From contig JAJFGW010000018.1 in the NCBI GenBank assembly GCA_021775915.1, positions 62,001-126,000 on the forward strand: 64,000 nt of DNA, read 5' to 3'. Positions 1 through 64,000 of this stretch are shown one piece after another (positions within the stretch are counted from its first letter, which is position 1; each line of letters starts with the position of its first letter). Both the position numbers and the translations under genes were made by a program. A model generated the notes under the pieces. The model searched no databases. It was given only the letters and a program-made list of their open reading frames with translations, and was not told the origin of the DNA. Source of the stretch: Alphaproteobacteria bacterium (lineage in GTDB: Bacteria; Pseudomonadota; Alphaproteobacteria; Micavibrionales; Micavibrionaceae).

Positions 1-620
1 CGGGCCACGGGGATTTGCTTAACAATAGAATCCAGCACTTCCTGTTTCACAGAGCCCGTCATGTCCGTTTCAATGTAACCGGGGCACACAACATTAACAG
101 TAACGCCTTTGGCTGCGCTTTCCAGTGCCAAAGCCTTGGTAAAGCCAATCATACCGGCCTTGGCCGCCGCATAATTGACCTGCCCGAACTGCCCCTTCTG
201 ACCATTGATAGAGCTAATATTCACGATACGGCCATATTTACGCTCCCGCATCCCGGTCATAAGAGCGCGGGACATATTAAAGCAGGAATCCAGATTTGTT
301 GAGATCACATCATGCCAGTTCTCTAACGGCATTTTGTGCAGCACGCCATCACGCGTAATCCCGGCATTATTAACAAGAACACTAACCTCACCGAGCTCTC
401 TTTCAATTTCGGCGCAACTTCTTTCGCAAGCTTCATAGTTCGCAACATCGAACTTGAATGATTTTCCTTTATCACCAGCTTCCTCATCAAACCTGATCGC
501 GGCTTCATTGTTACCAAAATAAACCGCAGCAACAATATGACCGTCACGAATAAGTGCTCTAGAAATCTCCAGCCCGATACCACGTGTTCCTCCCGTTACA
601 ACTGCGACAGATGCCTTCAT
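1..620 (-). CDS. phaB: Acetoacetyl-CoA reductase PhaB (partial, 3' end cut by window)
   Basis: NADPH-dependent short-chain dehydrogenase that reduces acetoacetyl-CoA to (R)-3-hydroxybutyryl-CoA, the second step of polyhydroxybutyrate synthesis in the cytoplasm. Translating from the ATG at 620 gives an open frame of about 206 codons running off the left edge. Visible motifs are the cofactor loop TGGTRGIG near residue 9, NNAG near residue 87, the catalytic YAAAK, and the PhaB-like run CPGYIETDM. The start overlaps the stop of the upstream 64-residue ORF (ATGA, 617-620), so the two are translationally coupled. It ends the phaC-phaA-orf-phaB series. Other SDR substrates are possible, but context makes PhaB very likely. 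Confidence 0.93.
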   Translation of the reverse strand, partial: MKASVAVVTGGTRGIGLEISRALIRDGHIVAAVYFGNNEAAIRFDEEAGDKGKSFKFDVANYEACERSCAEIERELGEVSVLVNNAGITRDGVLHKMPLENWHDVISTNLDSCFNMSRALMTGMRERKYGRIVNISSINGQKGQFGQVNYAAAKAGMIGFTKALALESAAKGVTVNVVCPGYIETDMTGSVKQEVLDSIVKQIPVA

Positions 621-811
621 GATAAACTCCTTTTATAAGCGGCCACATCCTGTTTCATGCCCTCTATTTGGCTTAACACACCATCTTTTTGCGCCTGCAA
701 AATAACCGGATCCAGTCTAAGGTCAGGGTTTTTCTCCATCTCTTCAAAAGAGTTTTGAAGCGTACCAATCCACTCCTCGGTTAATTTAAGTTGTTTGTCA
801 TTCTCAATCAT
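617..811 (-). CDS. Small hypothetical protein between phaA and phaB
   Basis: Sixty-four residues, not recognised. It begins MIENDKQLKLTEEW, is rich in Glu, Lys, Gln and Asp, has no membrane segment or signal peptide, and is probably all-helical with a short coiled coil. It starts 2 nt after the phaA stop and its own stop overlaps the phaB start by 4 nt. An AGAGGT ribosome-binding sequence lies inside the end of phaA. That packing and the in-frame codon use support a real gene. Its position suggests a link to PHB metabolism, such as a granule-associated or regulatory peptide, but nothing in the sequence shows a function. Confidence 0.72.
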   Translation of the reverse strand: MIENDKQLKLTEEWIGTLQNSFEEMEKNPDLRLDPVILQAQKDGVLSQIEGMKQDVAAYKRSLS

Positions 812-813
812 CG

Positions 814-2022
814 CTAAGCTACCTCTTTTAGATCCAGATCATCGCTACGCTCAACACACATAGCAATCCCCATACCGCCGCCAATACATAATGTAGCCAA
901 ACCTTTTTGCACATCGCGCCGCGCCATTTCATGCAGCAACGTCACCATAATACGCGTGCCGGACGCCCCGATCGGATGACCGAGAGAAATCGCGCCGCCA
1001 TTGACATTGACCTTGTCTTCGTCAAAGCCCATTTCCTTCATCACGCAGCAAGCCTGCGCCGCAAAAGCCTCATTTGATTCAACCAGATCAAGGTCAGCAA
1101 CTGACCACCCGGCTTTCTCCAAAGCTTTACGCGATGCCGGTATCGGCCCCGTACCCATAACAGAAGGATCAACACCTGCTGTGGCCCATGATCTGATTTT
1201 ACCCAAGACCTTAAGCCCGCGTTTTTTAGCAATGCTGGCGCGCATTAAAACAACAGCCGCCGCGCCGTCATTAATGCCCGATGCATTGGCCGCCGTCACA
1301 GTACCGTCTTTCTTGAAAGCCGGACGTAATTTTGCCAGCCCTTCTGCTGTCACGCCTGCGCGCGGAAACTCGTCCTTATCAACGGTAATTTCTTCCTTGC
1401 GGGTTTTAATCGTCACAGGGACAATCTCGGACACGAACTTACCGTCATTAATGGCCTTCTCCGCTTTCTGTTGCGAAAGCGCTGCAAAATTGTCCTGATC
1501 CTGCCGCGTAATCTGGTATTTCTGCGCGATATTCTCCGCCGTGATCCCCATATGGTAATCATTGAAAATATCCCACAGCCCGTCACGGATCATAGTATCG
1601 ACAAAATCAACGTTACCGAATTTCACACCATCACGCATATGCATGCAGTGCGGTGCCATATTCATATTTTCCTGACCACCCGCAACAACCACTTCCGCAT
1701 CATCATTGGCAATGGCCTGCATACCGAGCGCAATCGTGCGCAAACCAGAGCCACAAACCTGATTGATTGTATAGGCTGTCTTTTCGTCAGGAACACCGGA
1801 AGCTATAGCCGCTTGCCGCGCAGGATTCTGCCCCGCGCCTGCCGTTAACACTTGCCCCATAATAACTTCGTCTACGTCTTCAGGCGCAACGCCGGAGTCA
1901 CTCAGAACGTCCTTGATAACACTCGCGCCTAACTCGTGAGCTGCCAATGTTTTAAGGCTACCGCCCAACGTGCCGATAGCTGTTCTTTTTGCCGAAACAA
2001 TTACAATAGGATCGTCTTGCAT
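814..2022 (-). CDS. phaA: Acetyl-CoA acetyltransferase (beta-ketothiolase) PhaA
   Basis: Biosynthetic-type thiolase condensing two acetyl-CoA to acetoacetyl-CoA, the entry to PHB synthesis. The 402-residue length is normal for the family. The nucleophilic cysteine lies in [10 protein letters not shown] near residue 90, followed by NEAFAAQ, the histidine motif [17 protein letters not shown] and the C-terminal cysteine motif [10 protein letters not shown]. The ATG at 2022 has an AAGGGG ribosome-binding site 8 nt upstream. It lies 69 nt downstream of phaC and 2 nt upstream of the 64-residue ORF, all on the minus strand, so one operon is likely. A second thiolase lies at 42375-43559; which one mainly serves PHB synthesis cannot be told from sequence. 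Confidence 0.95.
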
Positions 2023-2091
2023 AATACTGCCCCTTTTTCTTTTTTATGTGCTGATAAAATACTAGTGCAGATGCAGCAGAAAGCAAGAGTA

Positions 2092-3207
2092 TTAAGCTTT
2101 TTCCTGAATCCAGTCCGCTATCGGTTGCCAGACCTGCTCTTTTGCTTTCCCGCCCGTGATCATGCCGATATGACCGGAACGAGGCTCCAATGTTTTCGCC
2201 TGCGGCAAAATGCCCGCCATCGCAAGAGAAGATTCCCGCGGCACAAGGCGGTCTGTTAACGAAGCCACAACCAGCGCCGGAACGTCCAGACCAGAAAGAT
2301 CGACGGACTTACCATCCACCTGCCAGCACCCGCTCCCCGGCTTATTCTCGCCATACCAGTCCAGAAGACAGCTTTTGGCCAAATCACCCGGCAAATCAAC
2401 CCCGTCATTGAGCCAGTCCTCCACCGCAACAAAAAGCTGCGCCTGCTCACTATCGTCATCCAGTGCCGCAAATCCCAAAAATTTGTGCATGGTACGGTCG
2501 GCATTAACCGTCGCAAAAACAGACTGAATCCAATCCATCGGCAGGTAAGTATTATGCTGCACCATTTGCAATGCAGAGGCCGTTCCTAACTTAACCTGAG
2601 CACTCAGCTTTTCATCCCCGGCACTAAAATCCCAGGGACTGGCCAGACAAATTATGCTGCGCAAATTTTCACTTTTTCGCTGGGCTGCCGCAGCAAGAAG
2701 CGTCCCCCCCATACAATAACCCAGCGCATGAATCTGCTCTCCGGCCCGGTCAGATACATGTTTAATTGCTGCACAAAGAGGCCCGGTTATAAGACTGTCC
2801 ATAGTTTGCTGCGCGGGATCAGAAACAGACTCGCCCCAATCGAGCAAATAAGTATCGATCCCCTGCGCTGCCAACCAACGCACAAATGATTTCTTGGGCA
2901 ACAAATCAAGGATATAAGATCTATTGATAAGCGAGGGAATAATAAACAGAGACGCTGCAGCATTATCCGCCGCAGAATGAAAGACTTTAACCTCCCCCTC
3001 CTGCCAGATAACAGGCAGCGGCTCTATGCTGCGCCTGAAGTGGTGCTGTTGATACTTACGAATACCGGCCAGCATCTGCTCCATGTCCTGCGGAGATGCT
3101 TTTCCTTCATATTGTATACGGCTATATTCAGCGACCGCCACCCCTATATGGACTGGCAAAGGACTGGGGCCACGGCGCACAATTTTATCTTCTATCGTTT
3201 CTGTCAT
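2092..3207 (-). CDS. phaC: Short polyhydroxyalkanoate synthase PhaC
   Basis: Polymerises (R)-3-hydroxyacyl-CoA into polyester at the granule surface. This alpha/beta-hydrolase carries the synthase lipase-like box GYCMGGT with the nucleophilic cysteine, then the acid in SLTDRLVP and the histidine in SGHIG. The PhaC-typical LLDWG and ASPWDFS segments are also present. At 371 residues it is much shorter than class I enzymes (about 560-600) and close to class III PhaC (about 355). No PhaE-like partner is visible in the window. I start it at the ATG at 3207; a TTG two codons upstream is possible. It is divergent from phaR across a TGCA-rich intergenic region. Confidence 0.9.
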   Translation of the reverse strand: MTETIEDKIVRRGPSPLPVHIGVAVAEYSRIQYEGKASPQDMEQMLAGIRKYQQHHFRRSIEPLPVIWQEGEVKVFHSAADNAAASLFIIPSLINRSYILDLLPKKSFVRWLAAQGIDTYLLDWGESVSDPAQQTMDSLITGPLCAAIKHVSDRAGEQIHALGYCMGGTLLAAAAQRKSENLRSIICLASPWDFSAGDEKLSAQVKLGTASALQMVQHNTYLPMDWIQSVFATVNADRTMHKFLGFAALDDDSEQAQLFVAVEDWLNDGVDLPGDLAKSCLLDWYGENKPGSGCWQVDGKSVDLSGLDVPALVVASLTDRLVPRESSLAMAGILPQAKTLEPRSGHIGMITGGKAKEQVWQPIADWIQEKA

Positions 3208-3265
3208 GCACAATTTTTATCATATTATTGTTTCCGTGGTGCAAAAAATATGCATTAATGGTGCA
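3207..3265. promoter_or_regulatory. Four phased TGCA boxes, candidate PhaR operator
   Basis: TGCA tetramers begin at 3207, 3240, 3251 and 3262, with spacings of 33, 11 and 11 bp, so all lie on one face of the helix. The first overlaps the phaC start codon and the last lies about 32 bp upstream of the phaR ATG. PhaR proteins are known to bind TGC/TGCA-rich operators, including their own promoter. Control of both phaC and phaR from this site is inferred. Confidence 0.6.
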
Positions 3266-3296
3266 CCGCTTATAAAAAAGAAAAGGACAGGTCACC

Positions 3297-3884
3297 ATGA
3301 CAACGAGCGCAAATAAAAAAGGCAACGGGCCTACTGTCATCAAAAAATATGCAAACCGCCGCCTTTATGACACAGGGCGCAGCAGCTATGTGACACTTGA
3401 GGACTTGTGCATCATGGTCAAGGAAGGTCATGACTTTGTTGTCTATGATGCAAAATCAGGTGACGACCTGACCCGTCAGGTTCTAACCCAGATTATTGTC
3501 GATCAGGAATCCAAAGGCGAGCATTTACTGCCCATCCCCTTCCTGCGTGAGCTTATTGGCTATTACGGCGACAGCCTGCAATCCGTCGTACCCGACTATC
3601 TGGAACAAACACTCGAAACCTTTGCTCAAAATCAGGAACAATTCCGCGAACAGGTCAACGAGTCACTTGGCGGGCTTGGCGGCGGTATGATGAACCCGGC
3701 CTCCGCCATGGAAGACCTCACCCGTCAGAATATGGCACTATTTGAAAACGCCATGAATGCTTGGGTGCCCTTCACCGGCGCCATGACAGGGAACAAGGAA
3801 CAGGCTGAGAGCACAATCAACGAGCTGAAGAAAAATATAGAAAAAATGCAAAAAGAAATATCGCGTTTAACGGGGCAGCTTTAG
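3297..3884 (+). CDS. phaR: Polyhydroxyalkanoate synthesis repressor PhaR
   Basis: Transcriptional regulator that senses PHB granules and represses phasin and pha genes. The N-terminal PHB-accumulation DNA-binding domain is obvious at residues about 14-75 (IKKYANRRLYDTGRSSYVTL, then TRQVLTQII and QESKG). It is followed by the PHB-binding accumulation domain (FLRELIGYYG). The 195-residue protein ends in a Lys/Glu-rich helix, a plausible coiled coil for oligomerisation. The start follows an AAGGACAG ribosome-binding site. It is transcribed away from phaC, and the shared intergenic region holds phased TGCA boxes, suggesting autoregulation. It converges with the GGDEF-EAL gene across 8 nt without an obvious terminator. 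Confidence 0.95.
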   Translation: MTTSANKKGNGPTVIKKYANRRLYDTGRSSYVTLEDLCIMVKEGHDFVVYDAKSGDDLTRQVLTQIIVDQESKGEHLLPIPFLRELIGYYGDSLQSVVPDYLEQTLETFAQNQEQFREQVNESLGGLGGGMMNPASAMEDLTRQNMALFENAMNAWVPFTGAMTGNKEQAESTINELKKNIEKMQKEISRLTGQL

Positions 3885-3892
3885 ACCTAACT

Positions 3893-5716
3893 TTAAACAC
3901 CGCCGGATTTTTTCCAGGCAGCAATATCTTCTATTCTCTCTTCGTAAAAAAGATCGCGCCCCCCTTCTTTTTGTCCCGCCTCTGTTGAAACGCGCCTGTG
4001 CACGTGATCCTTCGGCAGCCACATACGCTCAACACGCGGAAATCCAAAAATATAGCCCTGAATATGATCAACACCTTCACTGGCCAATAATTTTGCCTCG
4101 GCCATTGTTTCTGCACCCTCGCCAACCGTTTCAATATTCACGCCCTCGGCCAGCGTTCTCAGGGTGCGTATAAATAAATGATTATGCTCTTCGTCTATAT
4201 TCCGAATGAAGGATTTATCAATCTTGATAATATCAATTTTCAAATCCTTAAGCTGCGAGAAGGCTGTATAGCCCGCGCCAAAATCATCCAATGCCACACG
4301 GCAACCTAAATCCTGCAATGTTCTAACAATCCGCTTAATATTGCTCGACTCCTCAATGACCGTTGATTCAGTAATTTCAACAATCAGACGCCTTGCAACG
4401 CTAGGCCGATCACGCAGAGTGGCAACCAGATTGCGCAACCAATCCTGCGTATTCAAACTTAAATTTGAGACATTCACCGATAATTGAAGATCGGGAAACA
4501 TGCTAAGCTCACTAATAGCCATACGCAGAGCGTGCTGGTCAACCAGACGACTTAAACCCATCTCTTCTATCGCCGGAATAAACGCCCCGGCCGGAACCAG
4601 CTTACCGTCTTCATCAATCAGCCGCATAAGACATTCATGAAACGAGATTTTGTTCTCCCGGGAGCCCATAACCGGCTGGAATGCAAAACGTAACCGATCA
4701 TCTTTCATCGCCTTTAAAAATGAATCAGCCGTCTTTAAAAGAGAGCGCCCATCTGCAGCGTTATGAGACGCTTCATCATAAGAAACAAAACAACTTCTTC
4801 CTTTGTCCTTGGCTCTATGCATGGCCATTTCAGCCATCGTTATAACCGACGCCGGGTCTTTAGCATTGTCGACTGTCACGCCGCCAATAGAAACCCCTAC
4901 GCCCGCCGGTCCTGTATCCGTTTGAATCGGAACATTATAAAAATTATTGAGAATATATTTAGCCACAGCCGCCATCTCATTATGAGGAGCCCGATGAAAA
5001 AAAATGCCGTAGACATCACCATCCACACGCATAACAGAACCGGAATCTCCAACAATCTGCCTTAACCGGCCACCTGTTTTTTCGATGATTTCATCAGCGT
5101 AACGCGGGCCCATAACTTCGTTAAACAAAGCCATACGATCAATACCAACCGCCAGGAGGTAACCATGAGATTTCTGGCCAAGCTCACGAGTGTCAAACCA
5201 CTCCTCAACTTTTCGCTGAAGCAACATACGCCCGGAACTCACGTGACCGGATGCCGCTACCGAAGAAATATTACTCTTTACGATACTTCCCGAAGCCTCT
5301 GCTTTTTTTGGTTTACGGATCTTTAGAAAACCACATAAAAGGCGCTTATCTGAATTATCACCTGTTTGTAACGTCGCTGTCTCTTCTACCTCAATATAAG
5401 CACCATTGGCTTGACGTATCTTGTATGAAGCAGAAAAAGAGGAAGAGACATCGTGCTCCGGATCTCTGTTCAACACATCATGTAATGCAGAAAGCCGTTC
5501 CGGCACGTCCTGCGGATTAAGCATTTTGTTAAAATGAGTGTTGCTGACCGGATAGTCCTGCTTTTCAAGACCAAAAAACTCATAAAGATCGCCTGCCCAC
5601 TCAAAGCGGTCTGCGCTAACATCCCACATATAAGCAACAACACCCTTATCCGTAAGGGTCGCCTTCAAATGATTAAACCAAAAATCAGACATAAAATTTA
5701 ATACTCTTTCAGACAT
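3893..5716 (-). CDS. PAS-GGDEF-EAL protein, probable c-di-GMP phosphodiesterase with degenerate GGDEF
   Basis: Predicted cytoplasmic signalling protein of 607 residues: an N-terminal PAS-like sensor (about 1-130), a GGDEF domain (about 165-320) and a C-terminal EAL domain (about 335-590). The GGDEF signature is degraded to DGDVY within VDGDVYGIFF, so cyclase activity is unlikely. The EAL domain keeps the usual catalytic landmarks: ECL for EAL, NVSNLSL, EITES, LDDFGAGY, KIDKSF and a loop with EGAET and QGYIFG, so c-di-GMP hydrolysis is plausible. I start at the ATG at 5716, preceded by GGCAGGG. An ATG at 5779 and a TTG at 5788 are in frame but lack a ribosome-binding site. No membrane segments are seen. 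Confidence 0.88.
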   Translation of the reverse strand: MSERVLNFMSDFWFNHLKATLTDKGVVAYMWDVSADRFEWAGDLYEFFGLEKQDYPVSNTHFNKMLNPQDVPERLSALHDVLNRDPEHDVSSSFSASYKIRQANGAYIEVEETATLQTGDNSDKRLLCGFLKIRKPKKAEASGSIVKSNISSVAASGHVSSGRMLLQRKVEEWFDTRELGQKSHGYLLAVGIDRMALFNEVMGPRYADEIIEKTGGRLRQIVGDSGSVMRVDGDVYGIFFHRAPHNEMAAVAKYILNNFYNVPIQTDTGPAGVGVSIGGVTVDNAKDPASVITMAEMAMHRAKDKGRSCFVSYDEASHNAADGRSLLKTADSFLKAMKDDRLRFAFQPVMGSRENKISFHECLMRLIDEDGKLVPAGAFIPAIEEMGLSRLVDQHALRMAISELSMFPDLQLSVNVSNLSLNTQDWLRNLVATLRDRPSVARRLIVEITESTVIEESSNIKRIVRTLQDLGCRVALDDFGAGYTAFSQLKDLKIDIIKIDKSFIRNIDEEHNHLFIRTLRTLAEGVNIETVGEGAETMAEAKLLASEGVDHIQGYIFGFPRVERMWLPKDHVHRRVSTEAGQKEGGRDLFYEERIEDIAAWKKSGGV

Positions 5717-5861
5717 TACACCCTGCCACCATCCCGCAAAATAGTTAAGAAAATGACAATGAACCTCTGATTCAATCATACAACTCAAATAGTTACCAAG
5801 AGCTTTACAATTTTAATAAAAATTAAATAAAATTTTATGCAAATTTTAGAGAGCTGAGCCC

Positions 5862-7307
5862 CTAACGCTGCCAGAAATGCGGGGAGAAGAGCACCAAAAC
5901 TGTAAAGAGTTCCAGTCGCCCGAGCAGCATTCCAACACATAATATCCATTTGGCGCTATCCGGCAGAGCCTCAAACGTCCCGCTGGGTCCGATAATATCA
6001 CCAAGACCGGGACCCACATTGGCTATGGACGTTGCTGCCCCGGACATCGCGGTCAGAAAATCCAGCCCTACAAAAGACAGCGCCACAGCAAGCAAGGAAA
6101 AGCTCAGAGCAAACATAAAGAAAAAGCTCATAACCGAGGAAGGAACCCCTCTGGGCAGAGGCTTACCGCCATAATAGGGAATAAACACACCATGAGGATG
6201 TAACAGCTTTTTGATCTGCACATCGGTCACGGCATAAAGCACCTGAAACCTGAAAATTTTAATCCCGCATGTTGTGGACCCGGCACAACCGCCAACAACC
6301 ATAAGGAAAAACAGAAGTCCAACGGCAAACCCGCCCCACGCACCATAATTAGCATCCGTATACCCTGTGCCGGTAATAATAGATACGATGTTAAATGAAG
6401 CCCGGCGCAGCGCCTCCCCAAACTCCATATGAACCTGAAAAACAAGGTAAATCACCATTGTAATGACACAGACCGCAATAATAGACAGGAACCAGCGCAC
6501 CTGCGAGTCAGTGAAAAGGCTACGCATATTGCCGCGCACAGCCTTCAAATACAAAACAAACGGCAAGCTGCCCAATACCATAAAAACAATAGCAATCACT
6601 TCCGTCCACGCTTTATCAAAATTCCCAAATGACGCATCAAAGGTTGAAAACCCACCGGTCGCAATAGTGGTCATCGCATGAGCAAAAGAGTCAAATAGAC
6701 CCAAACCGGAAAAATGATAGCAAATGGCGCAAACAAAAGTCAGCGCAACATAAATATAAGCAATAGAACTTGCCAGCTTCGCCGCGCGAGGCAGCGCCTT
6801 TTCATTTTCAGAAGATTCCGTCCGAAAAAGCTGCATACCGCCCACCTTTAGAAAAGGAAGGACCGAAAGCGCCATAACAATAATCCCGATGCCACCAAGC
6901 CATTGTAGGATAGCCCGCCACAACAATATCCCCTTTGGCGCATTATCAAGATCTGTCATAACCGTAGAGCCGGTTGTTGTGATACCGGACATGGCTTCAA
7001 AAAAGGCATCAGTGAAACTAAGCCCCAGTCCTGAAAACCACAGCGGAAGAGACGCAAATGTAGCGAGAGCTATCCAGCTCACTGTTGTCAAAAAGAAGGC
7101 CTGACGAATATTAATAGTAAAACCTTCACCGCCAGCATTACTAAGAACAAGCGCGCCACCAAAAAATGACGTTGTCAGGATACAGAGAAAGAAAACTTTC
7201 CAGTCAGCGCTACCGAAATACAAATCGACCAGCATCGGCAACGCCATACTGAGTGCCAGCGTTGAAAGCAATATACCGACGACATAAAGAACAGGACGAA
7301 GGTCCAC
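5862..7307 (-). CDS. trkH: TrkH-family potassium uptake membrane protein
   Basis: Potassium-translocating subunit of a Trk system in the inner membrane. The 481-residue protein is hydrophobic throughout and shows four pore-loop filters of the Trk/Ktr/HKT family: TTTGST, ATGGFS, TGTGYT and NVGPG, each supplying the conserved filter glycine. The start is a GTG at 7307 with a GGGAG ribosome-binding site 7 nt upstream. It lies 43 nt downstream of apaG on the same strand, so co-transcription is likely. No trkA regulatory subunit occurs in the window, so that partner must be encoded elsewhere. Confidence 0.93.
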   Translation of the reverse strand: MDLRPVLYVVGILLSTLALSMALPMLVDLYFGSADWKVFFLCILTTSFFGGALVLSNAGGEGFTINIRQAFFLTTVSWIALATFASLPLWFSGLGLSFTDAFFEAMSGITTTGSTVMTDLDNAPKGILLWRAILQWLGGIGIIVMALSVLPFLKVGGMQLFRTESSENEKALPRAAKLASSIAYIYVALTFVCAICYHFSGLGLFDSFAHAMTTIATGGFSTFDASFGNFDKAWTEVIAIVFMVLGSLPFVLYLKAVRGNMRSLFTDSQVRWFLSIIAVCVITMVIYLVFQVHMEFGEALRRASFNIVSIITGTGYTDANYGAWGGFAVGLLFFLMVVGGCAGSTTCGIKIFRFQVLYAVTDVQIKKLLHPHGVFIPYYGGKPLPRGVPSSVMSFFFMFALSFSLLAVALSFVGLDFLTAMSGAATSIANVGPGLGDIIGPSGTFEALPDSAKWILCVGMLLGRLELFTVLVLFSPHFWQR

Positions 7308-7350
7308 TGATTATCTCCCGTTACCTGTGACAGGCCCTAGGGTTAGAGCC

Positions 7351-7743
7351 CTAGTGTAACACCGAAGTTTGATAAGGGCTATCCAATGAAAACGCAGGAA
7401 TATCAACGGTAAATCCCTTTCCGTCATGCCCCTCCACCTGATAAGTGCCCACCATGATACCACCAGGAGTACGCAATGGCGCACCACTGGTATATTCAAA
7501 GCTTTCGCCGGGGTGAAGTCGCGGATGCTCACCAACGACGCCATCTCCTTCGACTTCCTGAATAACACCATTAGCATCAGTAATTTGCCAGTGACGGGAA
7601 CACAACCGGATATGGTCTCCGCCCTGATTTTCAATTGTAATGTGATAAGACCAGACATAATGATTCTCGTCAGGCTCTGACTGATCCTCAAGATAAGTTG
7701 GTTTAACTGTAACGGTAATGTCATTCGTCGTTTTTGAATACAT
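7351..7743 (-). CDS. apaG: ApaG (DUF525) protein
   Basis: A 130-residue fibronectin-III-like beta-sandwich protein of the ApaG family, linked in enterobacteria to cobalt/magnesium resistance; the molecular role is not settled. Family landmarks are visible: YVWSYHITIENQG, LCSRHWQITDANG, VVGEHPRLHPGESFEYTSG and GIMVGTYQ. The ATG at 7743 is preceded by GAGGTAG. It sits immediately upstream of trkH and downstream of the lipoprotein terminator at 7768-7797, so apaG-trkH is probably its own transcription unit. A dyad (CTAGGG / CCCTAG, 7337-7354) overlaps its stop codon but has no T-run and is not called as a terminator. Confidence 0.95.
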   Translation of the reverse strand: MYSKTTNDITVTVKPTYLEDQSEPDENHYVWSYHITIENQGGDHIRLCSRHWQITDANGVIQEVEGDGVVGEHPRLHPGESFEYTSGAPLRTPGGIMVGTYQVEGHDGKGFTVDIPAFSLDSPYQTSVLH

Positions 7744-7767
7744 AGAATATCTACCTCAACTAACAAG

Positions 7768-7797
7768 AAAGCCGGAGTTATTCTAAGCCCCGGCTTT
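7768..7797 (-). terminator. Rho-independent terminator of the OmpA-type lipoprotein gene
   Basis: An 8-bp perfect stem (AAAGCCGG at 7768-7775 with CCGGCTTT at 7790-7797) encloses a 14-nt loop. On the minus strand it is followed by a T-rich stretch (CTTGTT). It lies 37-66 nt past the stop of the lipoprotein gene and just upstream of apaG. Confidence 0.65.
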
Positions 7798-7833
7798 ACT
7801 TATTCCTACATTTTAAACAGCATCATTCAAACA

Positions 7834-8751
7834 TTACTCAAAAGTAATCTGAACTCGTCTGTTTGCTGGCTCACGCGTGCCATCTGCCGTTTGTACAAGC
7901 AGTTCATCTTCGCCGCGACTTTCAACCCGTATCAAAGAAGCATCAACACCGCGCGAAATCATAGACTCACGAACAGCATTAGCACGACGTAGAGCCAGTT
8001 TATTATTATATGATTTCGGGCCAGAGCTATCTGTATGCCCTGAAATCGTTATAACACTGAGGCTACGGCTTTGCACTTCCTGAGCAACAGCATCCAGAAC
8101 ATTCTGGCCACCGGCACCCACATCAGATGAATCAAAGTCAAAGAAAACCAGATACATAGCATCATCAGGCGTCATAGGCTCTGCCGGTTCAGGAAGAGCC
8201 ATTGGCGCAGGTATAGCAGGCGCAGCGGCCGCTGGCACAGGAACAGGCATATAAGGCTGTATCATGCTTTCCAAAGCAGTAATCGCTTCCAGGTACTGGT
8301 TTTTACAATGAAGAATATCATCCTGTTGCCAGTTTTCTTCCTGCTGCTCAATCCAGCAATCAAAACGGGCCTGAGCGACGGCGGATTGTTGCGGAGCAAC
8401 TTCCCGTGCACCAAGGTCAAAGGCAACAATCATACGACCGCGCGCTGTACCAAGCTCTTCCATGTGATGAGGAAGCAGGTTCCAGTCACTGATTGGCTCG
8501 GGCATAACAACCTCTCCGGCTGCCGCCGCAAGGCCTTTGCGGGCAAAATGAAGGGCATCAGGATAATCCAGCATTTCATTCATTTCACTATTAGCAAAAG
8601 CCCGATACTCATCTGCGAGATGTTGCGTAAAGGGACTTCCCACCGCTTGAACTTCGTTCAAGGCTTCAATTTCACTATGGCTCTTAAAGTTTCCACAGGC
8701 TCCGAGGGCGAACACACAGAGAACCATGGTAAGGCCGCGCAATTTGCTCAT
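7834..8751 (-). CDS. OmpA-family outer-membrane lipoprotein
   Basis: Predicted lipoprotein of 305 residues anchored in the outer membrane, with a peptidoglycan-binding OmpA/Pal domain at its C terminus. The N terminus has a lipoprotein signal with lipobox LGAC, cysteine at residue 20. Residues 40-180 are helical and Gln/Glu-rich, followed by a Pro/Ala linker (about 160-190). The C-terminal 110 residues carry the OmpA signature (ISGHTDSSG, LALRRANAV, and a closing NRRVQITFE). The ATG at 8751 has an AAGGAG site. Probable role is tethering the envelope to peptidoglycan. It is not Pal itself, because no tol genes are adjacent and it is much longer. Confidence 0.88.
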   Translation of the reverse strand: MSKLRGLTMVLCVFALGACGNFKSHSEIEALNEVQAVGSPFTQHLADEYRAFANSEMNEMLDYPDALHFARKGLAAAAGEVVMPEPISDWNLLPHHMEELGTARGRMIVAFDLGAREVAPQQSAVAQARFDCWIEQQEENWQQDDILHCKNQYLEAITALESMIQPYMPVPVPAAAAPAIPAPMALPEPAEPMTPDDAMYLVFFDFDSSDVGAGGQNVLDAVAQEVQSRSLSVITISGHTDSSGPKSYNNKLALRRANAVRESMISRGVDASLIRVESRGEDELLVQTADGTREPANRRVQITFE

Positions 8752-8899
8752 TATTAGCTCCTTAAAAAAATATGTTATGCGCTTGATAAATATAGACTAG
8801 ATACACTAACCAACCGTGCTTTTTTTATAAACATATCAATAAGAAAGTAAAGCTTCTTTCCACAGCTTTTATTTGATACAGATAAAAAAGATGGCAATA

Positions 8900-8974
8900 G
8901 CGGGTGTAGCTCAGTGGTAGAGCATCAGCTTCCCAAGCTGAGGGCCGTGGGTTCGATCCCCATCACCCGCTCCA
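8900..8974 (+). tRNA. tRNA-Gly (CCC)
   Basis: A 75-nt cloverleaf with acceptor stem GCGGGTG paired with CACCCGC at 8964-8970. The D-arm contains AGCTCAGTGGTAGAGC, the anticodon stem is TCAGC/GCTGA with loop TTCCCAA (anticodon CCC, reads GGG), and the T-arm contains GGTTCGATCC. The discriminator is T, as in tRNA-Gly, and CCA is encoded at 8972-8974. Confidence 0.96.
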
Positions 8975-9001
8975 TGTCTTTACAGTACGAGCCATGCACT
9001 C

Positions 9002-9031
9002 AAAAACGAGGACACAACAACCATTGTGTCC
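9002..9031 (-). terminator. Rho-independent terminator of the pentapeptide-repeat gene
   Basis: An 8-bp perfect stem, GGACACAA (9010-9017) with TTGTGTCC (9024-9031), has a 6-nt loop. Read on the minus strand it is followed by TCGTTTTTG, a run of five T. It lies 26-55 nt past the stop codon at 9057. It may also end transcription from the convergent tRNA-Gly. Confidence 0.6.
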
Positions 9032-9056
9032 CCGAATACTGTAGCAAGACGCAATT

Positions 9057-9731
9057 TTATTGCTTTACCGTGAAGCCGGGTAGGGGTTTATCCTCCACAA
9101 CCTGATCATGCTCTTTATTATTGGGAGTCGGCAACGTGATCCCATCCGGCAACTTGGTTGTTTCATCGACAATGACTTCTGAAAGCTGGTTAGCGTTAGC
9201 CTTTAGGTACACCTCACTCAGGTCCACGTTACTCAGGTTCGCCCCTCTTAGGTCTGCGTCAGTCAGGAGAGCCACTTTCCGATACCTCTCAGCCAGGTTG
9301 AATTCACTCAGGGTTGCCCCTCTCATATCCGCGCCTTTCAGGCTTGCCCCTCTTAGGTCTGTGCCAATCAGGTTCGCCCCTCTTAGGTCTGCGCCAATCA
9401 GGTTCGCACCACTCATATCCGTGTCAGTCAGGTTTGCGCCTTTCAGATTCGCGCCTTTCAGATTCGCACTAATCAGCTTCGCCTTACTCAGATTGGCGCT
9501 GCTTAGGTCTGCGTCAATCAGGTCTGCCCCCATCAAACCGGCCTCACTCAGGTTCGCACCACTCAGGTTCGCACCACTCAGGTTCGCGCTAATCAACTTC
9601 GCCTTACTCAGGTTGGTGCCGCTTAGGTCCGCGCCAACCAATGAATCAACACCGAGACTCTGCTTAATCTCCGCTTCGCTATTACCAATAAAACGCTTTG
9701 TCCATTTTTTCCAGACACCTGATAAGCCCAT
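9057..9731 (-). CDS. Pentapeptide-repeat protein
   Basis: A 224-residue protein made mostly of tandem A(D/N)LXX pentapeptides (about residues 30-190), which fold into a right-handed quadrilateral beta-helix. No signal peptide is seen; a basic N-terminal segment (VWKKWTKRF) precedes the repeats. A non-repeat tail of about 35 residues ends the protein. Some family members (Qnr, MfpA) mimic DNA and protect gyrase, but most have no known role and nothing here points to gyrase. The repeat coding makes the DNA between 9230 and 9620 internally repetitive and produces a spurious long antisense frame. Confidence 0.9.
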   Translation of the reverse strand: MGLSGVWKKWTKRFIGNSEAEIKQSLGVDSLVGADLSGTNLSKAKLISANLSGANLSGANLSEAGLMGADLIDADLSSANLSKAKLISANLKGANLKGANLTDTDMSGANLIGADLRGANLIGTDLRGASLKGADMRGATLSEFNLAERYRKVALLTDADLRGANLSNVDLSEVYLKANANQLSEVIVDETTKLPDGITLPTPNNKEHDQVVEDKPLPGFTVKQ

Positions 9732-9971
9732 AATAAATAACCTTTCCTAAATATTTCAGTAAAAATAGCCCATCTGTAGTATTATGTCAACAAGTAAACC
9801 TTTAAAAGCACTAAAGTCAGCATAATTTAAAAATCTTAAAACTTTCATAACTTGAGGACGTCTATTTTTCTTCTGGGTGCTGAACCTTTACCATTTACAG
9901 AATGTTTGAAGTCTCGGAAGATATGGTGTAGAAACTTTAATTAACTAATAAAATTTATATCGGGGAGCACT

Positions 9972-10877
9972 ATGCTTAGCCAGCACTTGAAAAAAATGGC
10001 CCTAAAAACCGGCCTGTCATCTATCTTTCTTGCGGCGGCAATCACCCTGCCCTTTGTTATGTCCTCCGCTTCGGCCAAAAGCCATAATGATGAGGTTGCC
10101 CTGACAAGGGCCACACAAACACAGCTTGCCTATGTACAAACAGGGAATGCAACGCTTGACCAGACGAGCGAAGCCGGATTGTTTGGCCTGGGGAAAAAGC
10201 TGCACAAAAATACAAATATTGAAGACCTGATTATCACACAGGGTGGCCTTGGCATTGATACAAACAAACAGGCGACAGCACAGATTATGCCGGTTGCCGT
10301 TGATCCGGAAAAAGACGAACTCGCCTTTTTTCCACTTATATACTGGGCGATTGACCCAAACCAGCCGTCCTTGTCAGAAGCCACAATTGACGGACTTAAC
10401 AAATACATGCGGGACGGCGGGATGCTGTTTATTGATACCCGGGACTTATCAACAAACAATCGCGGTAAAACATGGTTACAACGTGCCGTAAAAAATGGCC
10501 TCAATATCCCGGCCCTGACCAAAGTAAAAGGATGCGGTGAAACCAAGAAAGAATGCCATGTTCTGGGGAAGTCTTTCTTTCTTCTGGACAAGTTTCCGGG
10601 GCGATATGCAGGGGGCGCTCTGTGGGCCGAAAATACCGACCTCTATCGCAATGATGGCGTAGCCACAGTGCTGATCGGTGGCAATGATTGGGCAGCAGCA
10701 TGGGCCGTTGATGAAAACGGAGAAGCGAGCCATCCGGTTGTTGGCAACGACCCAAAACAGCGTGAATTTGCCTATCGTTTTGGTATCAACCTTGTTACCT
10801 ACGCCCTTACAGGAAACTACAAAGCTGATCAGCTTCATATACCCGCGATTATCCAACGCATGGAAAACAAGCCCTAA
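9972..10877 (+). CDS. Exported stand-alone DUF4159 protein
   Basis: A 301-residue protein with a signal peptide (hydrophobic core about residues 14-34, likely cut after SASA) and a DUF4159 domain. Visible DUF4159 features are FFPLIYWAI, LNKYMRDGGMLFIDTRD, FFLLDKFPGRYAGG, ATVLIGGNDWAAAWA and YRFGINLVTYALTGNYKAD. In many alphaproteobacteria this domain is the C-terminal part of a protein of roughly 900 residues starting with a BatA-like membrane segment, within an aerotolerance-type MoxR/DUF58 cluster. Here it stands alone with its own signal peptide and without those neighbours. Function unknown; a periplasmic location is inferred. Confidence 0.85.
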   Translation: MLSQHLKKMALKTGLSSIFLAAAITLPFVMSSASAKSHNDEVALTRATQTQLAYVQTGNATLDQTSEAGLFGLGKKLHKNTNIEDLIITQGGLGIDTNKQATAQIMPVAVDPEKDELAFFPLIYWAIDPNQPSLSEATIDGLNKYMRDGGMLFIDTRDLSTNNRGKTWLQRAVKNGLNIPALTKVKGCGETKKECHVLGKSFFLLDKFPGRYAGGALWAENTDLYRNDGVATVLIGGNDWAAAWAVDENGEASHPVVGNDPKQREFAYRFGINLVTYALTGNYKADQLHIPAIIQRMENKP

Positions 10878-10993
10878 AACAGGCTAAATAATTATCCAGC
10901 CACAATGGTCTGATTATAAACAATAAATTAGACTTATCTTATGCTGCGATGCATATATTCCTTGACAGGCACAGCCAAAATAGTGATCTTCTC

Positions 10994-11005
10994 ATGCGAT
11001 CGCAT
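10994..11005. promoter_or_regulatory. 12-bp perfect palindrome upstream of the DJ-1/PfpI-like gene
   Basis: ATGCGATCGCAT is a perfect palindrome 42 bp upstream of the ATG at 11048, in a 170-bp intergenic region. It could be an operator for a dimeric regulator. A single 12-bp palindrome is weak evidence. Confidence 0.2.
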
Positions 11006-11047
11006 TCGCGCCCCTAAAACAAATTTTGACGCAGGAGTACGGGAAAA

Positions 11048-11614
11048 ATGGACAAATCCCTGTTAGGTATGAAGGTTGCCATGCTACTGGCAAACGGCTT
11101 TTCTCAGGACAATATGATCGCAGCGCAAAAAGCTTTAAATGAAGCCAGCGCCAATGTACGGGTAGTCAGCCCCGAAAACGGTCTGGTAAATGGCTGGGAC
11201 GGCCAAAGCTGGGGGCATCACTTTGCCGTTGATACATCTCTTTCAACAACTCTGGCGGCAGATTACTCCGCCCTGGTTATTCCCGGCGGCCAGCGCAGCA
11301 TCGACAAACTAAACCTGACGGCTCACACAAAACGCTTTATCTCAAGCTTTATGGCTTCGTCCAAGCCCGTTATTGTTATGGATGATGCGCTACATATCAT
11401 GATCCTGACGGACAATATAAAAGGCCGCATCGTCAGCGGCCCGGCTAACATGCGCGATGTCGTTATGCAGGCAGGCGGCGAATGGAACAATAAAGCGGTT
11501 TATCAGGATAACGCTCTTTTCACAGGTGCGGTTGACGCGCAAAACAGAACAGTGTTTATTTCCGATATGATAAACCACTTAAGCACCAGCATGGTCGCAA
11601 AACAGGCAGCATAA
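11048..11614 (+). CDS. DJ-1/PfpI-superfamily protein lacking the nucleophilic cysteine
   Basis: A 188-residue flavodoxin-like protein of the DJ-1/PfpI superfamily, resembling PfpI and the C-terminal domain of large catalases (KVAMLLANGFSQDNM at the N terminus, YSALVIPGGQRS near residue 80). At the nucleophile elbow, where active members have a Cys followed by His or Gly, this protein reads IVMDDALHIM. The cysteine is replaced by Asp, so the usual peptidase, glyoxalase or chaperone chemistry is doubtful. No signal peptide. The ATG has GCAGGAG upstream. The stop lies 2 nt before the prfB start, so prfB is probably co-transcribed. Confidence 0.8.
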   Translation: MDKSLLGMKVAMLLANGFSQDNMIAAQKALNEASANVRVVSPENGLVNGWDGQSWGHHFAVDTSLSTTLAADYSALVIPGGQRSIDKLNLTAHTKRFISSFMASSKPVIVMDDALHIMILTDNIKGRIVSGPANMRDVVMQAGGEWNNKAVYQDNALFTGAVDAQNRTVFISDMINHLSTSMVAKQAA

Positions 11615-11616
11615 AA

Positions 11617-12724
11617 ATGCGGGCAGAAACAGAAGCAATTGTCAGTGACATTCAGGACGCCCTGACTTTGCTAAGGAGGCATCTTTGACTGGGAGCAGGC
11701 TCTAAAGAGACTGGAAGAACTTAACGCCCTTTGCGAAGACCCTACCCTCTGGGACGATCAGGAAAAAGCACAATCCATTATGCAGGAACGCACGCGTCTC
11801 GAACAAAAGATCGAGACCGTGAACAATATTGAGTCAGGCATAAGTGACAATGTGGGCCTGATTGAGCTCGGCGAAGAAGAAGGCGATGAAGATATCGTCA
11901 AAGAGGCCGAGCAATCTCTCTCAAAAATCAAAATCCATGCCGATAAATTACAGCTGCAAAGCCTTCTGTCAGGGGAAGTAGACGCCAATGACGCCTTTTT
12001 AGAAGTTCATGCCGGCTCCGGCGGCACAGAAGCACAGGACTGGGCAGAGATGATTTTGCGCATGTATTCGCGCTGGGCTGAGCAACATGGCTGTAAAGTA
12101 TCCGTTCTGGAATATAGCGGCGGTGAAGAAGCGGGCCTCAAATCAGCGACCATAAAAATAGAAGGCGAAAACACCTATGGCTGGCTAAAAACAGAAAGCG
12201 GCGTGCACCGGTTAGTTAGAATCTCACCCTTTGATTCAAACGCACGGCGGCACACAAGCTTTGCCTCGGTTGTAGTTTCTCCGGTTGTAGATGATTCAAT
12301 TGAAATTGAAATTGACGAAAAAGATTTAAGAATCGATACGTATCGTTCAAGTGGCGCAGGTGGCCAGCACGTTAACAAAACGGACAGTGCGGTAAGAATA
12401 ACTCACATTCCCACCAATGTTGTCGCCGCCTGTCAAAACGACCGCTCCCAGCATAAAAACAGAGCCAGCGCCATGGCCATGCTGAAAGCCAAGCTCTACG
12501 AGCTCGAAATCCAAAAACGTGAAGCAGACAAAGCAGCAGCTCACGGCGACAAAACAGATATAGGCTGGGGCCATCAGATACGGTCCTATGTGCTCCACCC
12601 CTACCAGATGGTAAAAGACGCCCGCACCAGCTACGAAGATACAAATTCACAGAGAGTCCTCGATGGAGGACTTGATGGATTTTTGGAGGCCTCACTTGCT
12701 CACGGCGTGAATAAAGAGGGATAA
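11617..12724 (+). CDS. prfB: Peptide chain release factor 2, programmed +1 frameshift
   Basis: RF2 ends translation at UGA and UAA. The frame from the ATG at 11617 reads 23 codons to an in-frame TGA at 11686-11688. A +1 shift continues the protein with DWEQALKRLEELN, giving about 368 residues, the normal length. The class I release factor GGQ motif is intact (SSGAGGQHVNKTDSAV), as is SPFDSNARRHTSFASV. The anticodon-like SPF motif that distinguishes RF2 is present (VRISPFDS). The frameshift signal is the classical autoregulatory device: low RF2 lets ribosomes shift past the TGA. This is a functional gene, not a pseudogene. Confidence 0.95.
11674..11689 (+). promoter_or_regulatory. prfB: RF2 programmed +1 frameshift site
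   Basis: An internal Shine-Dalgarno-like AGGAGG (11674-11679), a 3-nt spacer CAT, the slippery codon CTT, the stop TGA, and C at 11689. The order and spacing match the E. coli prfB site (AGGGGG-TAT-CTT-TGA-C). The peptidyl-tRNA slips from CTT to TTT and GAC is decoded next. Confidence 0.95.
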
Positions 12725-12795
12725 GGACGATAAACATATTGCGATAACTAACGCACTATGTTTAGCTCTCCCCATCACTCAGGGGCGGAAAAACA

Positions 12796-14037
12796 ATGAA
12801 AACACTTAAATTCCTATTGGCTTTACTGACACTTTTATCCCTTAGCTTCCCGCAAAAAGCGGCCAGAGCCGGGTTCGAGGCTGAAAATGTAGAGATTTTT
12901 GTACCAACCAGCGCCTGGCTGGTAGGGTCGGCAACATTATTGCCCGTAAGCGATGCAGGCTTTTCCATGCCCTGCGTCATGATAAACCAATATAATAACG
13001 GCTATGTTTTAAGGTTTTCCGGAGGCAACGGAAGCATCATGGCTATGGCCGTTGATTTCCGCCAAAACAGTTTTAAGCCCGGCACTGACTATAAGGTCAA
13101 AATAGACATCCCGCCCCATTTCAGTCAGGACGTCACGGCAACGGCCCACAACCAGGGAACAATTCTGGTCAACGTGCCCCCTCATGCAGATTTTTATAAC
13201 TCTTTGCAAAGTGGTAAATATTTATACCTGACGATAGGTGATAAGGAATTTAACTTTGCTCTTTTGGGCGCAAAGAACGGGCTATTAAGGGTTGAGCAAT
13301 GCTATAATCCACAACAACAAAATACAGACAATAAAAGCCGGGGCTTTCAGAACGCTACAAATCACAACCAAAGAGAAGCCATTCCGCCCGTTTACAGCGA
13401 TGCGCTAAGACAACAGCAGCCTCCCCCGGTTGTTGAAGACAAAGATAAAATCTTAATCCCCATGCCCGGTGATTTATCAAAAGCACAGCCCTCTTCCGTG
13501 CCCGGCAATATTGTTCAGGAAATGGCGGCTCTGGATAACATGTTACAGAGTGCCGCCCAAAAACTGGCGGCTCTTGAACCCGCTTCAGGCTATATGAAGG
13601 CCGGTGAAATTGAAAAAATGGCGACACAAAAAACAAATATCCCGGCCAAACAAGCCGCCAAAGCGATGGGGAAGCCTCTGGCAAACTCATGGACATCACC
13701 GTTGAACAACAACATAGCAGGGCTAAATCAGCAAGATATTATAGTGGCCGGTCACGGCCTTACTGCAACACGAGAAAGACGCTGGCGCGCCATGCAAGGC
13801 AATAATCTGCATGAAATTCTGGATGTCTGGGCCCGACATGAGAATGTCAGGCTCATCTGGAAAACGGATCATGCATTTGCCATACAAGAATCTGTAAGCA
13901 TGCAAAGCACTTTCGAAGATGCCGTCCTTACCGTTCTACAACAACACGACAAAAGGAAAAGGCCGGTGGGGCGCATTTACATTGATCCGGTTGTGAACCA
14001 AAGGGTATTGCTTGTTGAAACACAGGAAGGTTCGTAA
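12796..14037 (+). CDS. Exported protein with TcpQ-like C-terminal domain
   Basis: A 413-residue protein with a signal peptide (likely cut after ARA near residue 25). Residues about 30-165 form a domain shared with the next gene: both have P-x-S-x-W-x-V, an internal Pro-Cys pair, FRQNSF/FQKVAL-type strands, SG-x-L near the end and a closing cysteine. A low-complexity Gln/Pro/Ala linker follows (about 175-315). The last 80 residues (LHEILDVWARHENVRLIWKT to the end) resemble the TcpQ/PilL-type C-terminal domain found in pilus and secretin-associated proteins. An envelope assembly role is plausible but unproven, as no secretin or pilin genes occur in the window. It probably forms an operon with the next gene. 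Confidence 0.75.
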   Translation: MKTLKFLLALLTLLSLSFPQKAARAGFEAENVEIFVPTSAWLVGSATLLPVSDAGFSMPCVMINQYNNGYVLRFSGGNGSIMAMAVDFRQNSFKPGTDYKVKIDIPPHFSQDVTATAHNQGTILVNVPPHADFYNSLQSGKYLYLTIGDKEFNFALLGAKNGLLRVEQCYNPQQQNTDNKSRGFQNATNHNQREAIPPVYSDALRQQQPPPVVEDKDKILIPMPGDLSKAQPSSVPGNIVQEMAALDNMLQSAAQKLAALEPASGYMKAGEIEKMATQKTNIPAKQAAKAMGKPLANSWTSPLNNNIAGLNQQDIIVAGHGLTATRERRWRAMQGNNLHEILDVWARHENVRLIWKTDHAFAIQESVSMQSTFEDAVLTVLQQHDKRKRPVGRIYIDPVVNQRVLLVETQEGS

Positions 14038-14197
14038 AACGGACGATAAAAGGGAATAAAGCTATTTGTTGGGGAGAATTCCTGTTTTATCAAAAACTAA
14101 CTTTGCTTTTACTACGGCACATACATATCCTGATGCGGGGTTCTCTATATGTGGGAAGAACATATAAAATAACGGAAAGATATTCTGGAGCTTAAAA

Positions 14198-16564
14198 ATG
14201 CTGACACGGAAATGGTTTTTAACGACAGTCGTTTGTAGCGGTTTATTTATCGCCGGGGGCATGGCCAACAAAGCCATGGCGCAAACAAGCATGGTTTTAC
14301 AACCCAATAGCAACTGGGCTGTATCAAAGCTGGAGGCCACACAGGTGGGCGGCACGCCCTATTGCGCACTGGCACAACGCTTTAACAACGACCTGATCCT
14401 GACACTGGCCCGGAACTCTCACGACGAAGGCTCCGTTGCGATTGATTTTCAAAAGGTTGCCCTGAACAACAGCCAAAGCTACGCGGTAACGTTAAAGCCC
14501 GGCTTTGACCAAAACAGATTCTTTAATGTCCGTCCGGTATCCGGAAAAGCGCTGGTGATAAGACTGGGAAAAGATTACGCCTTTCATGATGCCTTGAGCC
14601 GCTCTGGTCAGCTTGAAGTTGATATTTCAGGCGAGTCCTATAATTTCAACCTTCCTGATCTCTCCGAAGGACAGAAAAAGCTTACCGAATGTCTGGTAAA
14701 CCTTGTTGAACCAGCGGCAGGAACATCTTCTGCGCCCATAACGCCGATGCCACCGCAAAAATCTTATACAACAGCAAGCAGCGATAACAATATTTCCTCT
14801 CCCCCGGCAAAAAGCGCGCCCCCTGCGTTACAAGCTATGCGCGAGGAAAACATGCGCCTGCGCAATGCTCTGGAGCGTGAACGCCGCATCTACGAAGACC
14901 GCTATATGCATGAATCACAAGGCAGCAACATGACGGCGGAGATTAATGAAAAGATCCGCATTCTGGAGATGGAAAATACGCAGCTCAAACAACAGCTCGC
15001 TTATAGCCCTGCCCCGCCTCCAGTTGAACCTTTGTCCTGCCCCAAACCGGACAACAAAATCAGCAAAGAAATTAAAAACGAACTCTCTCTGCTGCGCGAT
15101 GATAATTTACGCCTGAAACAGGGCATTGCCGCCCAAAAAGCAAAGCAGGCCTTACTGGAAAGACAGCTAACAGAAAAAACCGCTTCTGACACATCAGGGG
15201 AGGCAGCGAAAGATGCCATTATGGTTCGTTTGCGTACCCATGTCCGGCAACTTGAAGAAGAAAACAGAGCGCTCAAAGCAGCCTCTGCAACAGGAGCTAT
15301 AGACACCACCAGCGTATCTCTGGCACAGGTAAGATCTTTGGAAGAACAGCTGCGCTACGTCCAGCAAGACAGAGATAAATTGCTGGGGCAAATAGAAAGT
15401 GTGGCACAGGGAAAAGAAGGCAAGCTCCTTAATATCTCTTCTGATAACTGGAATTTAGAACAAGCATCACGCCGCTTTAACGAGGCAGAGCGCGAAATTC
15501 GTCGCCTTGGCCGCGAACTTGAAGAGCAACGCACTCATTGCGCCATGGAAAAGAAAAATCTGGAATACATGCTTTTCGATCCGGAAATCGCCAAAGAAGA
15601 GCAAATTTCAAAACTGATCCAACTTGAAAAGCAAAACATCGAATTTGAAGGCAAAGTCACAGTTCTTGAATTAGAACAAATTGAGTATGAACAAAAAGTG
15701 CTCCTGCTGGAGCAGGATATTGCAGCAAACAGCAATAACAATACTCCTTCAGAATATACAGCCCGCATTGCCATGCTTGAAACAGAGCTTGAAGAATCCC
15801 GGTTGGCCGCGCTACAAAACACCGCGCCAACAGCAGAATTTAACGCTATCCGTCAAGAGCGCGATATGCTGGCCGATCAAAAAAATCAGTTAAGTATGGA
15901 AGTTGCTTCTCTGGAAAGCGTTCTGGCAAGCATTCAAACAAGCACAGGGACACCAGCCTCACCGCCACCACCCGTTATGGCTGAGCCTGTATCGCTGCAA
16001 AATGACAATAACGTCGCCTACTATAACGAGCAAGAAACCTACCAGTATCAAGCCGCCGCCCCGCGCGCAGCTATTGCACCGACAGCGACAGTGGGCAATC
16101 TGATAACAGCAACAGCCTTAAAAGCAATCCTCGACCAGGCGCAAGTTCCTGTTCAGGGCCCCATATCACAAGCCGAGGGCACCGCTGAAGACTCTAACTT
16201 TGTTGCTTATAGCTGGGACACAGGCACCTCATTTGGTAGCGCTGAACAACAACCTTTGGGCAATATAAACCGATTTGACGAGCTGGCTCATAACTATCTC
16301 GAAAACACCAGAAGCCGTTGTCAAGGTGACTTTGCCGCTGTGCCTGTTATGGCTGAGCAAGCTGGTGCCATGCGGGTTTCTTCCTATGAAATAGCCTGCA
16401 TCAACGCACAAGGCGGCGCCTCTGCTTCCGTTGTGTTTTATAATGATGGAAACCTGTTCACCACGATCGCTCACGAAGCCGGGCTGGAAGGTATGGACGG
16501 TGCCATGGACATCAGGGATCGGCTGGTTAACCTTCTGATGCAAACACAGATCGCATCAAGGTAA
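14198..16564 (+). CDS. Exported long coiled-coil protein, paralogous N-domain with upstream gene
   Basis: A 788-residue protein with a signal peptide (likely cut after AMA, residue 28). Residues about 35-170 are the N-terminal domain shared with the upstream gene (LQPNSNWAVSKLE, TPYCALAQRF, SGQLEVDISG, closing LTECL). A Pro-rich linker leads to a long Glu/Leu/Gln heptad region (about 215-600), clearly coiled coil. After a second Pro/Ala linker comes a C-terminal globular domain of about 150 residues with two cysteines (RSRCQGDF, YEIACINAQGG). It probably spans the periplasm or forms a filamentous scaffold. I do not recognise the family. The gap of 160 nt to the upstream gene shows no terminator. 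Confidence 0.75.
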   Translation: MLTRKWFLTTVVCSGLFIAGGMANKAMAQTSMVLQPNSNWAVSKLEATQVGGTPYCALAQRFNNDLILTLARNSHDEGSVAIDFQKVALNNSQSYAVTLKPGFDQNRFFNVRPVSGKALVIRLGKDYAFHDALSRSGQLEVDISGESYNFNLPDLSEGQKKLTECLVNLVEPAAGTSSAPITPMPPQKSYTTASSDNNISSPPAKSAPPALQAMREENMRLRNALERERRIYEDRYMHESQGSNMTAEINEKIRILEMENTQLKQQLAYSPAPPPVEPLSCPKPDNKISKEIKNELSLLRDDNLRLKQGIAAQKAKQALLERQLTEKTASDTSGEAAKDAIMVRLRTHVRQLEEENRALKAASATGAIDTTSVSLAQVRSLEEQLRYVQQDRDKLLGQIESVAQGKEGKLLNISSDNWNLEQASRRFNEAEREIRRLGRELEEQRTHCAMEKKNLEYMLFDPEIAKEEQISKLIQLEKQNIEFEGKVTVLELEQIEYEQKVLLLEQDIAANSNNNTPSEYTARIAMLETELEESRLAALQNTAPTAEFNAIRQERDMLADQKNQLSMEVASLESVLASIQTSTGTPASPPPPVMAEPVSLQNDNNVAYYNEQETYQYQAAAPRAAIAPTATVGNLITATALKAILDQAQVPVQGPISQAEGTAEDSNFVAYSWDTGTSFGSAEQQPLGNINRFDELAHNYLENTRSRCQGDFAAVPVMAEQAGAMRVSSYEIACINAQGGASASVVFYNDGNLFTTIAHEAGLEGMDGAMDIRDRLVNLLMQTQIASR

Positions 16565-16582
16565 CCCTCGTAACATTCTTAC

Positions 16583-17251
16583 TTAATACATGACCCTGTT
16601 CTCACCCTGATCGCCTTTGAACTCGATACGGGGATCAGCCATGAAATTACGGTAGTGACCGCTTCTTAGCTCATGGTGGGCCTTTTTGAAATCAACAGAC
16701 CCGGCGATGCTTAAAAACATGCCTTTCCAGCGGGCAAAAGCATCCGCATGAGAAGAACATTCCAGAATATAGGCTTTATTATTGTAGTAAGAGGCAAAGA
16801 TCAAAGCTTTGCGCTTCATATAAGGTCCCTGCACAGCGCCTTCGTAACCGGCAACTGTATAGCCTGCAAAACCGCGCCCCAGACCAGCACCATCATGCAC
16901 ATTGTAAATTTCATGGTCTGTATATTCCGCCAGATAACGATCCCAGAATTCAAAGCTATAAGCGGCCTTTTGCACAGACCGAGAATAACGCGCCGGATAA
17001 ATTGAATAACGCATATCCTCCCGCGCCCTAACCCGGCACGTCGCATGGCCGCGCCCCGCCGGTGCCATAATAGTCACAACATCATCGGCATCCGCATTAC
17101 TGACCATACGCCACGTATCCGGCCACGACAAAGATACACCTGTATCTGAATCCTGCCAGACAACGTAATCGGCCTTTGCCTGCACAGCAAAACCAAAACT
17201 TATTACAATCGTTAGAGCGCTTAAAAGAATATATCTCATGGTGAACACCAT
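16583..17251 (-). CDS. Exported hypothetical protein
   Basis: A 222-residue protein with a signal peptide (hydrophobic residues 8-24, likely cut after VQAKA). The mature part starts YVVWQDSDTGVSLSWPDTW, a beta-strand pattern with aromatic residues reminiscent of PsbP/DcrB-like alpha-beta proteins, but this is only an impression. Two cysteines (ATCRVRA and ILECSS) could form a disulfide. It converges with the coiled-coil gene at 16564, separated by 18 nt. An in-frame ATG four codons downstream is an alternative start. Function unknown; a periplasmic location is inferred from the signal. Confidence 0.72.
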   Translation of the reverse strand: MVFTMRYILLSALTIVISFGFAVQAKADYVVWQDSDTGVSLSWPDTWRMVSNADADDVVTIMAPAGRGHATCRVRAREDMRYSIYPARYSRSVQKAAYSFEFWDRYLAEYTDHEIYNVHDGAGLGRGFAGYTVAGYEGAVQGPYMKRKALIFASYYNNKAYILECSSHADAFARWKGMFLSIAGSVDFKKAHHELRSGHYRNFMADPRIEFKGDQGENRVMY

Positions 17252-17340
17252 TCAGGAAGAGTTTCCACTATCATTGTGCCATCATGTCAGTAAAAAGCAA
17301 AGAAGTTGTTAACAACTATCGTAAAATAGGTATTATTCCT

Positions 17341-18345
17341 TTACCCGCGCCAAAACCCCATAATCTTCATGGTGTCCTCGACAACAGGCTCCGCAACGGC
17401 TTGCGCCCGCTCCGCGCCTTTAACAAGAATATTGTCGATCTCTGCCTTATCACTCATAAGCTCATTCATCCGGCGCGTAATCGGCTCCAGCTTCGCTACC
17501 GCCAAATCTGATAAAGCAGGCTTAAACTCGCTAAATGACTTACCGCCAAACTCTTCCAGCACCTTCTCTCCGCTGGTTTCCGCCAGCGCCGCATAAATAG
17601 TCACCAGATTAAGTGCCTCGGGCCGCGCCTCAAGCCCCTTCAAGTCACCCGGCAACGGCTCCGGGTCCGTCTTGGCCTTACGGATCTTTTTGGCAATCAT
17701 GTCCGCATCATCGGTCAAATTGATCCGGCTCATGTCCGAGTCCGCCGACTTGCTCATTTTCTGTGACCCGTCGCGCAAAGACATCACCCGCGTCCCTGCG
17801 CCCGTGATATAAGGCTCCGGTACAACAAAATGCTCCACGTCGTATCGATGGTTAAACGTCCCTGCAATCTCGCGCGCCAGCTCCAGATGCTGCTTCTGGT
17901 CTTCGCCAACCGGCACGTGCGTTGTCTTATAGAGAAGAATGTCCGCCGCCATCAACACCGGGTAAGAAAACAGCCCCAGCCCGGCGCGCTCCTTATGCTT
18001 GCCTGCCTTGTCCTTAAACTGCGTCATGCGTTCCAGCTTACCCATCTGGGTCATCGTCGCCAGCAACCACATAAGCTGTGAATGGCCGGGAATGGCCGAT
18101 TGCACGAACAACGCCGATTTTTCAGGATCGACCCCGCCCGCAATATAGGCCGCCGCAATCTCCCGCGTCGCATCGAGCAAATCGCCCGCCTCATAGGGCT
18201 GCGTAATCGCGTGCAAATCAACCACACCGTAAAAGCACTCGGCCCCTTCATCCTGCAAATGCACCCAGTTTTTCAGCGCCCCGAGATAGTTCCCGAGATG
18301 CAAATGTGATGTTGGCTGCATGCATGATAAAATTCGTTTCGTCAT
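17341..18345 (-). CDS. trpS: Tryptophanyl-tRNA synthetase
   Basis: Charges tRNA-Trp in the cytoplasm. The 334-residue class I enzyme has the HIGH-like motif in SHLHLGNYLGAL near residue 15 and the KMSKS motif in DGSQKMSKSADSD near residue 200, and the trpS-typical VPVGEDQKQHLELAREIA. The length is normal. The ATG follows GGATAAGGAAAGA. It is preceded by murJ on the same strand, an order often seen in alphaproteobacteria, but here the two are separated by an inverted pair of dispersed repeats that may affect read-through. Confidence 0.97.
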   Translation of the reverse strand: MTKRILSCMQPTSHLHLGNYLGALKNWVHLQDEGAECFYGVVDLHAITQPYEAGDLLDATREIAAAYIAGGVDPEKSALFVQSAIPGHSQLMWLLATMTQMGKLERMTQFKDKAGKHKERAGLGLFSYPVLMAADILLYKTTHVPVGEDQKQHLELAREIAGTFNHRYDVEHFVVPEPYITGAGTRVMSLRDGSQKMSKSADSDMSRINLTDDADMIAKKIRKAKTDPEPLPGDLKGLEARPEALNLVTIYAALAETSGEKVLEEFGGKSFSEFKPALSDLAVAKLEPITRRMNELMSDKAEIDNILVKGAERAQAVAEPVVEDTMKIMGFWRG

Positions 18346-18382
18346 TCTTTCCTTATCCTTCTTAGCGCAAAGCGCAATACAA

Positions 18383-18480
18383 TTTAAAACGCAAAGGACG
18401 CAAAGTCACGCAAAGTAATCCGTGCCAATTTGCCAAAAGCATTGATAAAAACTTTGCGTCCTTAGCGTACTTTGCGTTTA
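18383..18480. repeat. Inverted pair of ACGCAAAG-type dispersed repeats
   Basis: Left arm 18383-18417 contains three ACGCAAAG-like units. The right arm, 18447-18480, is an imperfect inverted copy with three units (one is ACGCTAAG). They can fold into a long hairpin with a loop of about 29 nt between trpS and murJ. The right arm runs into the end of murJ. A third, related single copy lies at 33273-33307. Confidence 0.75.
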
Positions 18481-20012
18481 AAGATTTTCTTAATATCGTC
18501 TATTTTTACAACGCCCGTTAAAACTATCGCCAGACCATATATAGCGGCACCACCGCCAACCAACACGAGAAGCCCAAATATCTGCTGCGGCAAAGCACCA
18601 TTATCCGGATAAATACCCTGCGCAAAGTACAAAAACACGCCCATAACAGCGCAGGAGAACACAATTTTTTGCAGCGCCTTTTTGAAACGCTCATCCAGCC
18701 TTGTCTCGTCCATTCCTTTCAGCCCCCGTGCCAACAAAATAATCTGCAACCACCCGGCCAGCGCCGTCCCGGCTGCGATGCCGGCAACCCCGACATTGAG
18801 CACAAACACCAAAAACAGGCTGATAAAGATATTAAACATCGTCGAAACAACCGCCGCCTTCACCGGCGTAATCGTATCCTGCCGCGCCCAGTAAGCCGTG
18901 GAGTAAACCTTCACAGCAATATAGGCCGGTATCCCGGCAGCATAGGCCGTCAGCACCAATCTCGTATATCCTGAATCATTTGCTGTAAATTCACCGTGTT
19001 CAAACAAGGTCGTGACAATCGGCAGCGCCGCCATAAACAGCCCCACAGCCGCAGGCAACGCCAGCAACATGCAAACTTCCATCGCCCGGTTAAATAAACG
19101 CCGCGCCTCTCCGGCATCTCCCGCCGCAATCGTCTTTGACAGCAGCGGCAGCAGTGCCGTACCAACCGCAATACCCACCATCCCGAGCGGCAACTGGTTC
19201 AAACGGTCAGCATAATACAAATAAGATATAGACCCGGTTGTCAGAAACGAGGCCATAATAAGGTCTGCAAATAGATTAATATGCATCACCCCGGCGCCGA
19301 TAACGCCCGGGCCCATAAGCGCAAAGAGCCGCTTGATCTTTACGTCCTCAAAATTCGGCTTTACAAAATTGAGCGCCAGCCCCGCCTTTTTGATAAAGTG
19401 CCAAAGCAGCCCGCATTGCAAAAACCCGGCGACAAACACGCCCCACGCCATAGCGTGCCCCGCCGTCTTAAAAGCGCCGGACATCAAAAGAAAAACGATG
19501 AGCGAAAGATTGAATAGAATAGGCGCCGCCGCAAATGGCGCAAAACGGCTGTGAGCATTCAGCATCCCGCCCATCAACGCCGTTAATGACATGAGCATCA
19601 AATACGGGAACGTCACCCGCGCCATATCCACCGCCATCGAATAACGCGAGACATCGCCCTTAAAACCCGGCGCGATGACATATATGATGTAAGGCATAAA
19701 CAGCATAACCAGAAGCGTAATACCGAGCATCCCCCACAGCATAACGGCGAAAGCATTATCGGCAAAAACCCCCGCTTCCTCTTCGCCCTCTTTTTCCAGA
19801 CTTTCCGAATATAACGGCACAAAAGAAACGCTAAACGCGCCCTCTGCTGTCACACGGCGAAAGAAGTTAGGCAGCTTGAGTGCCACAAAAAATGCGTCGG
19901 AAACCGGGCCTGCGCCCAATACTACCGCCGTTAACACATCCCTGATAAATCCGGCAATCCGTGAAAGGCCCGTAAGCCCCGCGACCGTTGCCATCGCTTT
20001 GAATAACTTCAT
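18462..20012 (-). CDS. murJ: Lipid II flippase MurJ (MviN)
   Basis: Flips undecaprenyl-linked peptidoglycan precursor across the inner membrane. The 516-residue protein has about 14 hydrophobic segments and the family start: LSRIAGFIRDVLTAVVLGAG, then DAFFVALKLPNFFRRVTAEGAFSVSFVPLYSE. PYLMLMSLTALMGGMLNA and RLNQLPLGMVGIAVGTALLPLLS are also typical. The last residues (FKRKVR, then TAA) are encoded by the right arm of the dispersed repeat at 18447-18480, so the native C terminus has probably been overwritten by repeat DNA. It is followed by trpS on the same strand. Confidence 0.96.
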   Translation of the reverse strand: MKLFKAMATVAGLTGLSRIAGFIRDVLTAVVLGAGPVSDAFFVALKLPNFFRRVTAEGAFSVSFVPLYSESLEKEGEEEAGVFADNAFAVMLWGMLGITLLVMLFMPYIIYVIAPGFKGDVSRYSMAVDMARVTFPYLMLMSLTALMGGMLNAHSRFAPFAAAPILFNLSLIVFLLMSGAFKTAGHAMAWGVFVAGFLQCGLLWHFIKKAGLALNFVKPNFEDVKIKRLFALMGPGVIGAGVMHINLFADLIMASFLTTGSISYLYYADRLNQLPLGMVGIAVGTALLPLLSKTIAAGDAGEARRLFNRAMEVCMLLALPAAVGLFMAALPIVTTLFEHGEFTANDSGYTRLVLTAYAAGIPAYIAVKVYSTAYWARQDTITPVKAAVVSTMFNIFISLFLVFVLNVGVAGIAAGTALAGWLQIILLARGLKGMDETRLDERFKKALQKIVFSCAVMGVFLYFAQGIYPDNGALPQQIFGLLVLVGGGAAIYGLAIVLTGVVKIDDIKKIFKRKVR

Positions 20013-20067
20013 GAATTCTTTTTACGTGAAGCATCCTCCCGGCGCAAGCCGAGGGACGGTTTTCTTT

Positions 20068-21213
20068 TTAAATCAGGCCGGGAACTGACCGCTGCTGTTT
20101 ACTTTGGATGTTACCTAAAGCTGTTTGCAGCGCACGCACAAAATCCCGCCCGAAAGCCGCCGCACTTCTTTCCGTATATTGCAGAGAAGAGCTATTCCCA
20201 TTCTGGTAGGCGTGCCCGTTGAGAATGACGGTCGCTATATGATGAAAATGAGGGTTGATTTCCGGATCCATCCAGCCCTTGATAAGCTGGCGCGCCATTT
20301 CCTGGTCAATACTATGCCTTGTTTCATGGCTGGTTGCCTCAATAAAGCTCCATGGCGACACACCAAGGTGCCAGGCAGAATAATCAATAACGACCAGCTG
20401 TTTCCCGCCAGACATTTCATCGGTCATCTCAGGGGGAAAAACCATGCCCGTTGCACCGACACCACCATTTTCAACGACACCGTCTTTTTCAACAACACCA
20501 ATCTTTTCAGAGAGATTATCAAGCACAATCAATGCCGGTTTAAGCCCGAAAGTCGCCCTTATTTCATCCGAAACAAGCTGCAACCCTTCCTTATGCAAAT
20601 CATATTGCGCGCTGGCATTATCCTTTGTGATCTTCTCCGCAGGCAACCATTGCCCTATATTTGACAGGAATGCAGGATTGCCCATCAAAGACGCCACAGA
20701 CTCATTTATCTTTTTCTCTTGCAGCATTTGATACTTCGGAGACTGACGAAGACTATTTAAAAAGACTTTATAATAGATATGCTCACGCGGCGTGACATCG
20801 TTATGCCGCAGCGCTTCAAAAGAAGCTATCACATTCATAAGCCGGTCACCGGGCAATTTATTGAAACATTGCTTGGCAATACAGCGCAGAGCTTCTTTTT
20901 CCGCATCAGCAGAAGACATGTTTTTCATCTTGCCTATAAAACTGTACGGCCCGGCAGGAAAATTTTTATACAGATCAATATCTTCGCCATACAACTCCCT
21001 GTAAATATTGATATAGGGAAGATGCTGGTATTCCTTCCCCACCCCGCCCATTTTCGCGTAAGCCTCCCCCATATAGTCAGGAACAGCGCCGTCCGGGATA
21101 AGCTTCGCAGCCTCACCCCCATAAGCCGAACCACCCGCCATAAACAAAAATGCCGCAGTAACCGCCACCATATTAAACATTTTAGAAAACGATCTCGTCA
21201 CTGCCCCAAACAT
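20068..21213 (-). CDS. Exported HExxH protein, putative zinc metalloprotease
   Basis: A 381-residue protein not recognised as a named family. The start chosen is the ATG at 21213, which has GGGAG upstream; longer in-frame starts to 21300 lack one. A signal peptide covers about residues 10-33 (likely cut after SAYG). Near residue 296 is SHETRHSIDQEMA, a zincin HExxH. About 50 residues later YTERSAAAFGRDF offers a candidate third zinc ligand, Glu, as in gluzincins. The rest is helical and contains a repeated EKDGVVENGG-type segment. A periplasmic or secreted metalloprotease is the best guess, but homology is untested. Confidence 0.68.
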   Translation of the reverse strand: MFGAVTRSFSKMFNMVAVTAAFLFMAGGSAYGGEAAKLIPDGAVPDYMGEAYAKMGGVGKEYQHLPYINIYRELYGEDIDLYKNFPAGPYSFIGKMKNMSSADAEKEALRCIAKQCFNKLPGDRLMNVIASFEALRHNDVTPREHIYYKVFLNSLRQSPKYQMLQEKKINESVASLMGNPAFLSNIGQWLPAEKITKDNASAQYDLHKEGLQLVSDEIRATFGLKPALIVLDNLSEKIGVVEKDGVVENGGVGATGMVFPPEMTDEMSGGKQLVVIDYSAWHLGVSPWSFIEATSHETRHSIDQEMARQLIKGWMDPEINPHFHHIATVILNGHAYQNGNSSSLQYTERSAAAFGRDFVRALQTALGNIQSKQQRSVPGLI

Positions 21214-21354
21214 TCTTATCTCCCGTGATTTTTTGATTACAGACAGCATTAACGTAACAAGAAACGCTATGTCAATAAAAACGGTAGAAAAAGCTTGCAT
21301 TATTTTTCATATTTATAATATATTGTCCCATATTTGCAACCAAGGAGATGAACC

Positions 21355-21777
21355 GTGGGACTGAAAGATATAAAACTGAAAGATATATTCTCAAGAAGCA
21401 ATATATACTCATTTGCTACCGGCATAACTGCTGCTACCGGAATGGTTATGATCCCTGCTCTTATTGGTTTTTTGGCTACCGGTACCACTGCTCCCGGTAC
21501 TGCTCCAATCCTTTATACCTTTGCTGGAATGGGAACCATTTCCACTGCTATCATGGCTAAGTTTGTTATAGAGAAAAAATCAGGCGTGGAGTATGATGTG
21601 GAGTATAATCCTCCTGCAGCATTGGCTGCAGTGCTAGCGGCCACCGGCCTTTTTTTAGCCATAAGTAATGGTGCCCCAAAAACCGATCGCCCCACCGTTT
21701 CCAAACCTGCCACAGTGCAAATAGTTAAAGCACCTGATAGCGTAGCCGCTCCTTCACACGAGTTTAAAATAGCGTAA
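21355..21777 (+). CDS. Small hypothetical membrane protein
   Basis: A 140-residue protein with two or three hydrophobic segments (about residues 18-40, 46-66 and 86-104). A Lys/Asp-rich N terminus and a Pro/Lys-rich soluble tail flank them. The start is a GTG at 21355 with AAGGAG 8 nt upstream; the ATG at 21348 is out of frame. Gly/Thr-rich membrane segments are distinctive but match no family I know. It is divergent from the HExxH gene and ends just before a partial duplicate of the ubiE 5' end. Function unknown. Confidence 0.6.
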   Translation: MGLKDIKLKDIFSRSNIYSFATGITAATGMVMIPALIGFLATGTTAPGTAPILYTFAGMGTISTAIMAKFVIEKKSGVEYDVEYNPPAALAAVLAATGLFLAISNGAPKTDRPTVSKPATVQIVKAPDSVAAPSHEFKIA

Positions 21778-21783
21778 AAAAAA

Positions 21784-21813
21784 CCTGAACAAAACTGGTT
21801 TGACGAAAAGCAA
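21784..21813 (+). repeat. Displaced copy of the ubiE 5' coding sequence
   Basis: Thirty nucleotides match 22301-22330 inside ubiE at 29 of 30 positions (one G to A change). The flanks of the two copies differ. The segment sits between the stop of the 140-residue gene and the stop of the 114-residue gene, with no coding role of its own. Confidence 0.85.
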
Positions 21814-21832
21814 TTCAGTACGTCCACAAAAA

Positions 21833-22177
21833 TTAAGGTGATTGAATTTTCAGAGTTTTGTAACCGCCTTCTTTAACAGGGATAACCTCAGATTTTATTC
21901 GGTTATTTTCAAGGTCATAAAATTTTGTCTCATCATCCATTTTAATCTCACGAAATTTTGCGCCTTTCATAAAATCCAATGTGAGCTTCATACCCCGCGC
22001 GTCCAGAAGACCAATGGTTGCGTCAACCATCAGAAAATCACGAGAATCTTTAGGCAATTCGACTTCATTCTTAACTGTTACGCCTACAAGCAAGGTGTCG
22101 ACGACTCTGTTTCCTATACGAATCTCTGTATTGGGTAACTCAACTTCGAAAGATCCCGTACCCTTATCCTCACCCAT
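21833..22177 (-). CDS. Hypothetical protein between ubiE fragment and ubiE
   Basis: A 114-residue soluble protein, not recognised. It is rich in Val, Lys, Glu and Asp, has no cysteine, signal peptide or membrane segment, and its alternating hydrophobic pattern (NTEIRIGNRVVDTLLVGVTV) suggests a beta-sandwich. The ATG at 22177 follows AAGGAGGTTCAT, a strong ribosome-binding site. It lies within the interval bounded by the two copies of the ubiE 5' end, so it may have arrived with that rearrangement. It is divergent from ubiE. Confidence 0.68.
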   Translation of the reverse strand: MGEDKGTGSFEVELPNTEIRIGNRVVDTLLVGVTVKNEVELPKDSRDFLMVDATIGLLDARGMKLTLDFMKGAKFREIKMDDETKFYDLENNRIKSEVIPVKEGGYKTLKIQSP

Positions 22178-22288
22178 ATGAACCTCCTTCTTGAAATTAA
22201 TCTAAGTAATTGCGCAAACTATAAAAGTATTATGTATAGTATAACAATATTGTTTATTCTGCAAGCTTATTCATGCTAAAAAAGCCGC

Positions 22289-23041
22289 ATGCAAAGAAAT
22301 CCTGAACAAAACTGGTTTGGCGAAAAGCAAGTCGAGGCCGACGAGAAAACGAAGCTCGTACGCGGCGTGTTTGATTCCGTGGCTGATAAATACGATATTA
22401 TGAACGACCTCATGTCCGGCGGTCTGCACCGCCTCTGGAAGAATCGCTTTGTCCGTATGATCCGCCCCCGGCCGCAAGACCACCATCTTGATGTGGCGGG
22501 CGGTACAGGCGACATCGCCTTTCGTGTGCGCAAGGCCGCCGGACCCAATGCCCGCATCACAATCTGTGACCTTGATGAAAATATGCTGGGTGTTGGTCGT
22601 GACCGCGCCATTGACCGAGGCTGGCTCAATGATTTTGACTGGGTAACGGGCAATGCCGAAGCCCTTCCCCTCCCTGATGAGAGCGTAAACACTTACAGTA
22701 TCGCCTTTGGCCTGCGCAATGTGACACGCATTGACACGGCACTGACCGAGGCATTTCGGGTTCTCAAACCGGGCGGACGCTTTTATTGCCTTGAATTCAG
22801 CCGGGTAGATGAACCGCTTTTGGCAAAAATATATGACGGATTTTCCTATAACGTGATCCCGCGTCTGGGTGAAATGGTTGCAAATGACAGAGGTAGCTAC
22901 CAATATCTGGTTGAAAGCATCCGAAAATTCCCATCGCAGGATGAGTTAGCCGGGCGCATGAGCAAAGCAGGCTTTGAAAATGCGCGCTTTGAAAATTTAA
23001 GCTTCGGTGTCGCCGCCATTCATCAGGGCTGGAAAATATAG
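22289..23041 (+). CDS. ubiE: Ubiquinone/menaquinone C-methyltransferase UbiE
   Basis: SAM-dependent methyltransferase for a C-methylation step of ubiquinone (and menaquinone) synthesis. The 250-residue protein carries both UbiE signatures: FDSVADKYDIMNDLMSGGLHRLWK near residue 30 (split here: YDIMNDLMS, LHRLWK) and the later RVLKPGGRFYCLEFS region. Motif I is LDVAGGTGDIAF. A normal length and a conserved C terminus (HQGWKI) show it is intact. In many alphaproteobacteria ubiB follows directly; here a small membrane protein gene lies in that place before coaBC. A 30-nt copy of its 5' end lies 517 nt upstream. Confidence 0.96.
   Translation: MQRNPEQNWFGEKQVEADEKTKLVRGVFDSVADKYDIMNDLMSGGLHRLWKNRFVRMIRPRPQDHHLDVAGGTGDIAFRVRKAAGPNARITICDLDENMLGVGRDRAIDRGWLNDFDWVTGNAEALPLPDESVNTYSIAFGLRNVTRIDTALTEAFRVLKPGGRFYCLEFSRVDEPLLAKIYDGFSYNVIPRLGEMVANDRGSYQYLVESIRKFPSQDELAGRMSKAGFENARFENLSFGVAAIHQGWKI
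22301..22330 (+). repeat. Native copy of the 30-nt ubiE repeat
   Basis: This is codons 5-14 of ubiE and the partner of the displaced copy at 21784-21813. The pair forms a direct repeat spanning the 114-residue gene. Confidence 0.85.
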
Positions 23042-23058
23042 ATATATGAAAAATAAGC

Positions 23059-23087
23059 TTGTATTTTTAGATGGAAATTGTTATATA
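23059..23087 (+). promoter_or_regulatory. Sigma70-type promoter for the 87-residue membrane protein gene
   Basis: TTGTAT (23059-23064), a 17-nt spacer, then TATATA (23082-23087), 36 nt before the ATG at 23123. AAAAGGAG precedes that ATG. The start point would be near 23094. Confidence 0.45.
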
Positions 23088-23122
23088 GACGCAGAATAAA
23101 TTTTAAAAAGGAGTGTTAGAAA

Positions 23123-23386
23123 ATGAAAATGGAAATTAGTACAATCATCCGCAATGTTGCCCCTTCAATTACTGTTATGGTTGTTGGCCTTATGGGCGCT
23201 TATTTTGTTTACAACATCTATTTCAGCGACCGTGTTGCAACAGGATTTGCCGGATTTGAACCTGCTGCCGGGGAAGAACTCCTTATTGACCCTGCAGAAA
23301 TGATCGATGATGAAACTGTTCTTGAAGAAGAAGAGAAAAAAGACATCATGGATGAAATAGAAGCTGGTATAAAATCACTTAACTAA
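23123..23386 (+). CDS. Small single-pass membrane protein, acidic tail
   Basis: An 87-residue protein with one hydrophobic segment (about residues 12-32) and a strongly acidic C-terminal half (DPAEMIDDETVLEEEEKKD). The ATG has AAAAGGAG 8 nt upstream. It sits between ubiE and coaBC, 19 nt before the latter, in the place often held by ubiB in related genomes, yet it shows no resemblance to UbiB. Function unknown; the strong ribosome-binding site and tight spacing support it as real. Confidence 0.7.
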   Translation: MKMEISTIIRNVAPSITVMVVGLMGAYFVYNIYFSDRVATGFAGFEPAAGEELLIDPAEMIDDETVLEEEEKKDIMDEIEAGIKSLN

Positions 23387-23405
23387 ACTTGGGCGCGGTT
23401 ACACC

Positions 23406-24644
23406 ATGCCATCGTTATCGCTAAACGGAAAAAGCATCTTACTGGTGATTTCCGGTGGCATTGCCGCCTATAAATCACTCGAACTGATCCGCCTGATTAA
23501 AAAGTCCGGCGGTTCTGTGCGTTGTGTCCTAACCAAAGGCGGAGAACAATTTACAACCCCTTTGAGTGTGGCGACCCTTAGCGAAGAACAAGTTTATACT
23601 GATATATGGTCGTTAAAAGACGAAACGGAGATCGGCCATATCCGCCTGTCCCGCGAAGCCGACCTTGTCGTTATCGCCCCGGCCAGCGCGAACATGATCG
23701 CCAAACTGGCTCACGGTATAGCTGATGATCTGGCTTCCACGGCCCTTCTCGCCTCTGACAAACCGCTCCTTATCGCCCCGGCGATGAACCATGTCATGTG
23801 GGAAAATCCGGCAACACAGGACAATATCAAAACCCTGCAAAATCGCGGTATTCTGCAAATAGACCCAGGCACAGGCGATATGGCTTGCGGCGAGTTTGGC
23901 ATGGGCCGCATGGCAGAACCGGAAGAAATTTTTGGCGCTATACTGGGATTCTTTAACGAGGAAAAGCCCCTGTCCGGCCTCACCGCCCTTGTCACCAGTG
24001 GCCCGACTTATGAACCGCTTGACCCGGTGCGCTTCATCGGCAACCGCTCATCCGGCAAACAAGGACACGCTATTGCCGAAGCGCTAGCGACACAAGGCGC
24101 AGATGTAACGCTTGTCACCGGCCCCGTTGCCCTGCCTGACCCGGCGGGAGTAAAAACAATACATGTTGAGACCGCCGTAGAGATGCTGGAGACCTGCCAC
24201 AAGGCCCTGCCCGCCGACATAGCCGTTTGCGCCGCTGCTGTGAGCGATTGGTCTGCAACCACCATCATGTCCCGTAAAATCAAAAAGCGCGGCGACCGCA
24301 TACCCCCGGACCTCAAATTAAAAGAAAACCCGGATATTCTAGCCATGCTCGCTCGTCCAGCACCAAAGCGCCCTGCGCTTGTTATCGGCTTTGCCGCTGA
24401 AACAGAGAACCTGATCGAAGCAGCTCAGGAAAAACGCCAAAACAAAGGCTGTGACTGGATTATAGCCAACAATGTAGGCAGCACAGAAAAAATCTTTGGC
24501 GCCGATGAGAATCATGTATATCTGATAACGGAAAACGGTGCCGAGGAATGGAAAAGGACCAGCAAAAAAGTCGTGGCTAAGAAGCTGGCTGACCAAATAG
24601 CAGACCATTTTTTGACACAGAAAACACAAATAGCCGCAGAGTAA
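23406..24644 (+). CDS. coaBC: Bifunctional phosphopantothenoylcysteine decarboxylase/synthetase
   Basis: Two consecutive steps of coenzyme A synthesis: ligation of cysteine to 4'-phosphopantothenate (CoaB, C-terminal half) and FMN-dependent decarboxylation (CoaC, N-terminal half). The 412-residue length is normal. CoaC motifs are [13 protein letters not shown], the catalytic histidine in [16 protein letters not shown] and [13 protein letters not shown]. CoaB motifs are [30 protein letters not shown] and LKENPDIL. It lies 4 nt upstream of dut, so the two are co-transcribed, an arrangement common in proteobacteria. Confidence 0.97.
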
Positions 24645-24648
24645 AAAT

Positions 24649-25110
24649 ATGAGTGATACAAAAGAAATTGAAATTGAGCTAACCCCGCACGAACATGCCG
24701 TGGGTCTGAACCTGCCAACCTATGCCACAGACCAGTCCGCCGGTATGGATCTGACCGCAGCGCTGGAAGAAGCCATAGAGCTTGCCCCCGGGCAGCGCGC
24801 GCTCGTGCCCACGGGCATTTCCATTGCCCTGCCGCCGGGCTACGAGGCGCAAATCCGCCCCCGCTCCGGCCTTGCCATTAAATATGGCGTGACCGTATTA
24901 AACACGCCCGGCACCATTGACGCCGATTATCGCGGCGAAATCAAAGTCGTGCTGATCAATCATGGTCAGGATGAGTTTGTTATTGAGCGCGGCATGCGCA
25001 TCGCCCAAATGGTCATCGCCCGGCACGCCAACGTCAAATGGAATGTCGTCAAAGACCTGAACGAAACAGAACGCGGCGAAGGCGGCTTTGGCTCTACAGG
25101 AACAGAGTAA
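24649..25110 (+). CDS. dut: Deoxyuridine 5'-triphosphate nucleotidohydrolase
   Basis: Hydrolyses dUTP to dUMP, keeping uracil out of DNA and feeding thymidylate synthesis. The 153-residue trimeric-type dUTPase shows all five motifs: [35 protein letters not shown] and the C-terminal glycine-rich GEGGFGSTG. It starts 4 nt after coaBC. No terminator is obvious downstream before the M16 protease gene. Confidence 0.97.
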
Positions 25111-25188
25111 AGCCGCATTATAACAATTGACATTTCCGAAATTAACTGCTCTTCTCCCCTAAATATTTAAAATCAAAGGGAGGTTATA

Positions 25189-28131
25189 ATGGCTATTACT
25201 CATCGTAAGGCTAATTGGGTCAAAGGTTTTCTTAGTTCTGTTGTTTTCACAGGTGCTGCGCTACTTGCCACGCCGGGATTTGCCGCAAACGAAAATGTTG
25301 AAAATATAACCCCTCCGTCACCGCAGGAACAAAATATGTCTGCCTCCCCTACAAACGCGCCACAACAAAAGCAGGAAACAAAAAGACAAATTGAGACCAT
25401 GACTCTTACCAACGGCCTGACCGTCCATCTGACCCACGACCCGGACGCCAACAACAGCGCCGCCGCTCTTGCCGTCAATGTCGGCTTTTTTGACGACCCA
25501 AAAGACAAAGCAGGCATGGCCCATTATCTGGAACACATGCTTTTCCTCGGAACAGAAAAATTTCCTATAACAGGATCATACAAAAAATTCCTGACCACCA
25601 ATGGCGGCCGCAGCAATGCCTATACCACAGTAGATCACACCAACTACTTCTTTCAGATTCAACACGGGGCCTTTGATGGTGCGCTCGACCGTTTCAGCGA
25701 CTTTTTCAAAGCCCCGCTTTTTGATACCGCCTATGCCGCGCGCGAAGTCAAAGCCGTTGATGAGGAACACCAAAACAGCATCCGCAGCGATGGATGGCGC
25801 AAAATGTTCCTGAAAAATCAGGTTTCAGAACCCGGCCACCCCATCTCTGCCTTTGGCGGCGGAAGCAAGGAAACACTAGGCGGCGGCTTTAACCGCGATG
25901 CTCTGCTTGAATTTTTCAACACACACTATTCAGCCAAAAATATGAAGCTGTCCTTTATTTCAAACCTGCCTTTGAGCGAACAAAAAGAACTGGTCGAAAA
26001 ACATTTTGCCAAAATTCCCGGCTTTGAAGTCGCGCCTAAAACCATAGACCCTGACTACCGTAAACCGCTTACAGATAAATACCGGTTGCTGGAAATTGAA
26101 GCCGTAAAAGACATCAGAGTCATGGATCTGGAGTTCCCAACGATCCGCCTTGCTGATTATAATGACAGCAAACCATCAAGCATCATAAGCGCCGCCCTTG
26201 GTAACGAAGGTAAAGGCTCACTGCTTTCAAAATTAAAAGAAGAAGGACTTGCCGCAGGCCTTTCCGCAAGCGGCGGCGGCTCTCACCCTGACATCAACGC
26301 CATGTCGATCAGTGTCGGTCTGACCCCAAAAGGGCTGGAGAACCGTGAGCGCGTTCTGGAACTCATCTTTTCTTATATCGACATGCTGAAAACAGAAGGC
26401 ATGCAGAAATATACGTTTGATGAAAGTAGCGCCATGACGACTATTCATCACAACTGGAAAACACCGCAAGAAGGTATGGGCTATGCTAGCTCTACCGCCT
26501 CAAGAATGCTTAATTTTGACGCAGACGAAGTCCTGACAAAACCTTTCCAGCTTGATAAATACGCGCCTGATGCATATCAGAAAATTCTTGACACCATGAC
26601 CCCGGAAAACATGCTGGTTACAGTTCAGGCCCAAGGATTGAAAACTGACAAATTTGCGCCCCATTACGGCACACCATACGCCTTGAATGAAATTGGCGGC
26701 GACAGCTTCGAGCTCCTCGCAAACCCGAAAAAAATAAAAGGTCTGACTTACCCGCAAGTGAACCCCTTTATTCCTCAAAACCTGACTCTGCAAAAACCCG
26801 ATAACGCCGCAGCATCAGAAAAACCGCACCTTGTTGTAGACACGGATCTGGCTAAAGTCTGGTCACAATTTGATACGCAGTTTAACCAGCCCAAAGTCTC
26901 TTTGTCCCTGAAACTTGAGACGCCGTTAATTTATAACAATGTCGATAATTTTGTCCGCTCCCAGTTATTGCAAGCTTGCGCCATGGAAGGCATGAGTGAA
27001 CAAGCATACCCTCTGCAATCAGCAGGTGTTGGCTATGGCCTTGATATGGGGCGCAAAGGAGTCACCATTCATGTTGGTGGTTACACAGAAAAAATGGATG
27101 AGCTGATAAAGTTTGTCTCGAAAAATATTACCGCCTGCAATATAGACGAAGACTCATTTTCTCTTATCAAAGACCGTTTTGTCCGCGGACTGAAAAACCG
27201 GAAACTCGGACCGGCAAGTGGTCGGGCGTACGATTATTCATCCAAACTTCTTTTTAATATCTATGCCGACAAAGAAAAAATGAAAGCTGTAGAGTCCCTG
27301 ACCGTAAAAGATATTCAGGACTACGCAAAAAAATTATTCTCAGAAGTCCGTATAACGGGTGCCGCCTATGGCAACTGGAACGACAAAGATGTTATTGCTG
27401 CCGTTGACACTCTCGTCACAGCTCTTGACAGCAAACCCCTACCCGAAGGAAGCATGCCTGAAATTCAAATCGAAAAATTTGAAAAAGGGAAAAACCATGT
27501 TTTTTCCAAGCAAGTAATAGATAGTAACAACGCCCTGCTTTATATGCTGCAAGCCGGAAAGAACAGCCCTAAACGCATGACGGCCCTGCAAATAGTAAAC
27601 TCTGTTATCAGCAGTAATTTTTACACCGAATTGCGCAGCAAAAAACAAATGGGCTACATCGTACAAAGCGATCCGCAAAAAATGGAGGACAGCCTGTTCC
27701 TCAACTTTATGATTCAGTCCAGCTACGGCCCGGTTAAAGTGCAAGAGGAAGTGGATGCGTGGAAAAAAGACACCATGAAGTTATTTGATAATTTAAGCGA
27801 CAAAGAGCTCGAGTCCCACAAAGAGTCTCTTGCAAAACAGTTCACACAAAAAAGAAACAGCCTTTCTGATGTACAGAGTGAAATTTTCTATTTTGTAACA
27901 GAAGAAAATGCTGATTTTGGTTACTTTAACAAACTCGCCGAAGCGACCAGAAACCTGACACGCGAAGATGTTAGAACGCTGGCCGAAGAAATTCTGACCG
28001 GCATAGATACCGCGAGCCTGGCGATTCACATACGCTCAAGCAATAATGACAACGCCGCCCCTGAAAACGCATTTACGACTGTGCAAGACTTCAAAAACAG
28101 AAAGAAATCTGGGTCAGGGCCTGCGCCTTAA
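25189..28131 (+). CDS. Exported M16-family zinc protease (pitrilysin-like)
   Basis: Predicted periplasmic insulinase-type peptidase of 980 residues, close to E. coli pitrilysin in size. A signal peptide (likely cut after GFAA near residue 33) precedes a Gln/Pro-rich stretch. The inverted zinc motif HYLEH is at residues about 112-116, with the downstream ligand Glu in AVDEEHQNS about 75 residues later. The C-terminal half has the M16 binding residues region (ELRSKKQMGYIVQS). Four M16 lobes fit the length. A GGGAGG ribosome-binding site precedes the ATG. It probably degrades small peptides in the periplasm. It is followed by a palindromic repeat. Confidence 0.93.
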   Translation: MAITHRKANWVKGFLSSVVFTGAALLATPGFAANENVENITPPSPQEQNMSASPTNAPQQKQETKRQIETMTLTNGLTVHLTHDPDANNSAAALAVNVGFFDDPKDKAGMAHYLEHMLFLGTEKFPITGSYKKFLTTNGGRSNAYTTVDHTNYFFQIQHGAFDGALDRFSDFFKAPLFDTAYAAREVKAVDEEHQNSIRSDGWRKMFLKNQVSEPGHPISAFGGGSKETLGGGFNRDALLEFFNTHYSAKNMKLSFISNLPLSEQKELVEKHFAKIPGFEVAPKTIDPDYRKPLTDKYRLLEIEAVKDIRVMDLEFPTIRLADYNDSKPSSIISAALGNEGKGSLLSKLKEEGLAAGLSASGGGSHPDINAMSISVGLTPKGLENRERVLELIFSYIDMLKTEGMQKYTFDESSAMTTIHHNWKTPQEGMGYASSTASRMLNFDADEVLTKPFQLDKYAPDAYQKILDTMTPENMLVTVQAQGLKTDKFAPHYGTPYALNEIGGDSFELLANPKKIKGLTYPQVNPFIPQNLTLQKPDNAAASEKPHLVVDTDLAKVWSQFDTQFNQPKVSLSLKLETPLIYNNVDNFVRSQLLQACAMEGMSEQAYPLQSAGVGYGLDMGRKGVTIHVGGYTEKMDELIKFVSKNITACNIDEDSFSLIKDRFVRGLKNRKLGPASGRAYDYSSKLLFNIYADKEKMKAVESLTVKDIQDYAKKLFSEVRITGAAYGNWNDKDVIAAVDTLVTALDSKPLPEGSMPEIQIEKFEKGKNHVFSKQVIDSNNALLYMLQAGKNSPKRMTALQIVNSVISSNFYTELRSKKQMGYIVQSDPQKMEDSLFLNFMIQSSYGPVKVQEEVDAWKKDTMKLFDNLSDKELESHKESLAKQFTQKRNSLSDVQSEIFYFVTEENADFGYFNKLAEATRNLTREDVRTLAEEILTGIDTASLAIHIRSSNNDNAAPENAFTTVQDFKNRKKSGSGPAP

Positions 28132-28141
28132 TCACCGAAAC

Positions 28142-28228
28142 CGTCATTGCGAGCATAGCGAAGCAATCCAGTCTTTTATCTTCTGGTTCTCTAGATTGCT
28201 TCGGTCATTACATTCCCTCGCAATGACG
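28142..28228. repeat. Dispersed palindromic element (GTCATTGCGAG type)
   Basis: Perfect 12-bp outer arms, CGTCATTGCGAG (28142-28153) and CTCGCAATGACG (28217-28228), with inner imperfect arms CGAAGCAATCCAG and CTAGATTGCTTCG. This nested palindrome type is widespread between genes in environmental proteobacteria. It lies between the convergent M16 protease and thioredoxin-fold genes and could serve as a bidirectional terminator. Confidence 0.85.
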
Positions 28229-28253
28229 ATCGTGCCTATATTTTTAGGAAACT

Positions 28254-28874
28254 CTATATCTTAAAATCTTTAGGTCTATCTCCCGGCACAACTCGCGCCT
28301 TCGGCGGGTTATCATAGAACTTCTCAAAGAGGTTTGTCATGTGCGCGCGCAAAATAGAAATTGAAAGCCTAAACCCCTTATAAAGCGCAACATCGCTATC
28401 AGGAAATTTTTTCGACACTTCGCAATCATCCGGCGCAGGCCAGCGCAAATGATTTTCCTTGGCGTAGCCTTTGCCATTTCTAATACTAAGAAGACCTTCC
28501 TCGTCTTTAACATGGATCACTTGCGGAATAGGAATCCCCAGTGTTTTGTCAGCCTCTATTCTTGTCACCAACCCCAGAACGTCCCTGTTCTTTATCAAAA
28601 ACTCCCCGTCTGCGTCCCGGTCAACAAGAACCAAAATACCCTTATCCGGCCTATTCAAATTTTCAAACGCTTCCAGCACAAATGGTTTTGAATAGACACA
28701 ATGCGGGCACCAGCTCGCGCCTATAAAAATATGAATGGGCTTATCTTTTGTTTGCTCAATAAGGTCCGTCAATGCTGCGCCCGTTAAACTGACAATATTA
28801 CTATTACGCGCAATCATCGCCTCCACGTCCGGCAAAACAGTATTTGAATCGGCAGGCTTCAATGTATCGGACAT
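28254..28874 (-). CDS. Thioredoxin-fold protein with CPHC motif
   Basis: A 206-residue protein with a thioredoxin-like active site, IFIGASWCPHCVYSKP near residue 57. CPHC is the DsbA-type redox pair, but the surrounding order (beta strand, WCPHC, helix, then ILVLVDRDADGEF) is that of a thioredoxin domain. No signal peptide is seen, so a cytoplasmic disulfide reductase or sensor is more likely than a periplasmic oxidase. The C-terminal 90 residues (YAKENHLRWPAPDDCEVSK and on) are not recognised. It converges on the repeat at 28142-28228. Confidence 0.75.
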   Translation of the reverse strand: MSDTLKPADSNTVLPDVEAMIARNSNIVSLTGAALTDLIEQTKDKPIHIFIGASWCPHCVYSKPFVLEAFENLNRPDKGILVLVDRDADGEFLIKNRDVLGLVTRIEADKTLGIPIPQVIHVKDEEGLLSIRNGKGYAKENHLRWPAPDDCEVSKKFPDSDVALYKGFRLSISILRAHMTNLFEKFYDNPPKARVVPGDRPKDFKI

Positions 28875-28944
28875 ATTGCAAACTCCTCACTTTAAATCAC
28901 AAACCTATTTATAATTTCCAGAAAACGAAGCGTCAAGCTTAATG

Positions 28945-28973
28945 TTGACATAATCAATACAAATCTGTATAAA
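28945..28973 (+). promoter_or_regulatory. Strong sigma70-type promoter immediately upstream of an ATG
   Basis: TTGACA (28945-28950), 17-nt spacer, TATAAA (28968-28973). The expected start point, about 28980, coincides with the ATG at 28982, and no ribosome-binding site precedes that ATG. Transcription would give a leaderless mRNA. Confidence 0.65.
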
Positions 28974-28981
28974 TCATTCCC

Positions 28982-29755
28982 ATGATAACAGCATTCACCC
29001 ATGACCGCTTTACATTCAGGCCCCTGACCGAGGCGGCCGCCAAAGCTATGGGACATATCCTATGGCTGGAAGAAAGCGACCCTGTCACCGCCCTCCGAAA
29101 AATGAACGAGGCTGTAGAGACAAAACCCTTTAATTGTGCTGTATGGGCCAATGCCGGAGATCGTCTTTCCGATGCATTCAAGCAAGCCATTCGCAGCGAC
29201 AGAGAAAGAAACGCCATTCCTTCAAAACAAGATGTCGATATATTTTATAGTACCAAAGATGCGCGTATCCGCCTGCACAACTGCTTTAATAGAACACAAT
29301 CCGGCACCACGCTTTTACAGCAGCATATAGACCAGCGCCTGAACGACATAGAAGCTGCGCTCCGGCCTGTAAAACAAAACTTTCAACTGCGCTCCAGTGC
29401 AATTACGCATGACATAGAGCGCATTATACAAACGACACACGTGGATAATTACCCTCTGGGAGACAGGCGTTTCATAGAAAGCCTCGAATCAGAAAGCACT
29501 TACCTGATTGATAACAAAGACGTATATTGCACATATGACAGTCAGGAGATGGCCCCCTACAGACTAGAACAACGCGACTGGTTTTTGAAGCCGGAGGGCA
29601 ATGTCACCTTCTGGCAAACCCCTCCCAATTCACTAACGCTCTTTACAACGACCGCGCATGACTGGAAACCAATCATGCACGCCTTCCCCCCTACTCCTCC
29701 AGGAAATAAAGAGCCACAAAAAAGAACAGTGACCACCTACGATTTGTCTCTTTAA
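28982..29755 (+). CDS. Hypothetical protein, likely leaderless mRNA
   Basis: A 257-residue soluble protein, not firmly recognised. It has no signal or membrane segments. The region TTHVDNYPLGDRRFIESLES and the spaced RLEQRDWFLKPEG, TFWQTP and HAFPPTPPGNKEP are the most distinctive parts. The general layout faintly recalls DUF1826-type proteins (an HVD-like motif, then a conserved arginine and tryptophan), but I would not assign it. A near-consensus promoter ends 8 nt before the ATG, implying leaderless translation. It is followed 30 nt later by mutS, which may be co-transcribed. Confidence 0.72.
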   Translation: MITAFTHDRFTFRPLTEAAAKAMGHILWLEESDPVTALRKMNEAVETKPFNCAVWANAGDRLSDAFKQAIRSDRERNAIPSKQDVDIFYSTKDARIRLHNCFNRTQSGTTLLQQHIDQRLNDIEAALRPVKQNFQLRSSAITHDIERIIQTTHVDNYPLGDRRFIESLESESTYLIDNKDVYCTYDSQEMAPYRLEQRDWFLKPEGNVTFWQTPPNSLTLFTTTAHDWKPIMHAFPPTPPGNKEPQKRTVTTYDLSL

Positions 29756-29785
29756 AACCCTGCCCCTTTGTCGTATGACTCTCTT

Positions 29786-32470
29786 ATGGGACAATCTGCG
29801 CAATTAAAGACAATCGAGGACTACCTCGCTGACGGGCATACACCAATGATGGCGCAATATAGCGAAATCAAGGCGCGCTACCCTGACTGCCTGCTTTTCT
29901 ACCGTATGGGCGATTTTTACGAGATGTTCTTTGACGATGCCGTAACCGCCGCCGCCGTACTTGATATAACCCTGACCAAACGCGGTAAAAATCAGGAAAA
30001 AGAGATTCCGATGGCGGGCGTGCCTTTTCACTCCTACGAGCCCTATCTCGCCAAACTTATCCGCGCCGGACACAAAGTCGCGATCTGCGCCCAGACAGAA
30101 ACCCCGGAAGAAGCCAAGAAAGCCGGGCGCAAGCTCGTAAACCGCGATGTTATTCGCGTGGTTACGCAAGGCACGCTTACGGAAGAAACCCTGCTGGAGG
30201 CGCGCGATAATAACTACCTCGCCGCTATCACCGAAATCGGCGGCCAGCTCGGCCTGTCATGGCTGGAGCTTTCCACCGGCGAATTTCTTGTCCAGCCCAT
30301 AAAGCCCGAAAATCTCGGCGCAGCCCTGGAACGTATTAACGCCCGCGAAATCCTTCTCCCCGAAAGCTTCACGGAAAAACAGGAACACTACGACCACCTT
30401 GCCCTGGTACAAGACGTACTGACCCTGCAACCGGTTAGCCTATTCGATAGCCAAAACGCACAAAAGCGCCTTGAGACAATATTCGGCGTTGGCACGCTCG
30501 ATGCCTTTGGCGGCTTTTCCCGCGCTGAAATTGCTGCGGCCGGAGCGCTCATAGATTACGTCGAGCGTACACAGATCGGCAAGATGCCACATTTGTCCCG
30601 GCCCCGGCAAATGGCCTCCGGCGCGATTATGGAGATCGACGCCGCCACCCGCCGCAATCTGGAACTCACCCGCACATTGTCCGGTGAAAAGCGCGGCTCT
30701 CTTCTGTCTTGTATCGACCGCAGCGTAACATCCGCCGGGGCAAGATTGCTGCAATCCCGCCTGGCCGCCCCGTTGACGAATGAGCTGGAAATAAAACAAC
30801 GCCTGAACGAAACGCAAAGCTTTGCAGATGAGCCTCGCCTGCGCGAAGATTTACGCGGCCTTCTTACCGACACCCCGGACATGGAACGCGCTCTCGCCCG
30901 CCTCACCGTAGAACGTGGCGGCCCGCGCGACCTTGGCGCTCTCCGCGACGGACTACGACAAGCGGAGACTATCCGCGCGATACTCATCAATAATAAAACG
31001 CTAAAACATCTTTCTGATGACCTCCATCAACCGCCCGCCATACAAGCCCTCGCCGACCGTCTCAAAGAGGCCCTTAAAGACGAGCTTCCCGTACTCGCCC
31101 GCGAAGGCGGCTTTGTCCGGGAGGGCTACGACACAAAACTCGACAATTTAATTTTGCTGCGCAATGACGCCCGCCGCCTGATCGCCAACCTGCAGCAAAA
31201 ATACAAAGAATTCACCGGCATAGACTCTTTAAAAATCAGCTTCAACAACGTACTTGGTTACTTCATCGAAGTCCCCGCCCGCCGTGCTGATGGCCTGATT
31301 GTACGTAAAGGCGAAGACCAGCCTGCTGATAACCCCTTCATACACCGCCAGACAATGGCAAACGCCGTGCGTTTTACCACGCCCGAACTGGCAGAGTTAG
31401 AACGAGATATTTCACAATCCGCCGAACGCGCTTTGGCCATTGAACAATATCTCTTCGTCCAAATGGCAAATGAAATTAACAAGCTCTCCGCAGAAATAGG
31501 CACCCACGCCCGCGCCTTGGCCGCGCTTGATGTCGCTTCAGGCCTTGCCGAACTCGCCGCCGACCAGCATTACACCCGCCCGCAAATTGACAGCACCGAA
31601 GCCTTTGAACTGTCCGGCGCGCGCCACCCGGTGGTGGAACAAGCGCTCGCAAAACAGGGCGGCGATAAATTCGTGCCCAATGATTGCAACCTCGGAAAAA
31701 GCCAAAACCTCTGGCTCCTCACCGGCCCGAACATGGCGGGTAAATCCACATTCCTGCGCCAAAATGCACTCATAGCCATCCTCGCGCAAATGGGCAGCTT
31801 CGTCCCCGCTAATAGCGCGCATATAGGCATCATAGACCGCCTTTTCTCCCGCGTTGGGGCAAGCGACGATCTGGCCTCCGGGCGCTCGACCTTCATGGTT
31901 GAAATGGTCGAGACCGCAGCAATTCTCAATCAAGCCACCGAAAAATCGCTCGTGATCCTCGATGAAATCGGACGCGGCACCGCGACCTTTGACGGCCTGT
32001 CCATCGCCTGGGCGACAGTCGAGCATTTGCACGAAACAAATAAATGCCGCGCCTTATTCGCCACGCATTACCACGAACTCACGACCCTAAACGCCAAACT
32101 CGAAAACCTGTCCTGCCACTCCATGGCCGTCAAAGAATGGAAAAGCGACATCATTTTCCTGCACAGCGTCGTGGAAGGCAGCGCCGACAGATCATACGGC
32201 ATCCACGTCGCCAAACTCGCCGGAATCCCGGCAGCAGTGATAGACCGCGCCGGGCAAGTATTAGAGCGCCTGCAAAAATCCGAACAATCCGGCACGCTGT
32301 CAAAACTCGCCGATGATTTACCGTTGTTTTCCGCTGCGCCAGAACAACCGAACACAACATTTTCCGCTTTGGAAGAAAAGCTGGAGAGCATCAACCCTGA
32401 TGAGCTTTCCCCAAAAGAAGCGCTTGAATTGCTTTATGAGTTGAAATCGACAACAGTCACCCTTTCATAA
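29786..32470 (+). CDS. mutS: DNA mismatch repair protein MutS
   Basis: Recognises mismatches and small loops and starts repair with MutL. From the ATG at 29786 it is 894 residues; a TTG six codons upstream is an alternative. The mismatch-binding motif is in RMGDFYEMFFDDA near residue 40. The ATPase domain has Walker A GPNMAGKSTFLRQ near residue 648, then DDLASGRSTFMVEM, Walker B LVILDEIGRGTATFDG and the ATHYHELT motif. The C terminus ends with a helical dimerisation tail (SPKEALELLYELK). Domain order and length are those of a standard MutS1. It often neighbours glnD-murJ-trpS in alphaproteobacteria; here it is about 10 kb from murJ-trpS. Confidence 0.97.
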   Translation: MGQSAQLKTIEDYLADGHTPMMAQYSEIKARYPDCLLFYRMGDFYEMFFDDAVTAAAVLDITLTKRGKNQEKEIPMAGVPFHSYEPYLAKLIRAGHKVAICAQTETPEEAKKAGRKLVNRDVIRVVTQGTLTEETLLEARDNNYLAAITEIGGQLGLSWLELSTGEFLVQPIKPENLGAALERINAREILLPESFTEKQEHYDHLALVQDVLTLQPVSLFDSQNAQKRLETIFGVGTLDAFGGFSRAEIAAAGALIDYVERTQIGKMPHLSRPRQMASGAIMEIDAATRRNLELTRTLSGEKRGSLLSCIDRSVTSAGARLLQSRLAAPLTNELEIKQRLNETQSFADEPRLREDLRGLLTDTPDMERALARLTVERGGPRDLGALRDGLRQAETIRAILINNKTLKHLSDDLHQPPAIQALADRLKEALKDELPVLAREGGFVREGYDTKLDNLILLRNDARRLIANLQQKYKEFTGIDSLKISFNNVLGYFIEVPARRADGLIVRKGEDQPADNPFIHRQTMANAVRFTTPELAELERDISQSAERALAIEQYLFVQMANEINKLSAEIGTHARALAALDVASGLAELAADQHYTRPQIDSTEAFELSGARHPVVEQALAKQGGDKFVPNDCNLGKSQNLWLLTGPNMAGKSTFLRQNALIAILAQMGSFVPANSAHIGIIDRLFSRVGASDDLASGRSTFMVEMVETAAILNQATEKSLVILDEIGRGTATFDGLSIAWATVEHLHETNKCRALFATHYHELTTLNAKLENLSCHSMAVKEWKSDIIFLHSVVEGSADRSYGIHVAKLAGIPAAVIDRAGQVLERLQKSEQSGTLSKLADDLPLFSAAPEQPNTTFSALEEKLESINPDELSPKEALELLYELKSTTVTLS

Positions 32471-32472
32471 AA

Positions 32473-32501
32473 TTGACATCCTTGATTTACTTTTGTAAGG
32501 T
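32473..32501 (+). promoter_or_regulatory. Sigma70-type promoter upstream of the small HExxH gene
   Basis: TTGACA (32473-32478), 17-nt spacer, TAAGGT (32496-32501). The expected start near 32508 favours the ATG at 32541 over the one at 32511 for the downstream gene. Confidence 0.5.
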
Positions 32502-32540
32502 TCCATTCTTATGAATACAACCATCAGAGAGATTAACATA

Positions 32541-33113
32541 ATGAACACTCATGCGGTGCTAGCCGGTTCCTTTGCTCTTTCATTAACACTGCTTTTCGGC
32601 TCAATCGCAGGTGCAGAGGAAACACACACAAAAGATATTAATAGTGCCAGCTATCAGGAGTTTGGAATGATTGAAATCCCAGCCTGTATAGAAAAAAATG
32701 GGCATAAAGTGCCGCAAAGAGGATATTCCAAAAGTATTATAATGTCATCGGGTGGCTTTCTTGCCGGTGCAGGAACCGACCCAAAAACAGACGAAAATAT
32801 TATTATTTACGACAATGAAACATTTCCGTGGCTAGCCCCGGAATTTCAAAAGTTTACACTCGCGCATGAATGCCAGCATATTAAACTGGGAGACATAGGT
32901 GTTGCCCCTAAGAACAGAGCAGATTATCTTGCAACAGAAGACAGAGCCGATTGTACGGCATTCCAGCAGTTAAAAGATGAAGAGGGATACGGACAAAAAG
33001 AAGTAGAAATCATTGCCGGTTTTATCAATCTGACAATGAGCGAATTGGGCGCACCGGCCTCTGCCAATGAAAGGCGCATTAAAGCCCTCAAGACTTGTGC
33101 CCTGCTCCCCTAA
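32541..33113 (+). CDS. Small exported HExxH protein, putative M48-like metallopeptidase
   Basis: A 190-residue protein from the ATG at 32541, chosen because a typical signal peptide begins there (hydrophobic residues 6-22, cut after AGA) and the promoter start is close to the upstream ATG at 32511. The HExxH zinc motif is AHECQHIKLGD at residues about 108-118. About 20 residues later TEDRADCTAFQQL fits the ExxAD third-ligand pattern of M48-like peptidases. Three cysteines besides suggest a disulfide. At this size it is a minimal catalytic domain. A periplasmic or secreted protease is inferred. It is unrelated at sequence level to the HExxH gene at 20068. Confidence 0.72.
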   Translation: MNTHAVLAGSFALSLTLLFGSIAGAEETHTKDINSASYQEFGMIEIPACIEKNGHKVPQRGYSKSIIMSSGGFLAGAGTDPKTDENIIIYDNETFPWLAPEFQKFTLAHECQHIKLGDIGVAPKNRADYLATEDRADCTAFQQLKDEEGYGQKEVEIIAGFINLTMSELGAPASANERRIKALKTCALLP

Positions 33114-33141
33114 ATAGAGTCCACCTAACAAATATTCCTTG

Positions 33142-33258
33142 GCGTCATTCCGGATCCCCGCCTTCTTCGCGGGGGCAGGCTCCGTGACGAAGCAATCCAG
33201 AATCTTTGTCTTACAAAATGCTGGATCGCCACGGATGCTACGCATCCTCGCGATGACG
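33142..33258. repeat. Composite palindromic element
   Basis: Starts GCGTCATTCC and ends CGCGATGACG. Inside it are a hairpin CCCCGC/GCGGGG around CTTCTTC (33156-33175) and the sequence GACGAAGCAATCCAG. A partly complementary GCTGGATCGCCACG follows. Its ends and core resemble the element at 28142-28228, so both belong to one family with an extra GC hairpin here. Confidence 0.7.
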
Positions 33259-33272
33259 ATTTATACCACACT

Positions 33273-33307
33273 GAAAAACTTTGCGCGCCTTGGCGTCCTT
33301 TGTGTTT
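33273..33307. repeat. ACGCAAAG-type dispersed repeat, single copy
   Basis: The reverse complement reads ACACAAAG, GACGCCAAG, GCGCGCAAAG, matching the unit order of the arms at 18383-18480. Here it is a single arm rather than an inverted pair. Confidence 0.7.
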
Positions 33308-33333
33308 AAAAAACCTTACGACCTGCGTTAAAT

Positions 33334-33392
33334 TCTGAATGGATCCCGGATCGTTAAAGCTTGCCCCCGCGCAGGCGGGGGACCGGGATGGC
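33334..33392. repeat. GC-rich hairpin repeat with GGATCCCGG flank
   Basis: A perfect 7-bp stem, CCCCCGC (33364-33370) and GCGGGGG (33375-33381), with loop GCAG. Flanks GGATCCCGGATC and GACCGGGAT resemble common intergenic repeats of proteobacteria and share GGATC and CCCCGC parts with the element at 33142-33258. Confidence 0.6.
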
Positions 33393-33481
33393 GACAGAGA
33401 GTGGCAGTAACGTAGAGGGAGTGATTGAATTCCCGCCCAAAACAACTATATATAAACATAATCAAAATAAGGAGACACGTC

Positions 33482-33724
33482 ATGGACATCCAAACACTCA
33501 CAGACTTTTTTATGTGGTGCACCATCATAAACGGACTTTTATTTATTCTCTCGGCAACAATGATCATGTTCGCCCCCGATTTCGTTTATCGCACACAGAG
33601 TAAATGGTTCCCGATTTCCCGGGATTCTTTCAACACGGTCATTTACGGCTTCATGGGGCTGTTCAAAATTTTCCTGATCATGTTCAACATGGTTCCCTAC
33701 GCGGCCCTGGTTATTATCGGGTAA
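33482..33724 (+). CDS. DUF6868 small membrane protein
   Basis: An 80-residue protein of the DUF6868 type: MDIQTLTDFFMWCTIINGLL, then SKWFPISRDSFNTVIYGFMGLFKIFLI and NMVPYAALVIIG. Two hydrophobic segments (residues 9-32 and 50-78) predict an inner-membrane hairpin. AAGGAG lies 8 nt upstream of the ATG, which fixes the start against a longer frame. The family is common in proteobacteria and its function is not known. It stands alone between the repeat cluster and tRNA-Ser. Confidence 0.85.
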   Translation: MDIQTLTDFFMWCTIINGLLFILSATMIMFAPDFVYRTQSKWFPISRDSFNTVIYGFMGLFKIFLIMFNMVPYAALVIIG

Positions 33725-33789
33725 GACAATATTACAGGGACATATATCGACAAACAGAAACCACTCTGCTAAGCCATTACCAAATATGC

Positions 33790-33879
33790 GGAGAAGTGGC
33801 AGAGTGGTTGAATGCGCTGCTCTCGAAAAGCAGTAAGGGTTTACGCCCTTCGGGGGTTCGAATCCTCCCTTCTCCGCCA
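33790..33879 (+). tRNA. tRNA-Ser (CGA)
   Basis: A 90-nt class II tRNA. The acceptor stem GGAGAAG pairs with CTTCTCC (33869-33875). The anticodon stem CTGCT/AGCAG holds loop CTCGAAA (anticodon CGA, reads UCG). A long variable arm (GTAAGGGTTTACGCCCTTC region) and the T-arm GGTTCGAATCC follow. Discriminator G and encoded CCA at 33877-33879. Confidence 0.96.
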
Positions 33880-33942
33880 GTTATTTCTATATCCAAACAT
33901 TACGATTCTACACTCAAATAAGCACTATATATAAAAAATTTA

Positions 33943-33971
33943 TTGACATAGTACTTATGTGCATGTTACCC
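33943..33971 (+). promoter_or_regulatory. Possible promoter for the 125-residue hypothetical gene
   Basis: A perfect TTGACA (33943-33948) is followed after 17 nt by TTACCC (33966-33971), a poor -10 box. It is included because the -35 box and spacing match the other promoters here. Confidence 0.3.
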
Positions 33972-34005
33972 ACATGTCCTTAATAATTCAGAAGGAAAGC
34001 AAACT

Positions 34006-34383
34006 ATGAACTTAAAAGATGCAATGAGAAAAGCGGTTGAAAAAGCATCCGATCTAAAACATGAGTTTCTGCCAGAAACAATTATGGGGCCCCAGCTCAA
34101 TATTAGCGCTAATAGTGGGGTTTTTGCGTTTGTAGGATATGAAGCTGTAAAGATTGAAAAAAACGCTGATAATTGGGAAATTCGCGGTCTTCTACTCCGT
34201 CGGTCTCGTGGAACCGCCTGCCTAATAAACAGCGCCCATGAACCAATATTAAACGTACCGTCAAAAGAAGCTGCAAACAAATGGCTTGATGAACATAAAA
34301 TGACCAAAGAAGCCGCAGCAAATATCTTTAAAGACTCTTATAAGGAAGACATTAAAAGCGTCTACCCGGCTTTAAATATATAG
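34006..34383 (+). CDS. Hypothetical protein
   Basis: A 125-residue soluble protein, not recognised. It opens with an amphipathic helix (LKDAMRKAVEKASDL), continues with beta-like segments (GVFAFVGYEAVKIEK, WEIRGLLLRRSRG) and ends with a helical part that includes SKEAANKWLDEHKMTKEAA. The start has GAAGGAAAG upstream. No signal peptide or membrane segment. It converges on a small membrane protein gene, 17 nt apart. Nothing indicates a function. Confidence 0.65.
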   Translation: MNLKDAMRKAVEKASDLKHEFLPETIMGPQLNISANSGVFAFVGYEAVKIEKNADNWEIRGLLLRRSRGTACLINSAHEPILNVPSKEAANKWLDEHKMTKEAAANIFKDSYKEDIKSVYPALNI

Positions 34384-34400
34384 AAGGCTGAACAATACCA

Positions 34401-34631
34401 TCACAACAACCCGATATACTCCGCATAAACCAGATACAAAGCAAGAGCGCAGGTCAGGCCGATAGGAATGAGCACAACATACATCATAAAGCGGAGAGCA
34501 TTGATTGCCTTGTTACAATGTTTCCACTTAAACGGCTTGAGCCGCGCGGTTTTTTTGAAAAACCAGACACCCAGCCCAAGAAACGCCAGATACAGTCCCG
34601 CAAGAAATATGATACAAATTTTTAAAGCCAT
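34401..34631 (-). CDS. Small two-helix membrane protein
   Basis: A 76-residue protein with two hydrophobic segments (about 4-24 and 46-70) joined by a basic loop (KKTARLKPFKWKHCNK), predicting an inner-membrane hairpin with a cytoplasmic loop. It lies 6 nt downstream of the potassium-channel-like gene in the same direction, at the end of the prp block, suggesting co-transcription. Not recognised; could be an accessory subunit of the channel. Confidence 0.65.
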   Translation of the reverse strand: MALKICIIFLAGLYLAFLGLGVWFFKKTARLKPFKWKHCNKAINALRFMMYVVLIPIGLTCALALYLVYAEYIGLL

Positions 34632-34637
34632 ACTCCA

Positions 34638-35081
34638 TTATAACGCTTTTGCCTCCTTACGGTAAATTTGCCCGACGATCTCGAAGATAAAAGCCGCCGT
34701 CCAGCTAAACATGATGAAACCGTTCGCGCCCTCGATCCCGCCGAGCATACGACAGGATTCACCGAGCACAATGTCGCCGTAACCGAGAGTGGAATACACC
34801 ACCGTAGCGAAATAAAGAGCCTCGGAAAAATCGGTCAACGGCGCACATTGCAAGAAATGGTAGAGCGCAGCCCACAGCCATATAATAATGACATGAACAC
34901 AAAACAGGGCGAGCACAACGCCGCCCGTCACCACGGGCTTCCATATCTTTTTGAGAAACTTGCGGACAAAGTCTTCAAAATTATCGGCATAACGGATAAT
35001 AATATCCAGCGCCATGGCATGGACCGCCACGGCCAAAGCAATCATGAACCCGCCTACAAGTAACTGGATGCCAAGGGTCAT
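34638..35081 (-). CDS. Two-helix potassium channel-like protein
   Basis: A 147-residue ion-channel (Ion_trans_2) protein with the potassium selectivity filter TLGYGD (in ATVVYSTLGYGDIVL, about residues 93-107). Hydrophobic segments flank the pore loop, and an additional N-terminal membrane segment is present. There is no RCK or cyclic-nucleotide domain, so it is a bare pore domain probably working as a tetramer. It overlaps the upstream 126-residue gene by 4 nt (35078-35081), implying translational coupling. Its place at the end of the methylcitrate block is unusual. Confidence 0.82.
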   Translation of the reverse strand: MTLGIQLLVGGFMIALAVAVHAMALDIIIRYADNFEDFVRKFLKKIWKPVVTGGVVLALFCVHVIIIWLWAALYHFLQCAPLTDFSEALYFATVVYSTLGYGDIVLGESCRMLGGIEGANGFIMFSWTAAFIFEIVGQIYRKEAKAL

Positions 35082-35458
35082 GATTTTTTCTCTTCCGTTC
35101 CAGTGGCAAGTTTAATGAGACCAATACCGCTGGAAATCAAAATTTTGAGGATACTCGCTAAAACGCCCATAATAGCCACGCCGAGAAACAAAAAGCTAAT
35201 TGTGCGTACGGACTCGGCCCAGTTCATTTCAAAGTCCATTTTGCGCCCGGTCGCCGCATCGATGACATGTCCGTAAATTGCCGTGTCCCCGGCGCGCACA
35301 TGCTCCAGAACAAAATGAACAATCGCAACGTCTTGAGGAGAAGTAATAACCAGATAAACCATCGCCGCGAGAAACAGCAACAATATCGCGCCCAGCAGTA
35401 CCATAATGGTGCCGAGGCTCAAAAGCGGGATACGAATGGAGGCAACAGGGTCACTCAT
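35078..35458 (-). CDS. Hypothetical membrane protein
   Basis: A 126-residue protein with two clear membrane segments (about residues 12-38 and 86-116) around a 45-residue soluble loop (VRAGDTAIYGHVIDAATGRK). The N-terminal helix is very Leu-rich. It is coupled at both ends: its start overlaps the prpD stop by 1 nt, and its stop overlaps the channel start by 4 nt. It may form a complex with the channel-like protein. Family not recognised. Confidence 0.7.
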   Translation of the reverse strand: MSDPVASIRIPLLSLGTIMVLLGAILLLFLAAMVYLVITSPQDVAIVHFVLEHVRAGDTAIYGHVIDAATGRKMDFEMNWAESVRTISFLFLGVAIMGVLASILKILISSGIGLIKLATGTEEKKS

Positions 35459-36894
35459 CAGACCAGAGCCGCCATAAAGTCGGTGACTTTCATGCTTTCC
35501 AGGTGTTTTTGGTCACTCATAAACGCCATGATCTTGTCGGCATGACCGGCATCATAATGCGTTTTGAAATTATGCTCGGCTTTAGCGAGCAATAGCGGTA
35601 TGCCTTCCTCACGGCGGCGCGGATGGCCAATCGGGTATTCGACTTCGACTTTTTCCGTTTCCGTGCCGTCCTTGAAGAAAATCTGGATCGCGTTGGCAAA
35701 AGCGCGTTTTTGCGGCTCATGATATTCGGCGGAGTAGCGTTTGTCTTCCTCGATAACCATTTTATCACGCAGCGCGTCAATGCGCGGGTCAGCGGCAACG
35801 CCATCTTCATAATGATCCGCGGTGAGGTCACCGTGGATCAAAGGCACAGCGACCATATATTGCAGACAGTGATCACGGTCAGCCGGATTATGCAACGGAC
35901 CGACTTTGCAAATAATACGGATTGCCGCGTCATGTGTAGTCAGGACAATCTGTTCAATATCATCAAGGCGGTCTTTAACCTGCGGATAAAGCTGCGCCGC
36001 GCACTCCACAGCGGTTTGCGAATGATACTCCGCCGGATACGAGATTTTAAACAGCACGTTTTCCATGACGTAAGAGCCATAGGCGCGCTGGAATTTAAAC
36101 GCATTACCACCAAACAGGACATCGTAAAAACCCCATTTAGGCGCGGTCAGCGCACTGGGGTAGCCCATTTCTCCGGCCATGGTCATGAGTGAGAGTTGCA
36201 CCGCGCGGCGACAGGCATCGCCCGCGGCCCAGCTTTTGCGCGACCCGGCATTGGGCGCATGACGGTAAGTGCGCAAGGACTGCCCGTCCGTCCATGATAG
36301 CGAAAGCGCGTCAATAATTTGCTCCCGCGTGCCGCCGAGTAGCTTCATCGCCACCGCAACCGAGGCGCATTTAACGAGCACAACATGATCGAGGCCAACT
36401 TTGTTAAACGAGTTTTCCAACGCAAGACAGCCCTGAATTTCGTGCGCCATAATCATCGCGGTCAGAACATCGCGCATTGTATAATCGGCCTTGCCACTGC
36501 GGCCCATATAATCGGCGACCGCGAGAATGGTGCCGAGATTATCGGAAGGATGCCCCCACTCCGCCGCCAGCCACGTGTCATTATAATCCAGCCAGCGGAT
36601 CATGGCGCCAATATTAAAGGCGCCCTGCACAGGATCAAGCTCGTGCTTCGTGCCGGGAATGCGGACGCCACTTCCGGGCATATCCGCGCCATCAACAACA
36701 GGGCCTAACAGCTTGGTACAAGCGGGAAATTTCAGGGCAAGGATACCACAGCCGAGCGTATCCATCAGGCAATAACGAGCCGTCTCGTATGCTAATTCGC
36801 TCTTGATTTCATAGCCCATCACGTAATCGGCAATGTCGGTCATCACCGCGTCATAACCCGGACGTTCATTAACATCGACATTATCGAGTTTCAT
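35458..36894 (-). CDS. prpD: 2-methylcitrate dehydratase PrpD
   Basis: Dehydrates 2-methylcitrate to methylaconitate in the methylcitrate cycle for propionyl-CoA. The MmgE/PrpD protein is 478 residues from the ATG at 36894, chosen because GGGAG lies 8 nt upstream; a start five codons upstream is poorer. Typical regions are [32 protein letters not shown] and [17 protein letters not shown]. Length is as expected. It lies downstream of prpB, prpC and a 54-residue ORF. No acnD or prpF is in the window. Confidence 0.93.
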
Positions 36895-36918
36895 TGCTAG
36901 TTCTCCCATTGGATGTCC

Positions 36919-37083
36919 CTATTTTTTAAATGTTGCACTAATTTCCTTACCACCAACACTCATGCTAACGGTTTCGCTTTTGTTGTTATTGTAAATAAAC
37001 ACCCCAACAACAACGATAACGGCTACAACAGCAGCAATAATCATAATGTTCTTATTGTTGCCCATTTTCTTTTCTTCACTCAT
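36919..37083 (-). CDS. 54-residue single-pass membrane peptide
   Basis: A short gene found by translating the prpC-prpD gap. It reads MSEEKKMGNNKN, then a Val/Ile-rich membrane segment (residues about 13-30), then a polar tail ending EISATFKK. AAAAAGGAG lies 8 nt upstream of the ATG at 37083, a near-perfect ribosome-binding site. It lies 20 nt after prpC and 24 nt before prpD. A type II or tail-less inner-membrane peptide is likely; function unknown. Confidence 0.7.
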   Translation of the reverse strand: MSEEKKMGNNKNIMIIAAVVAVIVVVGVFIYNNNKSETVSMSVGGKEISATFKK

Positions 37084-37103
37084 TTGTAGTCTCCTTTTTA
37101 AGA

Positions 37104-38243
37104 TTAACGTTGGTCGATTGGTACAAAATCCAGTTTTTCCGGGCCGGTATAGTCAGCCGACGGACGGATGAGCTTGTTATTTTCACGCTGCTCAAATATG
37201 TGCGCGGCCCAGCCGGTAACGCGTGACATCACGAAGATCGGCGTAAATAGCGGCGTTGGAACACCCATCATATGATAGGAACTCGCACTATAAAAATCCA
37301 GATTAGGGAACAGGTGCTTTTCGTCCCACACCATAGTTTCAATCGCCTCGGACACGGCGAATAACTCCGGTTTGCCGCCCGCCTCACATAATTTACGCGA
37401 CCATTCTTTAATCACGCGGTTGCGCGGATCACCTTCGGAATAAACGCGATGACCAAAGCCCATGATAAGCTGTTTAGTTGCCAGCATCTCTTTCACGCCT
37501 GCGGTGGCTTCTTCAGCGCCCCCAAATTTCTGGATCAGCTCCATCGCCGCTTCATTCGCGCCGCCATGCAACTTCCCGCGCAGAGCGCCAATACCGCCGC
37601 ATATGGCAGAATAGATGTCAGACAATGTGGACGTAATCGTCCGGGCGGTAAAAGTCGAGGCATTAAACTCATGCTCGGCATAAAGAATAAGCGAAACATT
37701 CATCGCCCGCGCATGCTCCGCGCTCGGCGGTTTGCCATGAAGCAACGTCAAAAAGTGCGTCGCCACATCATCCGCATCACTCACGCAATCAATGCGCTTT
37801 CCTTCGTGGGCAAATTTCCACCAGTAAACCATCATGGCCGGATAGGCCGCAATCAGACGATCGGTGATCGCTTCCTGGCAATTATCGTCGCCTTCCGGCT
37901 CGATGTTACCCAAAAACGAAGTTGCAGTGCGCATAACATCCATCGGGTGCGCGTCCTTGGGAATACGCTCTAAGACCTCTTTGAGCGCCTGCGGTAAATC
38001 ACGCGTTGCACGAAGTTTGTTCTTATAGCCTTCTAGTTCAGCCTTTTTCGGCAATTCACCGTAAACCAGCAAATAAGCGACTTCCTCAAAGCTCGCATGC
38101 TCAGCCAAATCATAAATCGAGTACCCACGATATTCCAGATTATGCGCGCCGCCTGCTGCGGAAATCCCTGTTTCTCCGGCAACTATTCCAGCAAGTCCGC
38201 CGGACTTCTTTGGTGATGCTTTTGCTGCTGCTTGTGCGCTCAT
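37104..38243 (-). CDS. prpC: 2-methylcitrate synthase / citrate synthase PrpC
   Basis: Condenses propionyl-CoA with oxaloacetate to 2-methylcitrate. The 379-residue citrate synthase-fold protein contains LHGGANEAAMELI (first active-site His), GFGHRVYSEGDPRNRVIKEW (second active-site His) and the downstream aspartate region near PNLDFYS. The shorter, type II-like length and position between prpB and prpD favour methylcitrate synthase over TCA citrate synthase, although prpC enzymes often accept acetyl-CoA too. Its start overlaps the prpB stop by 4 nt. Confidence 0.93.
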   Translation of the reverse strand: MSAQAAAKASPKKSGGLAGIVAGETGISAAGGAHNLEYRGYSIYDLAEHASFEEVAYLLVYGELPKKAELEGYKNKLRATRDLPQALKEVLERIPKDAHPMDVMRTATSFLGNIEPEGDDNCQEAITDRLIAAYPAMMVYWWKFAHEGKRIDCVSDADDVATHFLTLLHGKPPSAEHARAMNVSLILYAEHEFNASTFTARTITSTLSDIYSAICGGIGALRGKLHGGANEAAMELIQKFGGAEEATAGVKEMLATKQLIMGFGHRVYSEGDPRNRVIKEWSRKLCEAGGKPELFAVSEAIETMVWDEKHLFPNLDFYSASSYHMMGVPTPLFTPIFVMSRVTGWAAHIFEQRENNKLIRPSADYTGPEKLDFVPIDQR

Positions 38244-39115
38244 TTTTCTCTCCCAAACAATTTATCCAGTTTTTCCTCATAGGTCGCATTATCAATCACA
38301 TCATAAAGCTCAGCGCGGGTCTGCATGAGATCAACGACCGCCGCCTGCGTGCCGTCTTTGCGAATTGCGTTGTAAACACTCTCGGCAGCGCGGGCCATGG
38401 CGCGGAAGGCTGACAAAGGATACAGCGCCATATCAACACCACACTCGCCGAGCTGCGCGGTAGTATAGAGATCGGTCTTGCCAAATTCGGTGAGATTGGC
38501 CAGCAGAGGCACCTTGGTCGCGTCTTTGATTTGCTGGTAATGAGAAAGATCCGTCATTGCCTCGGCAAAAATCGCATCAGCACCACACTCCACATAATAA
38601 GCACAGCGCTCGATTACACCGTCCAGCCCTTCAGAGGCCAGTGCATCACACCGCGCCATAACAATAAAATCAGCGTCGGTTTTTGCATCGGCAGCCGCCT
38701 TAACCCGGTCGCCCATTTCCTCCTTGGAAACAAGCTCCTTATTCGGCCTGTGGCCACAACGCTTTTGCGCGACCTGGTCTTCCATATGAACCGCCGCCAC
38801 TCCGGCGCGGGTCATTTCCTTGATCGTACGGGCAATATTAAATGCCCCGCCCCAACCAACATCAATATCAGTCAGCAAGGGTAAATCACAAGCACCGGTA
38901 ATTTTACGCGCTTCCTCCAGCACATCATGCATGTCAGTAACGCCAAGATCAGGGTAGCCGTTAGACGCATAAGCCACGCCGCCACCGGACAAATAGACCG
39001 CCCGAAAACCCGCTTTTTCCGCCTGCATCGCGCTATAGGCATTAACCGCCCCCGCAATTTGGAGAGGAGCTTCTGCCTTTAGGGCTTCCTGTATTTTTGT
39101 TCCTGCTGTTTTCAT
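38240..39115 (-). CDS. prpB: 2-methylisocitrate lyase PrpB
   Basis: Cleaves 2-methylisocitrate to pyruvate and succinate, closing the methylcitrate cycle. The 291-residue ICL/PEPM-fold protein has the catalytic cysteine motif KRCGH (in QVAQKRCGHRPN, near residue 118), preceded by the metal-binding DIDVGWGG and the ligand acid in VHMEDQ. The length matches PrpB (about 295). It directly follows an SDR gene, separated by no intergenic DNA, and overlaps prpC by 4 nt. Confidence 0.95.
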   Translation of the reverse strand: MKTAGTKIQEALKAEAPLQIAGAVNAYSAMQAEKAGFRAVYLSGGGVAYASNGYPDLGVTDMHDVLEEARKITGACDLPLLTDIDVGWGGAFNIARTIKEMTRAGVAAVHMEDQVAQKRCGHRPNKELVSKEEMGDRVKAAADAKTDADFIVMARCDALASEGLDGVIERCAYYVECGADAIFAEAMTDLSHYQQIKDATKVPLLANLTEFGKTDLYTTAQLGECGVDMALYPLSAFRAMARAAESVYNAIRKDGTQAAVVDLMQTRAELYDVIDNATYEEKLDKLFGREK

Positions 39116-39883
39116 TTACTTCGCCGCCAATCGCGCGCCACCATCAAGACGGATGACACTACCGTTAAGATAACCATTTTCCGCTATATGCAATACCAGC
39201 TTACCGAACTCCTCCGGTTTTGCCATCCGCGAAGGAAACGGTACATTATTTTCAATAGACTCGCGAATGTCATCGCGCACCCCTTCCATCATCGGCGTTT
39301 CCACCGCGCCCGGCGCAATCGCAACAACACGAATACCGTTCCGTGACAAATCACGCGCCGCAGGCAGACTCATCGCAACAATAGCGCCTTTAGACGCAGC
39401 GTAGGCCGCCTGCCCGATCTGGCCTTCAAAAGCGGCAATTGAAGCGGCATTCACGATAACACCGCGCTCGCCATCATCCGTAACAGGCTCAAGCTTTGCC
39501 ATTTCACCCGCAGCAAGGCGCATTGTGTTATATGTGCCAATCAAATTAACATTAATCACCTTTTGAAAATGCGCCAGATCAGCAGGGCCATCCTTGCCTA
39601 CAACTTTTTGGCCAATCAGGATTCCGGCACAATTAACCACAATCCGCGCCACTCCGTGCGCCTTGGCAGATTTTTCAAGCGCGGCTTTGACGCTATCTTC
39701 GCTGCTGACATCGCACTCTACAGCCAATCCACCGATTTCTTCGGCCACAGCAGAGGCAGCCTCCATATTCATGTCCCACAGCGCGACTTTCGCCCCGGCT
39801 GCGGCCAATACCCGCGCGGTTGCCGCGCCCATACCAGAGCCTGCGCCAGTTACAATTGCTGCTACATCATTGAGATTATTCAT
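39116..39883 (-). CDS. Short-chain dehydrogenase, 3-hydroxyacyl-CoA dehydrogenase type II-like
   Basis: A 255-residue SDR from the ATG at 39883, which has AGGAG 8 nt upstream. Cofactor motif GAGSGMG near residue 12, NCAG near residue 85, catalytic YAASK near residue 160, and GAVETPM after it. The overall match is to HSD17B10/2-methyl-3-hydroxybutyryl-CoA dehydrogenase-type enzymes, which act in isoleucine degradation (producing propionyl-CoA) and beta-oxidation. That would make sense next to the methylcitrate genes, since isoleucine breakdown yields propionyl-CoA. The exact substrate is inferred. It leads the prpB-prpC-prpD block. Confidence 0.85.
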
Positions 39884-39983
39884 ACCCTTACTCCTGTTCT
39901 GCCACATGTTCTACGATAAAACAGAAGATCATTCAATGATGTGATTACTTGCAATTAACATATGAGTTATGGTAAGTTTTTTG

Positions 39984-41114
39984 ATGTTTAAAAAAGAACT
40001 ATTAGTAAAAACGTTTCTGGGGGCTGTCGCGAGTGCCCTCGCCCTTGCAGGACAGCTTTATGCTGCCGAGCCTGAATTTACAGGCGACGCCAAGACTGTA
40101 AATTCTGTCTGTAACTCCAAAGCGCCATTCCTTGTTCTCGACTTTTTTAGCGCACAAAAACCAGATTACGGTCACAAAACATCAGAGCACTTTATTGATA
40201 TAGACGGCGACAATATACTGGATGTTCAGCATGGGGATTTTATAAAAAAAGTTGCGGGCTTTAGCGGCAAAAAAGTCATAGCTTACGGCTTACAAAGAAA
40301 AACAAAAAGACTCGATGTTAGTATTATAAACGATGGTTTATCCAATATAATAACACTTATAAAAAATAAAAAAATGAAACCACCCGCAGCCATTCTTACA
40401 TCCTTTTCAGCCTCTTTTTACTTTGGTGAGATACACCAGAAACTAGGCGATGACCTTTCCCTCACGCCTGCCAATATCGGCGACAAAAAAGATACTGTGA
40501 TTAGCAGGTTAAAAGAAAAATACGGCAAAAAAGGTAGCGACAATCCCGATGTAAACTCTTTTTACGATTCATATAAAGCACTTAAAACGCTAAAAGAAAT
40601 GGGTGTTTCCGTCATCACAGTAGCAGGCAATAATTATTCAAAAAACATTGTTAATGTGCTTGCCTTGTTCGGCGCGGTTCCTGTGGGAGCACTAACCCAT
40701 GACGGCAGCGAAACCGCTCCCTACTCCAACCAGAACACCCTTACGACAGTCTACAAAACGGGAGACTTTATCAGCCGTAAAGTTGAAGGTGGCATCGACA
40801 TTAATAATGACAAACAAGTAGATTTCGCAACAGATGAACTATCTAATGGCAAAAGTATTGCTGCGCAATTTAACGGAATGCCAGTGAATACAAAGACCAT
40901 AGCCCCTATTTCAAAATATTTTTCATTGAGCGATGAAAACATGAGAAAAGACAGCAAGATTTATGGAGATTATGTGCACAAACCCAGCAATATACAATTC
41001 AGAAAAGATGCTGCCGGAAACCTGATTTTTGATCCGGCGGGTGACAGAGACCCAACACAAGAAATGCTCAATACGGGAACATCCTTTGCCGTTCCTGACA
41101 TATGCAACAAGTAG
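39984..41114 (+). CDS. Exported subtilase-like protein, copy 1
   Basis: A 376-residue secreted protein with signal peptide (likely cut after YAA, residue 28). Candidate subtilase (S8) residues occur in order: Asp53 in FLVLDFFS, His83 in DVQHGDFIKKVAG, Asn near 216 in ITVAGNNYS, Ser367 in NTGTSFAVP. The GTS(F/M)A-x-P box is characteristic of S8 enzymes. It ends nine residues after the serine, lacking the usual following helix. Two EF-hand-like loops (DIDGDNILD; DINNDKQVD) may bind calcium. Cys43 and Cys374 could clamp the termini. I chose the ATG at 39984 by alignment with copy 2; 39969 is an alternative. Function inferred. Confidence 0.72.
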   Translation: MFKKELLVKTFLGAVASALALAGQLYAAEPEFTGDAKTVNSVCNSKAPFLVLDFFSAQKPDYGHKTSEHFIDIDGDNILDVQHGDFIKKVAGFSGKKVIAYGLQRKTKRLDVSIINDGLSNIITLIKNKKMKPPAAILTSFSASFYFGEIHQKLGDDLSLTPANIGDKKDTVISRLKEKYGKKGSDNPDVNSFYDSYKALKTLKEMGVSVITVAGNNYSKNIVNVLALFGAVPVGALTHDGSETAPYSNQNTLTTVYKTGDFISRKVEGGIDINNDKQVDFATDELSNGKSIAAQFNGMPVNTKTIAPISKYFSLSDENMRKDSKIYGDYVHKPSNIQFRKDAAGNLIFDPAGDRDPTQEMLNTGTSFAVPDICNK

Positions 41115-41129
41115 AAATAACACCCTATA

Positions 41130-41151
41130 GTTAGCGTTAATTACCGCTAAC
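41130..41151 (+). terminator. Weak hairpin after subtilase-like copy 1
   Basis: A 7-bp stem, GTTAGCG (41130-41136) with CGCTAAC (41145-41151), has an 8-nt loop and is followed by a CTTTATTT stretch. It lies 16 nt past the stop codon. The stem is AT-rich and the T-run is broken, so termination would be partial. Confidence 0.4.
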
Positions 41152-41168
41152 ACCGCCTTTATTTGCAA

Positions 41169-41197
41169 TTGACACCTTGATTATGGTAAATTATGTA
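41169..41197 (+). promoter_or_regulatory. Strong sigma70-type promoter of subtilase-like copy 2
   Basis: TTGACA (41169-41174), 17-nt spacer, TATGTA (41192-41197), start near 41204, 17 nt before the GTG. The related sequence upstream of copy 1 (TTAACA near 39956) has lost the -35 and -10 quality, so the copies may differ in expression. Confidence 0.65.
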
Positions 41198-41220
41198 GCG
41201 TTAAACAAAAAGGTAAAACT

Positions 41221-42372
41221 GTGAAAATAGGAGCGTTAACAAAAGCATTTACAGGAATTGTCATGGGTGCCCTCGCCCTTGCAGGACAGCTATATGCTGC
41301 CGAGCCTGAATTCAAGCCTGAGCTTACGGACGATGATAAAGTTGTTAATACAGTCTGTAAATCCGACAAGCCTTTCTTTGTAATCGATTTCTTTAGCACA
41401 AAAAAACCGGATTACGGTCACACAATTCCAGAGCATATGATTGATATTGACGGCGACGGTATACTGGATATCCAGCATGGTAAAATGGTCGGAAAAGTTG
41501 CCGAGCTTACCGGCAAAAAAATTATCACTTACGGGTTAACCGGAAACCCTGCAAGCTTCGATATCTTCTCTATAATAAAAGGATTGTTTGAATTAACAGA
41601 ACTTATAGAGAGTAAAAAAATAGAGCGTCCAGCGGCTATTATCTTATCCCATTCGATAGCATATAACCTTGAAAAAATACATAACCTGTTAGGCCGTGAC
41701 CTCTCTATCACCTTCGATAACATTGCAGATAAGAAGGACGACATTGTTGCCAGAATAAAAGGGAAATTCGATGAAAAAGGCAGTAGTACCGACATAAATT
41801 ATTTTCACCGGCTTCATGAATTATTCGGGATATTAAAAGAAATGGGTGTTCCGGCAATCACAGGAGCAGGCAATGATTACTCAGAAAATTTTAATTTGCT
41901 TGGCGTGCTTGGCGCGCTCCCGGTAGGAGCACTAACCCACGATGGTAACGAAACTGCCCCCTATTCCGATGAAAGCAGTCTGATCAATGTTCGTAGACCG
42001 GGCGATTTTATCGGACACGAAATTCCCGGCGGTATCGACATTAACAATGATGGACAAGTGGATTTCAAAACAGACGAACTGTCTAACGGTGAAAAAATTA
42101 CCGCGCAATTTAACGGACAGTCGATATTCAACGAGTCACCGGCAGGAGAACACAGAATCCCTCTTTTTTCAGAACAATCGGCACTGAACAGCAAAAATAC
42201 AAAAAAGCACATCAAGACTTATGGGGAATATAGACACGCCCCCAGCGATCTGCTGTTCAGAGGAAATGCCGCCGGAAAGCTGATTTTCGATCCGGCCAAT
42301 GATGGCGACCCGACACAAGTCACAATTAATTCAGGGACATCCTTCGCCGCCCCTAATATTTGTAGCAAATAA
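41221..42372 (+). CDS. Exported subtilase-like protein, copy 2
   Basis: A 383-residue paralogue of the preceding gene, sharing the signal peptide end (ALALAGQLYAAEPEF) and all candidate catalytic positions: Asp56 (FFVIDFFS), His86 (LDIQHGKMVGKVA), Asn in ITGAGNDYS, and Ser374 (NSGTSFAAP). It also ends a few residues after the serine, with Cys46 and Cys381 conserved. EF-hand-like loops DIDGDGILD and DINNDGQVD are even closer to consensus than in copy 1. The start is a GTG at 41221 following AAAAGG. Its own promoter lies directly upstream. The two copies have diverged widely in the middle third, suggesting an old duplication with different targets or partners. Confidence 0.72.
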   Translation: MKIGALTKAFTGIVMGALALAGQLYAAEPEFKPELTDDDKVVNTVCKSDKPFFVIDFFSTKKPDYGHTIPEHMIDIDGDGILDIQHGKMVGKVAELTGKKIITYGLTGNPASFDIFSIIKGLFELTELIESKKIERPAAIILSHSIAYNLEKIHNLLGRDLSITFDNIADKKDDIVARIKGKFDEKGSSTDINYFHRLHELFGILKEMGVPAITGAGNDYSENFNLLGVLGALPVGALTHDGNETAPYSDESSLINVRRPGDFIGHEIPGGIDINNDGQVDFKTDELSNGEKITAQFNGQSIFNESPAGEHRIPLFSEQSALNSKNTKKHIKTYGEYRHAPSDLLFRGNAAGKLIFDPANDGDPTQVTINSGTSFAAPNICSK

Positions 42373-42374
42373 AC

Positions 42375-43559
42375 CTAACGCTCTACCGCCACCGCAACAG
42401 CTTCACCGCCGCCGATACAAAGCGTAGCCATACCGCGCTTAAGGTCATGCTGCTCCAACGCCGCCAGCAATGTCACGAGTATCCGCGCGCCGCTGGCACC
42501 GATCGGGTGACCGAGAGCACAAGCACCACCATTGATATTCACTTTATCAGACGGCAACGAGAGCTCCTGCATCGCCGCCATAGTGACAACCGCGAAGGCT
42601 TCATTGACCTCAAACAAATCTACTTCTTTCAAGTCCCATCCGGTTTTATCACTGAGCTGTTGCAACGCGCCAACGGGCGCAGTTGTAAACCATTCCGGCT
42701 CCCTCGCATGGGTAACATGGCCCGTAATCGTGGCAAGAATGTTAGAATCGCGCTTCTCCGCCTCGCTGCGCCGCATAAGAACAAGCGCCGCCGCACCGTC
42801 ACTGATCGAACTGGAATTGGCCGCCGTCACCGTGCCATCTTTATCAAAGGCCGGACGCAATGTCGGAATTTTATCGGGATTGCCTTTACAGGGCGGCTCA
42901 TCAATCACAACTTCAGTCTCAGCCTTGCGGGTCTTGACCATGACAGATGTAATCTGGCTGGCAAAACTACCGTCCTGAATGGCAAGCTGCGCCCGCGCCA
43001 GAGAGTTAATCGCGAACTCGTCCTGCGCTTCACGGGTGAATTGATAATGCCCGGCGCACCTCTCGGCATAAACGCCCATCAACGTGCCACGATCATAGGC
43101 GTCTTCCAGTCCATCAAGAAACATATGATCCATCACCTGCGCATGCCCCATACGCAAGCCATCACGGGCTTTGGGAAGAAGATACGGCGCATTACTCATA
43201 CTCTCCATACCACCCGCAACCATGATATTGTGACTACCCGCGAGAATTTCATCATGCGCCATCATCACGGCCTTAAGGCCGGAACCGCACATTTTATTAA
43301 TCGTGGTACAGCCTGTGGCCTGCGATAATCCTGCGCCTAATGAGGCCTGCCGCGCAGGAGCCTGCCCTTGCCCCGCCGAAAGGACACAGCCCATAATCAC
43401 ATCGTCGATATTGTCATTGGAAATACAGGCACGCTCTACCGCCGCTTTAATCGCCACCGCGCCGAGCTGCGGTGCCGTCATCGGAGCCAAGTCCCCCTGA
43501 AACGCACCCATCGGCGTGCGCGCCATGCCTACAATAACGATCGGATCTTCATGTTTCAT
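42375..43559 (-). CDS. Acetyl-CoA C-acyltransferase (thiolase), second copy
   Basis: A 394-residue thiolase. Nucleophile Cys is in NKMCGSGLKAVM near residue 90, followed by [26 protein letters not shown] and CIGGGEAVAV. It is clearly related to phaA at 814-2022 yet distinct (for example CALGHP versus ISLGHP). Its stop is 2 nt from the end of the convergent subtilase-like gene. Likely substrates are acetoacetyl-CoA or 2-methylacetoacetyl-CoA, fitting leucine, isoleucine or beta-oxidation breakdown, but this is inference. Gene symbol not assigned because phaA, atoB and thlA cannot be separated by reading. Confidence 0.92.
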   Translation of the reverse strand: MKHEDPIVIVGMARTPMGAFQGDLAPMTAPQLGAVAIKAAVERACISNDNIDDVIMGCVLSAGQGQAPARQASLGAGLSQATGCTTINKMCGSGLKAVMMAHDEILAGSHNIMVAGGMESMSNAPYLLPKARDGLRMGHAQVMDHMFLDGLEDAYDRGTLMGVYAERCAGHYQFTREAQDEFAINSLARAQLAIQDGSFASQITSVMVKTRKAETEVVIDEPPCKGNPDKIPTLRPAFDKDGTVTAANSSSISDGAAALVLMRRSEAEKRDSNILATITGHVTHAREPEWFTTAPVGALQQLSDKTGWDLKEVDLFEVNEAFAVVTMAAMQELSLPSDKVNINGGACALGHPIGASGARILVTLLAALEQHDLKRGMATLCIGGGEAVAVAVER

Positions 43560-43573
43560 ACAGACTATCCCTT

Positions 43574-43888
43574 TTAGTACGGCATCAAGGCTGCCGGCTC
43601 AACTTCAGTTACGTCACCGTTCTCATCAGTGAAATAGGCTTTTTCAGAAAATTTTGTATCCCCCCCAACCCTAGAACGAACACCTTCCCTGAATTGCATT
43701 GCTGCCAGACTCAAAGAAGAACTCAAAGACAAAGTCGCTGCTGAGTTTAGTTTGTTCTTAAAACCCTCAGGAAAAATAGGCTTCATATCGCCAACAGGCT
43801 TAACTGTAAATTCGTAACACGGCCCATTGTGATTTTTATAGCTGCGCGTACTGTACTCAAATTCAAGGCGTAGCGGTTTTTTTGACAT
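43574..43888 (-). CDS. Hypothetical protein
   Basis: A 104-residue protein, not recognised. The start chosen is the ATG at 43888, which has GGGAGAATGA directly upstream; longer frames to 43960 have none. It is soluble, begins SKKPLRLEFEYSTRSY, has a central Ser/Leu-rich segment (SAATLSLSSSLSLAAMQ) that could be a helix, and ends with EVEPAALMPY. It is downstream in the same direction as nothing close, divergent from the kinase-fold gene and 14 nt from the thiolase start. Function unknown. Confidence 0.55.
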   Translation of the reverse strand: MSKKPLRLEFEYSTRSYKNHNGPCYEFTVKPVGDMKPIFPEGFKNKLNSAATLSLSSSLSLAAMQFREGVRSRVGGDTKFSEKAYFTDENGDVTEVEPAALMPY

Positions 43889-44023
43889 TTCATTCTCCCA
43901 ATCTTTAATTCCGTTCCCCATTGAATAATATAGAGTTTTACGACTTCGTCTATAGTGCATAAATTTGACATATTACTTTGATTTAAGGGATAATATAGTA
44001 GCGGTGATTTAGGGATATAGCTC

Positions 44024-44968
44024 ATGAATGCAATCGACTGGGAAGCAAAAGGCAAGGAACGCCTAGCGGAAGAATTCAATAAAGTATGTGTCAGCTTTCC
44101 TGTATTTACAAAAGAAGCAAAACCCCTAGGCATAGGGGGCTTTGGCATCGTGATAGAGCATAATGATCAAACACTGACCAAAATATTATTCAAGCCAGGC
44201 AAAGAATGGGGCAATTACGCGGACAAAGCTTTCAAAAATGAAAGCGACGTCATGCGCCTATTTACGGACAACCCCCTTAACGGCCTAAACCACCCGCTGC
44301 TCATTGACGAGCCAAATGTCATGGAAAATGACGAAAAATATTTAGGACATTATCGCATGACTCATCTTGAAGGCCATATCATCTCCCTTCATGCCCCGCC
44401 AAATAAAGTAGAGCCATCAATATTAAAGCGCGCCCATAAAAGTGCCGGACGTATGATAGCCAAGTTTCATAGAGAGGCACGCAAGCTTCCCTTCGAAAAA
44501 CTAAAGCAGCCGCCGGGCCATGATGGTGATGAAATAAAACAAATTTCAACACTTCCGGCAAAAACAAACGAAGCCCTGGCAAAGGCAAACATATATTTTC
44601 AAGCAAACAAAAAGGAAGGTATCGTTCATGGCGATTTTCACGACGGCAATATTTTATTTGATGATGATCAGGAAGCAGTCGGCTTGATCGATTTTTCCAA
44701 TACCGGACGACATAAGAATATATTCGTAGACCTTGCGGACATGAACGAGGATTACGATGAAGATTTCATTCAGGCCTATGAAGATGAATCCGGCGAAACA
44801 ATTGACCGGCACATGATAACGGCCACAAAACTGACCCTGTCAACAAACTATCTGTATAAACTGGAGATTTCCCACGGCGACGGGCAAGAAGATATGGAGA
44901 AAGACCTCAGAAAAAGTATCGAGAAAGACCTCAGAAATATATCAACAATTACAGGCTATCACCCCTAA
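44024..44968 (+). CDS. Kinase-fold protein (aminoglycoside phosphotransferase-like)
   Basis: A 314-residue protein with a protein-kinase-like fold. A glycine-rich loop (LGIGGFGIVIEH, about residues 30-42) is followed by a lysine in LTKILFK. The catalytic loop is IVHGDFHDGNILF near residue 200, with HGD and N typical of APH and choline kinase families, and the metal-binding DFSN occurs in GLIDFSNTGRHKN. An APH/MazF-independent small-molecule kinase or an unusual protein kinase are both possible; substrate unknown. It overlaps the convergent methyltransferase gene by 4 nt (44965-44968). Confidence 0.8.
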   Translation: MNAIDWEAKGKERLAEEFNKVCVSFPVFTKEAKPLGIGGFGIVIEHNDQTLTKILFKPGKEWGNYADKAFKNESDVMRLFTDNPLNGLNHPLLIDEPNVMENDEKYLGHYRMTHLEGHIISLHAPPNKVEPSILKRAHKSAGRMIAKFHREARKLPFEKLKQPPGHDGDEIKQISTLPAKTNEALAKANIYFQANKKEGIVHGDFHDGNILFDDDQEAVGLIDFSNTGRHKNIFVDLADMNEDYDEDFIQAYEDESGETIDRHMITATKLTLSTNYLYKLEISHGDGQEDMEKDLRKSIEKDLRNISTITGYHP

Positions 44969-45744
44969 GGCTTCCGGCAGATAATCTCCCACGGGGCGCA
45001 GAGATTATTTTCGACATTGTTATAAAGATTAATACTTTTTTCCTTACGAGTTTTAGGCTCGTTTTTTTCAAGTCGTGCGCGCAATACGCCGCGCGCAAAG
45101 TCCCGGCGACTATCCTTGTGCAAAACTTCAAAACCGGCCGCCGTCAGCATGCCCTGCATTTCATCGGGCGCGACGAGAAAGCTTGTTTCTTTTGTGGCAG
45201 CCCACGGCGCGGGAAAAGCAAATTCATCCGTCCCCTCACCGGCCAGAATGTCATAAATGCCAAAGACCGCACCCGGTTTTAAAACACGGTAAACTTCACT
45301 GTAAAAAATGGCCTTGTCTTTAATATTCATCGCGGCATGAAGGGTGCAAGCACCATCAAACATTGCATCTTCAAATGGCAAAGAAAGAGCGCTACCAACT
45401 TCAAAAACAGGCTTTTGCTCTATGTTCGTTTTTTGCGTCAATGTCCGCGCTGCCTCTATAAATTCGGGCGTTAAGTCCACCCCCGTAACGCGCGCACCAA
45501 AAACAGAGGCCATATAACGCGCCGCGCCGCCAATACCGCAGCCGACATCCAGAATATTCGATCCTGCCTTAAACCCCAGAAGAGCCATAAAATGCTCGGT
45601 CGCCCTGCGCCCTCCAATATGAAATTCATCATGCGGCAACAGGTCCTCAATAGTCAGCGTTTCCGGATTTCCTAGCTCATCAAGGATTTTCTGCGCTAAA
45701 CTATTGTCTGCATAATGTTCTGCTACTTCTTTTTCAATATTCAT
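44965..45744 (-). CDS. SAM-dependent methyltransferase
   Basis: A 259-residue class I methyltransferase. Motif I is NILDVGCGIGGAARYM near residue 65, followed by VTGVDLTPEFIEAA (motif II acid) and a UbiE/coq5-like post-motif LPFEDAMFDGACTLHA. The residue pattern around YRVLKPGAVFGIYDILAG is typical of Methyltransf_11 enzymes such as sarcosine/dimethylglycine or gamma-tocopherol methyltransferases. The substrate cannot be determined. It is divergent from the thioesterase gene (39 nt between starts) and convergent with the kinase-fold gene. Confidence 0.85.
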   Translation of the reverse strand: MNIEKEVAEHYADNSLAQKILDELGNPETLTIEDLLPHDEFHIGGRRATEHFMALLGFKAGSNILDVGCGIGGAARYMASVFGARVTGVDLTPEFIEAARTLTQKTNIEQKPVFEVGSALSLPFEDAMFDGACTLHAAMNIKDKAIFYSEVYRVLKPGAVFGIYDILAGEGTDEFAFPAPWAATKETSFLVAPDEMQGMLTAAGFEVLHKDSRRDFARGVLRARLEKNEPKTRKEKSINLYNNVENNLCAPWEIICRKP

Positions 45745-45783
45745 GCTACCTATCTATCATAAAACTCACAGGAAAAACAAAAA

Positions 45784-46215
45784 ATGATTTGGTTTAAAGA
45801 TTTTAAGCTTGAAGAAGTCAAAGATATTGTCACGACTGACAATATTCTCGATCCGCTTGGCATTGAGTTTATTGAGCTTGGCCCTGATTTTGTCAAAGTC
45901 AGAATGCCGGTAGACAAACGCACCCATCAGGTTCACGGCATCCTGCACGGCGGCGCAACCTGCGTTTTGGCAGAAACAGCAGGCAGCTTTGCTTCACTCA
46001 TGTGTATAGACCTTGATAAACATTATGCTGTCGGGTCACAAATAACGGCCAACCACCTCCGCCCGGTTACCGAAGGCCATGTGACGGCCACCTGCACCCC
46101 CGTACATATTGGGCGTAAAAAACATGTTTGGGACATTCCGGTTCACGCCGACAATGGAAAACTGATCGCCAAATGCGAACTGACCTGTATGGTCATAGAG
46201 AAACCATCATTATAA
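45784..46215 (+). CDS. PaaI-family hotdog thioesterase
   Basis: A 143-residue single hotdog-fold thioesterase. The active-site region is HQVHGILHGGATCVLAETAGS (split as VHGILHGGA, LAETAGS), with the conserved HGG and the catalytic acid in the AETAGS helix. Later strands (VGSQITANHLRPV, GHVTATCTPVHIGR) fit PaaI/YbdB-like enzymes. Typical substrates are aromatic or hydroxybenzoyl-CoA thioesters, which would suit the neighbouring aryl-pyruvate oxidoreductase. This link is inferred. It converges with the cNMP-fold gene across 12 nt. Confidence 0.88.
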   Translation: MIWFKDFKLEEVKDIVTTDNILDPLGIEFIELGPDFVKVRMPVDKRTHQVHGILHGGATCVLAETAGSFASLMCIDLDKHYAVGSQITANHLRPVTEGHVTATCTPVHIGRKKHVWDIPVHADNGKLIAKCELTCMVIEKPSL

Positions 46216-46227
46216 AGCCGTAAAAAC

Positions 46228-46605
46228 TTAAGCCACTTTCCCCTGCTTTTCATCATTAGAACGATAAATTCGTTTGATAAGTAAATGAACCAAAGCCTGT
46301 ATCAGGGGATCGCTGTCCTTTAACTTTTCTTCTATAGTTTTTTCAGTGATAAGAACCAGCAGTGTCTTTTCTGTGGCCACGGCATAGGACGTATGTTTTT
46401 TCCCGGTTATCAGAGACATTTCACCAAAAATCTCACCCTCCTCCAGCGTCGCTATATCATGCCTGACACCATTTTCTTTTCTATATATTTGAATGCTTCC
46501 CTCTTCAATTAGATAGGCTTCATCGGCGCTATCACCATCTTCAAAAATGACTACGTCTTCAAGATATTGGCGCTTCATAAGGGTTTTATCATCAAAAGTG
46601 GACAT
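46228..46605 (-). CDS. Cyclic-nucleotide-binding-fold protein lacking the phosphate-binding arginine
   Basis: A 125-residue stand-alone cNMP-binding domain: IFEDGDSADEAYLIEEGSI, then the phosphate cassette region GEIFGEMSLITGKKHTSYAVA. The glutamate of GEMSL is present, but the arginine that binds the cyclic phosphate in CRP-type domains is replaced (KKHTSY for R-x-A). No DNA-binding domain follows. It lies 5 nt downstream of the fused oxidoreductase in the reverse direction, so it is likely co-transcribed with it. It might be a ligand-independent regulator or partner. Role unknown. Confidence 0.82.
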   Translation of the reverse strand: MSTFDDKTLMKRQYLEDVVIFEDGDSADEAYLIEEGSIQIYRKENGVRHDIATLEEGEIFGEMSLITGKKHTSYAVATEKTLLVLITEKTIEEKLKDSDPLIQALVHLLIKRIYRSNDEKQGKVA

Positions 46606-46610
46606 GGTAC

Positions 46611-49600
46611 TCAGGCTGCTTTCTTTTGTGGGTTATCATTAATAGTAAGTTGAGACATTAATTCAACGTGACGAGCGCGGGTTTTGCTAATGTTTTCTTC
46701 CTTAACCGGGCCATAGCCGCGAATAGCATCCGGCAAGCTGAGAAGTTCAACACACAAATCAAGGTTATCCTTTGATAAATTACTCAGCACACACTCGATA
46801 GTCTCCTCATATTCCTTAATCAATTCGCGCTCAACTTTTCTATCTTTATGATAGCCAAAAAGATCAAAAGGCGTACCGCGCAACCCTTTAAATTTAGCAA
46901 GCACGCCGAGCGCCCCTAACATCCACGGGCCAAACTCACGTTTTTGCGGACGACCTGTCGCGGGATCTGTGCGCTCCATAATCGGCGGCGCCATATTAAA
47001 GGCTATTTTATAATTACCCTGAAATTGTGATTTCAGGTTCTTCATAAATTCGCCGTCAGTATAAAGCCGCGCCACTTCATATTCGTCTTTATAAGCAAGC
47101 AGCTTGTGGTAATAGCGCGCAGCGGATTCAGCCAGCACCGTACTATTCGCTACAATTTTCTGCTCCGCCTCGCGAACGCGCTCAATCATATCGGTATAAT
47201 TTTTAGCGTAGGATTCATTCTGATATTCAGTTAAATACGCAGCACGTTTTTGAATAACATCGTCTAGCGTTTGCGCCACATCACTTACTTCGTCCGCACC
47301 CTTTACTTCATTAGAAAGCTTTTCAATTTTATCCGGATCATGGGCAGCCAGACGCCCAAAAGCAAAAGATTTTAAATTAGCTTCAACAAGCACACCATTG
47401 AGCGTTACTGCTTTTTCAATCGCCTCTCTACGCAACGGAACAAGCCCTTTTTGCCATGCATAACCGAGCATAAATATATTGGTCGCGATTTCATCACCAA
47501 GCAACGCCAAAGCATAGGAAGTCGCGGGAACAAAATGCTGCGCACTTTTCAGCGTACTTTCCATCAACGATTTTTTAATCTGGTCATTGTGGAAGTCAGT
47601 ATTATTGTGCAACACGAACTCTGCAACCGGGGTGTTGTTGGTATTAATAACAGCTTTTGTGCGCTCCGGATTTAATGTCTCATGAGCAATTTTTCCCGCC
47701 CCGGTAACAATATCGCACGCCAGCAAAAGATCGGAGCCGCCGGTTATAATATGCCCGGTACGCATTTCCTCACGGTCATGGGCAAGCCTTACGTGAGAGA
47801 GCACCTCACCACCTTTTTGTGCAAGCCCTGTTTGGTCGAGGATACGACAATGCTTACCTTCCATATGCGCGGCCATCCCCATCAACGAGCCAAGGGTCAA
47901 AACGCCGGTGCCACCAATACCTGTTACTATAATGTTATAAGCGGTATCACCTAGCTCCGGCACCTTAATGTCAGGAACAGCTTTCAACACCTCATCAACA
48001 TTACCGGCTTTTGTCTTGCGTATTTCGCCGCCATGAACAGTAACAAAAGACGGACAAAATCCCTTGAGACAGGAAAAGTCCTTATTGCACATTGACTGGT
48101 TAATTTTGCGCTTGCGGCCATATTCAGTTTCAACCGGCTGCACCGCCATACAGTTAGACTGCACCGAACAATCGCCACAACCTTCACAAACATCTTTATT
48201 GATAAAGACACGTTTAGGCGGATCAGGAAATTTACCACGCTTACGACGACGGCGCTTTTCAGCAGCACAAGTCTGGTCATAAATTATAATAGTCGTGCCC
48301 GGCGTCTCGCGCGCCTCTATCTGAATTTTATCCATCCATTTACGGTGCAGAACAGGCACTTCAGCAGGAATTCCTTCGCGGCCTTTGTAGTGCTCCGGCG
48401 TTTCGGTCACGATCCAGCATTTGGTAGCGCCCTCGGCAATGACCTGTTGCGCCACACGAAAAACAGGAAGCTCACCATCTACCTGTTGGCCACCGGTCAT
48501 GGCAACGGCATCATTATAAAGAATTTTAAAAGTGATATTAACCTTGGCGGCTATAGTCTGGCGAATAGCCAGCACACCGGAATGAAAATATGTGCCATCA
48601 CCAAGATTGGCAAAAATATGCTTGGTGCTGGAAAATGGAGAAGCGCCGACCCACGGCACCCCTTCCCCACCCATCTGGGTACAGAGTGCAGAATCCCGGC
48701 CCATCCACTGCACCATATAATGGCAACCAATACCAACCATGGCAAAACTGTCTTCGGGAACCTTGGTTGATGTATTATGCGGGCACCCTGCGCAATAATA
48801 AGGCTTGCGTTGTGATGACGGCAGGTAATCTTTTTCCCGCGCTTCATATTCATCATAGAATTTCAGTGCCGCATCAACCTTGTCGTTGTGATAAAAGCGC
48901 TTAAGACGTTTGGCCAGAACATGCGTGACCATGCCAACGCTGTGATCATTTTCCAGCGGCAGCAAGTTTTCACCATGCTCGTCATATTTACCAACGATAA
49001 TCGGCGGGCGCTTACCGGCCTCCCAATTGTAAACCTGCTGCTTGAGCTGATACTCAATGAACTCGCGTTTTTCCTCAACAATTAGTATCTCTTCAAGACC
49101 AGTAACAAAATCTTTTATACCTTCCGGCTCAAGCGGCCATGTCATACCAATCTTGTACAAACGCAGACCAATATCTTTGGCAACATCTTCGGTAATACCA
49201 AGCTCAATCAAAGCCTGCCGTACATCACCATAAGATTTACCGGAAGTGATAATACCAAAACGCGGCTTCGGTGAATCCATAACCGTACGGTCAATTTTAT
49301 TTTTACGCGCAAACGTCTGACAGGCAAAAAGCTTATAATTTTGCAGTCGCCAATCAATCTCGCGCGGCGTATCACCGAGACGAATATGAACCCCGCCCGG
49401 CGGCATTTCAAAATCATCATCCCCCGGCAAAATAATTTCACGATTTTCACGGTCAAGATCGACAGTGCCGGATGTTTCCACCGTTTCACTGGTTACTTTC
49501 AACGCACTCCAGCAACCGGAATAGCGCGACATCGCAATCCCAAGAAGACCATACTCAACATATTCAAGAAGACTGGCCGGATAAAGCGTGGGAATCTGCA

Positions 49601-50114
49601 TGGCATAAAGGGCATGGTCGCTCTGGCAGGAAAGCGTAGAGGATTTACAACCGTGGTCATCACCGACAATCGCCAACACGCCGCCATGCGGAGCCGTTCC
49701 ATTAGCGCTGGCGTGACGGATCACATCGCCACTACGATCAACGCCGGGCGCTTTGCCGTACCAAACACCAAAAACACCATCATGCTCGCTACCGCCAGGC
49801 ATTAAATTAACTTGCTGCGTTCCCCATATAGCTGTAGCAGCGAGATCTTCATTAACCCCGGGCAGAAACTTAACCCCAAGCTCATCATAATATTTTTCGG
49901 CACGCGATAACTCACGGTCAAGCGACCCGAGCGGCGATCCTCGGTAACCGGAAATAAACCCGGCAGTATTCAGTCCGGCTGCAATATCACGGCGGCGCTG
50001 GACAATAGGAATTCGAGCCAAAGCCTGCAGCCCCGACATAAAGGCAGCACTGCCCTCCAGCAAGAATTTATCTTCCAGAGAAACATCTTTTAATTTTAGT
50101 GCTGTTTTTGCCAT
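46611..50114 (-). CDS. Fused indolepyruvate:ferredoxin oxidoreductase (IorA-IorB type)
   Basis: Oxidatively decarboxylates aryl- or branched-chain 2-oxoacids (from Trp, Phe, Tyr and related amino acids) to acyl-CoA. One 1167-residue chain combines the thiamine-binding alpha part with the gamma part: N-terminal PAS-like region FISGYRGSPLGSLDREL, a ThDP domain (VGIGCHYMVQW, EGVPWVGASPF, FANLGDGTYFHSG), a [4Fe-4S] segment with CEGCGDCSVQSNC and CNKDFSCLKGFCPS, then the gamma domain starting YNIIVTGIGGTGVLTLG. The start used is the ATG at 50114 (AGGG upstream); a longer frame to 50141 lacks a site. Fused forms are common in alphaproteobacteria and beta-proteobacteria. Confidence 0.93.
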   Translation of the reverse strand: MAKTALKLKDVSLEDKFLLEGSAAFMSGLQALARIPIVQRRRDIAAGLNTAGFISGYRGSPLGSLDRELSRAEKYYDELGVKFLPGVNEDLAATAIWGTQQVNLMPGGSEHDGVFGVWYGKAPGVDRSGDVIRHASANGTAPHGGVLAIVGDDHGCKSSTLSCQSDHALYAMQIPTLYPASLLEYVEYGLLGIAMSRYSGCWSALKVTSETVETSGTVDLDRENREIILPGDDDFEMPPGGVHIRLGDTPREIDWRLQNYKLFACQTFARKNKIDRTVMDSPKPRFGIITSGKSYGDVRQALIELGITEDVAKDIGLRLYKIGMTWPLEPEGIKDFVTGLEEILIVEEKREFIEYQLKQQVYNWEAGKRPPIIVGKYDEHGENLLPLENDHSVGMVTHVLAKRLKRFYHNDKVDAALKFYDEYEAREKDYLPSSQRKPYYCAGCPHNTSTKVPEDSFAMVGIGCHYMVQWMGRDSALCTQMGGEGVPWVGASPFSSTKHIFANLGDGTYFHSGVLAIRQTIAAKVNITFKILYNDAVAMTGGQQVDGELPVFRVAQQVIAEGATKCWIVTETPEHYKGREGIPAEVPVLHRKWMDKIQIEARETPGTTIIIYDQTCAAEKRRRRKRGKFPDPPKRVFINKDVCEGCGDCSVQSNCMAVQPVETEYGRKRKINQSMCNKDFSCLKGFCPSFVTVHGGEIRKTKAGNVDEVLKAVPDIKVPELGDTAYNIIVTGIGGTGVLTLGSLMGMAAHMEGKHCRILDQTGLAQKGGEVLSHVRLAHDREEMRTGHIITGGSDLLLACDIVTGAGKIAHETLNPERTKAVINTNNTPVAEFVLHNNTDFHNDQIKKSLMESTLKSAQHFVPATSYALALLGDEIATNIFMLGYAWQKGLVPLRREAIEKAVTLNGVLVEANLKSFAFGRLAAHDPDKIEKLSNEVKGADEVSDVAQTLDDVIQKRAAYLTEYQNESYAKNYTDMIERVREAEQKIVANSTVLAESAARYYHKLLAYKDEYEVARLYTDGEFMKNLKSQFQGNYKIAFNMAPPIMERTDPATGRPQKREFGPWMLGALGVLAKFKGLRGTPFDLFGYHKDRKVERELIKEYEETIECVLSNLSKDNLDLCVELLSLPDAIRGYGPVKEENISKTRARHVELMSQLTINDNPQKKAA

Positions 50115-50296
50115 ATTTACCCTGTGAAGTCCCAGACACAACAGGCAACAACATAACGATTATAGGGAACAATATCCATCCCCCTTCTTACTGCGGCGCA
50201 ACATTTATTCCTTCAGCTGCCTCTTGCAAAAGAAGGGCCTCACCACTATCGTTTGCCATACAAAAGATTTATAAAAAATAAAAAACAGGGTTAAGC

Positions 50297-52030
50297 ATGA
50301 GTAAAACAAGGGAAGATTTTTCCAAGGCTAATATGAGTGAACATACCCCCTCCGAAGTTATTTATCAGATTTATCCGGCCAGCTTTTTTGATTCAAACAG
50401 CGATGGCCACGGTGACTTACAAGGCATTATTGAAAAGCTGGGTTACATCAAAACGCTGGGCGTCGATTCAATCTGGATATCCCCCTTTTTTCTATCACCC
50501 TCCGGCCCGGAAGGTGACGGCGGCTACGCTGTAACCGATTACCGCGCCGTTGACCCTAAGTTTGGCACGATGCAAGACTTTAAGGACCTACTTAACAAAG
50601 CGCACGAAAACGGCCTACGTGTGTACACGGACTTTGTGCTGGCACATACGGCAAAAGATCACGACTGGTTTAAGAAGAGCCGCAACCGTGAAGAATCTTA
50701 CGAAGATCACTATGTATGGCATGACGGTAAATACGATGAAAATGGCAACAATATCCCGCCGAATAACTGGAAATCAGTCTTTGGTGGCCGCGCATGGAGC
50801 TGGGACGATACGCGCGAGCAATGGTATATGCATCACTTCATGCCAAGCCAGCCAGCATTGAATAACAATCTGGAAAAAGTCCAGGACAAGGTTCTGGCCG
50901 AAATGAAGTTTTGGCTGGATATGGGCGTAGATGGTTTCAGACTGGATGCTCTTCCTTTTACCAATTATGATTCAGATTTCCGTGATAATCCATGGCTTGA
51001 CGGACAATGGCCACGCGATGACGAACGCTGGGACGACCAGTATTTTGCCCACAGTATCTGCCAACCACAAACAATCGAGTTCATCAAGCGGATCAAAGGG
51101 CTTATGGACAGCTACCCCAACAAAAAGACAACACTTGGCGAAGCCATTTCCGGGCCGGAGGGAGGACGTAACTCTGTCCCCGTTGCCGCCAGCTATGTCT
51201 GCGAAAATAACGGGCTGGATATGTGCTACACCGAAGCCCTGATGAGCATTCGAGAATACCCGGACCAGCCGCGCGTCAAAGGCATGATCGAGTATATAGA
51301 GTCTCATTTTCCAAAAGGCGGGAATTGTAACGCCGCCAGCAACCATGACATTCCCCGCTCCGGCAGCCGCATGACAAACCATATGTCGGAAGAGCACAAA
51401 GATAAAATAAACCGGCAACTCATAACACTTTTTGTAACCCTGCCCGGCAGCTTTTGTATGTATCAAGGGGAAGAGCTAGGACTGGAAGATGCCTCCATCC
51501 CTGATGATATTCCACTAGATAAAATCAAAGACGCGGTGGCTTGGAGCAAGGGACTGGAGCATTGCCGCGATGGCGCCCGCACGCCAATGCCATGGGAGAG
51601 CGGTCAAAACCACACCGGATTTACTTCATCTGACGACCCCTACTTGCCCGTACCACAGAAACATATTGATAACGCTGTTGATATGCAGGAAAAAGACCCG
51701 AATTCAATACTCAATTTCACGAGAAAACTTATAACCTGGCGCAAAAATCAGCCCGCACTGATCAAAGGATGGACGGAAACATTAAACACCCCCGCCCCTG
51801 TGCTGGCATTTTTACGCAAGAGCAAAGAACAAACAATGCTATGCCTGTATAATATGGGCGAGCAGGAACACAGGTTTAAACCGGCAGACCATCTGAGCGA
51901 AGAAGAGATGAAAGAACTAGGTTATAACACAGACACAGTTATAACACTCGATGCTTTTGATAGTGTTATGAAGGACATAAATCCCCCGGTTGAGCGCCCC
52001 TCAGAAGCTAAAAATCAACTTGTGCTCTAA
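50297..52030 (+). CDS. GH13-family alpha-glucosidase
   Basis: A 577-residue GH13 enzyme, likely cytoplasmic (no signal peptide). It opens EVIYQIYPASFFDSNSDGHGDLQGI (family region I seen as YQIYPASF and DGHGDL). The catalytic nucleophile Asp is in GVDGFRLDALPF near residue 210, the acid/base Glu in TTLGEAISGPEG, and the third Asp in SNHDIPRSGSR. DFVLAHTAKDHDWF is the region for substrate +1 binding, typical of alpha-glucosidase, oligo-1,6-glucosidase and trehalose-hydrolase relatives. The exact linkage is not readable. The gene overlaps the convergent porin gene by 23 nt. Confidence 0.93.
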   Translation: MSKTREDFSKANMSEHTPSEVIYQIYPASFFDSNSDGHGDLQGIIEKLGYIKTLGVDSIWISPFFLSPSGPEGDGGYAVTDYRAVDPKFGTMQDFKDLLNKAHENGLRVYTDFVLAHTAKDHDWFKKSRNREESYEDHYVWHDGKYDENGNNIPPNNWKSVFGGRAWSWDDTREQWYMHHFMPSQPALNNNLEKVQDKVLAEMKFWLDMGVDGFRLDALPFTNYDSDFRDNPWLDGQWPRDDERWDDQYFAHSICQPQTIEFIKRIKGLMDSYPNKKTTLGEAISGPEGGRNSVPVAASYVCENNGLDMCYTEALMSIREYPDQPRVKGMIEYIESHFPKGGNCNAASNHDIPRSGSRMTNHMSEEHKDKINRQLITLFVTLPGSFCMYQGEELGLEDASIPDDIPLDKIKDAVAWSKGLEHCRDGARTPMPWESGQNHTGFTSSDDPYLPVPQKHIDNAVDMQEKDPNSILNFTRKLITWRKNQPALIKGWTETLNTPAPVLAFLRKSKEQTMLCLYNMGEQEHRFKPADHLSEEEMKELGYNTDTVITLDAFDSVMKDINPPVERPSEAKNQLVL

Positions 52031-53345
52031 ATAACAGAATATCCGGGTCATCATTCGGGGTGACAGCATTACGATCTGTATCAACGCTTATATAGTTTGC
52101 CATCAAACGCACATGCTTTTGCATATACCAGTTTAGACCGATGGTATAACTATCCATCTCGCCGCCCAGCACATTACCGTCGGAAACGTCTAGCGTACTA
52201 TAACGTCCAGCCAGCTCCCAAGCGCCCCAGCCTCCGTTTTTCGGATCAAAAGGACGGGCAGGCACGATCCGGCCAAAGGTACCACTGCTGGCCTTATAGG
52301 GCCTGCTCTCTCCTGTAATTGTCCAGGCTAGCTGAGCATAAGCGCCGCTGAAATCAAGATCGCTGTTCGTGCTATCACGATCGACATCAACTACAAAATA
52401 TTCGCCTTGGGCCGAAAATGGCCCGGTTACAAGCGCGGCTTCAAGTCCGTACAAATTAGCACTCTCCACATTGGCAAAGTTGGCCGACACTGAATCCGCT
52501 CTTTGAATAGAGTTTTCAGCCGTAGCATCAAAATCAAAGCTTTCATTGGCCTGGTCCGGCTTCCGGTGCGTTGCCGACGCGCCCAGATGCAAAATGACAT
52601 TTTCATCAATTACAGGGGCAAAAGTACCGCGCGCCGCCACAGACCATGCCTCGTCATCCGTGCTATTCGTGCCGGCCTCATCAACAAAAGCACCGCCGGT
52701 CAACGACCAGTTATCGCCATGGAAATAAGACGCCAGTCCAATAACTTCCCCGGTCCCAAAGGCCGAAACGGGAGCGGAGCGCTCAATAAAGGTAATATAA
52801 TTAGCGCTGGTAAGCTCTTCCATACTAAAGCCCGGTTTAAAGCTCCCCAAACGAATTTCAGTATTATCAAAGCCGGTATAATTCATATAAACGTCTTTGA
52901 AATTCACGCCCTCATTGGCAAAATCAACTTGAACTTTATAGCCAAAGTCCTTTGCCACAGTACCTTTCATACCCAGCCGGGCACGGCGAAACTCCGCCCC
53001 GTTCGGATGATCGGCGGCATCATCGCTAAACACAGCATAATCAAGATGAATGCGTCCAAAAGGCTGGAAAGAAAAATCACCATAAGAAAACTTCGGTGAT
53101 GGCCCCATCGTGATTTTAACATTATCAGCAGAAGCTTTTCCAGCAGAAGGTTTAATGCTGGCTACCAGCGCGGCCACTTCCGCCTTTTCCGTGGCACGAT
53201 CCTCTTTTAAAAGCTGGATTTCACCGGCCAGAAAACTGAGCTGTTCTTCTAAGGCCTTGATCCGGTCATCCTTTTCATCAGCAAAAGCAGCAGGAGCACT
53301 TAACAATACGCTCGCAAGGGCCGTCGTCAGTAACAATTTTTTCAT
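52008..53345 (-). CDS. OprP/OprO-type phosphate-selective porin
   Basis: Predicted outer-membrane 16-strand porin of 445 residues. A signal peptide (cut after AFA, residue 22) is followed by a short coiled coil (KDDRIKALEEQLSFLAGEIQ), common in OprP-like trimers, and the barrel start FSYGDFSFQPFGRIHLDYAV. EFRRARLGMKGTVAKDFGYK and the closing DPDILLFRAQVDF (terminal Phe) fit the family. It is directly downstream of a PiT-like transporter gene (4 nt), so the pair suits phosphate (or polyphosphate) uptake. Its 3' end overlaps GH13 by 23 nt. Phosphate selectivity is not shown by sequence. Confidence 0.88.
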   Translation of the reverse strand: MKKLLLTTALASVLLSAPAAFADEKDDRIKALEEQLSFLAGEIQLLKEDRATEKAEVAALVASIKPSAGKASADNVKITMGPSPKFSYGDFSFQPFGRIHLDYAVFSDDAADHPNGAEFRRARLGMKGTVAKDFGYKVQVDFANEGVNFKDVYMNYTGFDNTEIRLGSFKPGFSMEELTSANYITFIERSAPVSAFGTGEVIGLASYFHGDNWSLTGGAFVDEAGTNSTDDEAWSVAARGTFAPVIDENVILHLGASATHRKPDQANESFDFDATAENSIQRADSVSANFANVESANLYGLEAALVTGPFSAQGEYFVVDVDRDSTNSDLDFSGAYAQLAWTITGESRPYKASSGTFGRIVPARPFDPKNGGWGAWELAGRYSTLDVSDGNVLGGEMDSYTIGLNWYMQKHVRLMANYISVDTDRNAVTPNDDPDILLFRAQVDF

Positions 53346-53349
53346 GATT

Positions 53350-54315
53350 CTACATACCGTTTGGAATTAAAATATAGTGGATGCCCAAAACCAGACCGAC
53401 AGAAACACCAAGCCCGATCATCATTTTCAGGAAGTCTTTACCCACCAGCGGGAACACATAGCCAAAGTTATAAGTCGCCCTGTGTGCCGTAGCTATAGCA
53501 AGCTCACGCCCTGTCAACAACCCCACGAACACCCATGTAGTCGACATCGGGATATTGTTCAGCTCTTTGAAATAGAGAAGCAAAAGCGCATAAATAAAAT
53601 CAATAATCGTTGCCGAACGTATAAAACGCGAGCCTGTTTTTTCCAGCACTATTTCCTGAATTTTTCCGCCGTGGCTGTAGAAAATAAGGCCCAGCCACCC
53701 TGTTAAAACAAGGATAGCGCCAATCAACAGGGTAAAGGGCAATTCCCGTGGCAAGAATACGGCAATATTGGCCATATCGTGCGAAAGCCAGGTAAACCAA
53801 AGGAACCCGGTCGACATCCATTGTAATGTCCGCCAGTAAACCCGGTTGCCCTTTTTAACTGTATTAAACTTTTCATTGATAAAACGCGCCAAAACGATCC
53901 ACATCAGATAGGCCACCGTTGCCGCTAGCCCATAACCGATAATGCTTTTCACCAGCATTTTTTCCAGCACCACCGTTGAGGCAAACACCGACAGCACAAG
54001 GAAAGTCGTAGAAACCGGTATGCCTATCCGGGTCAGCAATACTAAAACCCCCGGCGCCGCCGCGTGATACCACTTAATTTCAACCGGCGGGATTTTATCC
54101 AGCCGCCCCCATGAAATATCGCCGTCATTAACGCTCCAGCCATATATCAGCGTAAAGGCCAGCACCGCACTCGCGGCTAGCCAAAGCCAGTACCATTTAA
54201 AAACTCTGGTATTAGACGCAATAAACGTCCCCAGAGTTTGCACTGAATCGTTGCCAATAACAGCATACGAAGCCAATAAAAAGCCCACGATGGCGTAGAT
54301 AGTCTGAATTTCCAA
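53350..54315 (-). CDS. PiT-family inorganic phosphate transporter-like protein
   Basis: An inner-membrane permease of 321 residues with about 9-10 hydrophobic segments. Two inverted PiT signature repeats are visible: GNDSVQTLGTFIAS with PVSTTFLVLS in the N-terminal half, and SHDMANIAVFLPR with IPMSTTWVFVGLLTGREL in the C-terminal half. It resembles inorganic phosphate/sulfate permeases but is shorter than PitA (about 500). Located 4 nt upstream of the OprP-like porin, same direction. It may carry phosphate or another oxyanion. No convincing Pho box is visible upstream of its start. Confidence 0.82.
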   Translation of the reverse strand: MEIQTIYAIVGFLLASYAVIGNDSVQTLGTFIASNTRVFKWYWLWLAASAVLAFTLIYGWSVNDGDISWGRLDKIPPVEIKWYHAAAPGVLVLLTRIGIPVSTTFLVLSVFASTVVLEKMLVKSIIGYGLAATVAYLMWIVLARFINEKFNTVKKGNRVYWRTLQWMSTGFLWFTWLSHDMANIAVFLPRELPFTLLIGAILVLTGWLGLIFYSHGGKIQEIVLEKTGSRFIRSATIIDFIYALLLLYFKELNNIPMSTTWVFVGLLTGRELAIATAHRATYNFGYVFPLVGKDFLKMMIGLGVSVGLVLGIHYILIPNGM

Positions 54316-54471
54316 GGGTTTAATCCTCTATTTTCTGGTTACTCAATAACCGTCATTTAAACCTAAAAAAAAACCAATACAAGTCGTGTTTTTTGCAGCG
54401 CAATAGGGTAAGGTCTTTGAATCCTCGGTATATGCACACCCCCCGCCCAACACTTTTTATCGAAAAAGAGT

Positions 54472-54500
54472 TTGACAGAAGCTCGTGCCATAATTATGGT
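54472..54500 (+). promoter_or_regulatory. Sigma70-type promoter of the ABC transporter operon
   Basis: TTGACA (54472-54477), 17-nt spacer, TATGGT (54495-54500), start near 54507, 41 nt before the ATG at 54548, which has GGGGGAGG upstream. Confidence 0.6.
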
Positions 54501-54547
54501 CACAAGATTATAACAATAAGAACAATTCTTGGGGGAGGCGCAAGGGA

Positions 54548-56302
54548 ATGAAAAACCCTTTCAAAAGTCTTAGCTATCACTTCGGTCTTCAGTCTGCTAT
54601 CGACGCAGGGTTTGCCTATAAGCGCAAACCTTTGACCCCTCTATCTCCAGCAAAAAGAAAAAAATTGATGGAAGATAGCTCTCTAACAACACCGCGCAGT
54701 AAAACGCGGGCGATTTTAGGAGTGCTCGCACCCTACGTGACAAAGGCCCCTACAAAAGAGCAAATTCTTGCTGCAACACTACTTGCCTCCTCTTTATACC
54801 TAAACAAGTTCTCCGTCAGTATGATGGTTGATTTTGGTAACTGGGTCGGCGCTCTTGGAAATACAGTTGTGCAACTTGTTCAAACAGTGGCAGTTGCCAG
54901 ACCCGATATTATTGGCGACATCATAGGAAACTATCCTTTATTACAGGACATGCTAGGAAATGATCAGCTTCTAAACGAAATGATGATGCAATTTCCTGAT
55001 GTAACAAAAACACTTTATGACCCTCAGTTTCAGGAAATAATAAAAGAAAATGAAGGCTTAAAAGAACTATTACAAAAAAACCCGACCATGGAAGATCTAT
55101 TTATGCAATATCCGGGGTTTGCAGAAAAGGTTTCAAGCAACCCTGAACTTCTTGAACAGCTTAGTTCATTTAGAGAAGATTTAGGCGGCAAGCTTCGGAA
55201 ACTACCCGGGGTTATAGAAAAATTATCCAATCTTGTTTATCTTTCCGGTGGCGCCTTTGTTGAAAATACATTCTCTTTTTTCAGCACAACGTTTAACAGT
55301 GCCGTTCAAGACATTAATATTTCTCAACTAATAGACAAGCCTCTGGAATCCATACAAGCTCTGAAAGATCCATGGAACGAGAAAACACAAGAGGCTTTGA
55401 GTAAGCTCTGGAACAGCAAGGACATGGCAACAATCGCGCTCAAATTTACGGGATCGGCGATAGCCAGCTATAAAGCAACACAATATTTGGTTCTGCGCTG
55501 GAGATCGTGGTCGACGGGTTACTACACAAGCAAATACACAATGGACAAAGCCTTTGCGCGCATCAAAAGCAGGTTCACGAACATTGATAACCCCGGACAG
55601 CGCCTTCAGGAAGATCCTGAAAAATTCACAGGGGCCAGCGTTTCATTGCTAACCGGAGCTGTATCTGCCGGACTGACGCTTGAGGCTTTTTCGGGTATGC
55701 TCTGGGGCATGGGACCCGTCGCAGGCGTACCCGGCGGATTTATGTGGATTGGCGTCGCTTACGCGGCCACCCTTTTAGGGTTAACAACAGTAGCCGGGCA
55801 TAACCTCCCTGGAATCTACCGTAACAAACAGCGCGTTGAAGCCAACTTGCGGCGCACGACGGATAGCATCCATAACAATGCAGAGCAGATTGCCTTAAAG
55901 AACAGTGAATCAACAGAAAAAGATCTGGTCAAAAAGCGTGTTATGCCCGTCATGCAGAACTCTCTGCGAGAAATCGGAGCACAGGTCAAACTGATTGTTG
56001 TCGATGCAACCATGGGAAATCTCTCCGTTCCTCTTCCTAAGCTCGTTGTAGCCTTTGCGGCTGTTGCCAGTGGTACGGCATCAATGGGAACAGTCGGAAC
56101 ACTTAACTATGCCTTCAACCGGGTAAACAGCGCGCTTAGTTTTCTTGTTGGCCGCTTTGAACAAATTTCGAACTGGATTGCTACGGCACAGCGGATGTAT
56201 GGGCAAGACAAAGCTACAGATGCTGCTCACTACATTGAGTTTGAAAAGCAACAGGCCAATTTACAACTCAATGCCGATCAACATAAACCTACGGCACCAT
56301 AG
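54548..56302 (+). CDS. SbmA/BacA-type ABC transporter membrane subunit with helical-repeat insertion
   Basis: A 584-residue inner-membrane protein with the ABC_membrane_2/SbmA-BacA core in its C-terminal half: LRWRSWSTGYYT at residues 316-327, then IDNPGQRLQED about residues 346-356, the signature of peptide transporters such as SbmA, BacA and human ABCD. An early membrane segment lies near residues 78-110. Between them (about 118-206) is an insertion of short helices with repeated N-P-x-L/M-like elements (NYPLLQDML, NPTMEDLFMQYPG, NPELLEQLS) resembling STI1-type chaperone repeats. A further segment (215-300) has additional amphipathic helices. Translocated substrate unknown. It forms an operon with the ATPase gene downstream (9 nt gap). 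Confidence 0.78.
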   Translation: MKNPFKSLSYHFGLQSAIDAGFAYKRKPLTPLSPAKRKKLMEDSSLTTPRSKTRAILGVLAPYVTKAPTKEQILAATLLASSLYLNKFSVSMMVDFGNWVGALGNTVVQLVQTVAVARPDIIGDIIGNYPLLQDMLGNDQLLNEMMMQFPDVTKTLYDPQFQEIIKENEGLKELLQKNPTMEDLFMQYPGFAEKVSSNPELLEQLSSFREDLGGKLRKLPGVIEKLSNLVYLSGGAFVENTFSFFSTTFNSAVQDINISQLIDKPLESIQALKDPWNEKTQEALSKLWNSKDMATIALKFTGSAIASYKATQYLVLRWRSWSTGYYTSKYTMDKAFARIKSRFTNIDNPGQRLQEDPEKFTGASVSLLTGAVSAGLTLEAFSGMLWGMGPVAGVPGGFMWIGVAYAATLLGLTTVAGHNLPGIYRNKQRVEANLRRTTDSIHNNAEQIALKNSESTEKDLVKKRVMPVMQNSLREIGAQVKLIVVDATMGNLSVPLPKLVVAFAAVASGTASMGTVGTLNYAFNRVNSALSFLVGRFEQISNWIATAQRMYGQDKATDAAHYIEFEKQQANLQLNADQHKPTAP

Positions 56303-56311
56303 GGAAAATTA

Positions 56312-57985
56312 GTGATGAAAAATGCTAAGAAAACTTCAGGTGATAACACCGCTGCCGAAGCAGAGGATTATAAAAAAATTCCTTACATAATGACCTCCTC
56401 AGACAAAGAAGGTGGCCATGACATTCAAATTAAAAACCTAACCGTTAGAATTCCTGATGACCATGGTAACAACGGCAGGGCTCTTACTGAAAATATAAAC
56501 TTAACGATCAAAAAAGGTGACAGGGTTATTCTAACCGGCGAGTCCGGATCAGGAAAAACAACTTTGGCAAAAGCCATTCTCAATCAATGGGATTACGGCT
56601 CTGGGCTTATTACAATGCCAGAGGGCATTAAGATTATTCTCATAGCACAACAAGCTTATTTTCCTGACACCACGCTTCGCAGTATCATGAATTTAATGCC
56701 CGACGATCAAGCTACATTTGCAGACAAAGACCTAACCAGAGTTTTGCAAAAAGTTGGGCTTGATACCTTAATTCAACATATTCCAGGACAACAGGTCGAA
56801 ATATTAATGGACGATCTGCTGGAAAAAGTTCCTGCCATTGTAAAAAGTTTCGCAGAAGACGGCGAGATATCCGACACTGGTTACAAAGCAATTAAACTCC
56901 AAATTTTCTCTCATATTGCGCCTCTGGTTAGCCAGCAATTCGAAGTTGTTCAATACACACCAGAAGCACAACGGAATTATTTCAAAGGGAAATTTAAAGA
57001 AGCATTAGAAAGCGCTCTCGGAAAAGCTTTGCCGCAAAACAAAATTGATGAATTAACAAAGTCCGTTCTTAATGAAATAGACATTGAGCTAACGCGTCCA
57101 TTATATAACCATCTGACAAAATCAATTCCCGATATGGCGCGAAAAAAACGTGGTAAAATATTTTCTCACACACAACAAAAAAATGATTTCCTAAGCCAGA
57201 AATTTAGCAAAAAAATGCAGAAACGATTAATCAGGTTTATTAACAATAAAGATACAGATGATAGCAACAGAGATATCAGAATCAATAAAGCCCAAACTGA
57301 ATACATAGTCAGCGCTATGTCACAAAATATGCGCGATGAACTCGACAAACACAACGAAAGCGTCTTACACGAATTGACAAATAAAACCATCGTGCGGCCT
57401 CTCGCAAAAGTTTTCAATAAACTAGCGCAACCATTAACAGAAAACATACCAACCAAGCTCAAAAAAACGCTTGGCACTATTTTCAATACAGTCTCCGCAC
57501 CTGTGCACTGGACAACGTTCTTAGCAACATGGTCGCTTAGAAAAGCATTCAATGTTGTTACATGGCCGCTTAAACCTTTCCAAATGACAACCCCGGCAGA
57601 AAACGTCCTTCATGACACGACTTATTTTATGACGCGCCAGGTTGTCACGGGAAGTCAGTTTAGCAACAGTGGGCGTCTATCAGGCGGACAAAAACAAAAG
57701 CTTCTGGCTGCGATTGGTTTATTACATGACGCCCAGTTATACGTATTTGACGAGCCCACAGCTTCTCTGGATCAGAGTACTGCCGAAGAAGTCTATGGCG
57801 GACTGATGAATTCAATTCAGAAGGACACCAGTGTCCTCTGTATAACGCACGATGAGTATCTCATTAAACACCACACACACCATGCACATCTGGCAAACCA
57901 AAAAATCACGGTAAAAGAAGTCAAACCTAACGATGCTTCAGCAGAAGTTTGCCCAACCTGCCCGCACGTGCCTAAAAGGCCTTAA
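56312..57985 (+). CDS. ABC transporter ATP-binding protein with about 280-residue insertion
   Basis: A 557-residue ATPase. Walker A GESGSGKTT is at residues 76-84, the Q-loop in IAQQAYFPDTTL at 111-122, the signature LSGGQKQ at 456-462, Walker B in YVFDEPTASLD near 475-485 and the switch His in CITHDE near 510. The Q-loop and signature are about 340 residues apart rather than roughly 50-60, so a large helical insertion (about 150-440) interrupts the helical subdomain. The insertion is rich in charged amphipathic helices and has a Trp-rich end (VHWTTFLATWSLRKAFNVV). Catalytic residues look complete. It follows the SbmA-like gene by 9 nt and its end overlaps the convergent gene by 4 nt. Confidence 0.8.
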   Translation: MMKNAKKTSGDNTAAEAEDYKKIPYIMTSSDKEGGHDIQIKNLTVRIPDDHGNNGRALTENINLTIKKGDRVILTGESGSGKTTLAKAILNQWDYGSGLITMPEGIKIILIAQQAYFPDTTLRSIMNLMPDDQATFADKDLTRVLQKVGLDTLIQHIPGQQVEILMDDLLEKVPAIVKSFAEDGEISDTGYKAIKLQIFSHIAPLVSQQFEVVQYTPEAQRNYFKGKFKEALESALGKALPQNKIDELTKSVLNEIDIELTRPLYNHLTKSIPDMARKKRGKIFSHTQQKNDFLSQKFSKKMQKRLIRFINNKDTDDSNRDIRINKAQTEYIVSAMSQNMRDELDKHNESVLHELTNKTIVRPLAKVFNKLAQPLTENIPTKLKKTLGTIFNTVSAPVHWTTFLATWSLRKAFNVVTWPLKPFQMTTPAENVLHDTTYFMTRQVVTGSQFSNSGRLSGGQKQKLLAAIGLLHDAQLYVFDEPTASLDQSTAEEVYGGLMNSIQKDTSVLCITHDEYLIKHHTHHAHLANQKITVKEVKPNDASAEVCPTCPHVPKRP

Positions 57986-58701
57986 TCCTTCTTCAGGAAC
58001 GCATCAATCGGATCGACAAAATCGTCCGGCACTTCGCCGTCCCCCATAGGTCTGGAGGGAGGCGCTTCTGATTCAGACTTAACTTCCGGCTCAGCTTCTG
58101 CTTCTGGCTCTAATTCCGGCTCTGAAACTGTCTCTGGTTCTACTTGCTGCGTCTCTTCCGCCACCGGCTCAGGAGGTGACACCACAGCATCAGGCTGCGC
58201 GTTATCAGCCTCTTCCGTATCAATCTTTATCTCCCCGGCAAGAGGCTGCTGCAATAAATGCACGATAGGAAGGACGGCCACAAAACTACCTATACCATAC
58301 CCACCCCAAACGGATATGCCAGCCATAAGGACTTTCTTCCAGGTAGGAACATCCCGCCCCACCATAACCAAAATCGTTAGCGCAATACCGACAAAAAGAG
58401 AAGGTGGAAGCCGCTCCACATAACTCATAATTTCAGCCGCATCTTCATTCCCTGCAAAAGGCATAAAAATAACGGCATCCATAGCCGATGTAACCAGCAT
58501 GAAAAAGAAAAGCGTCACAATCGCCTGCCCTCTGGTTTTTTTATCGTCCAGAGAATAAAAATCTTTGAAAACACTTACTTTAGGCCCGTCCGGCGGAATT
58601 TCACCGCGCGCAATCGCCTCTTTTTTGGCTTCATTCTTTTCAAGAATATTGTTCGCTATCTTTCGGGAGATAGGCTTTAGAATAATTTCGATGAGAGCCA
58701 T
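57982..58701 (-). CDS. Membrane protein with acidic Pro/Glu-rich tail
   Basis: A 239-residue protein with three hydrophobic segments (about residues 60-84, 98-116 and 124-150) and a long low-complexity tail (about 160-225) of repeating Pro-Glu dipeptides (PEPVAEETQQVEPE, then SEPELEPEAEAEPE). It ends DDFVDPIDAFLKKD. The N-terminal half holds Lys/Glu-rich soluble helices. It resembles no family I recognise. PE tails often act as extended spacers. It is convergent with the ABC ATPase gene (4-nt overlap) and divergent from the HIT-like gene. Function unknown. Confidence 0.68.
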   Translation of the reverse strand: MALIEIILKPISRKIANNILEKNEAKKEAIARGEIPPDGPKVSVFKDFYSLDDKKTRGQAIVTLFFFMLVTSAMDAVIFMPFAGNEDAAEIMSYVERLPPSLFVGIALTILVMVGRDVPTWKKVLMAGISVWGGYGIGSFVAVLPIVHLLQQPLAGEIKIDTEEADNAQPDAVVSPPEPVAEETQQVEPETVSEPELEPEAEAEPEVKSESEAPPSRPMGDGEVPDDFVDPIDAFLKKD

Positions 58702-58765
58702 AGAAGGAATCCCTTTCCCGTGAAATCAAAAAGGAAGAGGCATTGTAGCACATTTTTTATGATAA

Positions 58766-58794
58766 TTGACACCCTCAAAAAAATTATGTAATAC
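58766..58794 (+). promoter_or_regulatory. Sigma70-type promoter of the HIT-like gene
   Basis: TTGACA (58766-58771), 17-nt spacer, TAATAC (58789-58794), start near 58801 and ATG at 58829 with TTAGGA upstream. Confidence 0.6.
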
Positions 58795-58828
58795 TACTAG
58801 GATTGTGAAATATTAGGAATTACAGATA

Positions 58829-59566
58829 ATGGGCGATTACAAACCTCCTATAGCAGAGACAGAAGATTCAAAAATATCAGCGCATAACAAGGCACAAATG
58901 GCTCCTGGACACGCTTTTGCCGTGTCATCCCGTCATCAGGAAAAAGACAGCACATTAAAAGTTTTGAACGAAATAAGTACAAGCGGCCTACGCGGCTTAT
59001 TCAGCGACCTTGTCGCTCACGATGTTACAAAACCTGTCGACGGTAAAGGTTCACTCATTATATTCCACGCCATTAACGAAAATGACGAAGCCAATATTAC
59101 AAATTCAAAACTCTCCGCCCTGCATTTTCATGTTATCGCCGGACCTCTGGCCGAAGGACACGAACATATAGAACAGCAAAAAACATATGTGCCTCACCCC
59201 AACGCCAAAATAGCCGATGTTATTGAGGCGCACGCACAGGAAGAATGGCATGACAAAGGATTTGGCACCATTACCTGCGATAAAGACACAAGCGAAGCCG
59301 CCACCCACAAAATATTGGTCAATCCCGGCTACGATAATCTCGCCGCTTTTACGTCCGAAGCCTCAGACTTAGAAATAGAAGAATTTGCTCATAAAATGAT
59401 AACTTTGATAGAGCCCTTTGTAAAAGAATGCGAAGGTGGCACCCGGATCATTATCGACGAGCGCTATAACCCTGCAGGGTCACTGGCCGTACATTTCATC
59501 GGTGGTGAATACCTCGGACAGGAACCGGACAAAAAACACAGATGGTTCCAAAGTCCGGCACCTTAA
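58829..59566 (+). CDS. HIT-like protein with degenerate histidine triad
   Basis: A 245-residue soluble protein with features of the HIT superfamily. The N-terminal part has GHAFAVSSRHQEKDSTLKVL, the usual HIT strand and helix. SALHFHVIAGPL occurs near residue 97. The C-terminal part, GGTRIIIDERYNPAGSLAVHFIGGEYLGQ (seen as RIIIDERYN and SLAVHFIGGEYLG), matches the strand before the triad HxHxHxx, but only one histidine remains there. It may be an inactive or altered nucleotide hydrolase. Alone in its direction, with a good own promoter. It converges with the next gene across 9 nt. Confidence 0.6.
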   Translation: MGDYKPPIAETEDSKISAHNKAQMAPGHAFAVSSRHQEKDSTLKVLNEISTSGLRGLFSDLVAHDVTKPVDGKGSLIIFHAINENDEANITNSKLSALHFHVIAGPLAEGHEHIEQQKTYVPHPNAKIADVIEAHAQEEWHDKGFGTITCDKDTSEAATHKILVNPGYDNLAAFTSEASDLEIEEFAHKMITLIEPFVKECEGGTRIIIDERYNPAGSLAVHFIGGEYLGQEPDKKHRWFQSPAP

Positions 59567-59575
59567 AGAGCGCGG

Positions 59576-59830
59576 CTATTTTAAGTTCAAAGCAATGTTT
59601 TTGATTTCGGCTTCTATGGCTGGACGTTTCTCACCCATACCTTTTAACCCGGAAAAAGCCTCGTCAAAATTTTTCTTACTAATATCGGTAAGGTTAACAT
59701 CGCCCTGCTTGAGCAAGCAGCAGGCCGCCAACAATACATCACTGGCAAATTCGTCTTGACCATCCGCCTTCATTTCATAGACTTTAGCAAGAACTGCATC
59801 TCCAAAATTCTCGGCCAACTGGCTTTCCAT
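59576..59830 (-). CDS. Hypothetical protein
   Basis: An 84-residue soluble protein, not recognised. Start at the ATG at 59830 because AAGGGGA lies upstream; a longer frame to 59884 has none. It is all-helical, begins MESQLAENFGDAVL, with a central Cys-Cys pair (LLAACCLLKQGD) and a Lys-rich end. No membrane segment. Divergent from the ArsC-family gene (93 nt between starts). Confidence 0.55.
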   Translation of the reverse strand: MESQLAENFGDAVLAKVYEMKADGQDEFASDVLLAACCLLKQGDVNLTDISKKNFDEAFSGLKGMGEKRPAIEAEIKNIALNLK

Positions 59831-59923
59831 ACGTGTTCCCCTTAAAAAATTCAACGGACAAAAATATCTATTTAACATCATCAACCAATACAGTTAATAT
59901 TATGCTAAAAGGAATTGCAAACA

Positions 59924-60277
59924 ATGAAAATAGTCAAAATCTACGGCATCAAAAACTGCGACACGATGAAAAAAACTTTCAAATGGCTGGATAAAAAAGG
60001 CATAGCCTACAATTTTCATAACTACAAAAAGCAGGGCGTGGATGAAGAAGCCCTGCAACTGGCCATGACCCAACATGGATGGGAAACCGTTATCAACCGC
60101 CGCGGCACCACATGGCGGCAACTCCCAGATGATGTAAAAGAAAATATGAACGAGGCCGCAGCACTCACCATCGCCAAAGAAAACCCGAGCATTATCAAAC
60201 GTCCGCTGCTGGTGATCAGCGGTGAAACATATTTGGGGTTTAGTGAAGAGAGTTACAAAATCCTAACCAGCAAATAG
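59924..60277 (+). CDS. ArsC/Spx-family reductase (YffB-like)
   Basis: A 117-residue thioredoxin-fold protein of the ArsC/YffB group. The active-site region is IYGIKNCDTMKKTFKWL with one cysteine near residue 11, and the later NRRGTTWRQL and IKRPLLVISGETYLGFSEESY match YffB (the KRP and GF segments). The ATG at 59924 has AAGGA upstream; a TTG three codons earlier is an alternative. YffB-like proteins lack shown arsenate activity and may be glutathione-dependent reductases; arsenate reduction is not claimed. No other arsenic genes are nearby. Confidence 0.85.
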   Translation: MKIVKIYGIKNCDTMKKTFKWLDKKGIAYNFHNYKKQGVDEEALQLAMTQHGWETVINRRGTTWRQLPDDVKENMNEAAALTIAKENPSIIKRPLLVISGETYLGFSEESYKILTSK

Positions 60278-60296
60278 AAGACGTAAAAACAATCTG

Positions 60297-60635
60297 TTAA
60301 CTAAAAAATGTTGGTCGAGGTGGCAGGTTGTTATTCTTGATACAGCGACTGGAGTCTTCCATCCTTTTTCCTGACATACCGTTATCAGTCAAATACTTTT
60401 CACGCTCAAACACCAACTGATGATGGATTCCCGATCCCTTTAAAAGGTCGCGACACTTCTCTGCACTTACCTCCGGCGGTGGAGTAGCATCCTCTGGCCT
60501 AACGCCTTGGCGCACCTGTTGCACCATATGAGTAAAAACTGTGTTTAATAAATCAGAATCAGCAGCAGATAATTTCTGTTCTGGATCAATAAGGCGCTTT
60601 GCCAACACTTTAAATATAAGTTTAAGGTCCTTCAT
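60297..60635 (-). CDS. Hypothetical protein
   Basis: A 112-residue protein, not recognised. Helical N-terminal half (MKDLKLIFKVLAKRLIDPE, FTHMVQQVRQGVRPED), a Pro-rich linker (ATPPPEVS), then a cysteine-containing helix (EKCRDLLKGSGIHHQLVFERE) and a polar, Pro-rich tail (NNNLPPRPTFFS). AGGAGAGAGAA lies upstream of the ATG. It is 15 nt downstream of ivd in the same direction and so may be the last gene of that operon. Function unknown. Confidence 0.6.
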   Translation of the reverse strand: MKDLKLIFKVLAKRLIDPEQKLSAADSDLLNTVFTHMVQQVRQGVRPEDATPPPEVSAEKCRDLLKGSGIHHQLVFEREKYLTDNGMSGKRMEDSSRCIKNNNLPPRPTFFS

Positions 60636-60650
60636 TCTCTCTCTCCTAAC

Positions 60651-61817
60651 TTACTTCGTTTCTTCAAACAACTCCCGGCCAATCAACATCCGGCGAATTT
60701 CGCTCGTACCCGCGCCGATCTCATAAAGCTTGGCATCGCGCAGTAAGCGCCCGGTGGGGTATTCATTGATATAACCATTGCCACCCAGAGTTTGAATAGC
60801 TTGCAGCGCCATTTGGGTGGCGGCTTCGGCGCTCATTAAAATACACCCGGCAGCATCTTTGCGCGCGGTTTCGCCGCGATCACAGGCCTGTGCCACGGCA
60901 TAAACATAGGCACGCTGGCTGGAGAGCGCCGTGTACATGTCGGCAAGCTTGCCCTGCATCAATTCAAACTCACCGATCGGCGTGTCAAACTGTTTGCGCT
61001 CATGCACATAAGGCACGACTACATCCATACAGGCCTGCATAATCCCAAGCGGGCCGCCGGACAATACCACGCGCTCATAATCCAGACCGGACATTAAAAC
61101 GCGCACGCCTTTTCCCTCTTCGCCGAGCACATTTTCCGCAGGCACTTCGCAATCCTGAAACACCAGCTCACACGTATTAGACCCACGCATGCCAAGTTTA
61201 TCGAGCTTCTGCGCCGTACTAAAACCTGCAAAGCCCTTTTCAATGATAAAAGCGGTAATACCCTTCGCCCCGGCGGCAGGGTCGGTCTTCGCATAAACCA
61301 CCAGCGTCTCGGCCTCCGGCCCGTTGGTGATCCACATTTTATTGCCGTTCAGCACATAGTGGTCGCCTTTTTTCTCGGCCTTCAGCTTCATCGACACAAC
61401 ATCAGACCCAGCCCCCGGCTCACTCATCGCTAAGGCCCCCGGATGTTCACCGCTAATCAATTTCGGCAGATACTTCTTTTTCTGTTCCGGTGTGCCGTTA
61501 CGATTGATCTGGTTCACGCACAAATTCGAATGTGCGCCATAAGACAACGCAATCGCCGCGCAGGCGCGCGAAATTTCCTCCATCACCACAACATGGGCGA
61601 GATACCCCATATCCACCCCGCCATACTCTTCGGACACCGTCATGCCGTGCAGCCCCATATCACCGAGCTTGCGCCACATTTCCTGCGGAAATTCATTCTT
61701 CTCATCAATAACGGCGGCGAGCGGCGCGATTTCTTTTTCCGCGAACTTACGCACTTCCTCGCGCATCATTTCTATTTCTTCGGGATGGTTAAATTTTAAT
61801 GTCGGGTATGAACTCAT
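60651..61817 (-). CDS. ivd: Isovaleryl-CoA dehydrogenase
   Basis: FAD-dependent oxidation of isovaleryl-CoA to 3-methylcrotonyl-CoA in leucine degradation. The 388-residue acyl-CoA dehydrogenase shows [20 protein letters not shown] and [57 protein letters not shown] (seen as [24 protein letters not shown]). The catalytic Glu of Ivd lies in the middle ([21 protein letters not shown]). Ivd is preferred over other ACADs because it sits in an operon with HMG-CoA lyase and the mccA gene, overlapped by 4 nt. Confidence 0.93.
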
Positions 61818-62668
61818 AACTGGTCCTTTATAAAGCTTGCCGTTTCAACGATTTTATCAAGATCAACGCCTGTTTCAATGCCTAATCCGTGCAGCATTTC
61901 CAGCACAGATTCCGTGGCCACATTCCCGGATGCGCCTTCCGCATAAGGGCAACCACCCAGCCCGCCAACGGCGCTGTCCACCACGGCCACGCCCACCTCC
62001 AGCCCGGCTTTGATGTTTTCCAGCGCGCGACCCTGCGTATCATGACAATGCAGCGCGAGATGTGCCACAGGGACTTTTTCTATCACGGCCTCCAGCATGG
62101 CCGTTATATTCTCCGGCGTGCCGACCCCGATCGTATCGCCGAGAGAAACCTCATAACACCCCATTTTGTAAAGCGCTTCCGCAACATCCGCCATCGCCTC
62201 CGGCGCAATCTCGCCCTCATACGGACACCCGGCAACGCAAGACACGTAGCCACGCACTTTTATATTATTTTGCTGCGCCATCTCTATAACCGGCTTGAAG
62301 CGTTCAAGACTTTCTTCGATAGAACAATTAATATTCTTTTGGCTGAAGCCTTCCGAGGCCGCCGCAAACACGGCAATTTCCTGAACATGCGCCGCGAGCG
62401 CCGCCTCCATCCCTCTTTCATTGGGGACAAGCGCCGCGTAAACAACACCGGGTTTACGAATAATCTGCGCCATAACATCCGCAGCATCCGCCATCTGCGG
62501 CACCCATTTTGGAGACACAAAAGCCGTGGCCTCGATATGGGTCAGTCCCGCTTCCGACAAGCGGTTAATCAACTCAACCTTAATGTTCGTCGGTACATTT
62601 TGCTTTTCATTCTGCAACCCGTCCCGCGGCCCAACTTCGTATATTTTGACTTTTGCCGGTAAGCTCAC
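61814..62668 (-). CDS. Hydroxymethylglutaryl-CoA lyase
   Basis: Cleaves 3-hydroxy-3-methylglutaryl-CoA to acetoacetate and acetyl-CoA, the last step of leucine degradation. The 284-residue TIM-barrel protein has [16 protein letters not shown] near residue 10 (metal-binding and substrate Arg), [26 protein letters not shown] and the loop [18 protein letters not shown] with the catalytic cysteine. The length (about 300) is right. Its start overlaps mccA and its stop overlaps the ivd start by 4 nt, so the three are translationally coupled. Common names are mvaB or hmgL; I leave the symbol open. Confidence 0.95.
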
Positions 62669-64000
62669 GCCGCATCCTCACCTTTAATCGAAACGAGCAA
62701 TGCACCATCCTGCACCTGATCGTTGGCAGAAACAGGAAGCTCTTCGACAGTCCCCGCACACCCAGCCTTGATCGTCATTTCCATCTTCATCGCTTCCATG
62801 ATGAGAAGCGGCTGGTCTTTTTCAACTTCATCGCCCTTCTTCACCAGCACATCAATAATCTTGCCGGGCATAGGAGTAAGAATACGCCCCTCTCCCGCTT
62901 CCTCATCATCGCTGCTGCCGTGAACATAAAGATGCATATCAATCATACGGCCTTCGCAAAAAATTGTCAGGTCATGACCACTACCGATCATCAAGGCGCT
63001 GATCTCATGCTTACCCAAAGCAACCGTTAAAATATTATCTTTAAAAGATTTATAAGTAGCGCAAAAAGAACTGTCATTTGCCGTTATCTCAAACTCACCT
63101 TTCCGGCAAAGCGCCTTCATGGAAAGCGGCTCTGCCCCACTCATCAAGACCAAGCGCTTTTCCGTTACGCTGCCCATACGCCAATTATCGCGGGACGACC
63201 ATGGACTGGAATCAATCTTATCATTCAGCCCCATCAAAAAATAAACTGCCGCCAGAGCCAATTCTTCCTGCGCAGGACTACCGTAATTTTCCGGCACAAG
63301 ACCATCCATATGCTGCGCAATAAAACCAGTATCAACCTCACCTTTTATAAAATTTTGCTGCGCAAAAATATTACGCAAAAATTCCTGATTAGTACGAAGC
63401 CCGGCGATCCCCGTTTCCATGAACGCCGCCTGCATTTCCTGCAAAGCCTGCGCGCGATCTTTACCATGGACAATAATTTTGGCAATCATCGGATCGTAAT
63501 AAATGGTGACCTCATCACCTTCTTCCACGCCCGTATCAATGCGCGCATCCCCGGCAGAAAGAAAACGCGTTATACGCCCGGTTTGCGGCACAAATTCATG
63601 CGCCGGATCTTCGGCATAAAGCCGTACTTCAAACGCATGGCCTGTACATTTTATCTCGTCCTGGTTCAAGGGCAACTTTTCACCCGCCGCCACGCGCAAC
63701 TGCCACTCCACCAGATCAAGACCCGTGATCATTTCCGTGACCGGGTGCTCGACTTGCAACCGCGTATTCATTTCCATGAAAAAGAAATCATGCGTTTTTG
63801 AATCCATGATGAATTCAATCGTCCCGGCATTCTCATACCCCAAAGCCTGCACAGCCGTCACCGCCGCCGCGCCCATAATCGCCCGCACTTTATCCGGCAA
63901 TCCCGGCGCAGGCGCTTCCTCCACTACCTTCTGGTGCCGCCGCTGCAACGAGCAATCACGCTCAAACAAATGTACGGCGTTACCGTGGCTATCGCCGAAC
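62665..64000 (-). CDS. Methylcrotonyl-CoA carboxylase biotin subunit (partial, 5' end cut by window)
   Basis: ATP- and biotin-dependent carboxylation of 3-methylcrotonyl-CoA in leucine degradation. The frame runs off the right edge and reads [21 protein letters not shown] at the cut (seen as GDSHGN and VHLFERDC), so the N-terminal carboxylase core is missing. Present are the carboxylase C-terminal part ([33 protein letters not shown], seen as [16 protein letters not shown]) and the biotinyl domain at the end with [12 protein letters not shown] (biotinylated Lys). It leads mvaB and ivd in operon order. The related propionyl-CoA carboxylase alpha is an alternative, but the neighbours favour mccA. 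Confidence 0.88.

Follow-up and report, generated by a model that had tools for sequence, protein, structure and literature searches.

The two tandem genes at 39984-42372 of the window (the whole stretch of 64,000 nucleotides of alphaproteobacterial DNA analysed here) are best read, from their sequences, as members of a small, so far unnamed family of putatively exported serine peptidases related to the S8 subtilases (clan SB). In the explanation that we prefer, to which we assign a probability of about 0.6, these proteins would be active exported peptidases with subtilisin chemistry, in which a shortened serine helix is held by a disulfide to the segment preceding the Asp strand.

The proteins encoded by the two genes are 55% identical and have N-termini that, judged by eye, resemble signal peptides. 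Candidate residues follow one another in the S8 order: D53, H83, S140 (the SxG strand), N216 and S367 in gene 1; D56, H86, S143, N218 and S374 in gene 2. The serine box is GTSFA[VA]P in both, and each protein contains exactly two cysteines (43/374 and 46/381, respectively). The protein of gene 1 terminates with GTSFAVPDICNK and that of gene 2 with GTSFAAPNICSK, i.e., nine residues past the serine in each case. The initial annotation had described a tandem, exported-looking, subtilase-like pair at this place, with D, H, N and S candidates in subtilase order, a stop within nine residues of the serine and conserved cysteines near each end; both open reading frames were found, and all these points were borne out. 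It should be noted that the list of open reading frames contains an alternative start for gene 1 (ATG at 39969); this codon belongs to upstream sequence of which a second copy precedes gene 2, and 39984 is therefore preferred. The features of the pair are given below, where invariance refers to an alignment of 16 family members, and S8 rows to 31 stretches of S8 subtilases.

39984..41114, + strand: gene 1, S8-like protein P0001, 376 aa, signal-like N-terminus
40110..40112, + strand: gene 1 Cys43 (D-10), invariant 16/16
40140..40142, + strand: gene 1 Asp53, candidate catalytic Asp, invariant 16/16
40197..40223, + strand: gene 1 first calcium-loop-like stretch, DIDGDNILD, from sequence, not family-wide
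40230..40232, + strand: gene 1 His83, candidate catalytic His, invariant 16/16, column common to 31/31 S8 rows
40629..40631, + strand: gene 1 Asn216, candidate oxyanion Asn, invariant 16/16, column common to 31/31 S8 rows
40797..40823, + strand: gene 1 second calcium-loop-like stretch, DINNDKQVD, from sequence, not family-wide
41082..41084, + strand: gene 1 Ser367, candidate catalytic Ser, invariant 16/16, column common to 31/31 S8 rows
41103..41105, + strand: gene 1 Cys374 (S+7), invariant 16/16
41221..42372, + strand: gene 2, S8-like protein P0002, 383 aa, GTG start, signal-like N-terminus
41356..41358, + strand: gene 2 Cys46 (D-10), invariant 16/16
41386..41388, + strand: gene 2 Asp56, candidate catalytic Asp, invariant 16/16
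41443..41469, + strand: gene 2 first calcium-loop-like stretch, DIDGDGILD, from sequence, not family-wide
41476..41478, + strand: gene 2 His86, candidate catalytic His, invariant 16/16, column common to 31/31 S8 rows
41872..41874, + strand: gene 2 Asn218, candidate oxyanion Asn, invariant 16/16, column common to 31/31 S8 rows
42037..42063, + strand: gene 2 second calcium-loop-like stretch, DINNDGQVD, from sequence, not family-wide
42340..42342, + strand: gene 2 Ser374, candidate catalytic Ser, invariant 16/16, column common to 31/31 S8 rows
42361..42363, + strand: gene 2 Cys381 (S+7), invariant 16/16

The search for orthologues in related genomes, which had been proposed as a check, yielded at least 20 S8-like genes of this short-ended design in Alphaproteobacteria; they occur in the window's genus, in a second genus of its family and in the genus g333 of another order. 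The alignment was built from 16 full-length members: two from the window, two from G001 (same genus as the window), two from G076 (the second genus) and ten from g333. It does not include G001 copy A (an N-terminal part at a contig end, with N runs), copy B of the same genome (the C-terminal 72 aa), the g333 gene G1143, which is split over two frames, and the intact g333 genes G1144 and G1145, which were read later. Copies A and B may be a single gene.

We found that 18 of the 263 gap-free columns are invariant across the 16 members, i.e., in gene 2 numbering, C46, D56, H86, G87, P137, S143, G217, N218, N225, G231, G236, L238, G261, T373, S374, A376, P378 and C381. The probability that the invariant columns would include all four of D, H, N and S is 1.6e-5 under the hypergeometric distribution, and 2e-9 when the SxG serine and both cysteines are added; these figures take columns as exchangeable and ignore kinship. 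Sequence identity is 21-31% between the four members from the window's genus and the other 12, and 45-94% within g333. Two calcium-loop-like stretches, reported earlier for each paralogue, are indeed found in both and in G001; they are absent from G076_b and g333, and therefore are not a feature of the family or essential to its design.

The two cysteines show the same regularity as the catalytic candidates. The Cys-Asp spacing is 10 and the Ser-Cys spacing is 7 in 16/16 members, and these are the sole cysteines after the signal-like N-terminus. Further cysteines, present in 4/16 members, are confined to signal-like sequence close to the N-terminus (in G001_C they include a lipobox-like LTGC); their number may be an undercount because nine g333 starts were set at a Met by script. 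When the partial and later-read genes are included, the cysteine at S+7 is present in 20/20 C-termini and that at D-10 in 20/20 N-termini. The C-terminal tails beyond the cysteine at S+7 appear to be unconserved.

The subtilisin core regularly includes a long helix that begins with the catalytic serine. The number of residues past the serine is 20-29 for the ten genes from g333; for the six members from the window's family it is 9, 9, 9, 24, 9 and 10. As a control we used 80 S8 loci from viral contigs, four of which have no stop in view; in the remaining 76 the number is 54-443 (median 81), and none of the 76 ends within 53 residues of the serine. This control describes ordinary S8 enzymes and not all subtilases, because the loci were selected for their kinship with the former, and near copies are among them. 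Since the chains of the family end 9-29 residues past the serine, compared to at least 54 in the controls, we set the family apart as an S8-related variant rather than an ordinary S8 member.

Could the short end result from gene damage? Truncated or decaying genes are an explanation that we regard as scarcely credible. G1143, one of 13 g333 genes, is a case of the kind expected; however, the end is of the same kind, with a cysteine at S+7, in 20/20 C-termini, the short end is present in both groups of the tree, and the genes are under purifying selection. The dN/dS values (NG86) are 0.12, 0.12 and 0.14 for three close g333 pairs, 0.27 for a more distant g333 pair and 0.31 for the window pair, the last at a dS of 1.05, which is near saturation. 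The tree contains two supported groups, (i) the window, G001 and G076_b, and (ii) G076_a and g333; G076_b forms a long branch, and its placement is unsure. Reading by eye of six frames, three per gene, revealed no hydrophobic helix continuing beyond either stop, and the stop of gene 2 directly precedes a convergent thiolase gene (42375). Truncation or frameshift as an origin of the family as a whole was rejected on the grounds that the 20 C-termini are alike and the post-stop frames contain no helix.

The relationship with S8 subtilases is not apparent in single-sequence searches of Pfam and NCBIfam, in which the window pair had no S8 match. PF00082 at E 10 against the window's genome (G000; 2.45 Mb, 51 contigs) found two other subtilases and did not find the pair, and a single-sequence search of the PDB gave a subtilisin-like protease at E 0.12. 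With a profile of six members, the PDB search gave S8 chains, namely Alp1 (E 3.3e-4) and 6f9m (E 8.6e-4), with a few non-subtilases in lower rows. Alp1 is matched in three segments (H-to-SxG, Asn and Ser) that are co-linear in the two; none of them is strong when taken singly, and the Ser segment scores -1.5 bits. The comparison with four subtilases of the class using hhalign gave 97.4 over 76 columns around the Asn. Among seven members scanned with Pfam, one (G001_C) exceeds the S8 cut-off of 21.8 bits, with 24.5, one (G076_b) is below the cut-off, and five have no S8 match.

We also performed an unguided alignment of four members (G001_D and three others) with 31 S8 stretches; the latter were taken from the 80 viral S8 loci, and L065 was dropped for two stops in its stretch. 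The H, N and S columns are common to 35/35 sequences. The Asp is opposite a gap in 31/31 S8 rows and the SxG serine is not lined up; therefore, the assignments of these two residues rest on spacing and on the Alp1 match. The similarities to S8 subtilases (subtilisin, proteinase K and fungal Alp1; PF00082) are the D-H-SxG-N-S order, the AGN and GTSxAxP boxes, and a D-H spacing of 30, compared to 32 in subtilisin. The differences, besides the chain end, are the invariant cysteine pair, the SxG-to-Asn spacing of 68-80, compared to 30 in subtilisin, and, in the window pair, the lack of room for both a signal peptide and a classical propeptide, since the first cysteine is reached after no more than 42 and 45 residues.

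Structure prediction followed by fold searches, also proposed earlier, gave a weak model when no S8 rows were added, for which VIA-align nevertheless placed subtilase folds first. The unseeded AlphaFold2 model of gene 2, based on five sequences, had a pLDDT of 54 and a pTM of 0.57. Foldseek found nothing at E <= 0.001 with this model, the list being headed by unrelated enzymes; the best seven VIA-align chains were S53 or S8 (Z 7.0-5.6), the next one being unrelated (Z 5.3), and a VIA Z below 8 is weak by itself. The seeded model, that of the compact G001_D with the 31 S8 rows added to the alignment, had a pLDDT of 79 and a pTM of 0.79. With it, Foldseek gave 36 matches at E <= 0.001, by title all subtilases or complexes of one, with query-normalised TM-scores of 0.31-0.48 in the listed rows, and VIA superposed it on residues 22-230 of subtilisin 3f49 (Z 13.1, 3.1 A, 170 residues). 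The seeded model indicates compatibility with the S8 core and is not proof, because the S8 rows were supplied.

The same models bear on whether the proteins could be S53 sedolisin-like enzymes instead of S8, a reading that we consider very improbable. S53 enzymes have a related fold and, likewise, a GTS-type serine box; the VIA list of the unseeded model is headed by Kumamolisin-As, whose Z of 7.0 differs from those of the S8 rows by no more than about 1, and kumamolisin is also among the rows for the seeded model, where its Z of 12.5 is so close to those of S8 chains that the fold by itself does not separate the two families. However, sedolisins employ a Glu-Asp-Ser triad, whereas in the family a His is invariant where S8 enzymes have theirs. 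The invariant HG is aligned with the His of the S8 rows, and it is S8 that was matched by the profile and in Pfam.

The ends of the seeded match coincide with features of the family. Among the subtilisin rows listed, the match begins at model residue 23, which is the first cysteine, and ends at chain residue 229 or 230 in nearly all. The C-terminal stump of the G001_D model is a helix of about two turns (288-294; pLDDT of the last block, 92). Thus, the helix following the serine, described initially as missing, is cut short rather than wholly absent, about two turns being modelled. The model also has a well-predicted helix, 14-24, that is outside the match in the listed subtilisin rows and inside it in several rows of PCSK9, a subtilase-fold protein that is mainly a binder. 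PCSK9 rows had a VIA Z of about 12.5-13.1; unlike the family, PCSK9 has the full helix and further domains. Of the two S8-type architectures suggested earlier, the compact form with disulfide-joined ends is well supported by the profile, the alignment, the model and the cysteine pair at fixed spacing. Circular permutation in sequence order was rejected because the segments are co-linear in Alp1.

In the active, disulfide-tied peptidase that we favour, the predicted fold would match the core of subtilisin as far as residue 230 or so (BPN' numbering), which would leave the serine-bearing helix only about two turns long. The cysteine at S+7 would be bonded to that at D-10, ahead of the Asp strand, and would thereby anchor the serine-bearing stump on the sheet; a point against this bond is that positions 22 and 228 of ordinary subtilisin are not necessarily in contact. 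This putative disulfide would hold the structure together in place of the missing helix and C-terminal region, and the exposed sheet may be covered by a short N-terminal helix or by the family-specific insertion, which adds about 40 residues to the stretch from the SxG strand to the Asn. Catalysis would follow the usual subtilisin mechanism, with peptide bonds cleaved in the periplasm or on the cell surface. A more specific and tentative version is a split-helix subtilase, in which the lower half of the serine helix would be replaced by the helix before the Asp strand; this helix would end at the invariant first cysteine and be joined to the chain end by a disulfide and not by a peptide bond.

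The loss of the helix might, alternatively, have cost catalysis, so that the proteins would be pseudoenzymes, exported and S8-like but acting through ligand binding or the inhibition of another protease. We consider this unlikely. A core element of ordinary S8 enzymes is absent, and members of the subgroup of G076_a and g333 carry Ala instead of Gly at the second position ahead of the serine (ATS in place of GTS), as might be expected of such proteins. Nevertheless, D, H, N and S are invariant in 16/16 members, down to 21% identity, and binders usually lose at least one catalytic residue. The invariance of the catalytic set argues against the inactive binders that the initial annotation had offered as its alternative.

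The distribution of the family is patchy. Matches were found in 2/58 relatives, 3/142 genomes of the order and, at E <= 1e-6, 2/398 genomes of a phylum sample, as well as in 10/297 genomes of the order of G602 and 13/18 genomes of its family, these 13 being all the g333 genomes there (0/5 in the other two genera); these genome sets overlap, and the relatives, order and phylum sets include the window's own genome. In a class sample, 7/385 genomes matched, i.e., the window's own and six with short matches around the Asn or nearby. Four of these six (L018, L019, L021 and L022) were read as ordinary S8 subtilases, the frame examined in L020 contains no subtilase, and for L017 a single strand was read. 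A guess that a genus carrying the family comprises methane oxidisers was checked with PF02461, which matched 0/8 genomes; as the control genomes gave no match either, this result carries no information. A phage or plasmid home was rejected, as tblastn of gene 2 against a phage collection and of a G602 protein against a plasmid collection gave no match; no family relative was confirmed in viral contigs.

The window pair lies between two genes on the opposite strand and has repeated upstream sequences:

39116..39907, - strand: flanking SDR-like dehydrogenase gene, product name from sequence motifs
39945..39995, + strand: upstream copy of the duplicated unit, 71% repeat of 41159-41209
41159..41209, + strand: gene 2 upstream stretch, repeat of 39945-39995
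42375..43559, - strand: flanking thiolase-like gene

Because the upstream stretches are repeated too, the duplicated unit took in upstream sequence. In two genomes of the window's genus, G002 and G003, the thiolase and SDR genes are directly adjacent on one strand, and no copy of the S8-like family was found in either at E <= 0.001. G001 has three or four copies at the corresponding site: the N-terminal part adjoins the SDR gene on one contig, and the C-terminal part and two whole genes are beside the thiolase gene on another. G076 has two copies at two other places. The window pair would have arisen by duplication inside the thiolase-SDR gene pair, and this duplication was probably local, since the pair groups at 86/92 in the tree.

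The tandem arrangement raises the question of whether a second chain is needed for catalysis, the helix being supplied by a dimer partner, another protein or the neighbouring paralogue. Tandem copies are found in the window's genus, and something must cover the site vacated by the helix. However, the ten g333 genomes matched in the search of the order of G602 have a single match each, no neighbour is common to all six non-window stretches compared, and no candidate for a partner was found; some g333 neighbours recur in two or three of four stretches. We regard a requirement for a second chain as improbable.

In the literature searched, which leaves most subscription journals outside, we found no description of a subtilase ending at its serine. 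The chemistry and ancestry of the family are known, whereas its way of closing the fold looks like a new variant. If the split-helix version were true, the catalytic serine would be on a redox-sensitive link, and reduction could switch the protease off. The present analysis provides a likely identity for genes left unnamed by Pfam and NCBIfam. A family that lacks most of the serine helix, yet has kept its catalytic residues at low sequence identity, suggests that there is more than one way to close the subtilase fold; with it, the share of the scaffold that is required for catalysis becomes accessible to testing, and it may offer a small protease scaffold.

We found that the tandem array of S8-like genes (window 39984-41114 and 41221-42372, both on the + strand) is embedded in a series of - strand genes (window 35458-43559), which we take to be thiolase-like, SDR-like, PrpB-like lyase, citrate or methylcitrate synthase-like, and PrpD-like. 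The array site is empty in two other genomes of the genus, G002 and G003, in which the thiolase gene adjoins the SDR gene. In g333, a genus of another order, the genes flanking the family gene vary from genome to genome in the four stretches compared (L120-L122 and L125), except that a few neighbour genes are common to two or three of the four.

The genome that carries the array (G000) additionally encodes two large ordinary S8 subtilases, the C-terminal regions of which are long:

L024 1348-3861, contig G000:C20: large ordinary S8 subtilase
L025 1-2562, contig G000:C44: large ordinary S8 subtilase

In the g333 genome G1143, the family gene is divided between two reading frames (L129 801-2150), through gene disruption or an error in sequencing. 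The paralogue G001_C, from another genome of the window's genus (L007 6262-7329), contains a lipobox-like LTGC motif and therefore may be a lipoprotein; its match to LPAM_1 is weak (E 0.15) and under the cut-off. Finally, a subgroup that includes L011 1483-2730 and the g333 loci L029-L039 has Ala rather than Gly two positions ahead of the catalytic serine (ATS versus GTS), and this position adjoins the active site.
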